A stretch of DNA of 64,000 nucleotides from Linum tenue. Taxonomy: Eukaryota > Streptophyta > Magnoliopsida > Malpighiales > Linaceae. The notes under the pieces were generated by a model. That model made no database searches, was not told the DNA's origin, and saw only the letters and a list, made by a program, of their open reading frames with translations. Numbering within the stretch: position 1 is the stretch's first letter; each line of letters opens with the position of its first letter. This document shows, piece by piece, positions 1 through 64,000 of this stretch. The stretch lies in assembly GCA_946122785.1 (NCBI GenBank), contig CAMGYJ010000003.1:558001-622000 (forward strand), in the 5' to 3' direction. The position numbers and the translations under genes were made by a program.

Positions 1-1713
1 AATCAGGTATGGCGTTTGTTCATAGACGGCGCAGCCGGAAAAACCGCCTCAGGGGCAGGAATTGTCATCGAGTCGCCCGAAGGGGTAGTACATGAAATTT
101 CGCTGAGGTTCAAGGAGATCAAGACCAACAATGTCGCTGAGTATGAAGCACTAATCAATGGGCTTCGGATATTGTCCACCCTAGGGGCAACTGACGTGCA
201 AATATTCTCCGACTCTCTCCTGGTCGTCAAACAGGTTCTCGAGGCGTTCGAAATCAAAGATGAGACGCTAGCGACATTGGCTACCAGGGCGCGAGACGCC
301 CTGTCCCAATTGAATTCGTGGAAACTAGAGCATGTCCGGAGAGAGGACAACCAACATGCAGACGCGCTTTCCAAACTCGCAACCGCCATGGACTTTTAAG
401 GAGACCGGCACGTCACCGTCACTAAAGAAAGTGAATCCCCAGAAGAAGTCATGAGCGTCGAAGAAGCCGCCGACTGGAGGACCCCCATGATCCAATACTT
501 GGAGCACGACGTCGCACCACAACACCCGGTCGAACGGAAGGCACTCAAACGAAAGGCGGCCCGGTATTCGATGGTGGACGGCCAACTGTTCAAAAGATCA
601 TTCTCAGGAGCCTACCTGAAGTGCCTAGGGGTGGAAGAGGCTAAGTGGACCTTAAGAGCAATACACCAGGGAACGTGCGCCACGCACGCCGGTCCGAGAT
701 CGCTCGAGAGAACTGTCCTCCTACAAGGCTACTACTGGCCCACCATCAAGAAAGACGCCTCAGACGTCGTTCTCAAATGTCACGCATGCCAAGTTCACGC
801 TTCCAAGCACCACCAACCAAGCTCCGAGCTACAAAGTGTGGTGGGACCATGGTCGTTCGCTAGATGGGGACTCGATCTCCTGGGACCTTTTGCCACGGCG
901 GCCCTGGGGAAGAAGTACTTGGTAGTCGCAGTTGACTACTTCACTAAGTGGATAGAAGCTGAACCGCTGGAAACCATCACTAGTGCGAGGGTGCAGAAGT
1001 TCGTGTTTAGCATAATCATGATCCGCTTTGGAGTTCCCCATTCGATCATCACCGATCATGGGACGCAGTTTGACTGCCGACCGTTCGAGAATTTCTGTGC
1101 ACGAAACCGCATCGTATGCACCATGGCCTCGGTAGCATACCCGCAAACCAATGGCCAGGCGGAGGCTTCCAACAAGCTGATACTCCAAGGATTGAAGAGG
1201 CGTCTCCGAGAGGCCAAAGGGGCATGGACCACCAAGCTTCCCCACATCCTATGAGCGCACCGCACCACTCACAAGACGTCCACGGGCGAAACTCCTTTCG
1301 CCCTGACTTATGGCTCCGAGGCGGTTGCCCCAGAAGAAATGAACCTGCCCTCCCTCCGCGTTCAAGCATACGACCAGGAGCGCAATCACGAAAAGCTGCT
1401 TGAACAGCTAGATATGATTGAGTCAAGGCGTGACGCGGCCATGGAACGCATCATGCGCGAAAAAGCTAAGGTCGCGTCCTCATAAAACAAGAATGTGAAA
1501 CCGCGACCCGTCGAAGAGGGAGACCTTGTTCTTAAGCGTGACTTCCAAAGGAGGGATGATCATGGCAAGCTGGCCGCCACATGGGAAGGTCCATTTCTCA
1601 TTGGGGAAAAGACTGGACCCAATACGTTTCGTCTAGCAACCATGGAGGGCGACCCAGTCTCCAAGACATGGAATGGCATGCACCTACGGAAGTACCACAC
1701 CGACGTGCTCTAA
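1..1713 (+). pseudogene. Tat-type pol remnant: RNase H + integrase
   Basis: A single reading frame runs across the whole interval, broken by three stops: TAA at 397-399, TGA at 1252-1254 and TAA at 1483-1485. The first part (to 397) is an RNase H domain (FIDGAAG, NVAEYEALI, SDSLLVV, DNQHADALSKLA). Integrase follows, with the H-H-C-C zinc-binding region (about 670-795), catalytic core signatures (RWGLDLLGPF, ITDHGTQFD, NGQAEASNK) and a C-terminal part (GDLVLKRDF, LRKYHTDVL). The 1252 stop replaces the Trp of a W-A-H-R-T-T motif that is intact in element #2 at about 62341. The 1483 stop falls where element #2 has Tyr. Both look like point mutations. The frame starts upstream of the window. Confidence 0.9.
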
Positions 1714-2444
1714 AGTCCTTCATTCCCCATTGCAACAATGTACGGGTCGCTACTACGCACCCGCTTTTGGATCTCTTTTGGTGGAGAGGGCAAGGCCCGC
1801 CACATGTAACGGTGTATGGGATGTTATTGCACACCCACTTTTGCTCATTCAGTACACTGATATCTATTTCGGCTAACACTTCAGGCCCCAATATTAGCAT
1901 TAAGCTCGCCTGTAGGACAGATATCTTAAAGGACTCGCAAAAGACAAGGAATAACACAACATTCGCACAACGAAGATCTGAAATAGTCTCGAAACGAGCA
2001 TTAATGTCCCGTGGACCACCGCGAATGACACCAGCTCCAGGCTAAGTGCAGCCCGCCTGGGCATAATCGCCATAAAAACGAAACTCGTACACGGTCACCA
2101 GCACTTGTTCGTACTATGGCCGCCAGAGGCAGAGTTACGCAAAGTAAATCCCGCTTCGACGCGGTCCCAACAGGTTTCCATACCACACAAGACATATGTC
2201 CATGAAACCCCATAAGGAAAAGAAAAAAAGGGCTTGGCTTCAACCAAGTCATACGTGAGAAATGCCAAAAATCACAGACAAGTCTAAACGGTCTTAAGGC
2301 ATAAAACGGACAGCGCTCATCTCACGCACGCTGCAAAAGGGTGCTCACTCGCACTAGAGCACACACGCTCTCAAAGTCATATGTTTAACAGGGGTAGCAT
2401 AAATAATAAAAAGATAAAGGCCCAAAGGGTCTGAAAAACACGAT

Positions 2445-4968
2445 TTACACTGACGGGGAAACATCATCCCCTCCTTCACCTCCTTCTTCATCCCGAGGAA
2501 CCTCGACCTCGTTCCCTGCCTCTTCCTCCTCGGACTCATCCGCCTCCGAATTAACATCCGCTGACGACCAGAGACCGATCGCATCCCAGACACGGTCTGA
2601 GTCCCACTCGACATCGGGGGCGTCCTCCCGGAACAAGTGGCGGATGGCGGCCACCACATTCCCTACCACGGTCTTATACTTCGCTTTGTCGAAGGCAAGA
2701 AATTCAGCTGAATTTAGATAAGCAGGTCCCGCTTCAGCACGAGCCACAGCAAGATCATTTTCATGGCTTGCAGCCAGAGCGGCCTTCTCACTCTTAAGAC
2801 TCGCCACCTCTTGACGGAGCGCCTCCTGCTCCTCCAACAAAGTTCTCTCCAGCTCCTTAGATTTGCGGGCACTCTCCTCAAGGCGACCTTTGGCCGCCAG
2901 CAGCTCCCGCTCCTTCTCTGCCAACTTGTCGGTGAACTTACGTTCAATCTCAGGCCGCACCTCCGCAATCACGGCTTCACGTTGGCTGCTCACACTCTTC
3001 CGAAAATTGGCAATCTCGACCGCGTTGTCATCAACGGTCTTCGCGAGGCGGTCATTCAGCAAGATGATTTGGGAAAACCCAATCTGAGCCTGCGACGACA
3101 TGCCCCGGGGAAATGAGTTAGGCAAGGAAATAAAAGAAGCTCAGTTAAAAGGGGAACACTAACCGCAAAAAAGAATTGAGCAGCGGTCCCCGCGAGGCGC
3201 CTGTTGCTACCCTCAGATGTGGAGGTGTACTCGGTCGGCCTGGCAAGCCAATCACTGATAGTATGAAGACCGTGTTCGGCCGCCTCTGTGTCTGTGGCGG
3301 CCAACTGGGACAAAGAGATGGAACCCCCCTGTTCCACACGCTTCCCACTCTTGCCGCGGTTATCAGTTGCTTTCGCATTGGGGGAGTTCGTCCTAGCCCG
3401 CTTTCCGGCTGCCTTAGAGACGAGAGGCTCCACCACCCTCTTCCCCCCTCGCCTGGTCAGAGGGATAGAAGGCTCAACCTCCGGCCCCGCCATGTCCACG
3501 ATGGGCGGGACTGCAGACTGCGGGCGGTCTTGAGCCATAGCGCCCGCCTCTGCCACCGAGGCGGAAGTGCTACCCGCCTTGGCGTACCTTCCCGCCTTTC
3601 TCTTCTTGGGGCGGTTCGCGTTCGCCAACTCGTGAAGACCTGAAAAAGGAAAGCATAAGTGAAGCACATGAGAAAGAGAAGATCAACATTAGCCAAAAAA
3701 CGACACTAACCATAAAATGCACGAACGTGTTGATAAGCGCTCTCAGGACCGCTATGCTCCACACGAATCTGAACCCCATTCACGAGACGTGTGACGTGAT
3801 CCTTCACCGATTGAGGAAATTGAGAGGACGCACACCAGTCATCCTTCTGCCCTTCCGAATAACCCGTCAGCGGTTTCGCATCCCCCTAATACCACTTCCA
3901 TGAGGGGCGAGCGAAAAAATACTCCTTGTACCACGGAGAATCAAGCTTAGGAGCTCCCTTGACGAAACCAACGGCGTTCTCTCGTCGCCCGATAGACCAG
4001 CCGTTGCGCGAGTCACGGATGTTATATATCATCCTGAACGCGTCGAAAGAAGGGGTCTCCTTTAGGCGGTCACACGCCCACCGGTACATGATCGAGTGGA
4101 AGATGATGGTGGGTGAGAGGCATCCCAGGGTACAGTTGAGCCAGAGTAGGACCTTCGTCAAGATGGGGTCCAATGGGAACCGCAAACCTAGCTTCACGTG
4201 CTCGACGTGGATGGGAATCCAACCGTCGGGGCAGGAACCAGAGCGACTCCGCTCAGAAGGAGCCGCATATTGCCAATCCGGAGGCATGCGGAGCGACTTA
4301 AGGCGGTACAATACCTGATCTGGTCTGAACACCGCCGCATGTGAAGGACCGCGAGCAAATACCTCCTCCGGAACCTCTCCATCATCCCACATCCCAACAT
4401 GCCGAAGCAGGGTATACACTGAGTCAGCAATTGCAAGAGGAAGCGGTCTCCCCTCGGCATCTTCCACTACCTCCAAAGACGAAGAGGTACTAGGAACCGC
4501 TTCCGAGTGCACCCCATCACTATCAGACTCATCTTCAGTATCCAAGGAAACGCTACCTAATCCTACCCGATTCAATTCACCCAAGTTATCCCCAACCGCC
4601 GAAGAGGTGGCCACAACCCCAACTGGCACAGGGCGGGTATCAACATTAGAATTTTCTAAGTCTACAGAAATTCCGACAAGGCAATTGTCCAGTTCAAACG
4701 CTTTTCCAACATATAATTCTAAGCCCGACAGGTCAAACACGCATTCAGACGCGCTTCGTGTCGGGGGAGAATAAGTCATACCTTGAGAAACAGGCGCGGT
4801 TCCAATTGAAGCCGTCACAGACTTCTTCCCGGCGGCACGAGGAGAGGGAATGGCCACCGATTCCCGACGATCCTTTTCCGCCGGACCCCCCAAAGAAAGA
4901 TCAGGGGTCGAAACCGTCGGGTTAACCGTCGCGTCCGGGAGAGCAGCGCCGTCGCCCGACATCTGCAC
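2445..4968 (-). pseudogene. antisense spliced ORF of gypsy #1 (Transposase_28-like N-part, coiled-coil C-part)
   Basis: Minus-strand coding pieces lie at 3886-4968, about 3180-3640 and 2445-3110. The first starts at an ATG (4960-4962) and ends in a domain resembling the 'putative gypsy type transposon' family (Pfam Transposase_28): HVEHVKLGLRFPL, FHSIMYRWACDR, WYKEYFFA. Its frame is cut by TAG at 3886-3888 but continues open to a donor-like site near 3712. The middle piece is basic and low complexity (KKRKAGRYAKAG). The last is a long Glu/Lys/Ala coiled coil with an acidic tail (ADESEEEEAG, GGEGGDDVSPSV). Probable introns separate the pieces (CAG acceptor near 3642). The protein's role is unknown; similar ORFs are annotated in gypsy-type elements of many plants. 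Splice limits are approximate. Confidence 0.65.
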
Positions 4969-5552
4969 TTAGCAAGGCGAGGGGCGAGCGACTATTTCCG
5001 CGGCGAGAAAGAGAGCGTCGGCGTTCGAAAAAGAAACAAGGGAAGAGTTAGCGCAACTAGTGGAAGGCGCACACCGCAAAGTACGAAAGAAAGAGCACTC
5101 ACCGGAAGAGAGCTCGCAATTTATACCCGTCGGAAGAAGCTCCAAGTCTTGCACAGCAAAGGAAAGAAGAAGAAGAAGACGAAGGGGTTTCCGAAAAAAG
5201 AAAAAAGTGGCAGAAAATCCCTCCACAAACCCTTCTTAAACTCAATAAGGGGAGGGTTCAAAAGTTGGGGGGTGCGCCGCACGAAAATCGAGGCAAAAAC
5301 CCCCCGAAGTGACGTCCTCCCTGCCGCCGTCAGGGCTCCCCGCCCGAAGTTCTGACACGTGGCGATGGAAGCGAAAGTTCCGACCCCCCAGGCGTTCGCA
5401 TGCTACGCTTTCACAGCTAGGGGCAGATGGAGGGTCATACGCCCAGCGGTTTTAAATTTGGTGACGTGGGCTGGCGACCCAGGCCGCTCAATAATGATAA
5501 ATGACCTCGTTTAGCCGCGAAAACCTACCACTTCTCACGCCTAAGGGGCAAA
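4969..5552. other. spacer between antisense ORF and 3' LTR of gypsy #1
   Basis: No sense-strand gene is visible. The segment would contain the leader and promoter of the antisense ORF, and it ends in the purine-rich AAGGGGCAAA (5543-5552) that should prime plus-strand DNA synthesis directly before the LTR. Confidence 0.5.
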
Positions 5553-6097
5553 TGTTGGGCCAAATATTGAGGCACACGGGCCCCAAGCCCACAAAGTCAC
5601 CAAAAGCCCATGAAAAGGAAGGCCCACCCAAGCAGGGGCAAAAGCACCATTCGGAGGCGGTCCTCACCTGCCTTCGAATGAAACCGCCCGACATCCGGGC
5701 CTGCCTAGAGTAGGCGACCGCCCGACAATACGGTCTAACGGACTTCTGTCCTTCAGGTACGGAATCTGACAAGAGATACGACCAGAATAAGCATTTAATG
5801 AAGGCAGAGGCGACCCTGAACGCCCGACAAGCTATTAAATGCGCACAACACCACCAGAACTAGTATAAATACCCAATGATAGGGCTCATTTATGGTAACT
5901 TCGACCAACTCCATTCTCTCTCTTATTTACTCACACTTTACTTCTCTCTCTAACTTAAGCATCGGAGGAGGTCCCAGGATCCCCCTGAGGACCTTTCTGC
6001 AGGGCTTCGGAGACCGCCCTCGACCATCGAAACCGCCTAAGGCCAGTGGAGTCTCACAAACCGCTTGGGACATTCCAAGCACAAACAGTAATCAACA
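5553..6097 (+). repeat. 3' LTR of gypsy #1
   Basis: Begins TGTTGG directly after the polypurine tract and ends TCAACA, giving the expected TG...CA with a short inverted terminal match. It contains a TATA box (5864-5870) about 90 bp before a pyrimidine-rich leader, and the segment GCATCGGAGGA (from about 5958). Length is about 545 bp. The partner LTR is outside the window, so the ends rest on the PPT and terminal motif only. Confidence 0.75.
5864..5870 (+). promoter_or_regulatory. TATA box of gypsy #1 LTR
   Basis: TATAAAT inside the LTR, placed as expected for the U3/R promoter of a plant LTR retrotransposon. Confidence 0.6.
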
Positions 6098-6702
6098 CTA
6101 AACAAGTGATTTCAAAGAAGATAAATTATGAGAAAAATAAGAATTATGCTACAAACGAGCTTGCACAGAAATGTGGATTTTTTTTAAGAAAAAACATGCA
6201 GAAAACGCTAATAAGTAATAATTAACAAAAATATGTATGCATATTGGAATTTAGGTCCCAACATAAAAGGAAAAATTGGGTGTTCCTCGGTTATTAATTC
6301 AATGTTTGGTTTGTCTAACCAAACAAATGGTCTCAACATGGTATGCATGATCCGCACCGTAAGCACAAGCATGACCTGATTTAGATCGTATAGAATTCGA
6401 TCGAACTCCTGACCAGTGATTCAACCCCACCGTCCGAATCGTCTGTACAGGTGGTATCTTTCTTGTTTGGGTTGGTGGCAATGGTCAATGAAAATTGACA
6501 TAATGAAAATTCAAAGTTGCTCAAAAAACTTTCTTGTAGCGTTCCTAACTTCCTATCACACATGCCTGGTCAATGAAAATTGCTGCAAATTCTTGGTTGC
6601 TGTCCATAATGCCCCTACCACAGCTAAAGATGTACAACACAGATTCGAATCCACCAAAACAGATCATTATCATCATCTTCTAAAATGCGAGGGAATCAGT
6701 TT
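6098..6702. other. intergenic spacer
   Basis: AT-rich, with no coding signal. From about 6525 it matches 30600 onwards, which marks the left edge of the segmental duplication. Confidence 0.5.
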
Positions 6703-7879
6703 TTATTCAGGTTCCGGTTCAAATTCAGGTTTGGATATGGGCGGTGTTCTGACGAAATCAGCAAAGTCGTATTCTACTGTTCTATGGTGGAATGTCGGCG
6801 AATAAGCATATCTCCTTGCTATGGTGCCGGCCGAGTACAAAATCTCTACGAAGCCACTGCATCTAGTCAGTCTCAAATGCATCAAGCTTCGGGTCACGAT
6901 GTTCAGCCGGCCACCGGGGCACGGCTGTATACGGCCGTCCGGCGTCCCATAAATACGATCGCCGACGATGCTGCAGTCTTCCAAAGTCAACTCCTCGAGA
7001 TCCTTGAAACCAGGGATAAGCTCCCACAGGAACATCGCCTCAATCAACCGCCCCTTTTGCACCGCCAGGGATTTCAGAAACCTGATTGATTATATCAGAA
7101 GCAATAAAAGAGAGAGTTTTAGTTAGTAACCCGCGCGCATAAGAAACAAATCAAAGTTAGGGTTTCGACAACGGTGGTTCAATTGAATTGATTTTTATCA
7201 GAAGCAATGAAAGAGATGTCTAGTTAGGTAACTAGAAAAACTAATAAAAAATCACTAATGTTTGGACACGGTGGTTCAATCATCTTACATAAAGCTGCAG
7301 GGGCTGGCGAATTGGAACTTGAGGATGTCCATGTCGCAGTTCCGCAGGGTCAAGTGTTTGAGAAGCTCCTGCCGTCTTCTTCCCGACAAAAGACTGCTCA
7401 GGGAGAGTCCTCCGTGCGGCGGCTGTGGCTGCCGGCGGGTTAGAAACGACACGGCTTTGGAGTGGCAGCAGGTGCAGGCGCCGTCCACCAATGGCGCCGT
7501 GGTTTTGGATCTGTCCGCAATTGGGATCCTCCGGCTCAAAATTCAGCCCCAGAGAGTCGATGGAGAACTCGGTACGGCGGTATCGCAGCCGGGTGCGGGC
7601 CGGGCGGAGAGGGAAGGGCTCTCGCCGGCGGATGACCTGGTCGACCCAGCTCAGGAATTCACCCACGGTGTCGAAGCACGAGATTGGGTAACCGTCGGGC
7701 ATGAACTTGGTGATGCCGTTGCCGGCGAAGTGGCTGTTCGGCAACGCCGGCGACCTCCACTGACTCCGCCATCGCCGGGAGAGGACGCTGGTCCTCCCCG
7801 CCTCGTCAAGCGGCAGCGCGATGGCTATCTTGCCCAGTAGCTCCGCCGGCAATTTGCCAAAGTAAGGATCTCCGTCCAT
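6703..7879 (-). pseudogene. F-box protein gene A, frameshifted
   Basis: Exon 1 (7289-7879) starts at MDGDPYFGKL and has an F-box (LPAELLGKIAIALPLDEA, SVLSRRWRSQW). A CAG acceptor opens exon 2 at 7081, which has a leucine-rich-repeat-like segment (ELTLEDCSI, HLRLTRCSGF) and stops at 6703-6705. The donor is GTAAGA at 7288. Compared with gene C (30787-31985), a 20-bp deletion near 7518, between short TCC-containing repeats, shifts the frame in exon 1. Exon 2 also ends early, so the acidic tail of gene C is missing. The intron (7082-7288) is about 94 bp longer than in C because of an internal tandem duplication. F-box proteins are substrate adaptors of SCF ubiquitin ligases; this copy is unlikely to work. 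Confidence 0.8.
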
Positions 7880-8428
7880 TCTCAATTCTCTAAAATTGTT
7901 ATTAGCTTGAAACACAGATCGTGAATTCGAGATGGTGTCTCCCTCCCCTGTTCAACACTCGGTCATATTTACAGATAGAACTTGAACTTGGAAGCAGGTT
8001 CGGACTTCGGAGTCGGAGTCGGAATCTGTAATCCCAAAGGAGAAGGAAAAGAAAAAACAGAAGAAAGAAACAAGTCAAACCCAAACCTCAGAGCCCGTTT
8101 CCCCCAACTCCATTCTTCTGGGCTCTGGCCCATCTCGTAGCCCAAACCTATAGTTTACTTGTCAAACGATCCAAAAAATAGTAGCTTATAACCGATTCGT
8201 TGGTCGGAGGAGTTGAGACGAATATTGAATTATTAATATGAACGTATTAATGCTCTTCATTCATGTATGCTGTGAGGGCAACATCTCATTAGTAACTTGT
8301 CATTAGTTGGTAATGGAATAGGGAATAGTGATATGAATTTGTTTCGGCGTTTAGGATAACAAAGAAAGCTGCAGAAATAAGACCTACTTCGATTTAATTA
8401 AACTTAACAAGAAGAAACATACTATCTA

Positions 8429-8777
8429 GGGTAATGTCTATTTTTTATCCAAATGACCAAATCTTTTTCAGATTCTTTTATATTATCCAAACCTATTAAA
8501 ATGCTATTAATTAGCCAAATCTTTTGTAATGCATCAAAATATTAGCCATTTTTACGCTATTGTTAATAATTATGTAACACTTTTCTTAGTTAAAATACTA
8601 AAATTTTGGAATGTTGACATTCATGTGTCTCTTCCAAGTCAGTATCATGTTGCCAAGTCAATATTACTAACAAAATTGCTAACTGAAAGTAACATTTGGC
8701 TAATTCTTAGTATTTCGATAGGTTTGGATAATATAAAAGAATCCGAAAAAGGTTTGGATAAAAAATAGACATTACCC
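8429..8777. mobile_element. 349-bp MULE-type MITE, copy 1
   Basis: Inverted ends begin GGGTAATGTCTATTTTTTAT on both sides, and a perfect 9-bp target duplication TACTATCTA flanks it (8420-8428 and 8778-8786). The first ~75 bp at each end are inverted copies. No coding capacity. The same element with the same target duplication sits in duplication copy 2 at 36567-36915, so it was inserted before the duplication. Confidence 0.85.
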
Positions 8778-8786
8778 TACTATCTA

Positions 8787-10254
8787 TGTCCTTCTTGTTT
8801 GTTTTATCTTTCCACCATAGTGAGCATTCGCAAGAAAAAAGAGAATGTCAATAAAACTGATGAACGTTGTGGACCAATGGTGCTATAGCATCGTGTTTTT
8901 TTTTATAGTGATCAGAAGTTATGACAAACACATACAATCTTTGACAATAACAATAACAACATCAATGTTGTCAATACTTCCGTGTAGTGATGGCCTAGGT
9001 GGGATCCAAGGGTGGTCAGAGATTGGAAAGAGGAATGCACACTCTGGATAGCAGCCTGTGCTAAATAAATAAAGAAGTGAAAATGGTAAAACTAATATAC
9101 ATGACTTTTTCTTCATTCAAATAAATCTTGTCATAACTAATAAATAATTGCAATGTCAAAAATAGGATGAACTCTAATCATTACAACATCCAAATAAAGA
9201 ATTTCATCAAGTGCCCCAAGCTTTCACTTGTCTATTCTCTAGTATATTAATTTTTTAATGGAACTGTATAAGTACTACGTAGAGGATATATTCATAACAA
9301 CATAAATTACATCCATTGTTCTTTAGATCAACACAGTTCCACTGAAAAAAAAGCAAAAATGTCCATCTAAATGTCCACAACCCGGTAAGATGTACAAGTG
9401 GTTTCCTAAGTTGACCTGAAAAATAAGCAAAAATGTCCACAACCCGGTAAGAAAAAGCTTCATGCAGACTTAAAGATCTCTATGCACAACCCACACCACA
9501 GGAATTAGTAGCAAAAAGATTTGCAAACCCAAAAGAGAACTGAAATTTTTCTAGTTCTTGGAATTAACATCATGCAAAAGACACCCACATAAACAGATGC
9601 AAGTTTGTTTTTGTTGAAAGTTGAAGCACCCAAAAATTAATTGCGATAACATTAGACATTGATATGATATAAGTTAAATGTTAATGGCATTCCAATTTCC
9701 TCTTCAAACTCCCAAAATTTTGCATATAAGAAAAGCAACCTTAGCATATACATCTAAATGACAACTAAAAAAATAATAATAAGAAAACCACTTGTACAGG
9801 AGCGAAAGGGATAAGCTCGAGGAAAGGGTTTTCTTCAAAGAGCAGGCTATGCATATTTCTGTAATTCAAAGAGGAGCGGCTTCATACCAGTAAACTACAT
9901 GAATGTCAATCAGCTAGATCAACTCCACTAGAATAGTAATCAAGTAATCAAACTATGCATTGTGTCAAATGATATAATGTTCATACTATTTCTAAGCAAA
10001 ACAATAGATAACAGTCGGAAAATAATAATATTGCACTCACCGAGAGTTATTATAACCTACTTCTATATGAACAACTAAACCGAAGACTTTAAAGAAGGCA
10101 GAAGAACCCTAAATTTAACTACAATCAAACACAAATCAGCAAGATTTTCGATTTTTTTGAGAGCCAACTACACAGAGAGAAAAATTGAAGTATATCTAAA
10201 ATTCTCCAAGCAAGTTGAAGGCAAACCATAACTTTAAGATATTCATAATAGCCT
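8787..10254. other. noncoding part of duplication copy 1
   Basis: AT-rich, no ORF with recognisable features. It matches 36925-38409. No second exon for F-box B was found here. Confidence 0.5.
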
Positions 10255-10857
10255 TCAACTATTGATGTAGGGGCTGGCGAATTGGAACTTGAAGATGTCC
10301 ATGTCGCAGTTCCGTAGGGTCAAGTGTTTGAGAAGCTCCTGCCGCCTTCTTCCCGACAAAAGACTGCTCAGGGAGAGTCCTCCGTGCGGCGGACGGCTTA
10401 GAAAGGATACGACTTTGGATCGGCAGTAGATGCAGGCGCCATCCACCAATGGCGCCGTGGTTTTGGATCTGTCCTTATTGAATTCGATCCATCCGCAATG
10501 GGGATCCTCCGGTTCAAAATTCAGCCCTAGAGAGTCGATGGAGAACTCGGTACGGCGGTTTCTCAACCGGGTGCGGGCCGGGCGGAGAAGGAAGAGCTCT
10601 CCCCGAAGGATAACCTGGTCGACCCAGCTCAGGAATTCACCCACGGTGTCGAAGCAGGAGATTGGATAACCGTCGGGCATGAACTTGGTGATGTCGTTGC
10701 CGGCGAAGTGGCTGTTCGGCAACACCGGCGACCTCCACTGACTCCACCATCGGCGGGTGAGGACGCTGGTCCTCGCCGCCTCGTAAAGCAGCAGCGCGAT
10801 GGCTATCTTGCCCAGTAGCTCCGCCGACAATTTGCGAAAGTAAGGATCTTCGTCCAT
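10255..10857 (-). CDS. F-box protein B (truncated family member, 200 aa)
   Basis: A single open exon starting MDEDPYFRKL, homologous to exon 1 of the F-box genes at 7289-7879 and 31378-31985. The frame diverges after FQFASP and stops within five residues, so the leucine-rich-repeat exon of genes A and C is absent. The F-box itself has drifted: the usual L-P start is L-S, and P-L-D is L-L-Y, residues kept in gene D. That suggests relaxed constraint. The central GYPISCFDTVGEFLSWVDQV block is conserved. It lies in tandem with gene A, 2.4 kb apart. It may encode a short F-box-only protein or be a pseudogene; I favour a decaying copy. Its upstream region (10858-11100) is shared with gene D. Confidence 0.55.
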   Translation of the reverse strand: MDEDPYFRKLSAELLGKIAIALLLYEAARTSVLTRRWWSQWRSPVLPNSHFAGNDITKFMPDGYPISCFDTVGEFLSWVDQVILRGELFLLRPARTRLRNRRTEFSIDSLGLNFEPEDPHCGWIEFNKDRSKTTAPLVDGACIYCRSKVVSFLSRPPHGGLSLSSLLSGRRRQELLKHLTLRNCDMDIFKFQFASPYINS

Positions 10858-11970
10858 TCTTATTCTTTAATAATAAATAATTACTTGAATTGTAGCACTG
10901 ATTGTGTCTCCCGTGCTCCACCTTCATTCTTATTTATAGCCTACAGTACATGTAGAACTCGGAACTTGGATATAGTTGGGAGTTCGGATGCGGAAGCTTC
11001 TTTTTTTTTTTTTTTTTTTTGTAAGATCGGATACGGAAGCTTTACTCCAAAAGGAGAAGGAAAGCAGAAAACAGAAGAAGGAAACAAGTTAAACCCAAAT
11101 AGTTAGGGCTTTTTATTCGTGATTGGGCCTCATGTGTGGACCTTTTCACCCTTATTTTTCTAGGATTTTTTATTTTTGAAAAAATGAAAAATGTTTTGTA
11201 AAACAAATAACCAGAATCTCAGATTAAAAAACTGTTTTGAAAATATATAATTAACCTTATCATATTTTATTTAAGAACATGTAATTTTCTATCATATTTA
11301 TCATTTTAAAAATTAACAAATATAAACAAATATTATTTAATAAACAATCAAACAAAATCCATTTTGACTACTTTATGTTTTATAATTTTTATTCATATTT
11401 TATATTAGAAATTATTTTTTTAGTAATTTTACATGATTTCTTATAAAAAAAACACTTCAAATAGTTTTTCAACAAAACACTCAATATTTTTTTGAAAAGT
11501 ATTTCTCTAAAACCTCATCCAGAAGCTGCTTCTGCAAAAACTACAGCATGACCACTAACTTGTTCTAACTACAACATCCCGATCGACGGCCAAGTAAAAC
11601 CGCCGACCAGGTGTAGCATAGGGCAAGCAAGCAATAATAATTTATCGTGCAACGGGGATCTAGACTTACCCTACTTCAGGTTTATGGTTCGTTATCTAGC
11701 CAATCTAGAGTAGTGATTAGGGAAACTAAACTAACTAACCTAACTAACCACTAACCTAACTATTTAAAAGGTTGGGAGCTCTCTTGTGTTGAATCCCCCT
11801 ATTTTCATCCTTTGGATCGTTGTTGAGTATCCTTCTAGCTCAATCAACTCAAATACTCTACCGTTAGGAGATGGACTCCCGCGGGAATGACCCAGAACGG
11901 CGAATCCATGAATGGGGTATGCTCTATTCAACCTAGGGCAACCCTATATCGTAGGAGATTGATGGAATCG

Positions 11971-12326
11971 TGTTAGAAACAAAGTTTCTAACGGGTTTGA
12001 TAATTGGGGATTTGGGTATTTGAAGAATATAATTACGGATTAAGAAGTAGACTTTGGGGAAGAACGAGAAAGAATTAATGGCCGACGACCGGATTAGGGA
12101 TAGAGGAGAAATTGAGAGGAGTTGGGAGAGAATAGGGTTTAAGGATTTTCTTAATATTCTTCTTGGCTGCCCACTAATGAATCACAAAGTACATATTTAT
12201 AGGGAATATCGGGAAACCCTACTAATAAACTTAATTGTACTAAAAGACTACTAACCATAAATAAAATTACTCTACAAATAACTATAATAATAAATATAGA
12301 AACACTACAGAAATCAGTTTCTAACA
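11971..12326 (-). repeat. 3' LTR of the FtsH-carrying retrotransposon
   Basis: 356 bp, highly similar to the halves of the 5' LTR at 14726-15016 and 16476-16544. Ends TG...CA. Confidence 0.85.
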
Positions 12327-12340
12327 TCTCCTCCCCCTTC

Positions 12341-13131
12341 AGACCAACCTTGCCCTCAAGGTTGACCGATTTGGCCCACTTCTTCGCCTCTCCCGCGCGA
12401 CCAACATCTCGACTGCTCCGTATCTTCCGCTTCCTTTTCGTCCAATTGCGTTGAAGTGACAACTTCAATTCCTTGTTCAAACTAGCACATAGTCCCATTA
12501 AGTACTCCCATCCTCCCATCTCCTGAAAATGAGTACTGCCCATGTTACCCACCCACAATAGCTCTTCAATCTTACTTCCTTGCAACCCTTCACATTTCAA
12601 GGACAATTCCTTGAATTTTTCCAACAAGGCTCCCATAGAATTTCCCTTCCCAACCATGTTCATTTCAAGCTTCGCATCCACCACTACAATCACAGGTACC
12701 CCAATTATTTTACCAATTAAACCAGTCCTAATCACCAGAATGTTAGGCCTTGTAGCAAGGCTAGGCTCCCTGACATTTCTCCCCCATTGCCACACTGACC
12801 AAGCCATGCATCCACTAGCATAAGCGGACACCTCATGTTTATCGATCATTAGTTGTGGGGTGGGAATGGAACGCTCCACAAAGGTTTTCACAACGACGCA
12901 CGGGGCGGCAACTACTTGTGCAACAACTGCAGTGACGGCGGCATCCCACGGCGAACGTGCCTCTACTTCAGCATCTTGAAACTCGACCAAGCTCGACTTC
13001 GTAGTGTCCACTTGAGTGGCAGAAATCTCGTTCTCTTCGGCTGCAGCATGCGATGGTGGGACTATGACAGAGATGAGCGGGGGTGTTGGCAATGGCCATA
13101 CTTGATCCGGAATTTTGGCGTTCACACCCAT
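12341..13131 (-). CDS. unrecognised ORF inside the FtsH-carrying retrotransposon
   Basis: An open frame from MGVNAKIPDQVW (13131) down to the purine tract and into the LTR. It ends with a basic segment (WTKRKRKIRSSRD) and the stretch KSVNLEGKVGLKGEEM just before the polypurine tract, a kind of tail often seen before the PPT of plant retroelements. I recognise no catalytic domain. It lies downstream of the FtsH-like fragment on the same strand, and could be captured host sequence or the element's own accessory or gag-derived ORF. Confidence 0.35.
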
Positions 13132-13177
13132 CCCTCCTGATATCCTAGCTCCATCGTCGTGCCCTTATAACACACTT

Positions 13178-14380
13178 TCAGTAGGGCCCAGACAATTTCG
13201 ATGTAGTAGCCAACGACCAGCTATCCTGACCATGAACGCCATCCCCACTAACCATGGGATGACTGAGTTGCAGCTTGATCTTTTTCTTCCTAAACCTCCA
13301 GCTCGCAACGCGGCCACACGTTACTTTCCTCTCTTGAATGGCAGCTTGACAAAGGTGGCCATGAGAATGCTTAAAGATCTCTTGACACCTTTTTGCCAAG
13401 ACATCAACTTCCTCAATAAATAGAACTAAGGATTCATCTACCATGGTTTTCTCGAAAAGGTCTCAGATTTGAACAAAACCATTACCAAATAAGGCTTTAG
13501 CAACTTCACATCCCTCCATTTGGTCAAACCGAACACTTGCTATAGCCATGCAAGCTAGAGTCTTCCCACATCCTGGAAGTCCCAACCAGAGCACCCTATG
13601 TGGAGGCTTAATGCCTATTTTATCGCCAAGCTCATCAGCTACTTCATTCATCCTTGCAACATCAACAACTGTGATTCCCCTGGAATTATTAACATCAGCT
13701 TCAGCTCTAGGACTGGGAAAGTCAATTACCAGCCACAAATCTGCAGCGTTAGTGCGACCAGACATCTTTTCTAGTGACGACGGCGGCCACGGTGGCATTG
13801 TGGTGATTGACCACACCCTCCAGATGCCTGACGGCCCGACCGCAACTCTCTTATCTTCTTTATTTGATGGCTGATTCAGCACGCCCTCTTTCGTTGGGCG
13901 TGTTTGTTTGATCGTGATGATGAGGAAGAACGAGCCGCTCTGAGAGGATGGGAAAGATGTTACCTTCTCTTCGACTGTAAAAAATTGAGCAGCCGGATGG
14001 GAAATAACTAGCATGGTCGCGATCGTCACGGTGATCTGACTGTCTACTCCGATAATCTTTCTTACCTTCCCCTTCTGCTGGGTCTCCTGCGCGGGGTCCT
14101 CATTGTTCCCCGTCGAGTCAAACCGTGCCGTCAGCTGCTGGTTTCCCGCTGCGCCGTCATCCACGGCATTATCTTTCTCCCTCGAGACGGACAACAAAGA
14201 CGGGGATTTTACCACCCTTGTCGCGTCAAGTCTTGCTCCTGAGTCTTCTTCCTTGTTCAACGCCAACTGCCTGGACGCCTTGAGTGACTGTTCAGAAGTC
14301 GCAAGCTGTTTCGAGGGTGAACCCGCAGTGGACTGCAGGAAACCTGTTGGCGTCTGCTCCTCGCCTGCGTGGCTTCCCAC
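13178..14380 (-). pseudogene. FtsH-like AAA ATPase fragment captured in a retrotransposon
   Basis: Two consecutive minus-strand frames match the AAA module of plant FtsH/FtsHi proteins in the right order. In 13463-14380, residues following EADVNNSRG lead into IGIKPPHRVLWL and a Walker A loop GLPGCGKT. In 13178-13444 there is a Walker B-like LFIEEVD (the usual D-E is E-E), then LAKRCQEIFK and AAIQERKVT. That last pair is where chloroplast FtsHi-type proteins have an I-F-K and an A-A-T-Q-E-R motif. No introns are evident between Walker A and B, as expected of a cDNA copy. A frame change near 13450 and later divergence make it nonfunctional as a protease. The N-terminal ~200 residues are low complexity and not clearly FtsH. 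Confidence 0.65.
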
Positions 14381-14710
14381 AATGTCGTCGTCCGCGACGC
14401 TTGTCTCGGGAGGCTGCCCTCCGGTTTCGTCAGAATCGCCAGCCTCTGCGGTCGGCGGCTGCCCCTCCGCCGCGTCGTCACCTCTGTGCTTCGCGTCTGC
14501 CTCAGCCAGCTGTGAAGGTAGTGCTTCGTCGGCCGCCGCCTCGGCCTACATGAGCGGCAGATCCTCAGAGCTCCAACGACGACCAATGCGACGAGCTTGT
14601 TCCCGCAGCTCTGCCCATGATAGGTCCGAGAGCCTTGAAGAGCTCATCATCAAACCAGTTGTAGAACTCTTCCCCGATTGAGAGTTGTGATGAACTCAAT
14701 TCTCGAATCG

Positions 14711-14723
14711 GGCTCTGATACCA
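14711..14723 (-). other. primer binding site (tRNA-iMet type)
   Basis: Reads TGGTATCAGAGCC on the minus strand, two bases from the 5' LTR end at 14726. It is complementary to the 3' end of plant initiator tRNA-Met. Confidence 0.8.
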
Positions 14724-14725
14724 AA

Positions 14726-16544
14726 TGTTAGAAACAAAGTTTCTAAGTGGTTTGATAATTGGAGATTTAGAGATTTAAAGAATAGAATTAGGGATTAAGA
14801 AGTAGAATTTGGGGAAGAACGAAAAAGAATGGCCGACGACCGGATTAGGGATAGAGGAGAAATTGAGAGGAGTTGGGAGAGAATAGGGTTTAAGGATTTT
14901 CTTAATATTCTTCTTGGCTGCCCACTAATGAATCACAAAGTACATATTTATAGGGAATGTCGGGAATCCTACTAATAAACTTAATTCTACTAAAAGACTA
15001 CTAACCATAAATAAAAGGCAAAATACACTTGCATAGCCAAAACTTTCACCTTTGTGCCACTTATAGCCACGTTTGGCGAAATAACACTAATAGCCACTTC
15101 CGTCCGATTCTTTAACGCTGTTAACGTTAAGTGTGACTGGGCAAACGGAAAGACTTACGTGGCCCGCCTGCATTTTACACGTGGACATAATAATTAAAAA
15201 AAACAAAAAATCCCTAATTTTACCCATCTTTATTACAACCCTCCTTCCTCCCCACCGCCATCCCTCCTCCCTCCCGTCACCACCCTCCCACCCCATCTTC
15301 CATTGTTGGTGACTCAAATCCCAGCATCCTTTCATCTCCCATCTCTCCCCTAAACAAAAGAAATCCATTTCCATTGATTTGTTCATTTACTTAAAAATCT
15401 CCCAAAACCATCCATTCTTTCCATTAATTAACTCTTGTTCAATCCTCCCACCGCAACCCTCAATCTCTCTTTAGCTTCCACCACTGTCCTCCATTCTTCC
15501 CACCGCACCCTCAATCTCTCCGTTCACCAATCCTTTATACCCACAACGAATTAATCCAATCAACGACCTTCTGCCTTGCCGCATCATCAATGTAAGGACT
15601 GAGACCGTCGTAGACCTCCGACCGCCGCTACCCCGTATCGGATCTGTGTCAAAATTGGGGCTTTTTCAATTTTTGCTTTCCTGCTTGATTGAATGTTGGA
15701 TTTAAAATTGGAGGGTTTCTATGTTGTATGAAGTGGGCTGAATTGATCGTTGAAGGTGGCGATACGGCTGCTCCTGCGGCCCTTCCGTTTCCCATACGGC
15801 TGCTCCTGCGGCCCTACATCTCCCTCAGCTCCGCCGCCGGGAGCTCCCCGTCATCAGCGTCCTCCACCTGCCTCAGATCTGGATTTCTCCACAGTGATAG
15901 GGAGGATTTTTTAATTAGGGATTTTTTGTTCGATTGAGTTCGTGATTTGGGGATTTTTGAAGAAGAGGAGATGAAGTTGGGAAGAATAAGAAGAGAAGGG
16001 GAACAATCCATTTCCATCGGAGAGGTGATGGCATCAGAATCGGAGAAGCAGGCAAGAGGTTCAAGATCCGGAGGAGTGGTGGGGGATTGCTGGTGGAGAA
16101 GAAGAGGGGTCTTGGAGAGTAGCAGAGGGATCTTCAAAAAATTCAAAGGGATCAGGGAATTAAGAGATTTTCATCTCTTTTTCTTTCCTTTTTTTTGTTT
16201 TTTTATAATTTAATGTAGTAATTAAATATTAAATAATTAAAATATCTGACGTGTCATTATTTGCTTAGTTGTTGTTGACGTGGCTGATGATTTGGCGTCT
16301 CGTCAGCCGACCGTCAAATAAGTTGACGGAGTTATTAACACCGTCATAGTTTCTAACGGAAATGGCTATATTTGGCACACAACATCTTTCAAAAGTGGCT
16401 ATTAGTGGTATTTCGCAAAAAGTGGCTATAAGTGGCACAAAGGTGAAAGTTTTGGCTATTCAAGTGTATTTTGCCTAAATAAAATTACCCTACAAATAAC
16501 TATAATAATAAATATAGAAACCCTACAGAAATCGGTTTCTAACA
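14726..16544 (-). repeat. 5' LTR of the FtsH-carrying retrotransposon, interrupted
   Basis: About 351 bp of LTR sequence split by the MULE at 15017-16475. Its two halves rejoin exactly at one copy of TAAATAAAA, which matches the uninterrupted 3' LTR. Confidence 0.85.
15017..16475. mobile_element. 1,459-bp non-autonomous MULE
   Basis: Long inverted ends (about 85 bp) begin GGCAAAATACACTTG. A perfect 9-bp target duplication TAAATAAAA flanks it (15008-15016, 16476-16484). There is no transposase. The interior has a GC-richer part (15580-16140) with short open frames on both strands that could be captured gene sequence, but none is recognisable. Confidence 0.9.
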
Positions 16545-17431
16545 AATCGACTCTCTCAGGGATTACCCGGACGATTTAAGGTGAGGAGTGACCCAAAGAT
16601 GCCAAGAATGGGTTTTAAGGGGATTTTCTCCCTCCTAGGTCAAAAGGTTAATGTATGAAAATGGATACCACACTCATATCATTCATGAAACCATCCATAT
16701 ATTAAGTAAACTCATCAATCAAACATGAAATTTGTCACATAAATCAACATAAAACCAAAATCTAGACCTAGGGTTCTTAAACCAAGAGAAGATGGTGGGT
16801 TTCTAGAGAGAGGAGAGAGAGATTACAAATTGAAGCCTAAGATCTCTTCTTCTTCTAGGCTTGAATCCTTGCTTCCAAACTTGATCAATGCCTTTAATTA
16901 AGCTCCAAGATCACTCAAGAACTCTCTCTCTCTCTCTCTCTCTCACTAAAACTCCCCTTTGGTGTTTTGGGTTGAAATCCAAGAGAAAGAAAGTAATTCC
17001 TCTCCAAAAACCACCTCTCCTTTCTCTCTCTCCACTGCTGTCTTTATATTTTCCCGACAAGGCCCAGTTCACGGTCTTAGACCTTAGTTCATGGCCGCGT
17101 TGATCAATTCACGGTTTTAGAGATAGTAAACTGACGACTTCATGATTTGGGCTTTCAGTTCACGGTCTTAGAGACTGTGAACTGACTTGAAGCCAGTAAA
17201 CCTGTAGAACCGTGCTGGAAATTGGTCACTTCACGGTTTGAACAGGGCTCAACCTCCACTTTTTGGCTCGTTTTGACCTCCGAATGACCCAAAACTCGTA
17301 CAGGACATTCCCACACGTGCTAGGACCTGAAATAAGCACAACGTAGCATAAAATAGGTCTAAAGAATGTGATCTACTAAGCGTAACGGATAAGAAATGAG
17401 GGGTAAAATGTGTACATTTGAGCCCAAATCA
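16545..17431 (-). other. remaining Athila-like LTR sequence
   Basis: The proximal LTR part of the Athila-like element. It contains a (CT)n run at about 16922-16943 and repeated GTTCACGGT/ACCGTGAAC-type segments between 17065 and 17235. No gene is visible; the short frames here are not supported. Confidence 0.5.
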
Positions 17432-18088
17432 CTCCCCCACACTTAGACGTTTGCTTGTCCCCAAGCAAACCAAGTACAAAACATGGTAAGCTTACAATTT
17501 CTTTTTCAATAAAATTTTTGGGGCATGTCATAGGGTACAAAACGAATGAATCACAATGGTTATTGGACACCGACCTATGGACAAAAACAAAGTAATCTTG
17601 GCAACCACCGCCAACGACATTCAACTGTATTAAGGTTGTGCCAATGAAGAGTTCTCACATTATTTATCAACCAAAACATAACGTGTTTCCACGACTCACC
17701 AATCACAATCACTCAGGCGTGAAGATCACATCATAGGAACGAACGATCAAGCAACCTAGGTTCTCGTCAGGGTATAAGAAATGAACAAAACATGATGAAT
17801 GAATCACTCACTCTCGACCATTGGGGTCAGGACCATTTGACGCAAAAGATGTGCATATTTGCTCAATCCTAATGTCACTTTACCATGACAGTAACCTCTA
17901 AATGTTAGAGCTCACAATATGGGTGTCGTTGCTAGCTTGTCCGGAGGTCTTAGTCACGAGTTCAAATGACTGGCTAGGGTCTAGGGCATGTTGAAACTTC
18001 ACCTGCAAAATGAGCAAACAAAAGTTGGCGGTTTTCGACTTGCGGATGACGGAGGAGTTGGAGGGACTTTTGGGAAACGGAAATTAGT

Positions 18089-19970
18089 GGCTAAATTATA
18101 TTTTTGTTGACTCAAACTATACAAATTTTTCACATTTGTCATTCAAATTGCTTTTTTTAATTCGCCACTAACTTTACAAATTTTTTAACCGTTGGTCATC
18201 GGTCGTTACACTCTGTTAAATTTTCCCTACGTGGCAGTCAACTAAAAAGTGAGACTGTTAACTAGATGACGTGGAATTTAAAAAAACCAAAAATAAATTT
18301 ATTTTTCCACTCACCCTTCCGCTTACTTTTTCTATACGATTTATCATATTAATTATTTTATAAAAATTAATTATCCAATTTTCCTTTCGATAGAGGAAGA
18401 GAAGTAGGGCTGGCATTTTGGTTGTCGGTTAGCGAGTAACCGTCAGTTGTAACCGAAACCAGCCGGTTACCAGCTAACCGAAAATCGTCCAGTTACCTTG
18501 GCGGTCTGTGGTCAGCTGGGAAAAGGAAGTGGTCGGTTGACCGAGTAACCGACGGTGATTAACCGCGATTATGGGACTAACCGGCCCCAACCGAGACCCA
18601 CTTAACCTTCCCCAAAATTTTGTCCATCACCTCCACCTCCACTCTCCTCATCGAACCCTAAATTGCGAACTCAACAAAACTATCCCCCCTTCATCCACCT
18701 TGCCTCCGCCGCCACGTCACCATCCACCTCGCCTCTGCCGCCTCGCCTCTCCCTGCACCTCGCCCTCCGCCTCCTTCCCATCGCGGTAAGCGTCGCGTCG
18801 TACGCCTCCGCCTACGCCTCCTTCCCGTCGCGGAGTAGGCCACCAGCCCAGCAACAACATCATCTCGCCCCCCGTCGACCTCTGCATCTCCACCCTACGA
18901 CCCCGGCGACGACCCCGACCCTTCGCTCCGCCGTTCGCATGCACTCTCTCCTGCTTCTCCTCCTCGAATCTCCAACCGCACCGGCCTGACGTCCGCCTCC
19001 ACTCGCCGCTGCTGTGCCTCTGCTTCTCCGTGTGTTGTCCAGATCTGAAATGGAAGAAGGAAGGAGTGGTAGCCTGGTGGGTTTGAATGGAGAAAGGAAG
19101 GAGAGAGAAGGAGGAAGGAGATAAGGTTTTAGTGATGGGGGGATTTTCGTGTTTTTTTATAATAATTTTTAATGAATTTTTTGGAGAGAAGGGAGTATTT
19201 TTCGGGTACGCGATTAACCGACCCAAAACCGATAACCGAACGGTCGGTGGTCGGTTAGCCGTAGTGTCTCTCACGGTCTGTGGTCGGAAGCAGGGGGTGG
19301 TGGCTCGGTTTAACCGATAATCGAGAATTCAGTTTTCGGTTAAAACGAAACCGACCGACTGACACCCCTAAAGAGAAGATATGAGTGTTGATATTGGGGG
19401 GAAGTCGCTAAAGAATCTCTACTCGATTCCTTCGACTCTCTCATCATCGTCGTTGACTTAGTCGAAATCGCAGTGCTAGATAGGAGTGCTCCCACTGATT
19501 ATAGTTCTTGAAATCTCCAGCCGATTCTCCAAACAAGGCGAGAGGAAGAGAAGGAGAGGAGAATGAGAAAACGAATCAACAAGATGAGATACGCTGGGCC
19601 GCGACTGATATTTAGAGAATCGGCTCGCCTCCGACACTTCGTCTTCCCGGGAAATTGGATTATTAATTTTTGTAATTTAATTAATTTTTATTAAATAATT
19701 AATATGATAAATCATATAGATAAAGTAAGTGGAATGATGAGGTGGAAAAATAAATTTATATTTTAGTTTTTTGTATAATTTTCACGTCATCTAGCTAACA
19801 GTCAAACTTTATAGTTGACTGTCATATAGGAAAAATTTAAAAGAGTGTAACGGCCGATGACCAACTGTGAAATGATTCGTGAAGTTAATGGCAAATAAGA
19901 AAGAAAAGTAATTCGTGTGACAAATATGAAAGATTTTATAATTTGATTGACCAAACATGCAATTTAGCCC
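18089..19970. mobile_element. old long-TIR DNA transposon (MULE-like), split by a hAT
   Basis: The left end (GGCTAAATT...) and the right end read in reverse match imperfectly over about 200 bp, including the conserved inner block GTTGGTCATCGG and a GTCAACTA segment. Flanks GAAATTAGT (18080-18088) and GAAATCAAT (19971-19979) look like a decayed 9-bp target duplication (7 of 9). No transposase. It cuts off the Athila-like element at 18088. Confidence 0.6.
18405..19370. mobile_element. 966-bp hAT-like non-autonomous transposon
   Basis: Ends TAGGGCTGGCA / TGACACCCCTA form an imperfect inverted repeat of hAT type, flanked by a perfect 8-bp duplication AAGAGAAG (18397-18404, 19371-19378). Subterminal regions are rich in GGTTA/TAACC copies on both sides. 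Internal frames (proline-rich on one strand, arginine-rich on the other) are compositional and not credible genes. Confidence 0.8.
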
Positions 19971-20025
19971 GAAATCAATAATAATTGTGTGAAACAATAG
20001 CAAACCATGAAGCCAAGAAACATCT

Positions 20026-21208
20026 GGGGGTGGTTTGGATGCAGGTTTTTAATTTGAGAGATTTGAAAGGAATTTGGTTCCAAATCTCTCATTTAAAAAC
20101 CCAAGTAATTTACATGAGAGATTTGACCCAAATAACTTGTTTGGATATTATTAAGGGTTTTTAATAGTGAAATCAAAATTACAAATGTGCCCATAAATCC
20201 CACTTCCTCCTTCCTAGGCCAAACCGAGCGACCCTCTCTTCCTCTCTGCTTCATCCAATCTCCATCCAATTGATCCAATCTCCATCCAATTGATCCAATC
20301 TTTGCCGATTTTCCATATGCAACCTTTAACTCTGCGCCAATTTCCGTCAATCTCCCGTCGAGGCCAGTTCCGAAATTGCAGCTCCCAATCAGCTACAAAA
20401 CTCGAAGAAAACTAGAAACAAGATCTCCCGTCGGCAATTGATTATTGCCCTTTTCATCTTCTTCTTCGTTTCTTCCTCGGCTACTCTGGGAACGCTGAAC
20501 CAAGAACCCTAGCGTACTGTTTCAAGAATAAGACGGCGAGGATAACCGTTGGAGGAATCAGAGAAACGGAGAATTCGATGGGAGCCAGATAGGAAGAAGT
20601 GGAAGAACAAAGTTGTCTGCAATTAGCTCTCCCGCTCCCGTACCGTCAGAAATCGAGCGAGATAGGAAGAAAAGGAAAAGCAGTTCTCGTCTGAAATCGG
20701 CCGGCCACCACGAGCGAGATAGGAAGACAAGGAAGAACTGTTTGCCTGAAATCCGCTCTCTCGCCTCCCGTCCTGTCGAAGCGCTCCGATCTCCGGCTCC
20801 AACTCACGAACCCATATTCGCCATAAGAAAAGGAGGAAGATCGGAGGATGCTGTTGGACGCCGTTCCCAAATACCTCAACGCCGACAAGAGAGAGTTGAG
20901 GAAGAGGAAGTTTCGACGGCGAAATCGAACTGGAAGAAGATGGGTGAAGTTTACTGGGCAGTGGTCGAAGGCGAAAGAAGAAGGAGAAGGGCCAAGTTGG
21001 AAAAAACAAAAACAAAATGAGTGATTTCAAAATAGCTGACCCCCATCAGCTATTTTAAAATTCTACATATGTGGGTTTTTAAAATCACTGATGGTCACAA
21101 TCCCAACTCTTTCCAAACGAGTTATTTGATTAAAATCCCTCGTTATGTGGGATTGTTTTAAAATCCTGCATCACAATCCTGCCACAATCTCTCATCCAAA
21201 CGACCCCC
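20026..21208. mobile_element. PIF/Harbinger-like 1.18-kb element
   Basis: Ends GGGGGTGGTTTGGATG and, inverted, GGGGGTCGTTTGGATG. Subterminal repeats of GAGAGATT/AATCTCTC type also occur. No clear 3-bp target duplication could be picked out. The interior has a 21-bp tandem repeat near 20260-20300 and repeats of GAGCGAGATAGGAAG (about 20657 and 20713). The 135-codon frame at 20613-21020 is basic and unlike any family I know. Confidence 0.6.
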
Positions 21209-21537
21209 TGAATTAAACAAAACATAAAAACCAAGCAGTTTTCATAACTGAAGGATCATATTCAATGAAGAACGGAATGGTGGTTTAAGAATGGAAGACC
21301 AGCGTCCGAACAACACCAACAATTTCCATGATAGATATGATAAATGAGGAGTAGGACTGAACATTATAATGCTCAACGAATGCTTATCCTGCTATCTTAC
21401 ATCACAAAGAAAGAGCTCTAGTGTTCACCAACCGGTTTCTTACACCTCAACACTATACATAAATATAACAAATTCACTGGACATGGAGGCACAAAAAAAA
21501 AAAAAAAAACAAAACAAAACAAAACAAAACTACAAGT

Positions 21538-24500
21538 CTATAAAATGACCAGATAAATGTTACAGTGAGCAGCCCACCATTGCTCTCTAGCTTGCAGCCC
21601 AGCGAGCTTGAGGAAGTTTGATTTGAGGGTGTCCCGCGCCAATTGCACTCCATGATGATAGTATCCAGTCAATGGGGGTATCAGAATATCACATACAGCT
21701 GATAATTTCACAACAATTACAACATAAAAGTAAGTCGGGTTGGATTAAAAGATGCTAACAACATATGAAATATTATTTATTGTGGCATAGCTTCAGTTTG
21801 CACCCCCAACACAGTATTTAGACCAATTAGCTAAGATAAACAAAGTCAACCCAACTGTCGTTGATGAGACCATAAATTAAAGCAACCAACCAAAAAGAAA
21901 TGAAACAGTTTTAGGAGGATAAGAAGGCAGACGGGAATCACCTCATGAAATAGAGGTCAATGTCACCTCAAAGATGGAAACAAAGAGATGTAAAAGAGTA
22001 AAACATGGTATCAAACAGCCCAGAAAACCTAAGATTAAGGAACCCTAAAACCAAACAACAGACTGATACTGCTAAACTCCAAACTTAATTGACTTCAGAC
22101 CTCTATAGCATCATCACCGTTAAAGTACAAACCTTCAGCACCGACCCTCAAATTTTCATGACACCAATCCAAGGTTCTGATATTACATCTAAAGTTAATA
22201 AACATTTTCGAATTCCTCCACTCCATTAAAATTGTCTTTGCAAAAGACGAACCATTAAATCCCTTCAAAGAAGTTCTAAATTTTGAAGTCACTCTTCAAA
22301 CTTCAAACCAAAATTTCAACTGACCCCAATTCCCAACCTGACCCTTTCAACCAAGTCAGAAGAGACGAAGTAGCGAAGCAAACTTAAAAAAAAACCCACT
22401 ACTCAGTGTTAGAGATGGAAGCAGGGGCAGAACCTAGGTGTTTTCCTCGAATAGAACACAGTTGGACTAATTTAGCTTATCCATCAACAGGAGGAAGATA
22501 ACCAAACAGTGTAGAAAAGCCTGGAACATCCTAATAGTTTATGTATCACCACTTTCGGAAACCAGCAGGGACTTTCAGTTTCAAAAGAACAGTAGGGTTG
22601 AAACTCAAGATGATACAGAAACTAAAGGAAGTGATGACTGACAACTACTTGCATAAACTTGGACTTCGAGATGATGCAGAAACTCAAGTAGACAACATCG
22701 CATGCCTGCAAATGACAAAAGTGGAGTACACTTGAAGCAGATATCATTGAGGGACCTAGCAATTACTGGCAGACTCCAAGAACCCTGGATGGAACTTATC
22801 CTAAATTTAATTATACCAAAACAGCCCATCTAGCCAGTTAAAAATGCAAGAAACAACAGGTTGTAGTAGTAATCTCCTCCTTCCGGATTAGCTACTCTCA
22901 AAATCTATGGAGAAAGTAGACACATTTCAACATAGTAAAAATCTCTTATTTCCTTTCCCTCAAAAAAAAAAAAAAAATCTCGTATTTCCACATCACATAG
23001 AACCTAGTTGTGGTTTGCTCCGATTTGGAGGGAACTTAGCGAGCATTATGTTTGTGCAAACCTAAATTTCGAAAAATGTTGTGCTGCAATTTAATAGTAA
23101 GTTAACTTGGACATGTAAAAGAATGCTTCGGTTGCAATTTGTACTTACAGAATGTTGGGAATATGGTTATGAAGCTTGACCTGGCTTTGCGGGTACTGAT
23201 CTCTCTCCAAACCATTAGACAATATGTTGTTGCACTAATGAAATGCAGAGGTTTTGTAGCGATGGTGTTCTGAGATGAACAAATGCTTCTAGCCTGAAAA
23301 TGCGGCATCTTCAAAAAGGTTTCGTGTCCTGACTCCTGAGACCATAAGAATGATATCCTGAAAATGAAGAGATTTTGTATAGAACATAAAATTTGATACA
23401 GAAAGGGATATTGAAAGGCATCATCATCTTCCAACCTAGCATTGATTTCAGAAATATCTTTTTGGTTATGCTCTGTGATTCCAGAATACACATCAAGCTT
23501 CTATTTCTAACAAATTACTAAATGCTACGAAATAGAGAGTTCACAAATTAAAGGCAGAATACTGAATGCTTCTTGACAGTTGACACAAATACTCCTTTTG
23601 ATCTAACGTCCTTGAAATAGACTACTTGGCAATAAAGAAAATTGCAATTTCATTATGCTGAAACAAATAAATCAACTACACTGTTGAGAGGACCTTTAAC
23701 ATAGGAACTTAGAAATCTCACCAAATTTATATGTCGCAGCCAGAATAAGATGCTGACAATTCAGCCCAAAACTCTTCAGCTTAATAACTGCAAACCAGAA
23801 ATAAAAACACAATCATTAAGCATGAATTGGAACCTCTAAAAAGCTAAGGATTGAGGAAACTATACCAAATAAAAATGGACTCACTGGCCCGGAATCTCTA
23901 AGCAGCTAAATAAAGATTAGAAATACAACTGCATTCGGCATTACCAATCTATGCTTCCAGCTCTTGAAACTGCCATTCTATGATCGAGGTTAGCTTACGA
24001 TCTGGGATTTTTTATTTATTTAATAGAGGGTAGGTATAAAGTTTGTTCTTTTACGGAAGGAGATGGGCTCTGGTGATTTTCCAAAAGAGTAAAGACCAAG
24101 ACACACTCACAAAATCATACAACTTTTAAACTTATGCAAGTGAATCAATAAATGCCGTAAACATCTACAACCTAAGGCAAATCGAATGGCTGGACATAAA
24201 TGTCTCCCACATCAACTATGAAGTCCGGATACGCAAAACAACTCAACGTAACAAGTATATAATTCGCGAAGCAAATGCCAAGTCCAAGATTAGGGAAGCA
24301 ATACCAATTGAAAGCTTTGAAATGGAATGACGAACCAACCAATTTAACACGCAGAACAGTCATTCCAAGAAGCCAATTGCAGCAACAACTGAAATTCAGA
24401 AGAAGCAGCAGTCAAACTGCAGGTATGGAGAATCAATCGACAGACGTGAGCCTTTGGTTTTGAGATAATAAGCTAAATTTTCAAATTGTGAAGAATCTCG

Positions 24501-25576
24501 AGTTCAAAGACAGAAGAAAAGAAAACGCAAACCCATCAATCTGGAGTGCAGAACTTGACCGAGCTGTCAACCCACGGAACGAATAGCAAGTACTGTAATC
24601 CCGAAGAAGAAGTGGTCGAACGACAGGTATGCAGAATTGATTGCCACAGACCGGACTTCCCTACTGCAACCCCAACACAGACCTAGAACTTAATTTTCTA
24701 GATTCAAAAGGAACTTAATTCTCAATTGATTATAATCGCACGATGAAGGAAGAAAATTAAGCAACAATCTACCCACCAATTTAAACGCCACTTCGAGAGA
24801 TCGGTGGGAAGCAATTCGGAGGGGAAGTCGGAGAAGCGGTCGAACGACCGTTTTATGAAAGAAGGGTGCAGTTTTATGTTTCCACTATAAATGATACTCT
24901 ATATGGCAAATGAAAGCTCACCTTATCTGTGATCTGTCCAAATTTAGTTCAGTTGCAGTACAGGGCAAGTCAGCTACCACAAACTTAAGTTCAAGGATCC
25001 AAACTCCTCCCCAAGTTCCCACTCTGCCATCCTCCCCTCTACTCCTCTGTTCTTATTCTCTATTTATACTAACAAAAGCATTAATAGTTAGGACATGAAA
25101 GAGACAACCTAGTTGAAATGGTGGGCCTTCCAAGTTCAGGGTAGGAACTGAATCGGAAATGCACAGTGCAACACCCAAAACAAAATATTGACAATTCAAC
25201 TATCAGTTAGTAAGAGAATAAGTAACTGGAATGCGGAAAGTAAAGCTGAAAGCTGAAATGCATGAGCAGAGCACATATAAATGCAGCAAACCATTGTTAT
25301 TCTAAAGAGCTCAAAACACTTACAATTTGGTTCTTCAACTAACCGACCATGCAAACAAATTTGACGAAATTGAGACATATGTTACTCACTTGATACATAA
25401 TGTGATTCAGGCAAGCAGAAACCACAATTAAATACCACACAACAGTACAGCACCATATAGAAATAGATAAAAGGTGGTATGCATTGAGCGGTACTTACAA
25501 CACTTTGTCTGGAAATTGGTTGAAGTTCCAATGCTTGGACGTCATAAAAAGTGTGAACTCTTCTCTTTTTATCAAC
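21538..25576 (-). CDS. unrecognised minus-strand gene, partial exon model
   Basis: The best-supported exons are 23722-23787 and 21538-21698. Between them the splice phases agree (one base plus two), the acceptors are CAG, the donor is GTGAGA, and the C-terminal exon ends in TAG at 21538-21540. The terminal exon encodes a natural-looking sequence containing CDILIPPLTGYYHHG, QLARDTLKSNFLKLAGL and REQWWAAH. A third plausible exon is 25499-25576 (VDKKRRVHTFYDV..., acceptor GCAG, donor GTAAGT). Other exons must exist, and I could not link or name the protein. AT-rich intervals between would be introns. The 5' end may lie in the GC-rich stretch 26330-26800. Transcript data would be needed to settle the model. 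Confidence 0.4.
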
Positions 25577-25791
25577 CTGCAAAACCAATAGCAAAGGTTA
25601 CAAAAGGTAACACATAGGTGAAGGTCAGCGATGGTATGCATTGAGTGGTACTAACAGCACATTGTAGGGAAATTGGTTGAAGTTCCAATGCTTGGATGTC
25701 ATAAGAAAGTGTGAACTCTTCTCTTTTTATCAACCTGCAAAATCAAAAGCAAAGGTTACAAAAGGTAACACATAGGCGAAGGTCAGCGATG
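25478..25791. repeat. 157-bp tandem duplication spanning a candidate exon
   Basis: Units 25478-25634 and 25635-25791 are nearly identical, each starting TATGCATTGAG. The right unit (upstream in minus-strand sense) has one extra base in the exon and a changed donor (GTTAGT instead of GTAAGT), so only the left unit looks spliceable. Confidence 0.8.
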
Positions 25792-26329
25792 GATGAATCA
25801 AGCTATGAGAGAACAAAGAATCATTTTAAATGTTACAGATAAGGTTATGAAGCTTTCGCCTATGTGTATCAATTGGAGAGAAACATGCCTTCTCATGTGC
25901 AGAATGAAACACTAAGAGGTTCCTTGAGCACTCTCAAATTGTAATTCTAGTAGTGGGTTTAACTTTAACCTCACTAAGTACATAAACAATAAACCAGTTG
26001 GATTTGATTAACGAAATCACAAGCTAAATGAATTTGAAAGCATGAAGAGACCCTTACGCAAGACCAACAGCAAGTCCTCAAGCCACCCGTCTGTTCAATT
26101 CATTCGAGCCACCAACAATGAACACCGACATCATTCTCTGGAACTAAGGCAGAGATTTGGGAGGTGGCCTTCCTAGCACCTGCAAGTAACCATTGGCAAA
26201 TCTTCTGATTGTATATAAGTAGCAAATTCTACTTGTAGAAGTAGAGCACGTTTAGCTTATAACCACATCCCTGGCCTAACGTATCCATATGCCAAACGAA
26301 AACCAGGTTTGAAAACCTCGCCTGCGCGA

Positions 26330-27500
26330 GAAATCGCTCAGCTACAATCCCTAGCCAAGGGCCAAGGCCGCAAACCAAACAATCCCTCCTGTCGTTCCTC
26401 ACCCCCAATCCCTCCCGCCGACGACCTCCGTCCCTCCCCACCCAAATCCCGTTGTTGTTGTCGACCACAGGGAGGAAGAAGAAGAAGAAGGCTGGTAGTT
26501 GTCGCCTCCCTCCGCTGCAAATCGACCGGAGCTGCCGCCAGAGGGAAGACGAAGCGGACAGCAGAAACGCTATGAGGGAGCTTCTCTGAGGACGAACAGT
26601 TCTCTCAATTGGTCGTTCGTCCCGTGGCCTTGTAGCAAATTCACGATACCTCCACTTGGTCGGTCGTCCGGTGATTCAGAATGAGATCGCTAGCAAATAC
26701 GAGCAAAAAATAGGGTTCGTGGCTGGTCGACTGGAGGAGAGGAGTTCGGTGGTTGGCAGGCTTGTTTGCCCTTGCCCGGCCACCGGCAACCACAACCAGC
26801 CTTCCCAATTTGCGATGCCCGGTTCAGTTCAGACGATCATTTTGGGTCTCGCTGAAGACGGAAGGACCAAAACCGTAATTAACCATTTAGAAACGGAAGG
26901 ACCAAAACCGTAATTCACTTCACGTCTTTATCCAATATCTAACAGCAACATAGAGGAATTTACCTCCTTACCCCTAGCCCTTTCACAGACTAAAAGGGGT
27001 ATGATGGTAAAAGCCATGCCTTGTTGTCAGGCGTGGGCTACAAACTCGGGGGAGGGAGAGAAAGGCGACAGATCCGCGCTCTGCTCTCTGCTCCGCTGCT
27101 CTCTGCTCCGCTGTGCTCTTCCAGTCTTCCTTGCTTTTTGCTGCTCGTTCCGACCGACCTCTGGTAGGCTCGCCGAGTCTTTTCTTTTTGATTCCGTCTT
27201 TGCGTTCATTGTGTGCTTGCTGTTCTTCGTTTCTTTACGTTGTTTTCTTGTGGAAAATGGAAACACGACGCTATTCTTCAATTTTTCTTTGCTCAACCTG
27301 ATTTGCTCGCCAGCTCCTGTCTACATCTTTGATGTCGTTGGTTGCATCCCTTCTGTGCTTGCTGCTGTGCTATTCTGCGTTTCATTTTGTTTGTTTTCTT
27401 GTTGGAAAATCGGGATACTCTTTCTTCGTTTCTTCTTTGATTTTCTTCCGGATTATGGGTTTGCCAATTAGTATGCGAATTTTGACGTTTGTTTTGATAC
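26330..27500. other. GC-richer interval without a convincing gene
   Basis: Short frames occur on both strands, but none shows domain-like sequence. It contains pyrimidine-rich stretches (27070-27450) that look like an untranslated leader of a plus-strand gene, and could be a promoter or leader region shared by the flanking transcripts. Confidence 0.3.
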
Positions 27501-27513
27501 TTTAGGCAGTGAG

Positions 27514-27766
27514 AATGCCTGGGATCTCGATCACTTTAGTCGTGGAGGAGACCGCCACTCTGGTCTACCATCCAGACCTCGAGCCGGCGTTCCCCGTGGC
27601 GGACGTGCTGTTCTTGAGCGGGGATGAAGACTTCGCGGTGCTGTACCCGCTGTACTACGGCAGCTCTTTGGAGGCGACGGTGCTCGGACGCTATCTGGAC
27701 TCTGGAGCGCGCCATCCATGCCGGCGAAGGAGTGGTCGCCGATCTGGAGTGATCGGCCGGTGGTGA
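27514..27766 (+). CDS. possible short plus-strand coding exon, unrecognised
   Basis: A GC-rich open segment begins MPGISITLVVEETATLVYHP, preceded by TTTAGGCAG, which could be an acceptor. The sequence after it (VADVLFLSGDEDFAVLYPL) looks protein-like, but the frame ends at 27766 in an arginine-rich tail that does not. It could be the first coding exon of a gene whose remainder was lost, or a fragment. No family is recognised. Confidence 0.25.
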
Positions 27767-28535
27767 GGTCGCTGTTTGTCTGTTTCGTTCTTCTTTTGGG
27801 CTTTTAGTGAAATCCACTTCTTGGGTTGGGTTATGTTTTGTCTATTCGGATATTTGGGCCGTGATGAGTTTTGATATGTGATCTTTTGCTGAGCTTGCTA
27901 TGGATGTTAATTTCTATCTTTGACGTTTTCTACTGCTCAGTTATCTTCTTGACTTGGTTAAAACAAATTTTAACAAGCTTTCACGGTGCATCTTAGACTG
28001 AAACTGAAGATTGTCATTGCGTTCAATCCAACTATCACAGTCTAATTCATATAAAGAATAGGATTTGGTAAAAGAATATTTTGCGGGTCAATATCATATT
28101 CACGAACCTCCTTCTGAATTTGCCACTTTAGCTAGCTATTAGATACTTACTCATCAAGGGATTCACCGGGTTCCAGAAGAACAACACAGTGGCAACAATC
28201 ACCACTACCTTCCATCGTATTCCCAGAAGATGGAACACCAAAAGCAGCAGGAGGAGAACCCAGATGGGGGAATAACCGAATAAGGAACAAAGTATCAATA
28301 AATTTCCTCAAAATCTCCAATCAATGGCAGGCCCTGATACTCCACTCCTTTTGAACCCAGTTCAATGAATAGACAACTCATCCGTTGTTGCTGCTTTGGA
28401 AGTTACATTTACGCTGTTGTTACGAAAATCACTCTCCCGAATACATTACATATAGTAGAATCCGCGATATAAATAATATGCACAATTAGGACAAGTAAAC
28501 CGAATTGCCATAGCTCAATCAAACACATTACGCGA
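27767..28535. other. noncoding spacer
   Basis: AT-rich, with no supported exon. The minus-strand frame at 28150-28280 is open but follows the stop of the candidate gene at 28536-29621, so it may be its 3' untranslated region. Confidence 0.35.
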
Positions 28536-29621
28536 TCATATACCAGAAACATTATCGAACGCAACCTTCTCTGACACGGGGCAGCATATCCTAGTTTCCA
28601 TTGGTACTCCTTGCAAATAATCAGGCTTGTCGTCTGGGAAATATCTCATGCCATTTTGGGTGTCTGAACACAGATGCTCCCACTGCCTGCAAAGAGCCAT
28701 CCATCTAGCTAGTTCCAGATCTTAATTTCTCCATTTTTCCCCTAACCCACAACTCAAACAATTAAGCAAATAACCAAAAATGCCAGTAAGAGAAGAAGAT
28801 CCAAAGTCAACATTGCTGATATGATTGCTTTGGACCTTTGAGATCAGAACCTCTACTGCTTTGTGAAAAGATTCCATGCTCTTCTAAACATTACATGCTC
28901 TTCTAAAGTAGTTAGTCAAGAGAATGAATACCAGCAACACATTAAGATTCAGGAATTAGATGTTAGTCAAAGTTCGGTGATCTTCGATGACTAAAGCTAA
29001 AGCACATTTATGGAATGCTCAAAATGACTTGAAACATGAAATAATGATGATATAGAGTGGGAATGCCATACATTGTATCAGACTACACAATAAACTATCT
29101 GTTGCACAAGGTGGATCAACTTTTGAAATTTACCTGGTACAGAGGACGCCGGTAATCAGAAACAAGCAAGTCCTTTTTCTAAGATGAGTATTATAATTTC
29201 TAAAGAAAGTCAGACAGCTTTTACGATGAGTTGTCCATGTATTTGACTAGTCCGTTCACTGATGATTGAGTTGACTCCTTGCCCATAATATTTTGGAAAA
29301 CAGCCTTGCCACTCATGAAATCCTGCCAAAACAAAGAAAGAACTTCACCTATAGGCTACAGCCACACTTTCGGACCAGGTATAGAGCCAAAACATCTTCC
29401 CATGGACACTGTAGCATGATGCAGAACCAGCTGACCGAACATTTACAAATACCAGTAAGCATACAAGTTACTATCAGGTTCCAAAGAACAGAAAACAGGA
29501 CAGGGAAAAGATAATTGGAGAGTTACCTTCAACTCCAAGACAGGAAGCTGGCATCTGAAGCTGAGACAGCTGAGACTGACTAACAACACTATCAGTATCG
29601 ATGTCATACATGCTCAGAATC
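28536..29621 (-). CDS. unrecognised minus-strand gene fragment, three phase-compatible exons
   Basis: Exons 29527-29621, 29225-29322 and 28536-28682 have CAG acceptors and GT donors (GTAACT, GTAAAA), and their phases join without stops. The last ends in TGA at 28536-28538. Encoded segments include SMYDIDTDSVVSQSQLSQL, GFHEWQGCFPKYYGQG, CSDTQNGMRYFPDDKPDY and VPMETRICCPVSEK. The even amino-acid use and lack of stops argue for a real or recently real gene. The 5' exons were not found and may have been displaced when the duplicated block (from 30600) was joined here. No family recognised. Confidence 0.4.
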
Positions 29622-30599
29622 CTGCAGAAGAAACCAAGCAGACAACCACTACAAGTAGCTTGAGAGTGATAGAAAATCTGACATTAATGTAGTCATTCAG
29701 TTGCCCAAAAGCTGCAACCAGAATCCATAAGCTGTCTCAACATTTACGAACACAATTTGGGGGAACGACAAAACAAACAACTCAAGGGAGAATATATTAA
29801 CTGTAGGTAGACTAAGAAATAAACTACCCCTTGCCCATAAGTGAAGTCAGCTGGTAGAGATAAGCAGATCAAGTTTGCCAAAATGACAAACCTGCTCATA
29901 CTTGATTTATTTTATTCAAGCTCAGTAAGGATGGCTTAGAATGGACAACATAATATAAAGTTCAAGATGGCAATAAGAACACAATGAAAGCATGACTATG
30001 ATCATATGCCTTCCATGAAAGGGAAAAACATTAATGGAAGGAATGACACAGACAATTTAATGTTTCAAAACCTTCATTAGAGAAATCGGCTGCTGCCTAA
30101 GACCACCATTGATCAGATCTATTGATTTGCAGATACAAGCAATTAAACAGTATCTATCTCATTCAGATGGAGATCATCATTCAACTTCAAGGCCAACAGT
30201 ACAACACATAGCTAAATGTCAAGTAAGGAACAAAACTTAACTCGGAATGAGAATTCCAGCAGAGCATGAAATGCATATTCCAAAAGCACAGAAGATCAAG
30301 AGACGCTTGTTTGTGTTCGTACAAGCACGGTAAATATCTGTGCAGTTCAAACCAAAGATGAGCAACTAGGTTCACATCATACAAAGACTTTCCAACAATT
30401 GCAGAGTAGTCTTATGGCTCCTGGACCCAGTTGCATTCTCATTCACTACTACATTGAAAGGCACAAGGAGAATACTTAGCATGTATAGTGCACCAAGTCA
30501 TCCATGCCGGCAGAATCCTTTGGCATCAGATTTTATGATAGCTGCTTTTATGCAAAGCAAAACATAAAAATCTAAAGCTCGTTGCTGCAAATTCTTTTC
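29622..30599. other. spacer before duplication copy 2
   Basis: AT-rich, no supported coding exon or repeat seen. Confidence 0.4.
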
Positions 30600-30786
30600 T
30601 TGTAGCGTTCTTATCGTACATGCCTGGTCAATGAAAATTGCTGCAAATTCTTGATTGCTGTCCAGAATGCCCCAACCACAGCTAAAGATGTACTACACAG
30701 ATTCAGATTCACCAAACAGATCATTATCATCTAGAATGCGAGGGAATCAGTTTTTATTTTTTGATACAAATTCAAAGATGCACAAA

Positions 30787-31985
30787 CTAAATGTGATAAA
30801 GTCGATCATAAAAGTTGTACGCAACTTCCTCCTCATCAAGCAGAGTAGCCTCCTCTTCATCGTCAATCTCTTCATCGTCATCCTCTAAATGCAAGGCATT
30901 CATTAGATTGGGTGGCATCTCAGGTTCAGGTTCGGGTATGGGCGGTGTTCTGTCGAAATCAGTAAAGTGGTATTCTATTGTCTCAAGGTGGAGTCTCGGC
31001 AGATAAGCATATCTCCTTACTATGCTGCCGGCTACGTACATAATCTCTACGAAGCCACTGCATCTAGTCAGTCTCAAATGTATCAAGCTTCGGGTCACGA
31101 TGATCAGCCGGCCACCGGGGCATTGGTTCCTATGATTAGGATCGCCGACGATGCTGCAGTCTTCCAAGGTCAACTCTCGGAGACGCTTGAAACCATAGAT
31201 AAGCTTCCACAGGAATTTCACCTCAATCAACCGCCCCTCTTGCACCACCAGGGATCTCAGAAACCTGATTGATTATATTAGAAGCAATGAAAGAGATGTC
31301 TAGTTAGTTAACTAGCGCGCATAAGAAAAACTAATCAAAATCCCTAAGGTTTGGACACGGTGGTTCAATCATCTTACATAAAGCTGCAGGGGCTGGCGAA
31401 TTGGAACTTGAAGATGTCCATGTCGCAGTTCCGCAGGGTCAAGTGTTTGAGAAGCTCCTGCCGCCTTCTTCCCGACAAAAGGCTGCTCAGGGAGAGTCCG
31501 TGGGGAGGCTGTGGCTGCGGGCGGCTTAGAAAGGACACGACTTTGGAGCGGCAGCAGATGCAGGCGCCGTCCACCAATGGCGCCGTGATTTTGGATCTGT
31601 CCTTATTGAATTCGATCCATCCGCAATTGGGATCCTCCGGGTCAAAATTCAGCCCCAGAGAGTCGATGGAGAACTCGGTACGGCGGTATCGCAGCCGGGT
31701 GCGGGCCGGGCGGAGAGGGAAGGGCTCTCGCCGGCGGATGACCTGGTCGACCCAGCTCAGGAATTCACCCACGGTGTCGAAGCACGAGATTGGGTAACCG
31801 TCGGGCATGAACTTGGTGATGCCGTTGCCGGTGAAGTGGCTGTTCGGCAACGCCGGCGACCTCCACTGACTCCGCCATCGCCGGGAGAGGACGCTGGTCC
31901 TCGCCGCCTCGTCAAGCGGCAGCGCGATGGCTATCTTGCCCAGTAGCTCCGCCGGCAATTTGCCAAAGTAAGGATCTCCGTCCAT
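30787..31985 (-). CDS. F-box/LRR-like protein C, apparently intact (361 aa, 2 exons)
   Basis: Exon 1 is 31378-31985 and exon 2 is 30787-31264; donor GTAAGA, acceptor CAG, split phase consistent, no internal stop. I chose MDGDPYFGKL as the start because it is shared by all four family copies; an in-frame ATG lies 12 codons upstream. The N-terminal F-box (LPAELLGKIAIALPLDEA...SVLSRRWRSQW, residues about 7-42) should bind SKP1. The next ~160 residues are family-specific. Exon 2 adds a leucine-rich segment (ELTLEDCSI, LIHLRLTRCSGF), then a proline/glutamate stretch and a strongly acidic tail (EDDDEEIDDEEEATLLDEEE). It is presumably an SCF ubiquitin-ligase adaptor with unknown target. It is the only one of four copies with both exons and an unbroken frame. 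Confidence 0.75.
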
Positions 31986-32286
31986 TCTCAATTCTCTAAA
32001 ATTGTTATTAGCTTGAAACACAGATCGTGAATTCGAGATGGTGTCTCCCTCCCCTGTTCAACACTCGGTCATATTTACAGATAGAACTTGAACTTGGAAG
32101 CAGGTTCGGACTTCGGAGTCGGAGTCGGAATCTGTAATCCCAAAGGAGAAGGAAAAGAAAAAACAGAAGAAAGAAACAAGTCAAACCCAAACCTCAGAGC
32201 CCGTCTCCCCCAACTCCATTCTTCTGGGCTCTGGCCCATCTCGTAGCCCAAACCTATAGTTTACTTGTCAAACGATCCAAAAAATA

Positions 32287-35200
32287 GGTTAGGCCTTAAA
32301 CCCCATTTTTTAAGAGGGATCTTAAAGCAATTCTATTGGCTGCTGGAATTTTAGGTAATTATCAGGGAGTTATTGGTTAAGTAGTTAATAAGGGTTTTTT
32401 AGGAATTATATTTAATAATAAAATTATAATAATTAACCTATTATTAGTCCACGTATTATTCCTAAATCTCATTCCGCAACCCCAGCCAAAACGTCGATCT
32501 CCACAAAGTTCACCTATGTCTCCTCGTTTCCCTTGTCGTTTGTCCGGCTTCCAACGTCCCTCACGTCCGTCGTCAATCCCTTCCTTCGTTCATCCTTGGC
32601 CCCTCGTCGTTAATCTTTCGTCGCCGTTTCTATCGCAGTTCTCCGTCAATAGCAAGCTTCTTGTCAGCTTTCACCCGTGCCGTCGATTTCTGACTTGCCG
32701 TCGAGTTCTCGTCGAGGTCACTGAAAGCTCCGGCTTCCAGCCCTACAACGTCCGTGTATCCTATTCGAGTTCCGTCAATACAAAGCTTTTTGTTTCTGTC
32801 AACAGCGACATAGATCAAGCTTCCGACATCGCTCACATCCGTTGTCGTTCCTTTCCGTCGTCGATCACGTCGTCAGCTTCCGGCGTTGCCCACATCCGTT
32901 GTCGGTACCTTCTTTTTCTCGCTTGTTATTGTTTTTAATGTTTAGGTTTTTCGTTTGTTTCATAGTTTTAGGGTTTTCGTTGTTTGCTAATTGTTTTGTT
33001 GTTATTAAGGTTATCGGACATGCTTTTAATTACATTGTATTGCGTTATTAACTTTTTATGGTCGTTTTTAAAATTAGTAAATATGAAATTGTTTTTACAA
33101 TTTGTTGGTACTCGAAATTGATGCACTAATACAGTTTATTATCAATTTAAATCGCGATAATTTGTAATTTTTTAAAGGGCTAGGTCAATATTTTTTTCCC
33201 GGCCACAATACAACCATATTTATTTCATTATTAACAATTTAGTTTATGTTTGTAACTTTGTCCAATGACATTATCAACAACCAAGTATGTTACTAATTAT
33301 GCTGCTTTCTTATTAATGGCGTACATAATCCTTTTTAATAATGTTATTATATGCCATGTATTTTTTTTAATGTTTCGTTTTGTTTTTGACATTAGAAATA
33401 GTGAATTTTTGTTTTCAATTCGTGGTACTTGAAGTTCATTCAGTATACTATCATGCTCAACATTTTTTTGTTCTTGTTTTTATTTGTCGAGTCTTAGGTT
33501 ATTAATATATTTATGTGTAATTTGTATTATTTGTATTGCTCCACAATATGTCGTATACAAAGAATACATTGCGTAAGAGAGGTGATCGGGACGATTTGCA
33601 GTCGGTATATGTTGCTTTGCATTTGTATGATTTTTTTGTAAGTGAGGAGAAGGTAGATTTCAATAAGAGTAGGGGCAAGAGACGTTGATGATGATGAGGA
33701 AAATGTTGCAAATGATGATGAAATTATGTAATAGTCGATAACATTAATGACAGTGATAATCATATGCATAAATGTTGATAACGTTGCTCCCAAATATATA
33801 ATATTGTGGCCAGCTATTTTGAGTGTATTTATAAATAATGTTTTGAGATATATTAATAATTTTCTGCTATTTCATTGAAAAATTCATCTCAAAAAATGAT
33901 AATGTTCTGCTATTTCGACTGTACTCATTAATTATGGTTTGATATTTATTAATATTGTTCTACTATTGCATTGATAAATTCATAGCAAAAAAAAAAATCG
34001 ATAATTAACTCATATGACTAACTCCGCCAATAGAACATATCAATGTATGTTTCGAACCATGGAATAATAAAACGTCAAATGATAATCGACCCTAAAAATG
34101 TCAAAAATAAACTAGCATTCAGCTCTCCTCATGCTGATGTAGACGAGGTTATTCCACAAGAACTTCCATCCGTGCTTTCTTGCACCATTCCAAAACTCTA
34201 GGAAAGTGAGAGCATAAGCACCATAGGAAGTGCCGCTTGACTGCCTGAACCCAAGGACAGACTCCCATATGAACTTATCGAAATTTATCTCTCATTTCAC
34301 TTGCCAGCCACAAAAAGCAATGACATACAGGACAAATTTCTTCCCCATCAGTTCGTACTGTTATTTTTCCCCACTTCAGGCAAGCTTTGCATAAATTGGA
34401 ATTGCTTCTTTCGTATATCAACACAATAGACAACAAAGTGTGTGCCGATGCACAAAGGAAAAACCACTGCAAAAGAGAATGTATGTGGAAATTGTTAAAA
34501 TGGTGGATAAAACGTTAATAATACGGCAGTTAAAAGAACAAAATGAATAAATTCGATCCATTAAAAATCACAAATTGATAAAGGTTTTTTAAATAATTAT
34601 CACACCACTACACTATTGTTAATTTTATTGTTTGAATTCTTAACAAGTGACTACATCGCTATGACAATACGTGGATCACTTAATCTGAGGTTTCCACAAA
34701 GTTATTAACACACTATAGTTACAATTTTAACAATATTCAACCGCGTTATCAACCCATATTATTATGCCTTATTAACCAATAATGCGACTATTATCAATTA
34801 TATTACTACAATTATTAACAGGAAATGATATCGCTATGAAAACGTGATAACTAGTACATTTAAAAAAAAATTCCCTCCCTTATTAACATTTTCAATTACT
34901 TTATTAATAGAATTTTCAACTTCGGCAACATTGCCAAGCCCATATTTTTAAGCATAATTAACCGACCAGTACACTATTATTAATTTTATTACTTACATTA
35001 TTAACGGGTAACTACATTGCCATGACAATACGGGGAGCCTTTAATCTAAGGTTTTGATCAACGTTATTAACACACTAAAGTTACAATTTTAATAGTATTC
35101 AACCACGTTATCAACTCATATTATTAAACTTTATTAACCGATCACACAACTATTATTAATTATATTGTTGCAATTATTAATAGAAAATTATATCGATGTG

Positions 35201-36307
35201 ACAATGTGTTAATCAGTACATTTCAACTTTGTTCCCTCCATTATTAACATTTTCATGTTACACTATTAATATAATTTTCAAGTTCACCAACATTGTCAGC
35301 CCATACTATTTTATTATACATAATTAACCGAACACTAACCTATTATTAATTTTACTAACTTGAATTATTTAACTACATCAATATTACACTACGAGAAGCC
35401 TTTAATCTGATGTATCCAGCAACGTTATTAACACATTACAGTAACAATTTTAATAATATTCAACCACATTATCAATCCATATTATTACACCTTAATAATC
35501 GAAAACGACACTATTATTACTTATAATATTACAATTATTAACCGGTAACTACATCGATTTAACAACGTCATCAGCCATCACCACTACATATCAGCTTTCT
35601 TCCATGCCATATTAACATTTTCACATTTCGTTATTAATATCATTGATAACACACACAAAAATGACGAGATCACAAATACTTATCAACAATTAAGCTTTCA
35701 ACTTGAGAGGAGATCATCTAATACCTTTCAACGAAAACCACAACCAACGAAAAACAACAATTAAGCTTTCACATATATATATCACCCAAACAACATAAAA
35801 ACTTTCATACCAAAATCAAAAGGCAGTGCACGTTCCATACCACCGCCGGTTGCTCAACCACCAGACGTCGGCCGTGTTCGTCGGAAAAGGCAATGACGGG
35901 GCAACTAATAAGCTGGGATTGTCGGAGCACTAAGCGGCGGTTGCGGCGTCCGCCGCTCGCCAGCTACGGACGAGGGAGTCGTGGCCGTACAAGAAAGACA
36001 CGACGAAGGAGAGGACGGCGACGGTTGGAGAGAACGCAGAGAGGGAGAGGATCAATGGTGGGAAGTTCTAGGGTTGGGAGGAGATGCATCTTTTCAAAAT
36101 GGTTTATGGCGGCCTTTTTTGGTTTGTGGGATTAGTTTCCCTTTTTTCCTTTTTATTATACTGTCATTAATTTTTATGTGTATTACATCCTTGCCCTTAT
36201 AGGTAGTTAGCCAATGATTGATGATGATGATCTCTCTCCTCCTCCTATTGGCTGAAATGGGTTTAAGATCCTCCTTAAGAAATAGGACTTAAGGACTGGA
36301 CCTAACC
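32287..36307. mobile_element. 4,021-bp TIR DNA transposon inserted in duplication copy 2
   Basis: The empty site survives in copy 1 (near 8173). The ends GGTTAGG... and ...CCTAACC form imperfect inverted repeats of ~45 bp that share GGATCTTAAA. Flanks are CCAAAAAATA (32277-32286) and CGAAAAAATA (36308-36317), a 10-bp target duplication with one mismatch, which suggests a Mutator-like origin. No transposase is visible. The short open frames (for example 32516-32938) show no recognisable domain. It contains a three-unit tandem array (34610-35650). Confidence 0.8.
34610..35650. repeat. ~361-bp tandem repeat array, about 3 units
   Basis: Equivalent points at 34610, 34971 and 35332 are each 361 bp apart. 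Units are AT-rich, diverged, and full of TTATTAA motifs. The array sits inside the 4-kb TIR element. Confidence 0.8.
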
Positions 36308-36566
36308 CGAAAAAATAGTAGCTTATAACCGATTCGTTGGTCGGAGGAGTTGAGACGAATATTGAATTATTAATATGAACGTATTAATGCTCTTCATTCA
36401 TGTATGCTGTGAGGGCAACATCTCATTAGTAACTTGTCATTAGTTGGTAATGGAATAGGGAATAGTGATATGAATTTGTTTCGGCGTTTAGGATAACAAA
36501 GAAAGCTGCAGAAATAAGACCTACTTCGATTTAATTAAACTTAACAAGAAGAAAACATACTATCTA

Positions 36567-36915
36567 GGGTAATGTCTATTTTTTATCTAAATGACTAAAT
36601 CTTTTTCAGATTCTTTTATATTATCCAAACCTATTAAAATGCTATTAATTAGCCAAATTTTTTGTAATGCATCAAAATATTAGCCATTTTTACGCTATTG
36701 TTAATAATTATGTAACACTTTTCTTAGTTAAAATACTAAAATTTTGGAATGTTGACATTCATGTGTCTCTTCCCAGTTAGTATCATGTTGCCAAGTCAAT
36801 ATTACTAACAAAATTGCTAACTGGAAGTAACATTTGGCTAATTCTTAGTATTTCGATAGGTTTGGATAATATAAAAGAATCCGAAAAAGGTTTGGATAAA
36901 AAATAGACATTACCC
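36567..36915. mobile_element. 349-bp MULE-type MITE, copy 2
   Basis: Same ends and same 9-bp target duplication TACTATCTA (36558-36566, 36916-36924) as the element at 8429-8777. It is a paralogue by duplication rather than an independent insertion. Confidence 0.85.
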
Positions 36916-36924
36916 TACTATCTA

Positions 36925-38409
36925 TGTCCTTCTGGTTTGTTTTATCTTTCCACCATAGTGAGCATTCGCAAGAAAAAAGAGAATGTCAATAAAACTGAGG
37001 AACGTTGTTGACCAATGGTGCTATAGCATCGTGTTTTTTTTTTTTTTTTGAGTGATCAGAAGCTATGACAAACACATACAATCTTTGACAATAACAATAA
37101 CAACATCAATGTTGTCAATACTTCCGTGTAGTGATGGCCTAGGTGGGATCCAAGGGTGGTCAGAGATTGAAAAGAGGAATGCACACTCTGGATACTCTGG
37201 ATAGCAGCCTGTGCTAAAAAAATAAAGCATTGAAAATGGTAAAACTAATATACATGACTTTTTCTTCATTCAAATAAATCTTGTCATAACTAATAAATAA
37301 TTACAATGTCAAAAATAGGATGAACTCTAATCATTACAACATCCAAATAAAGAATTTCATCAACTGCCCCCAAGCTTTCACTTGTCTATTCTCTAGTATA
37401 TTAATTTTTTACTGGAACTGTATAAGTACTACGTAGAGGATATATTCATAACAACATAAATTACATCCATTGTTCTTTAGATCAACACCAGTTTCACTGA
37501 AAAAAAGCAAAAATGTCCATCTAAATGTCCACAACCCGGTAAGATGTACAAGTGGTTTCCTAAGTTGACCTGAAAAATAAGCAAAAATGTCGACAACCCG
37601 GTAAGAAAAAGCTGCATGCAGACTTAAAGATCTCTATGCACAACCCACACCACAGGAATAAGTAGCAAAAAGATTTGCAAACCCAAAAGAGAACTGAAAT
37701 TTTTCTAGTTCTTGGAATTAACATCATGCAAAAGACACCCACATAAACAGATGCAAGTGTGTTTTTGTTGAAAGTTGAAGCACCCAAAAATTGACTGCGA
37801 AAACATTAGACATTGATATGATATAAGTTAAAGGTTGATGGCATTCCAATTTCCTCTTCAAACCCTCAAAATTTTGCACATAAGAAAAGCAACCTTAGCA
37901 TATACATCTAAATGACAACTAAAAAAAATAATAATAAGAAAACCACTTGTACAGGAGAGAAAGGGATAAGCTCGAGGAAAGGGTTTTCTTCAAAGAGCAG
38001 GCTATGCATATTTCTGTAATTCAAAGAGGAGCGGCTTCATACCAGTAAACTACATGAATGTTAATCAGCTAGATCAACTCCACTAGAATAGTAATCAAGT
38101 AATCAAACTATGCATTGTGTCAAATGATATAATGTTCATACTATTTCTAAGCAAAACAATAGATAACAGTCGGAAAATAATAATATTGTACTCACCGAGA
38201 GTTATTATAACCTACTTCTATATGAACAACTAAACCGAAGACTTTAAAGAAGGCAGAAGAACCCTAAATTTAACTACAATCAAACACAAATCAGCAAGAT
38301 TTTCGATTTTTTTGAGAGCCAACTACACAGAGAGAAAAATTGAAGTATATCTAAAATGCTCCAAGCAAGTTGAAGGCAAACCATAACTTTAAGATATTCA
38401 TAATAGCCT
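36925..38409. other. noncoding part of duplication copy 2
   Basis: Matches 8787-10254. No gene is visible apart from short stop-limited frames. Confidence 0.5.
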
Positions 38410-39012
38410 TCAACTATTGATGCAGTGGCTGGCGAATTGGAACTTGAAGATGTCCATGTCGCAGTTCCGCAGGGTCAAGTGTTTGAGAAGCTCTTGCTGC
38501 CTTCTTCCCGACAAAAGACTGCTCAGGGAGAGTCCTCCGTGCGGCGGGCGGCTTAGAAAGGATACGACTTTGGAGCGGCAGTAGATGCAGGCGCCATCCA
38601 CCAATGGCGCCGTGGTTTTGGATCTGTCCTTATTGAATTCGATCCATCCGCAATGGGGATCCTCCGGTTCAAAATTCAGCCCTAGAGAGTCGATGGAGAA
38701 CTCGGTACGGCGGTTTCGCAACCGGGTGCGGGCCGGGCGGAGAGGGAAGAGCTCTCGCCGACGGATAACCTGGTCGACCCAGCTCAGGAATTCACCCACG
38801 GTGTCGAAGCACGAGATTGGATAACCGTCGGGCATGAACTTGGTGATGCCGTTGCCGGCGAAGTGGCTGTTCGGCAACGCCAGCAATCTCCACTGACTCC
38901 GCCATCGGCGGGAGAGGACGCTGGTCCTCGCCGCCTCGTCAAGCGGCAGCGCGATGGCTATCTTGCCCAGTAGCTCCGCCGGCAATTTGCCAAAGTAAGG
39001 ATCTCCGTCCAT
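38410..39012 (-). CDS. F-box protein D (200 aa, truncated family member)
   Basis: An open frame starting MDGDPYFGKL with a well-kept F-box (LPAELLGKIAIALPLDEA, SVLSRRWRSQW), then the family block GYPISCFDTVGEFLSWVDQV and the segment WIEFNKDRSKTTAPLVDG. Like gene B, it diverges after FQFAS and stops at once, lacking the leucine-rich exon of C. It keeps the consensus residues that B has lost, so it may be the functional member of the B/D pair. It lies about 6.4 kb upstream (minus sense) of gene C. Without a substrate-binding part it would be an unusual F-box protein. Confidence 0.6.
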   Translation of the reverse strand: MDGDPYFGKLPAELLGKIAIALPLDEAARTSVLSRRWRSQWRLLALPNSHFAGNGITKFMPDGYPISCFDTVGEFLSWVDQVIRRRELFPLRPARTRLRNRRTEFSIDSLGLNFEPEDPHCGWIEFNKDRSKTTAPLVDGACIYCRSKVVSFLSRPPHGGLSLSSLLSGRRQQELLKHLTLRNCDMDIFKFQFASHCINS

Positions 39013-39321
39013 TCTTATTCTTTAATAATAAATAATTACTTGAATTGTAGCACTGATTGTGTCTCCCGTGCTCCACCTTCTTTCTTATTTATAGGCCTAC
39101 AGTACAGGTAAAATTCGGAACTTGGATATAGTTGGGAGTCTTGGGAGTTCGGATGCGGAAGCTTTTTTTTTTTTGTTTGTGAGATCGGATGCGGAAGCTT
39201 TACTCCGAAAGGAGAAGGAAAAGCAGAAAACAGAAGAAGGAAACAAGTTAGACCCAAATAGTTAGGGCTTTTTATTCGTGATTGGGCCTCATGTGTAGGC
39301 CTTTCCCTTTTTTGCTAGGAC

Positions 39322-41060
39322 TATAAGACCGTTTGCCTGGTTTTTATAAGTGTTTTTTTCCCTTTCAAAACTAAATCAGAACCAAATATCACTAAACTAG
39401 CGTGGCCCGGCCATTTGGCCGGAGGAAGGTGATGTATGAAATTTGATAATGTAATAGAGTGTATAGCTTATTGTTGGGTAGTTTTTTTTGGGAAACACGT
39501 GATAAAAATAGTAAATTTTAGTAGGAAAGAGACATGAATGATGCAACGAATAAAAAATCAGGCTTATGAACCAAAATCGAGTATCTGTTACCTTGTGAAA
39601 CAATATTGTTTTTGGTAATATGATGAGGTGGAGTAAGTTTTATAGAAAACAAATTCCAGAAAATCGAATAAAAAATCGCCTATCCCACCGGTTTTTGGGA
39701 AATGAGCATCTCACAATCGTTGCTAGCTTTTACTCGGCCCGTTGGCCGATTAATTTGCTTTATAAAACTTTCATCTTGTCATCATTGTGATTTCTGGTTT
39801 TTTGCCAAGCCATGATAAAATCTAAAGAAATCAAGAATGAACAACACGATTTGGGATAGGAACTATCGTTCCTGTATCCCTAGAAAATGGTGGTAAAGAC
39901 GGACTCACCTGCCAAACTGGTTTGGGTTGAGATTTTTATCCGATATCAGGAAACCATGTGATTATAAATTAGACTTGATCAAAACGGGCCAAAACTTGAA
40001 ATTCAGCCTGTTTGACCGACCCATGCCAAACTCTAATTATTCTGTACTTTTAAACTTTCTATTTGAAAATAAAAAATAATGAAAGAAAAAAGATGATTGC
40101 AATTCGCCATTTGCACATTACTGATTCGGGAATAAAACTATGGAATTTCGAAAGGAAACTGAAAATGTTTAGGATCGTTTTAATGTTAAAAATAACCAAA
40201 TAGATCTTTCTGTTTGTTTTTTACTAACAAATGCCAAACGATTCCCTATAATATACACTATAATTTAATCATTATGATATCAAATAATTACATAATATAT
40301 ATTTGAAATGATAAAAATTGGACTAATTGGGTTGGTCGAGGTTGAACCATTGAATAACTTTAAAATACATTATATTTTAGCCACTAAAATATAAAAGAAT
40401 AGCATAATATATATTATGCTATAGAAAATAGCTTGTTTTAGAATGACAAACCCATGATGTTCATTTGTTTTACTTGATGGGCAAATCCCGTGAAGGTCAG
40501 ACCCATTCAGTTCTTTTATTTTATGATTAGCGGTTAGCCCATTAGAAACCATGCATTAGTTTATTGTTATTTTTTTTTCTTTTTAGCAATAAAAAGAGTA
40601 TTGTTTTTGCCTTTTCATATATATTTTACCACCACGGAGAAATAAAAGGACTTAAAGAAAAAATTTGACACTCCTGGACCCGTTTAAATCCGTATGTGTA
40701 CGGTAAGTTGGCATGTTCCACAGAGGAAAAAGAAAAAAATCAACACTCCCTATTCTACCCTTCCTACAAACGCTCCTCGAGCAGGAAATTTGAAATAGGG
40801 GAAGGGTTTTTTCCTCTCTGCGATTATATATTTTTAATTTTAAAATATACAACAAATGTACTTAGTGTGATTAGTTATGATCTTTGCTTTTCTTTAAGGT
40901 GGTCATGGTTCGAATCCTAGAAAGTGTCTTTTTAATGAATAAAAAAAGTAATTGTGAAGACCAAAATGTCCTTCCTACTTTCACTCTAGATGCAGGAAAT
41001 TTGAAATGGAGTTTCAAGTTTTTTCATTTGCCTTTTATTTATTGTGTAGATAGACTAAAA
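39322..41060. other. sequence present only in duplication copy 2
   Basis: About 1.7 kb separates stretches that are contiguous in copy 1 (near 11162-11174). AT-rich with no supported gene. A perfect tRNA-like B box GGTTCGAATCC at 40907-40917, followed by an A-rich stretch, hints at a SINE remnant. No clear terminal repeats or target duplication were found, so insertion here versus deletion in copy 1 is unresolved. Confidence 0.5.
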
Positions 41061-41789
41061 GATCGATTTTTGAAAAGCTGAAGAATATTTTTGTGCAACA
41101 TATAATCAGAAGCTCCCATGAAATTTTTGTTTGAAAATATATAATTATCCTTATCATATTTCAATTTTATTTCATAAAATATATTTTTTGTCATATTTAT
41201 CATTTTAAAATTAAATTAAATTAAAAAATATTATTTAATATAAAAGAAATCAAACAAAATCCATTTTGACTATTTTTTAGGTTTTATAATTTTTATCATA
41301 TTTTATATTAGAGATCCTTTTTTAGTAATTTTACATGATTCTTATATAAAAAAAGCACTTCCAACAGTTTTTCAACCAAACACTCAACTGTTTTTTTTAA
41401 GTACTTCTCTAAAAGCTCCATTCAAAAGCTGCTTCTGCAAAAAGGTACAACATGGCCAAACTAGCCTACTATATCGTTGGTTGAACTGATAATACCAGTA
41501 CCGCGAGTCAAATTCATAATGGTACAAGTCGCAGTGGTAAAAAATTGTGTTTGATAGGTTTTACAAATTGAACTATGAGTCGTGATTATTTTAATTATAT
41601 ATCGATCAGGCTTAAAAACTTTGTGAAAAGTTCTCCAACGTCAATAAGACGTCATTTTGAGATAAAAATAATGCATAAAAAAGAGAAATCTTACCTTCAT
41701 AAAAGAATAGAGAAATCAAACAGAGCCATCCACTTCAACAACGCTAATTGTCACTTACTCCATCCTTTTTGTGCCTTGGTAATTGATGC

Positions 41790-42920
41790 ATTACTTCAAG
41801 ATCAAAACAAAGGGTAAGAAGTGTTATATGATTCTGAAGGTTGACATGAAAAACGCATATGATAGAGTAGAATGACCCATCTTACTAGCGATTTTAGATC
41901 AGTTGAATTTTTGCTCAAAATGGATTGGATGGATAAAAGAATATATCTCAACTTTCTCTTTCTTAGTAATGATGAATGGGAAACCAGTTGGTTATTTCAA
42001 GTCCACCAGAGGAATGCGGCATGGTGATCCTTTATCCCCCTTTACTCTTTGCCTATGTACGAAGCAGTTTGTTGCTCTACTCCACAAAGCTCTTGATGAG
42101 AAACGGTTGGAGGGCGTTCAGGTGAATCATAGGGCTCCGCGGGTATCTCATATGTTTTTCACAATGGTTCATACTTGTTTTTTTATCGATGAAGGAATGT
42201 GATGCTCTTCTCCAGGTTTTACAGGACAATGAGTCGGAACATTGGACAAGAGGATGGCGATGCCATGGCTCTCGGGCTTGGGTTTGGGGCCATTGATGTT
42301 CAGGATAAGTACCTGGGACTGCTATCCCTAGTGTCACAGTCTAAATCTGAGACCTTTCGGTATTCGGAGGAGAAGCTTCTGCAGAAACTCAAAAGCTGGA
42401 AACAAAGACATCTGTCGTGGGCTGCGAAGGAAACTCTTTTGAAAGCAGGGGCGGCTGACCTACCATTGCATGCTATGTCTTGTTTTAGGCTTCCCATTAC
42501 GCTATCTCGACGATTGAATAAGTATAAGGCCCGATTCTGGTGGGGTTATTTGCACGGGAGGCCGAGTATGCATTGGATGTTCTGGCGAAGGTTGTGTCGT
42601 AGGAAGCACGAGGGAATGCTCGGTTTCCGGGGTTTTGAGCTCTTTAACCAAGCCCTTTTGGCAAAGTGGTATTGAGAATCATCCAGGAACCATAATCGTT
42701 GTTGGCTCAGATCTATAAAGGGAAGTATTTCCCCAATATATCAATGTTATTAGCGGTGTTGGGTTCTCGACCGCCGTGGGATGCCAAAGCATACGCCATG
42801 GGTGTACTCTGTTGTTGAAAGGGTTGAGATGGCAGGTAGGGTCGTGTCAATTAATTTAGGTGCGGGATCAATGGATACCAGTAATTCGCCCGACCTCGCC
42901 AGAGATTATTAATGGTCACC
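41790..42920 (+). pseudogene. L1-type LINE reverse transcriptase remnant
   Basis: Pieces in two frames match plant L1-like ORF2 in order: LKVDMKNAYDRVE followed by a stop, MNGKPVGYFKSTRGMRHGDP (core reverse-transcriptase block), then from 42199 KYLGLLSLV, KLKSWKQRHLSWAAKETLLK, LHAMSCFRLP, RFWWGY, HWMFWRRLCRRKHEGMLGFR and FNQALLAKWY. The Y-x-D-D region is not preserved (about 42150-42210, with a frame change). The 5' endonuclease part is missing, which suits 5' truncation during target-primed integration. No poly-A tail or target duplication was identified. Confidence 0.85.
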
Positions 42921-42924
42921 GTTA

Positions 42925-43040
42925 GGGTTGCAAATGAGTCGAGCTGCTCGCGAGCGGCTCGACGTTCGACTCGATAAAAGCTCATTCGGAACTCGGCTCG
43001 TTTACTAATGAGCCAAGCTTGAGCTTATTAAATAGTATTA
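42925..43040. other. possible hAT-type terminal region
   Basis: TTAGGGTTGCAAATGAGTCG followed by GAGC/GCTC-rich repeats resembles the subterminal region of plant hAT elements. The opposite end was not found; copia and gypsy insertions follow to the right. Confidence 0.25.
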
Positions 43041-43474
43041 ATTAATTAAAACAAACATTTTGATGTAATTTTTTTTTAATTTGGACAACAAAATTTATCA
43101 TTCAATACAACGTCATTAATAACAAAATACAATAGTTGATTAATCATTTCACGACAAATGAGGGACAACCAATAAACTTTCAAACGAAGACAATTTTAAC
43201 AAGATTTTGAACGTTGTGAACGGATTTGGTACGAACTTTGGGTTGTCATCAAATTTGAAGGCCAACCATTCCATCTGTCAATGACTCGACTTCATGAAAA
43301 TTTGTGAATGATTTAGTATTTGAAGGGAATGAGGACGAAGAAGAAGACAAAAGGATCTGTTTTTCTTCGATCTCAATTCGTTGGAAAATTGTGTGTTCCT
43401 TACCAAACCAAAAATTAAAAAAATCACAACTTGTGCTTCTGTCATTTATGCTCTCAATGAACTCGTTCATGAGA

Positions 43475-43809
43475 TAAGAAGTAAAGACGATGAAGAAGAT
43501 AAGGCAGCTGCTAGGTTAAGCAGCTGCAGAAGAACGAAATGGGGAATCGTTGGGTGAGCTGTATGCTCATCCCTTTCTATTTATACTCTGCAATTCCAGG
43601 TCTACAGTAAAAACAGAAAAGCAAAAACGGTAAATTAAATTGACTGTAAATAAGCCGACACGTGGCTTTTCTTCATCAGGTAAAACACTAACGGCTATTT
43701 CCTCAAACGCTGCCGTTTCCTTCCTTCCTCTGTTTCTTCTTCTTTGCATCAGCAGCAGCTCCAGCTTCCTCTTCTTCTTCTTCTCTGCTGCTGCTAGTCT
43801 CATCTGTTA
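43475..43809 (-). repeat. copia 3' LTR
   Basis: 335 bp. In element sense it starts TAACAGATG and ends CTTCTTA. The partner is 48430-48761; the main differences are small indels in a TTC/CTT tract and a few substitutions. Confidence 0.9.
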
Positions 43810-46800
43810 CTCCCCCACAAGTTGGCGAGTGCATATCAATCACTCCCAACTTGTCCAGCAAGAATTTCAATCTATATCTTGTCATCCCTTTTGTAAACAT
43901 GTCTGCCAATTGATCTTCAGTTCGAACATGATTCAGTTTAATCATACCTGACTTCAGTCTTTCTCTCGTGATGTGGCAATCTATTTCAATATGTTTAGTC
44001 CTCTCATGGAAGACTGGATTCTCAGCAATGTGCATTGCTGATCGATTGTCACAATAAACCTGAATAGGTAGCTCCACTTTAACATCCATTTCTGCTAACA
44101 GGTTCCTCAACCACTGCAATTCACAAACTAGATGAGCCAGTGCTCTATATTCTGCCTCTGATGATGACCTGGAAACTGTTGTCTGTTTCTTTGATTTCAA
44201 GGTTATCAAATTCTCCCCCAGCATGGTGCAGTACCCTGTAACAGACCTTCTGGTGTCTGGACAACTTGCCCAGTCAGAATCTGAAAACCAGATAGCTTCA
44301 AGTTTGAATCTGCCTTGAACAACAACCCTTGCCCTGGAGCATGCTTCAAGTTTCTCAAGACTCTATAGGCAGCTGACAAATGCTCACTGTATGGATCCTT
44401 TTGGAACTGACATAACTGTTGTATAGAAAATGTAAGGTCATGTCTGGTTATAGTCAGATAATGTAGCCTACCCACAAGTCTCTTGTACACTTCTGGATTT
44501 TTCGAAGGTTCTCCCTGTTTAGCAGTCAATTTCATCTTGTAATCAACAGGTGCCAAGCAGTCTTTGGCTTCTATGTAACCTGTGTCTGCCAACAATTCCA
44601 TACAGTATTTCCTTTGATTGACTTGAATGCCTTTGTGATCTCTATAAATCTCCAGTCCAAGGAAGTATTTCAGTACACCAAGATCTTTGATCTTAAATTC
44701 CCTTCCAAGAAACTTCTTCAACTGCTCTATATCTCCCAAAGAGCTCCCTGCAATAAGAATATCATCTACATATACCAAAACAACAAGAATTCTTCCTTGT
44801 ATTCTCTTCACAAACATAGAATAATCTGAGGCTGCTTGTGAAAAACCATTTCTGAGCAGTGATCCTGCTAGCTTGGCAAACCATTGCCTGCTGGCTTGTT
44901 TCAAACCATACAAAGACTTTTTCAGTCTCAAAACCATCCTCTTATCTGGTAGTTCCATCCCTGGAGGTGGTTTCATGTACACCTCTTCATGCAAATCTCC
45001 ATGGACAAATGCATTTGATACATCCATTTGATGTATATGTCAGTCATTAGCAGCTACTACTGCTAAAAGAGCCTTGACTGAGTTAATCTTTGCCACTGGA
45101 GAAAATGTGTCTAAGAAGTCTATGCCATAAATCTGGGTGAATCCCTTAGCAACAACTCTGGCCTTGTGCCTTTCAATGTTTCCATCAGCTCTTAGCTTGA
45201 TTTTATACACCCATTTACTTCCAATTGCTCTCTTGCCTGGAGGTAGGAAGGCTGGTTCCCAGGTTTGATTTGCTTCAAGAGCATTCTGCTCATCTTTCAT
45301 AGCCTCTCTCCAGCACAACTCAAGACAAGCTTCTGCATAGCTTTTAGGTTCCACTGCTGCCATGACACTCAACACATATGCCCTGTGTGTAGGTGGTAGG
45401 TTATCATATGACACATAATTCTCCATGGCATACTTCTGAACAGAACCTACCTTATAGTCCTTATGCCAGACAGGCAAAGTTTTGACCCTATCTGACCTTC
45501 TCAATACATGTTCAACTTCTCCTTCATCAACATCTGCTTGCTCCATTAGCTCATCTGTCTCCCCCCCCCCCCAGGATGTGGATCAGAGACCTCAAAAGTC
45601 TCATGGAACTGCTCAGGCAGTGTGTCAGGACAAGGAAAAGTAGTGGAAGTAGGTGTAGAAGAAGAAGGAGATGATGAAGAGGGTGATACAGTAGAGGGAA
45701 ATGTATCCACATACTGAGTAGGATAAGATGATGAGGAAGGAAAGTTTGAAGTGGGGAAAACAGGAACATTAGTTGGTGGAAGAGAAGAGGAAGGATCAGA
45801 AGGGGAATTGGATGGAGGAAAATAGAATGGTAGGATATGTTCATAGAATATGACATGGCGAGAAACAAAGAATTGATGGCTATTGAGATCAAAAAGCTTA
45901 TAGCCTTTGATCCCAGAGGGAAAGCCAAGGAAAACACACTGCCTTGCTCGAGGAGTAAACTTGGTTCTGTCTCTAAGTAAGGTGGATGCATAGCACAGAC
46001 AACCAAATACTTTCAATTGAGACAGGTCAGGTGCTTGTTTGTATAGAATTTCATAGGGAGAGAGGTTGTTTGTAACAGGTGAGGGTAGCCTGTTAATCAA
46101 GTGAACTGCCTGTAAAATGCAGTCACTCCAAAACTGCAATGGTAAACCTGACTGAAACCTCAATGCCCTAGCAACATTAAGTATGTACTGGTGCTTCCTC
46201 TCCACCCTGGCATTTTGTTCTGGAGTTTCCACACAAGAAGTTTGATGTTATATACCATGAGAGGCATAGAAATCTAACATATGAAATTCATTACCCTGGT
46301 CACTTCGAATAACCTTAACAGTTTTATCAAACTGTTTGTGTACCATAGTGCAGAATGACATTAGTAGATCACCTGATTCAGACTTATGCTTCATCAAAAA
46401 GGTCCAAACACTCCTAGAGTGATCATCCACCAAGGTAAGAAAATAAGAGTATCCATCATGTGATTTAACAGCAAGGGGTCCCCAAATGTCAACATGGATT
46501 AAATCAAACACATGAACAGCTCTACTGTCACTAATTGGAAAGGGAAGTTTCCTTTGTTTGGCAAAATGACAAGTTTGACAATGTTTGACAACTATATTAT
46601 TACAAACAATGGCCTGATTGCCTCTATCATTACTGGGATGACCTAATCTCCAATGCCAGAGATCAAACTGGTGTGGCTCAAAGTTGTAGGTGGCTGCTAC
46701 TTGATGAGAAGAAGTGACTGGTGGAGGACTTGATGTGGGAATGAGATGGTAGAGGCCTTTAACTTGTCTTGCTAAACCAATCTGGGTCTTGGTGGTTAGG

Positions 46801-48389
46801 TCCTGAATATGACAAGAGTCAGATTCAAAGTTTAAAGAAAGTGGGTGGTCATGAGTGAGCTTGCTCACTGAAATGAGATTGAAGGTAAAGCTAGGGACAA
46901 GAAGAACATTGCTTAAACACAGTCCTGTAGGTGTTTTGACTCTTCCTATATGGCTAACTAGGATCTTGTTCCCATTAGGTAAGTACACATATTGATCTGT
47001 CACAGGACTGGCATCCAAAAAGGAAGACAAAGAACATGCAATATGCTCTGAAGCCCCAGTGTCTAGTATCCAGATTTGAGCTAAAGCCATTAATCCATGC
47101 TCTAAGTAAGAGGAAAGAACATATTTAACAGCAAAGTTGGGAAATGGTGGTAATTGCTGGGAAACTGAGTAAGCAGCATGCTTGATGGAAGGTGAGAGTG
47201 GTGGAGAAGGATTCATGCTATCAGATTGCTGGAGAAGAACCTTGAGCTTATTCAGCTCATCAGGAGTGAAGTTGATAGAGCCTGGTGAAGAGGTTTTACT
47301 CTCAAGGCTATAACTGTGAGTGGAAGAACTGGAATCACCACTTTGAGAGTCAGATTTCCAATCTGGTTGTGACACAGAGTTAGCAAAGGAACCCCCTCCA
47401 GCCATTCTTTGCATTTTGTTCTTTAACCTGTAGCATTCTTCCTTAAGATGACCTTCCTTCTTGCAATATCTGCAAACCTTCTTTTCTCTGTCTGGTTCTC
47501 CTCTGGTGGTCTTAGAATTTTCATTGCCAGAAGCTCCTGCCCCACGTGTTGTATCAGAATTTGCAGCAAGTGCAACAGATTGTATCCCTCTGGTACTGGT
47601 TCCTTTGTCTCCTTTCAACTTTTGTTCATGTTGAAGGAGATCATCCACAGCTGCATCAACACTGGGTAAGGGCTTCATCATGAGTAACTGGGTCTGAATC
47701 ACATCATATTCAGGTCTCAAACCTCGAAGGAACTTGATGAGGTAATCAGTTTGTTGTTTCTCTTGAAATGTTGTCACTGCAGCACAAGGTCTAGTTCTCA
47801 CAGCTACACAATCACATTCCACTATAGGATCATATAACAGATTTTCTTCCCATAAACCCTTAAACTCTATGTAATACTGAGTTATAGTTAGGTTGCGCTG
47901 CTTGCATCTGCCAATATCCTCCTGAAGATTGGCTAACCTAAGTGCATTGGAGGTGCCAAATCTCCTTTTCAGCTCATCCCAAACAGTTCTAGCTATTTCA
48001 TGTTGCAGGACACTTCTGCTGATATCCTTATGGACAGAATTAAGAATCCAGCACAGAACAATTGTATTAGAAGCATCCCACAGCAAGAAATCTGGATGTG
48101 TACGATCTGGCATGGGAAGGGTACCATCTATAAAACCCAATTTGTGCTTAGTCTTAAGAGCCATTCGAACTGCTCTCTGCCAGGTTTGATAATTCGTCCC
48201 ATCTAAGACCTCTGTCACAATAGATTGACCAAGATTTTCTCCTGGGTTTATGTAGTAGGGATTACCAAATTGAAGACCCATGGGAATGTTGTTGCCTTGC
48301 TGCTGTTGCCCACCATCGCTGCTGGTGTTGGCGTTGAAGGAGCCAAATGGAATGCCTCCAGATCCAGGAGTGACTGGTGAAGCATTCAT
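43703..48389 (-). pseudogene. copia gag-pol polyprotein, disabled
   Basis: Begins at ATG 48389. Visible in order are a copia-type gag (DGTNYQTWQRAVRMAL, ITQYYIEFKGLWEE), a zinc knuckle CRYCKKEGHLKEEC (near residue 305), an aspartic protease site ILDTGASEH (near 438), an integrase zinc region (HWRLGHPS...CQTCHFAK), a core ([25 protein letters not shown]), a reverse transcriptase (KWVYKIKLRADG, MDVSNAF, YVDDILI) and an RNase H (SRSSSEAEYRALA). Breaks are TAA at 46248-46250 in the integrase, a frame change at a 12-C run (45561-45572), TGA at 45040-45042 in the reverse transcriptase, and a 1-base frameshift near 44285 before RNase H. Usual copia polyproteins are one unbroken ORF. Confidence 0.92.
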
Positions 48390-48429
48390 TGTTGAAGCGG
48401 AAAAGCGGATCAGAACCGCTCTGATACCA

Positions 48430-48761
48430 TAAGAAGTAAAGACGATGAAGAAGATAAGGCAGCTGCTAGGTTAAGCAGCTGCAGAAGAACGAAATGGGGA
48501 ATCGTTGGGTGATCTGTATGCTCATCCCTTTCTATTTATACTCTGCAATTCCAAGTCTACAGTAAAAACAGAAAAGCAAAAACGGTAAATTAAATTGACT
48601 GTAAATAAGCCGACACGTGGCTGTTCTTCATCAGGTAAAACACTAACGGCTATTTCCTCAAACGCTGTCGTTTCCTTCCTTCCTCTGTTTCTTCTTCTTT
48701 GCATCAGCAGCAGCTCCAGCTTCCTCTTCTTCTTCTCTGCTGCTGCTAGTCTCATCTGTTA
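48430..48761 (-). repeat. copia 5' LTR
   Basis: 332 bp, nearly identical to 43475-43809. A TATAAATAG-type box (minus strand, near 48537) and the short motif CACGTGG/CCACGTG (near 48615) may act as promoter elements. Confidence 0.85.
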
Positions 48762-49061
48762 TGAGATACAGCTCCTAATATCATTCCCCAGCAAAATATG
48801 TAATTTAGTGTCTTAAGATCTGAATAAATAATAAAAATTTCCAAAACTCTCATCCTCACAGCTAAATCTAACTAAAAACGAGTACTGATAGTGTTCTGTT
48901 GGGGGAATAGCTTGGGCCCCCAGAACTAAGGAATTGGGGGGCAAGGCCAAAGAAAGAGGGTCCACCAGAAGCCCTTGGGCCCAAATGAGGGGAAGGCCCA
49001 AAGAATATAACACTAAAAGCCAAGTGGTGGCCAGCTGTCCAGGGGACCACCGCCTGTGGGC

Positions 49062-49115
49062 GCCTGTCATGTGTCAGGTGCCTGTCGTGTGTCAGGTGCC
49101 TGTCGTGTGTCAGGA
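49062..49115 (+). repeat. three 18-bp tandem repeats in LTR U3
   Basis: Three units of GCCTGTCRTGTGTCAGGW with two differences between them, about 95 bp upstream of the TATA box. The arrangement suggests promoter-proximal enhancer repeats. Confidence 0.85.
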
Positions 49116-49207
49116 GCCTGACAAGGCAGTTGGGTGTCTCGCAGAAGGGACGCAGAGCATTAAATGAGGATAGTGACGGGGAGGAGATCAGCCTCGAGTT
49201 CGGTGAG

Positions 49208-49215
49208 TATAAATA
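49208..49215 (+). promoter_or_regulatory. TATA box of gypsy #2 LTR
   Basis: TATAAATA within the LTR, downstream of the 18-bp repeats. Confidence 0.7.
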
Positions 49216-49413
49216 GGGGCAGTTGGTAGCATTTACACAGGTTGGACTCTCTTTGTTCATAGCTTAATCTGAGAACTTTACTCCCCCACTGAGACTAACT
49301 TGGGCGTCGGAGGATTAACGGGCCAAGGCGCCCTCCTCTTGGTGTGTGTGTAGGTCGACGCCCGTCGGAGGTAGACGCCCGGATAAGCGAAGGGAGTTTC
49401 GTGGCTCAAACAA

Positions 49414-49432
49414 TTGGCGCGCCAGATAGGGG
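49414..49432 (+). other. primer binding site of gypsy #2
   Basis: TTGGCGCGCCAGATAGGGG, one base after the LTR end at 49412. It begins with the expected TGG (complement of a tRNA CCA end). The tRNA identity is not assigned. Confidence 0.6.
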
Positions 49433-49448
49433 AATATAACCTGAGGTC

Positions 49449-49790
49449 ATGAGTGAGGAAATGGAGGTGAGTGACGGGATGGAAAAGGAAGAGATCACGG
49501 AGGACCAGTCAGAACGACTGGGGGGGCTGGCACCCGAAATGGATGAGAGGGAGGAGAGTGGTAGCATGTTTCGAGGGTCGGAAGGCGCCTCAGTGACGAA
49601 GAGAGAGTTGTTCAGAATCATTGAGGACCAAGATGGAGCAATCGAGGCGCTCCGAAAAGAGGTCGATGCCCTGAAGAGAAGTGGAGGAATGACACCTAGT
49701 CCGACGAAGAAAAGAGAGAGGGTAGCGGAGACGGAAAGTGAATCGGGGTACCAGAGGCGCCCCAGTTTGTGGCGCCCGCGCGAGCACTGA
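49449..49790 (+). pseudogene. gypsy #2 gag N-terminal part, out of frame with the rest
   Basis: ATG at 49449 opens a 113-codon acidic frame (MSEEMEVSDGMEKEEITEDQ) with a short coiled coil (ELFRIIEDQDGAIEALRKEV). It overlaps the main polyprotein frame by 53 bases and stops at 49788-49790. In related elements these parts form one gag. I read this as a frameshift mutation, though programmed frameshifting cannot be excluded. Confidence 0.7.
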
Positions 49791-52700
49791 AGGGCCAGAT
49801 ACAGGAGGATGGGGTGGAGGAATTTTGGGGCGTCTGTCTCGTCACGGACCCGTGAAACAACCGTTAGCGCGAAACGTACTCGCGGAACCAGCGGGGACCA
49901 ACATCCCCCCACTCCCCACCTATGATGGGGTCACTGATCCAGAGGACCACCTCAATGGTTATTTCACAAAGATGCAGCTTTACAACAGCACAGACGCCAC
50001 CCTGTGCAAGGTGTTCCCGTCGACCTTCTCTGGAGTGGTGCTTGATTGGTATTATCAAATCGAGGAAGGGCGCATTGAGTGCTTCGAGCAGTTCGCGGAG
50101 ATGTTCCTCGCGAAATTCGCTAGCAGGAAACGGCGCACCCTAACCATAGGCGCCCTGTTCAAGATCAAGCAAAGAGAGGGAGAGGCGCTGAGAGAGTTTT
50201 ATGAGAGGTGGTTATCTGTGGCTCTGGCGGTGAAGGATGTGCAGCCCTCAGTGTTAGGAGTGTGTTTGAACGAGTGCACCACCAGCGAGGAGTTGTGCAG
50301 ATCGCTGGCGAAGAGAGACGTGGCATGCACGGAAGACTTAGATCACCGGGTGCAAAAGGTGATCATGATCGAGGAAACGTTGGCGGCCAGAAGGGCCGAC
50401 CGACGAAAGGCAAAAGGAGAAGAGATGGAGCCGACAAGGAGGCCGCACTTTGCAGGCAATACGGGGTATGCGCCCGCAAACCCCCCTCCTCCCAGGAGAG
50501 TGGACGCCGGGCGTCCGGCGCCCAGGGGACCCTTTGCTGAATATACAGACACGCTGAAGAACATACTCCAACATGTCAAGGAGAAAGGATACCATATCAG
50601 GTGGCCGGGCCCCATGAGAGGACAGCCCAACGAGCGGAACCTGGATCGATATTGTGACTTCCACCGAGAGGTGGGACACCACACGGCCGATTGTTACCAA
50701 TTGAAGACCGAGTTGCAAGGATTGGCTGACAGGGGGATGCTCAATGACTTCGTCAAGAAGCCTGAAGAAAGAGTGCACCGGGCCTGCGTGGCCGGTGTGG
50801 AAAAAACGACAACGGAAAAGCTACCATCACCGCCATATGACCTCGACCAAGAAAATGCACCCGAACGGGTGCGCCTGACAATAGAGGCTATTTCGGGTAC
50901 GATGGACTTGAGGGAGAAGATAGAGGCCAATCGTCGCTTGAGGGCGGCGTCGGCGGAAGTCCAGGAGGCCATAGACATCAGTTTCAATAGGGCACCCGAG
51001 GAAGCGTGCATGCTCCCATCCATGGACGCCCTGGAGATACAAGGTGTGGTGGCAGGGTGCCAGGTGAGGAGAATGCTCGTGGACACAGGGAGCTCGATGG
51101 ATGTGCTATTTAAGGACACAGTGGTCCGCATGCAACTATCGCCGGATCTGATCAGGCCCTCAGAATCAGTGTTAGTTGGCTTTTCAGGGGCGCCCGCCAA
51201 GGTGATAGGGCGGGTGCGCCTGCCAGTAACCTTAGGGGATGGGGAGCAAAGGATGACGCGTGCCATCGATTTTGGAATAGTGGACTGTCCGTCACCATAC
51301 AACGCGATCCTGGGGAGGCCCCTCCTGGCCTTATTTAATGGCGTGGCCTCCACATGCCATCAGACGTTGAAGTTCATTGCGCCACAAGGTGTGGGTGTGG
51401 CGAGAGGAAGAGGCGCCCCGCGTTATGCAAAAGAGACTGGACGGAAAAGGAAGGGTAACGAAACAGTCAATATGGTGGAAGTCTCGGCGGAAGAGGCGCC
51501 CCGAGCAGAAGCTGCCGACAAAGAACTTCTGGTAGCGCTAGACGTGGAACGCCCGGACAGACAAGTAAGGATATCAGCGGAGGCGCCCGAAGAGGTGAAA
51601 GAGCGCATCATTGCTCTTCTGAGGGAGTTTGCTGAGCTTTTCGCCTGGAGTGCTTTGGAAATGCCAGGCGTCGCCCCCGAAACGGCCGTGCATCGACTGG
51701 CGGTAGAAGAAGGGAAGCGCCCTGTGCAGCAGAAGCGAAGAAATTTGTCGGTGGAAAAGGAGGCGGCACTCCGAATCGAGGTAGATAAGCTCATGGGCGC
51801 CAACTTGGTGGAGGAAACATCCTATGTCACTTGGCTGTCAAACGTGGTTTTTGTACCGAAGCCGTTAGGGGATTGGAGAATGTGTGTGGATTACACAAAC
51901 CTGAACAGAGCATGCCCAACTGACGCCTATCCAATGCCCCGCATAGATCTACTAGTAGACGCCACGGCATACCATGAGATGTTGAGTTTTGTGGACATGT
52001 TCTCAGGATACCATCAGATCCCGATGGCAGAAGAAGACCGTCCCAAGACAGCTTTCATGACACCTTTCGGAAACTTTTGCTATCGGGTCATGGCGTTTGG
52101 CCTCAAAAATGCGGGCGCCACTTATCAGAGGATGGTCAATAACGTCTTCCGCAAGCAAATTGGCAGAAATGTGGAAGCCTACGTAGATGACTTGATCGTC
52201 AAGAGCCGAAGACGCGAGGACCACCTGGAGGACTTGAGGGAAACGTTTCAAGCTATGCGGGCGCACAATCTCCGTCTCAATCCATTAAAGTGCGTATTTG
52301 GCGCTGAAGCGGGCAAGTTCCTGGGTTTCATGATTACCAAACGGGGCATCGAGGCCAATCCGAAGCAAGTGGATGCTGTTCTCCAATTGGCACCACCAAA
52401 GGCGCCCAAGGAAGTTCAAGGTTTGGCAGGAAGATTAGCGGCCTTGGGGTGCTTCATTCCCCGGTCAGCAGACAAGGCGGCCCCGTTTTTTCGGACGCTA
52501 AAAAAGGGAACACGTTTCCAATGGACGGCGAAATGCGATGCAGCGTTTGAAGAATTAAAGCGACTCCTGGCCGCCCCAACAGTCATGACGGCGCCCAAGG
52601 AGGGAGAGACATTGTACCTTTATATCGCTGTGTCAGAAGTATCAGTAAGCGCAGTACTCATCTCAAGAGAAGCCCGCTCAGGAGAGGAAAAACCGGTGTA

Positions 52701-53495
52701 CTATGTCAGTCGGACCATGGTGGCTCATGAAAGGCGATACGCACCCATCGAGAAGGCGGCACTGGCAGTTGTGATGGCGGCGACCAAACTAAGGCCATAC
52801 TTCCAGGCGCACACCATCGTGATACTCACCAATCTTCCGTTGAAATCCACGCTGGGATCGATGGATGTGGCCGGGCGCCTCGTCAAGTGGGCGGTTCAGC
52901 TGAGTGAGTTTGACATCAAATACGCGCCCCGACCGGCGATAAAAGCACAAGTCCTGGCTGACTTCATCGCGGAAGGAGTAGCGGAGTCGGAAAAGGGCAC
53001 GAGTGAATGTTGGCAAGTGCAAGTGGATGGAGCCGCCAGTCGTACGGGCGCAGGAGCAGGGATCGTGATGATAAGTCCAGGTGGTACAATGCACGAAGTC
53101 GCGTTGCGATTCGCAAAGCTGAAAACGAACAACGCCGCCGAATATGAAGCAGTAATCGCTGGCATGAGCATGGTCAAGGAGTTAGGCGCCCGCAAAGTGC
53201 AGGTCAGGTCTGATTCGGCCCTGGTGATTAATCAACTTAATGGTGTTTTTGAGGTTAAGGAGGAAGCACTAGAAGGGTACGTGCGAAGGGTGCGAGAGCT
53301 GGGGGCTTGGTTTGGGGAAATACCTTCATACACGTCCCGCGTGAAGAAAATGCCCATGCCGACGCCTTGTCCAAGCTAGCTACGACAATAGATTTCGAGG
53401 AGGAGCGAAAGGTCATTGTCACCTCTGAGGCGCCCTGTGAACACCTGATCGCTGTCATATCCGGCGGGGGCGTCAATTCAGGATGGATGGCGCCC
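49738..53495 (+). CDS. gypsy #2 gag-pol: gag, protease, RT, RNase H, second RNase H
   Basis: A 1,213-codon frame to 53379. Domains by approximate residue: retrotransposon gag (80-180; STFSGVVLDWYYQIEEG, REFYERW), zinc-finger-like CDFHREVGHHTADC (306-319), aspartic protease LVDTGSSMDVLF (446), reverse transcriptase (700-880; VFVPKPLGDWRMCVDY, catalytic YVDD at 815-818), RT-linked RNase H (about 955-1060), and a second RNase H (from about 1090; VQVDGAASRTGAG, NNAAEYEAVIAGM, RSDSALVINQL). A frame change near 53310 moves the end of the second RNase H (VPREENAHADALSKLA) into another frame, which runs to the MULE insertion at 53496. The ATG at 49738 is internal to gag and not a natural start. Products would build virus-like particles and copy RNA to DNA in the cytoplasm. 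Confidence 0.9.
53487..53495 (+). repeat. MULE target-site duplication, left copy
   Basis: ATGGCGCCC, identical to 61567-61575 and in the same frame context of pol on both sides. Confidence 0.95.
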
Positions 53496-53587
53496 GAGTT
53501 TTTTCCAGAAATAGCACCTTTAAAAAAAAAAATTACAAAACTAGCACCCGCCCAAAAATATTTACAAAACTAGCACCTTTTTTTATT

Positions 53588-53962
53588 GACCGCACCCTCC
53601 AGGTGCGGTTTACATATAAAACGCATCCCCCAGGTGCGTTTTAAATGTAAACCGCATCTGGAGGGTGCGGTCAATAATTGTGGGCCTAAACCGCATCTGG
53701 GCCATGCGGTTTCATGTCTGGCCTACATGAAACGCATGGCCGAGGTGCGGTTTAGGCCTGACCTACCTAAACCGCACCTTAGAGATGCGGTTTCTGCGTT
53801 CAAGAACAAACCGCATCTCTAAGGTGCGGTTTTGACATGTAGACCGCACCCCCCAAGTGCGGTTTACATGTCAATAATTTTCCGACACCCGACACACCAT
53901 GCAGAGGATTATGGACGTAGGGCTGCATGCAGACTAAAACCGCACCCTAGAGGTGCGGTTTT
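53588..53962. repeat. left subterminal array of palindromes (about 9 units)
   Basis: Nine units of ~20-25 bp follow the plan (A)ACCGCA-N8-10-TGCGGT(T), for example ACCGCACCTTAGAGATGCGG. Some have ACGCAT/ATGCGT arms. Units are 15-35 bp apart and the array ends 14 bp before a TATA box (53977-53983). Confidence 0.9.
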
Positions 53963-53976
53963 CACAATTTTTTCCC

Positions 53977-53983
53977 TATATAA
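53977..53983 (+). promoter_or_regulatory. TATA box of the MULE transposase gene
   Basis: TATATAA directly downstream of the left palindrome array, about 370 bp before the ATG. The intervening leader contains a probable intron. Confidence 0.6.
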
Positions 53984-54069
53984 GACTTGCCGGAAAACCT
54001 CAACTCTTCACACCTCTCATTCTCTCTTTCATTTTTCTGTTGTATATCTATATTTATTTAGTGTGTTTG

Positions 54070-54289
54070 CCATTAAGATCAACTCGTAAGTTTATTTTGT
54101 GTTACTTTTTATGCCATTAACATTAACTCGTAACTTTATTTTGTGTTACTTTTTATGCCATTAACATTAACTCGTAACTTTATTTTGTGTTACTTTTTAT
54201 GCCATTAACATTAACTCGTAACTTTAATTTGTGTTACTTTTTATTGCATTAACATTAACTCGTAAGTTTATTTTGTGTTACTTTTTATT
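54070..54289 (+). repeat. five 44-bp tandem repeats carrying splice-donor-like sites
   Basis: Units start at 54070, 54114, 54158, 54202 and 54246. Each contains ACTCGTAASTTTA; the first and last read GTAAGT and the middle three GTAACT. They lie in the leader of the transposase gene, whose ATG is directly preceded by an acceptor (GTGTGCAG, ending at 54349). Confidence 0.9.
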
Positions 54290-54349
54290 GTTATTTGTGA
54301 TCTGTGATTTTTATGATATTAACTAAAACTATGGTTTGTTTGTGTGCAG

Positions 54350-57300
54350 ATGGCATTCCGTCAGTTGTTGCTTGGCTTACGGTGGAATGGTTACACGGAA
54401 GACACCGGAAAGGGGGCCACCTACGTCGGTGGCAATTTTCAGAAAATAACGGTCGGTACCAGACCGAAGCTTGAAGACCTCCATCGAATATGCACTGACG
54501 TTACTTGCATGGATGGCACGAGGAGGGTAGATCGTATGGTGTACCGATACCCAAACAGAGCAACTGGGTCATTGTGGCATGAGGAATATACCATAACCAC
54601 TCAAGATGACGTAGATTCCATGCTCGAATTCTTGAGGTCCAACAAGTTGGCCAAAGCCGAGATGTTCGTTTACACCGAGCCAGCCGTTAGTGTTGGAGGT
54701 CATTCTGGACACGGTCAAACATCTGGTATCCATGGTGGTGGTGAATTATATGACGATCATCCCTACCAAAGTTACCATGATCCTCATTCCTATTTTCAGT
54801 ACCAAGATGGAGGGCAAGGTGCAGGCCATCATCAATCTTTCTCGTCATATGAAGAAGAAGTTCAACCGGACATCCCCAACCAAGCCCAGTACAACTTCCT
54901 GACAGGCAGCGGTAGTTTTCACAACTACCATTATGGAGCTGATGAAGGTGCCTTTCATGAGCAGGATCATACGGAGGCTGCCACACCAGGACCAGTCAGC
55001 GGCCCCTCTGATGAAGAAGGAGAGAACAACGTCAGTGCAGACAGCTCAGACCCTCTTGAAGGTGCTGATGATTCAGCACCAGATTCAAATTCAGATAATG
55101 ATCATGATGTGGCTCCTGACCGTGTACCAGTCCCCTACTACAATCACATTCCAGACGACAATTGGATGGTCGACAGCGACATGGAGCCGCCAGAGGTCCC
55201 AATATGGGGCCCACTCACTGGGTTTACGAAGGGCCAACAATTTGGCTCGAAGAAGGATGTGCGGCACGCCCTTGAGACTGAAGCAATGACTCGGCATTTT
55301 GAATGGGACACAACTCATTCCAACACCAAAAGGCTCATAGTCAGATGCCGTAATCATCACGAGGGGTGCAATGTTAGGATTCGTGCCATCAACAGCAAGA
55401 GACACGGCCACTGGGTCATATCCCGTGCGGTCAACACACACACATGTGTGTCATCCATAACTTCCCAAGGCCATCGACAGTTGAAATCCAGGGTGGTTGC
55501 TGCGGCTATCAAGCATCTGATTGAGGCTGAACCGGATCTGAAGGTGAAAGTCATAATCGCTGACATTGCAAGTCGTTTTGGTTATATGATTAACTATAAG
55601 AAGGCGTGGCATGGAAAGCAGAAAGCTATGGCCGCCGTCTATGGTGATTGGGAAGAATCATATGCATTCCTTCCCAGACTAATACTGGCATTGGAGGCGT
55701 CTAACCCTGGGACTGTGTTCTCCCCTCGATACCAAGATGAAGAGATACAACCCCCAGAGGCAGGTAACGAACGCCATTTTCGCAGACTGTTTTGGGCATT
55801 CAAGCCTTCTATTGATGGTTTTGGCTTTTGTATCCCTGTGATTACTGTGGATGGTACATTCCTTACCGGCAAGTACAAGGGCACTCTCCTGATTGCCAGT
55901 GGGGCGGATGGAAACAGACAAGTCTTTCCTTTAGCCTTCGCCATTGTTGAGGGAGAGAATGCTGATAGCTATGGATGGTTTTTCCGACAAATCCAAATCC
56001 ACGTCACCAAGAGGACGAACCTGACAATAATCTCTGATCGGCACGCCGGCATCAGAGCAGCCATCTTAGGCCTGGATCCAGCCTGGAATTGGTCCCAAAG
56101 GTGGTGCATACGACACTTCAAAAGCAACTGGAACCATCATTTCAAACGGAAGAAGCTAGCTGATAATTTGTGGTGGATTGGTAACCTCTCTATTGCTCTC
56201 AATTAACAATATCTTGTAATATCTGGAGTGGTGCACTTGTTAGACTCTTTCTAAAGAGATGCATGACTAAGGAAATGGGGTTTTAAGCGATTATGATGGT
56301 CCTCCCATTTCCTGGGAAAATCGGGTTTTAAGCGATCATCGGATCCCCCCTTTTTCTGTCAAACAGGCTGTGTTTCTAAGGAGATGTATACCTCTCCTAA
56401 GAGTCTAACGAGAGTCCGACCAACCAGTTTGAAATTGTACTAAATTGAGGATCATTTACTAACATACGACTTTTCTGTGTGTTATTCAGCGGTTGCATAC
56501 CAGGAGAAAAAATTTCAGGAGAAGTTGCAAAAGTTGCGCGAGTTATGCCCTGAAGGGGCACAGTGGCTGGATGGACATGACCTATCCATGTGGACATTTC
56601 ATAAAGATGGAGGCAAAAGATGGGGTATTGCCACAACCAACTCAAGTGAGAGTATCAACTCTGTCTACAAGGCCGTCCGTGCACTGCCAATCTCTGCCAT
56701 TGTGGAGATGACATTTTGGAAAACGAATGCATGGTTCGTTAACCGTCTCCACTGGGCAAGGACAAACGAGGCACAGGGAAAGGTCCATGCCTATAAAGTC
56801 ACTGAAATAATGGACAGTGACAATCGCAAGAGCAGTCGACATAGTGTAACCGTTATGAATCGTTCAACTGGTGAGTATAGCGTGACGACCGGACATCGGG
56901 AGGATGGTAGACGGGGGGGTCACAGTCACGAAGTTTTGGTCAATTTCAGGACCAAAGTTGGTGAGTGCTCATGCCAGAAGTATCAGGGGAGAGGATGGCC
57001 TTGTTCTCATGCAATGGCCGTAATTAAAAAGAGGAGCAAAGACCCCCGTCACTTCGTTAGTCCATTCTTCAATATCGACTCACTCAAGAGCACCTACGGA
57101 CGGAGTTTCCGTGCATTGCCTGATGAGGCTTATTGGCCGCTGTACGAAGGGAAATTGATCGTCCCGCCATTCGGACAGAGGCGTGAACCGGGGCGCCCGA
57201 GGAAAAAGAGAATTCAGAATGAAATGGATCAAAGTGGAAGACCACCACGAGGCCCAAGACGGTGTTCAGTATGCAAAGTTCCAGGACATGATAAACGAAG

Positions 57301-57367
57301 GTGTCCAGGACCGATTGGCCCTCAAAATCCGGGTGATGATGTCCCGGAATCAGCTAATGCGACGTAA
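54350..57367 (+). CDS. MULE transposase (MuDR-type, 902 aa, 2 coding exons)
   Basis: Exon 1 is 54350-56180 and exon 2 is 56490-57367; donor GTAACC, acceptor TTCAG, phases 1+2 agree. The start is the ATG at 54350, next to a leader-intron acceptor. N-terminal ~110 residues (MAFRQLLLGLRWNG) are followed by an acidic linker. A MuDR DNA-binding domain (about 290-360; FGSKKDVRHAL, RCRNHHEGCNVRI) comes next, then the MULE catalytic domain with Asp in TVDGTF (501), Asp in SDRH (563) and Glu in SSESINS (about 664). The SWIM zinc finger is CSC...CSHA (from about 770), with a C-terminal knuckle CSVCKVPGHDKRRC. Family knowledge: binds terminal repeats in the nucleus and cuts and joins DNA. The intron falls between the second Asp and the Glu. 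No stop or frameshift seen. Confidence 0.93.
56236..56412 (+). repeat. 177-bp repeat inside the transposase intron
   Basis: The ends GTTAGACTC...GAGTCTAAC are inverted. The segment matches 60369-60545 read on the minus strand (shared GGAAATGGGGTTTTAAGCG, CGGATCCCCCCTTTTTCTGT, AGATGTATACCTCT). It lies within the intron 56181-56489. Confidence 0.9.
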
Positions 57368-57568
57368 TTTTCGATTATCATTCGTCAAGCTATTTGTAAC
57401 TCTTACGTTGCATTTAATTGTGTATTGTTGATTGAACGAATTTGGATCATATCAAGTCAAGAGGAATCATGATAATAACAATTTGATGAAAATCAACGAA
57501 ATATGATTGATGGAATTAAAGGGAATAGTTCAAAGTACATAGAGATAAAAATCAACTCAAAATACATA

Positions 57569-60500
57569 TCAAGGAAGTCCACGAGCGGATGCGGAACCCA
57601 CAGTTTTCTTGCTCCTTGTACGCTTGCCGACGGGAGTAACAATGGGTGGTGGAGGTGGCAAGTGGGGAGCGGCCGAGGTAGTGTGGCGCTCGTCGGTGCT
57701 ATGTCGGCGGGGAATCGGCACTTCCGGGGTCGAGCGGGCGACATCGGCGCTCATACGGTGAGGAGTGGGAGGCCACTGCTGATGAGGAGGTCGATTCCAT
57801 GGGGTGAACTCGTGTTGGCCTGTGGTGGAGGAGCCATCATGAAAAGTCCCAGATGATGTTTGGCGGGGAGATAGCCGGGAATCAAAGTATGCTCCGCGGG
57901 GATCGAAGTATGCTCCGCGGGGATCGTTGTATGAGATCGGGGTGGGAGATAATGGGGCTTGGTGGAAACTCTGAGAGGATTGATGGTAGGTCGAGCGGGG
58001 ATCGTAGTATGAGCTTTGGTGGAATTCGTTGTGGCCGGCATCTTGTGAAAAAGTCGGGCGGGGAGATGGGGCGGAGGACGGGCGGGGAGCTTGGGTGGAA
58101 CTCGGTCCGGCACCTTGGGTTGAACTCGGTCCGGCACCTTGGGTGACAACCAATGGGGGCGGCACACTCCACCCCCCAAATGGTTGTACCTCGGGCTCGA
58201 TGGGCCTTTCCCGAACCCTCTTCGGCTGCTTTCTCTCGTAGGGTGGTGGGGGTGCGGGGACATCATGTTGTACCTCAGGTGGTGGGGGTGTGGCACGCGG
58301 CGGATATCTACGATGATCTCGGCGCTGAGCTCTGATACAGCCAAGTAGACTGTTTGCAATCCTCCTGATGTAGCCCACATCTTCATTGCCCAAGTCATTT
58401 CTTCCGGTAGTAATATCTTTAATCCGCTCGACCCCATCAACCTAAATCACAAAAAACAAAAAAAGTTACAAAGAGATTTTAGGAACCAAGTAATAAATCA
58501 TAGTATACTTAGACTGGTTATACTTACTAATGCACCATCGGCCGCACCCTCCGGAGTCATGTAACGAACCGATGTTTGCCGATATCGATCCAAGTATGGG
58601 TCATGATACCCCATTCGGCCCACTTGATTTGGAGTGACAATATCCTGTAGTTGTCGGTTCTCCCAAATCGCGATGAATTCCTTCAACTTCGTCGGCCAAT
58701 CGCGAGTACCTTGCCAACCATCTCGGCCATGGAAGGCCCTTTGACTTTCGGGGACCTCCAACGGAATGCACTGTTCCCGACCAAACTGACGGAGGCATCG
58801 ATCCGGCAAGTGCCACTCCACGGTCCCAAAACAAATTAGAGGAACCCTCGTGCACCATTGTCCGATATGATCGGGGAATTGCTGGAGATGCCATTGAACG
58901 ATGTTCTCCGGGTATGGATCGAAGACGATCTACAAGATAGAAATGAGTAACGTAAGATTAATTAATTAGAAAAATACATGTAGTCCCATGAAAAACAAAT
59001 ATAAATGGATCGCTGTATAGAAGTTACCTCTCCTTCCCAAAGTCGCTCAAACCTCCTCCGATACTCCTCCAACTTGTGTTGGGCAAGGTTGTCGCATGTT
59101 GTGTGTCCAAGCCACCTTATTAATATGACAAGAATGAAACTACAATAAGATAAAACACAAGACAAAATGTGTTATGACTACATGATGGGGTATGAGAAGT
59201 TTACCTTGCTCCATAAGCTTCACCTCTTAGGGGATGATCGATTGGCCAATCCCTGTCTGGACGTTGGGCCGGTGCAAGCCATGGCATATGCTCCCAAGCC
59301 CAAAATTGGACGATGAACATTGCGCCGCCAACCTCCCTCACGGCTTTGTTCGACGCATTGCACAAGTTGTTGTAGATGATAGCTAGGCAAGCGGATGCCC
59401 AACTATACTCCCCCATCTCCTCCCAACTACTGAAGATGATCCTAAGCCATCCACAACTAAGGAGATTGCTTGATTTCTTGGAGAATAACACTCCTCCGAT
59501 CATGCCTATGAGATAGACACGAGCATATCTCTCCTTCTCATCCTCCGGACTTTCCTCGGTTAGGGGGTGACTCTCGTAATGCTCTTTAAAATACTTCGTC
59601 AACCATGTAATTGAGACTTGGTGTTTCCTCATTGGTGGCATGCGATCGGTCGCATCAACGCAACCCTTCACCGGTACTTTCACTCCCAAATGACTGTGGA
59701 TGAAATGCTGCCAACCTGGCATACCGTCACAATCCTCGGGGGGATGATCACTCACGCACACCGGTTTGCCGTCGATGGGCAGATGGGTTAGGATGGCGAC
59801 ATCCTTTAGCGTGATGGTGGCCTCTCCTTCTCTAAAGTTGAAACAATGGGTCTCCTTTCTCCATCTCTCGGCTAATGCGGTGATGAGTTGGCGATCGATT
59901 TGGATGCCGTTAAAATGCCTAATCGAGTCTAACCGTGCCCTTTTGAGAAATGGCAAGATAGCTGGGTGGAATGGGAGCACATTGGTGGTACCCCTATAGC
60001 GGATTATTGTTTGTGATTCCTAGCAAAAAATGTACACGTTTATTATTATTAGTAAGGGTTTTTTTTCGTATAACTAAATTAATTAAATTAAATTATGCGA
60101 CATAAAACATAATTTTATCATCATAAAAAGACATTTCATATTATCATAAAACAAACGTCCTAAATTAATTAACATAATAACATTGTCAATGAATAATAAT
60201 TTAAAGAGGTACATACATATTATCGTAAAACAAACATACTAAATTAATTAACATAAATAACATTGTTACTGAATAATAATTTAAGTAGAAACATACATAT
60301 TCAAATGTTTGGTAAATAATTTAATCGTATTAGTTGTTTTAAATAATTTAATCGAATACAAAGCAACACTCGTTAGACTCTTAGAAGAGGTATACATCTT
60401 CTTAGAAACGCAGTCTTTTTGACAGAAAAAGGGGGGATCCGAGGATCTCTTAATACCCGATTTTCCCAGGTAATGGGAGGATATGATAATCGCTTAAAAC

Positions 60501-60924
60501 CCCATTTCCTTAGACGTGCATCTCTTTATAAAGAGTCGAAGTAAGTGGCGCTATGTATTCGATTAAATTATTGAAAACAACCAACACGATTACAAAATAA
60601 ACATAAATTAATTTTATATTACACTAGGCACATTAACAAAATAAAAGAAGGACAAATGGTGAAGAATTGTATGTACCGGGTGATCGTTCCAAACATCCCT
60701 TGACCGATGGTTGGTTTGGTCGTACAAGTCGGTTGGATCCACCGGTCCTTGCTCGAGATAATACCGTTGGTTGTATATATCGACATCCTCCCCAACCTAC
60801 GAGAAAATAACAACGAGGTTAGTAAAAAACTTATAACAACAACAAAGATTAAACCAAAATAATGAGTACATACCGCTTGAAATTCATCAACAAAAACTCC
60901 TTCTCCTTGCCACCAATCGGCCAT
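57569..60924 (-). CDS. plant mobile domain (PMD/MAIN-like) protein in the MULE, about 782 aa, 6 exons
   Basis: Exons on the minus strand: 60874-60924, 60677-60796, 59205-60019, 59028-59115, 58528-58929, 57569-58441. All introns are GT-AG, all phases agree, and no stop interrupts. The PMD ('aminotransferase-like', shared with MAIN/MAIL1 and PP7-long-form proteins) is recognised from LPFHPAILPFLKRARLDSI, TITLKDVAILTHLPIDGKP, YLIGMIGGVLFSKKSSN, GGAMFIVQFWAWEHMPW, VPLICFGTVEWHLPDRCLRQ and HDPYLDRYRQ. The C-terminal ~240 residues are proline/serine-rich with repeats (QGAGPSST twice, DPRGAYFD twice) and a basic end (GKRTRSKK). Host PMD proteins act in the nucleus in gene expression and transposon silencing. 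Here the protein may serve transposition or counter silencing (inference). The start ATG is the first in frame. Confidence 0.88.
60369..60545 (-). repeat. 177-bp repeat inside PMD intron 2
   Basis: Same sequence as 56236-56412, in the same orientation relative to transcription. Here its flanks form further inverted repeats (AATAATTTAATCGAATAC on both sides), extending the unit to about 60322-60591. That is the look of a small MITE inside the intron 60020-60676. Confidence 0.85.
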
Positions 60925-61140
60925 TATTTCGGCGTAATTCGGACAGAGCTTCGGCTCGACTCGGAGGGTTTTGAGGAAAAACCTAAGAAATGTTTACTGA
61001 TGGCAGATCGGACTTAGCCGCAACCAACAGACCACTATTTCCTAGGCTTTTGGGAGGGGAGGGTTTAGTTAGAGAGATAAATTGTAGAGAGAGGAGGAAG
61101 AATGGGTTGTGGTGTGAAGAAATGAGAGGGGGAGGGGGGG

Positions 61141-61148
61141 TATTTATA
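61141..61148 (-). promoter_or_regulatory. TATA box of the PMD gene
   Basis: TATAAATA on the minus strand, 8 bp from the right palindrome array and about 215 bp upstream of the PMD start codon. Confidence 0.65.
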
Positions 61149-61155
61149 CCCATCA

Positions 61156-61475
61156 GACCGCACCCCCCAGGGGCGGGCTGGTAATTTTGGCCTGAGCAAA
61201 ACCGCTCCCTCCCGAGGCGTTTTGCTTTTACCTAGGGCTGACCGCATCTCGGCCAAGCGGTCTGCAGTCTTTGGCGCGGATCGCTCCCCTGGCAAGCGTT
61301 CAGCCGCCCGATCGCTCCTCCATCCAACGGCTTGAAAACCGTTCCGCAGCTGGCGCGGATCGCATTGCTGGCATGCGTTTCGTAACGGAGACCGCGCCTC
61401 CAAGATGCGGTTTATATGTAAACCGCATCCTTCAAGTGCGGTTTACTTATAAAACGCATCTTGGAGGTGCGTTCC
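61156..61475. repeat. right subterminal array of palindromes (about 8 units)
   Basis: Same plan as the left array, more degenerate on average (for example ACCGCATCTCGGCCAAGCGG). The best units are at 61380-61475. It mirrors the left array by lying between the terminal inverted repeat and the TATA box of the adjacent gene. Confidence 0.85.
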
Positions 61476-61566
61476 ATAAATATAGGTGCTATTTGTGTCA
61501 ATTTTTTCATATGTGTGCTAGTTTTGTAATTTTTTTTTTTTAGGGTGCTATTATTGGAAAAAACTC

Positions 61567-62823
61567 ATGGCGCCCATCATCTTGTTCCTCACACAGGGTG
61601 TGGTACCTGACAACCAGAAGGAAGCCTGGCGCCTACGCCGCAAAGCCGCCAGATGCTCCATAATCGAGGGGCAACTGTACAAGCGATCCCACACAAGAAC
61701 TTATTTGAGATGCCTCAACGAAGAAGAGAGCAGACAAGCAATCGAGGAGGTGCATGGCGGAACCTGTGGAATGCACGCAGGCGCACGAAGCTTGGAAAAA
61801 ACATTGCTGCGACAGGGGTTGTACTGGCCAACGATGAGGCGTGACACAAAGGCACACGTGGGCGCCTGCCACCAATGCCAGATCCATGCAAACGACATCC
61901 ACATCCCAGCAGCACCCATGCAAGGCAATGTAGGAGCCTGGCCATTCGCCCAATGGGGTATGGACCTTTTGGGCCCTTTCCTAAAGGCCCCTGGTCAAAT
62001 GAAGTACTTAATAGTGGCAGTCGACTACTTCTCCAAATGGATAGAGGCGGAACCTTTGGCGACAGTCACAGAGGCCCAAGTGCGCAAGTTCACCAGGAGG
62101 AACATTTTCACCCGATTTGGCTTGCCTGAGTCCATTGTCACAGATCACGGGAAACAGTTTGATTGCAAGAAATTCGTTGAGTTTTGTGACGATAATGGAG
62201 TGGTGTTGCGTTTCTCTTCGGTAGCCTACCCACAAGCGAATGGTCAAGCGGAGGCGGCCAACAAGAGCATTCTCCATGGTTTACACACACGACTCGCAGG
62301 CGCCAAAGGGAGATGGGTGGAAGAGCTGCCAAGTGTGCTGTGGGCGCATCGCACCACCTACAAAACTGCCACAGGAGAAACACCCTTTGCCCTCACTTAT
62401 GGAAGCGATGCAGTCATTCCGATTGAACTCAACACACCGAGTTACCCCGTGGCCCAGTACGACCCAACTAGCAATGATGAGGCGCGCTCAAATGACTTGG
62501 ACATGGTGGACGAAGTGAGGGAGATAGCGGCGATCCGCCTGGAAAAAATGAAGAGGCAGGTGGCCCGGTACTACAACAAAAAGATGCGCGCCCATGGGAT
62601 CACGGAGGGCGCCCTGGTTTTAAAACGGGACTTTCGACCTGACGCCCGTGAAGGAAAGTTGGCACCAAAATGGAAAGGCCCATATAGAGTCCGAGAGACG
62701 GTAGGACCCAGCACGTTCAAATTAGAACATATTGATGGTCGCGCGGTGAAAAGAACATGGAATGCCCAAAACCTGCGATCGTACTCGGCAGGCGCCACAT
62801 CTGGAAACGACGCCTCGGTTTGA
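61567..62823 (+). CDS. gypsy #2 integrase (pol 3' part)
   Basis: An open frame from the MULE insertion site to TGA at 62821-62823. It has an H-H-C-C zinc region (about residues 62-105; EVHGGTCGMH, GACHQCQ), a catalytic core D-D-E (Asp in GMDLLGPF, Asp in VTDHGKQFD, Glu in NGQAEAANK), W-A-H-R-T-T, and a C-terminal domain (EGALVLKRDF, GPYRVRE, RTWNAQNLRSY). The ATG at 61567 is just the target duplication; the natural frame continues from the pol frame left of the MULE. Unlike element #1 it has no stop codon. Confidence 0.93.
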   Translation: MAPIILFLTQGVVPDNQKEAWRLRRKAARCSIIEGQLYKRSHTRTYLRCLNEEESRQAIEEVHGGTCGMHAGARSLEKTLLRQGLYWPTMRRDTKAHVGACHQCQIHANDIHIPAAPMQGNVGAWPFAQWGMDLLGPFLKAPGQMKYLIVAVDYFSKWIEAEPLATVTEAQVRKFTRRNIFTRFGLPESIVTDHGKQFDCKKFVEFCDDNGVVLRFSSVAYPQANGQAEAANKSILHGLHTRLAGAKGRWVEELPSVLWAHRTTYKTATGETPFALTYGSDAVIPIELNTPSYPVAQYDPTSNDEARSNDLDMVDEVREIAAIRLEKMKRQVARYYNKKMRAHGITEGALVLKRDFRPDAREGKLAPKWKGPYRVRETVGPSTFKLEHIDGRAVKRTWNAQNLRSYSAGATSGNDASV

Positions 62824-63285
62824 GATGAAGTTCTGAAATTGTTTGTTTTATGTTAAGACAAGTATGTACGTCTGATTGTATCGTGACCAAAGCGCCCGAA
62901 AAACAGCGCCGTATTGTGACTAAAGCGCCCAGTTATAGCGCCCCAATAGTGATTTTGTGTTCGGTTTCATGGTTTGGCATGTGGCATAGCAAGTGCCCGG
63001 CAGTACTGAGTTAATTAAAGCGCCGCATTTCGCGCCCACATTGTGTAAAGCGCCCTCACATTGCGCCCTCCTAAAAAACGTAAATGCGCCCAATTTTGTG
63101 CCCGAAACCTCACAGTGGTCTCAAGTCATACGCCCAAAAAACAGTTAAGTCGAACGATAGCAAAAGGAAAGACAAAAGATGGCAAAAGAGGTGCAGAAGT
63201 CTTTATGAAAATAAAGTAACACAAAACACGGAGGTTCAAGGAAAGGGTACAAATAATACAACTGTTAAAGCTAGGCGCCTAAACC
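62824..63285 (+). other. noncoding segment after pol with clustered GCGCC motifs
   Basis: No gene. About a dozen GCGCC/GCGCCC copies occur between 62890 and 63135, separated by AT-rich sequence. It contains the 3' end of pol and the downstream end of the antisense ORF. Confidence 0.6.
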
Positions 63286-63921
63286 CTAATCCGCCCCGGA
63301 AGTGGCATCTTCAGCACCAGGCGCCTTCTGAGAGGGGGAGGCTGGCGCAGATGTCTCGGGCGCCCCACTCGCACCACGAGGGGTCTCCATGCCACCAATC
63401 ACGTACTCGGCCATCTTGGTGAGATCCCAAGTATGATCAGGGTGATCCCGCTGCAGCTTTACCTTCAGGATTTCCAGCCCGGTTAGGATGGCATTGACGC
63501 ACATACCCTTGCCAGTTTCGGACTCCTCAAAGTTGTCCAAGGAACGCCGCAACTCGGAAACCTCCGCCTGAGCTGCTTTCAAGGATTTTTTCGTCTCCTT
63601 GTGGGCGTCCTTCAGCATCTTCTTCTCCTCTTTGAGGATGTCGATCTCGCTGGCCTGGGCGCCTGCCTCCTTTGCCAGGGCCTCTTTCTCCACTTGCAAG
63701 TCAGCCACCTTCTTGCGCTCCTCGTCCAGGGCGCCTTGCAGCCGAGACACCTCCATGGCCGCATTCATCTGGGCCTCCTCACACTCCTTAGCCAGCTGCT
63801 CGCGACGTGCAGTCGCATTCTCCAGATCCAGTTGCAACTGGGAAGCGGAGGAAGAAGCCTCGAGCGCCTCTCGCTTGGTCTCATTGAGACGTCGAGCACC
63901 CCTCTCGGCAAAGAGGAGAAG
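63286..63921 (-). CDS. antisense ORF of gypsy #2, coiled-coil exon
   Basis: A minus-strand open exon from a probable acceptor (TTTGTAG, before 63921) to a stop at 63286-63288. It encodes a long heptad-rich coiled coil (ERGARRLNETKREALEA, CEEAQMNAAMEVSRLQGAL, ADLQVEKEALAKEAG) and a Ser/Ala/Pro-rich tail. Position, strand and composition parallel the last exon of the antisense ORF of element #1 (2445-3110). Upstream exons, including any Transposase_28-like part, would lie beyond the window. Function unknown. Confidence 0.65.
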   Translation of the reverse strand, partial: LLLFAERGARRLNETKREALEASSSASQLQLDLENATARREQLAKECEEAQMNAAMEVSRLQGALDEERKKVADLQVEKEALAKEAGAQASEIDILKEEKKMLKDAHKETKKSLKAAQAEVSELRRSLDNFEESETGKGMCVNAILTGLEILKVKLQRDHPDHTWDLTKMAEYVIGGMETPRGASGAPETSAPASPSQKAPGAEDATSGAD

Positions 63922-64000
63922 CTACAAAGTTCAAACATGAAGAGTCAGAAAGTTGTACAAGTGATGAAAGCGTACAACACACAATCTTGAGAAAACACAA

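Follow-up and report, generated by a model that had tools for sequence, protein, structure and literature searches.

A two-gene MULE of Linum tenue with a plant mobile domain gene under selection and a possible VANC-like role

A stretch of 64,000 nucleotides of Linum tenue DNA (the window) contains a MULE that, judged from its sequence, looks autonomous and recently mobile. The element carries two convergent genes, one for a MuDR-type transposase and one for a plant mobile domain (PMD) protein whose predicted fold resembles the anti-silencing protein VANC21. We propose a two-gene mobile MULE whose PMD acts as a VANC-like anti-silencing factor, and give this whole explanation about even odds (roughly 0.52), ahead of each single rival. 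It suggests a testable job for a MULE partner gene that has long been puzzling.

Results

Anatomy of the element

The element and its parts lie in the window as follows.

53487..53495, no strand, left target site duplication ATGGCGCCC
53496..61566, no strand, whole MULE, 8071 bp
53496..53625, plus strand, left terminal inverted repeat, 79% over 130 nt
53605..53961, no strand, left subterminal cluster of 12 AAACCGC/GCGGTTT half-sites, some paired as AAACCGC-N11-GCGGTTT
54068..54288, no strand, 44-bp tandem array of 5 units, 5' of the transposase ATG
54350..56180, plus strand, transposase exon 1 (MuDR DNA-binding and MULE domains)
56181..56489, plus strand, transposase intron, GT-AG, 309 bp
56240..56415, plus strand, MITE-like insert, copy 1, within the transposase intron
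56490..57367, plus strand, transposase exon 2 (SWIM; CCHC-like knuckle by eye), stop ends at 57367
57569..58441, minus strand, PMD exon 6 (proline-rich tail), stop ends at 57569
58528..58929, minus strand, PMD exon 5
59028..59115, minus strand, PMD exon 4
59205..60019, minus strand, PMD exon 3 (domain core, structure modelled)
60137..60301, no strand, 79-bp tandem array in PMD intron 2
60366..60540, minus strand, MITE-like insert, copy 2, within PMD intron 2
60677..60796, minus strand, PMD exon 2
60874..60924, minus strand, PMD exon 1
61199..61444, no strand, right subterminal half-sites, 4
61437..61566, minus strand, right terminal inverted repeat, pair of the left arm
61567..61575, no strand, right target site duplication ATGGCGCCC

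A preliminary description of this DNA had reported a perfect 9-bp target duplication and matching terminal repeats. Both hold: ATGGCGCCC stands exactly on either side of the element, at 53487-53495 and 61567-61575, and the 130-nt arms are 79% complementary. When the flanks (53301-53495 and 61576-61800) are joined minus one duplication, a single frame remains open through the insertion site. The roughly 420 bases of joined flank belong to a Ty3/gypsy element. A 9/9 duplication within the 8-11 bp range of MULEs, terminal inverted repeats, and MULE, MuDR DNA-binding and SWIM domains together identify the element as a MULE. The element is not a Pack-MULE, since it encodes an open transposase itself and carries a complete PMD gene.

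The transposase had been called uninterrupted, which is true of the joined frame, open for 902 codons (902 aa), and not of the DNA, where one 309-bp GT-AG intron lies at 56181-56489. Its assignment as MuDR-type with a SWIM motif stands, with matches to PF10551 (8.9e-20), PF03108 (5.5e-9) and PF04434 (SWIM, 7.7e-7), all above cut-offs. D residues within the PF10551 match suggest, by eye only, a putative D-D-E triad. The six PMD exons splice consistently, as originally modelled, into an open joined frame of 782 codons (782 aa) across five introns, all GT-AG. The product matches PF10536 at 2e-65 (221.7 bits against a curated cut-off of 34.9) over profile positions 8-346 of 347, and shares 82% identity with a Linum trigynum protein over 16% of the PMD query. 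The two coding regions converge, with 201 bp between their ends. This is the layout of maize MuDR, in which mudrA and mudrB are convergent.

Copies in the genome

From the best 20 of 2540 candidates scored in a DNA search of the 692 Mb L. tenue genome, we made out 20 copies, namely the window and 19 that were fetched. Of these, window included, 14 have a 9/9 duplication at unshifted ends; two have 8/9, one has 7/9 and three have none. The sequence of the 9/9 duplication differs in each of the 14, and such a record is more than chance. Five copies, the window among them, match the query at 99-100% identity along nearly its whole length, among the matches listed. Of the 20 listed copies, 15 have a transposase frame that stays open up to its stop, and eight have such a PMD frame (window, L010, L011, L012, L013, L014, L015 and L019); the open PMD of L015 has in-frame indels, and that of L020 is open minus 510 nt in frame. 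Wherever splice sites are kept among the 20 listed copies, those of both genes are GT or AG, so every retained PMD site agrees with the junctions first predicted.

Other copies have lost whole parts. The PMD is mostly or wholly deleted in L024, L025 and L026 (3/20 listed copies), the transposase is gone from L027, and about half of it is gone from L023; copies of this kind look like internal deletion derivatives, which are usual among MULEs. The 44-bp array has 3-5 units in 19 of the 20 listed copies and is deleted in L027. Thirteen of the 20 carry 2-4 units of the 79-bp array, L021 has a 139-bp doublet, and no intron 2 array was found in the other six. The tandem arrays and the enriched AAACCGC motif, present yet variable from copy to copy, are candidate binding sites.

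The two genes are inherited together

Protein searches of the genome scored the best 81 of 4829 PMD candidates and the best 50 of 5891 transposase candidates. At least 22 of the 50 transposase loci have a PMD within 10 kb, among the matches listed. The nearest neighbour of these 22, again among the matches listed, is convergent in 21 and divergent in one; the divergent case sits in a tandem element pair, and its true partner, at C11:18066819, lies in the convergent orientation. We fetched five divergent elements, two of them (L029 and L030) picked by their PMD and three (L028, L031 and L032) by their transposase, with no PMD among the matches listed for these three. All five carry a convergent transposase and PMD. 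Retention of the PMD at one position and orientation, on which the preliminary description had staked its proposal, thus extends to 5/5 divergent elements and fails in 3/20 near copies, where the gene is mostly or entirely deleted.

Divergence of the two genes is closely correlated (dS, r 0.985; dN, 0.96; Mantel p 0.0004) across 28 pairs of eight elements, comprising the window, L013, L018 and L028-L032. The preliminary description had suggested comparing the trees of the two genes; both trees, built without L031 and L032, group L030 with the window and L028 with L029. In that of the PMD, a long branch (1.59) leads to the Linum element clade, whose weakly supported position is apart from the PMD-only rows P0001 and P0002. 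Judging from these comparisons, transposase and PMD have long travelled together.

The PMD core is under purifying selection

We estimated dN/dS from Nei-Gojobori counts. Over PMD codons 1-530, the window differs from the intact L013, L014 and L015 by 23-26 synonymous changes per ~338 sites and 17-19 nonsynonymous changes per ~1252 sites, a dN/dS of 0.19 against each; the corresponding transposase values are 0.26, 0.19 and 0.22. The PMD frame, for which neutral evolution had been raised as a possibility, is thus not neutral. Against L028 and L029, the PMD core (codons 58-530) gives 0.18-0.19 at a PMD dS of 1.43-1.45, near saturation, and the transposase core gives 0.09-0.12. Against L030, L031 and L032 (PMD dS 0.35-0.40), dN/dS is 0.34-0.41 for the PMD and 0.18-0.21 for the transposase.

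Higher ratios also occur. PMD dN/dS is 0.50-0.68 within the set of L030, L031 and L032, where L031 has many stops, and 0.88, 0.45 and 0.68 between the window and the broken-frame PMDs of L016, L017 and L018. Between near-identical copies (window and L010, window and L012) PMD changes are scarce and chiefly nonsynonymous. Past codon 530, the PMD tail gives 0.95, 1.03 and 0.13 against L013, L014 and L015. This pattern agrees with selection during the passage of elements and with decay once they have inserted, and the ratios show the PMD core to be under purifying selection. Selection, retained splice sites and shared position therefore bear out the proposed two-gene element with a maintained PMD; that the element has two genes and a PMD under selection is nearly certain.

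Predicted fold and proposed role

In a fold search, the predicted PMD structure resembled VANC21 (crystal structure 9lnj). VANC21 was its sole clear structural match, and the matched structure is a DNA complex. DUF1985 and DUF287 were absent from the PMD protein, in which PF10536 was the only domain found at Pfam E values up to 0.001. The preliminary description had offered the PMD as a helper in the mudrB role or as an anti-silencing factor; the VANC21 match favours the second option, and the mudrB role as worded is not supported. The anatomy and past mobility of the element are established, as are selection on the PMD, its co-inheritance with the transposase and its predicted fold; a VANC-like role, with DNA binding and anti-silencing, is what we infer from them.

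The MURA-type transposase would bind the element ends, then cut and paste the element. The PMD protein would bind non-coding DNA of its own family, with candidate sites in the AAACCGC-N11-GCGGTTT palindromes near the ends, or in the arrays 5' of the transposase or in PMD intron 2. Bound PMD would counteract epigenetic silencing, as VANC21 does on VANDAL21, and relief of silencing would allow the transposase to be expressed and the family to spread.

A different function, which we consider unlikely, is that of a mudrB-like transposition helper, with the PMD serving insertion as a transposase partner or in target capture, and not acting on silencing. The two genes are laid out as in MuDR, where MURB is required for integration according to the accessible text of PMC8224964. 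Tight co-divergence of transposase and PMD would also suit a physical partnership. However, the sole clear structural match of the PMD is an anti-silencing DNA-binding protein, and we know of no link between PMDs and insertion. Layout and co-divergence are all that backs a mudrB role here, and no evidence tying the PMD to insertion was found. In addition, L024 and L025 have lost most of the PMD yet keep perfect duplications, though the deletion may postdate insertion or the PMD may act in trans.

About as unlikely, and if anything slightly more so, is a PMD that hijacks or jams the host MAIN/MAIL1-PP7L complex through contacts between proteins and binds no DNA in a sequence-specific way. MAIN and MAIL1 belong to the same Pfam family and bind one another and PP7L (PMC7156037, in part), and TE-encoded PMDs as a counter-silencing strategy are already in print (PMC8616336, in part). 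Against this, the structure matched by the PMD fold is a DNA complex, and the Linum element PMDs form a clade on a long branch, not with P0001 and P0002, its own placement being weakly supported. Host-gene capture is frequent in MULEs, broken frames are commoner in the PMD than in the transposase and, of three near comparisons, two suggest relaxation of the C-terminal tail (0.95 and 1.03; third 0.13), but a passenger PMD, transduplicated from the host in the manner of Pack-MULEs, is very improbable and already contradicted by the dN/dS and co-divergence results, with purifying selection and co-divergence beyond dS 1 and a PMD of constant position and orientation in all five fetched divergent elements.

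Discussion

Since near-identical copies with both genes open are at hand, along with a selected PMD and a structural lead, the function of a TE-encoded PMD becomes directly testable. A broader reading of the VANC-like role is tentative, and we place it somewhat short of even odds: PMD and VANC would form one structural superfamily, MULE-borne PMDs would be a widespread VANC-type class of sequence-specific anti-silencing proteins with MAIN/MAIL1 as their relatives, and the antisense PMD would be a conserved counter-defence gene. If true, VANC, TE-borne PMD anti-silencing and the host MAIN/MAIL1 pathway would be united in one fold. Our literature search, with subscription papers mostly and preprints wholly outside it, and with sources accessible in part, found no publication stating a shared PMD-VANC21 fold; the solvers of 9lnj may well have remarked already on the likeness.

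Many plant MULEs contain a PMD gene, and host silencing factors also have the domain. According to the accessible parts of a 2021 review, its function is unknown (PMC8616336). The comparisons that follow likewise refer to the accessible parts of each source.

Antisense PMDs are tabulated for the plant MULE clades MUDR, MUDRAVI2, MULE-Monocots, MDR and MULE-Solanaceae_1 (Dupeyron et al. 2019, PMC6446971); most MUDR-clade elements have one, and most of MUDRAVI2 have a PMD, often antisense. By description, these clades are like the Linum element in their SWIM transposase, antisense PMD and, where given, 9-bp duplications. Unlike here, the accessible text offers no PMD selection, copy-level or structural analysis. 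Ikeda et al. 2017 (PMC5418596) trace the first description of the PMD to a rice MULE. They report two captures of PMD-C genes by MULEs, in grasses and in Amborella, as fusions, also treat Ty3/gypsy elements with PMDs, and print an anti-silencing use of TE PMDs as speculation. The grass and Amborella elements thus share with ours a MULE-carried PMD and the anti-silencing speculation, but they are transposase fusions, whereas L. tenue, a eudicot, has two separate convergent genes. Because both the antisense PMD (PMC6446971) and the anti-silencing idea (PMC5418596) were in print, the idea is less new than the preliminary description implied. Tea has 175 phased-siRNA loci at PMD genes (PMC10673657), a finding compatible with hosts responding to PMDs carried by TEs.

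Maize MuDR is a MULE that resembles the Linum element in having two genes, each next to a terminal repeat (PMC8224964). Its repeats are ~200 bp, against 130 bp at 79% here, and the accessible text describes mudrB as a novel protein, not as a PMD.

VANDAL21/Hiun with VANC21 (PMC5735166) differs in several respects. VANDAL21 has a third gene, VANB, whereas the Linum element has two; VANC proteins bear DUF1985/DUF287, to which the Linum PMD has no detected sequence similarity; and VANC21 motifs are arrayed in one orientation, whereas the Linum element has palindromes. DNA binding and hypomethylation have been shown for VANC21, which the Linum PMD resembles in predicted fold. Still, both elements are MULEs whose accessory proteins share a predicted fold, both have repeat arrays 5' of the transposase gene and in introns, and in both the accessory gene evolves faster than the transposase (PMC5735166).

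Repeats within the element and PMD loci across the genome

Each gene of the MULE carries in an intron, in its own sense orientation, a copy of the same MITE-like sequence of ~175 bp:

56240-56415, sense to the transposase gene (+): MITE-like insert copy 1, transposase intron
60366-60540, sense to the PMD gene (-): MITE-like insert copy 2, PMD intron 2

All 40 scored genome places, copy 2 included, were 100% identical to copy 2 (best 40 of 1371 candidates); 17 had a listed PMD locus no more than 3 kb away, and the other 23 had none at that distance. L028, a divergent relative in the same L. tenue genome with convergent transposase and PMD genes, has a MITE-like pair that is 99.7% alike across 310 bp, one member upstream of the transposase and the other in PMD intron 2.

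Across the 81 PMD loci scored in this genome, identity ranged from 66 to 98%. Many of the 95-98% matches have no transposase nearby in an incomplete transposase list, and are perhaps PMD-only derivatives. Two similar element copies appear to lie in tandem at G000:C11:18066819-18078516 (L. tenue). In P0004, a public gene model labelled Linum tenue, a PMD fragment and an XRN exonuclease are joined; an element has probably misled the gene prediction here.

The element also contains palindrome half-sites in two regions:

53605-53961: palindrome half-site region
61199-61444: palindrome half-site region

Genome-wide, AAACCGC-N11-GCGGTTT occurs 5678 times, versus 6 for the reversed control. The spacers vary in sequence and, among the matches listed, the palindromes are often clustered, suggesting a single dimer-like site common to many other elements.

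Sequence context of the insertion

The MULE is inserted into a Ty3/gypsy element:

49738-53379: host Ty3/gypsy element, first part
61567-62823: host Ty3/gypsy element, second part

The host's long gag-pol frame stops at 53379, and its RNase H-integrase frame, open across the insertion site, is a different one, which suggests a frameshift upstream. Elsewhere in the window, 3-kb stretches at 8173-11165 and 36310-39320 share 96% identity, and several further long repeats connect 6.5-11.5 kb with 30-41 kb.
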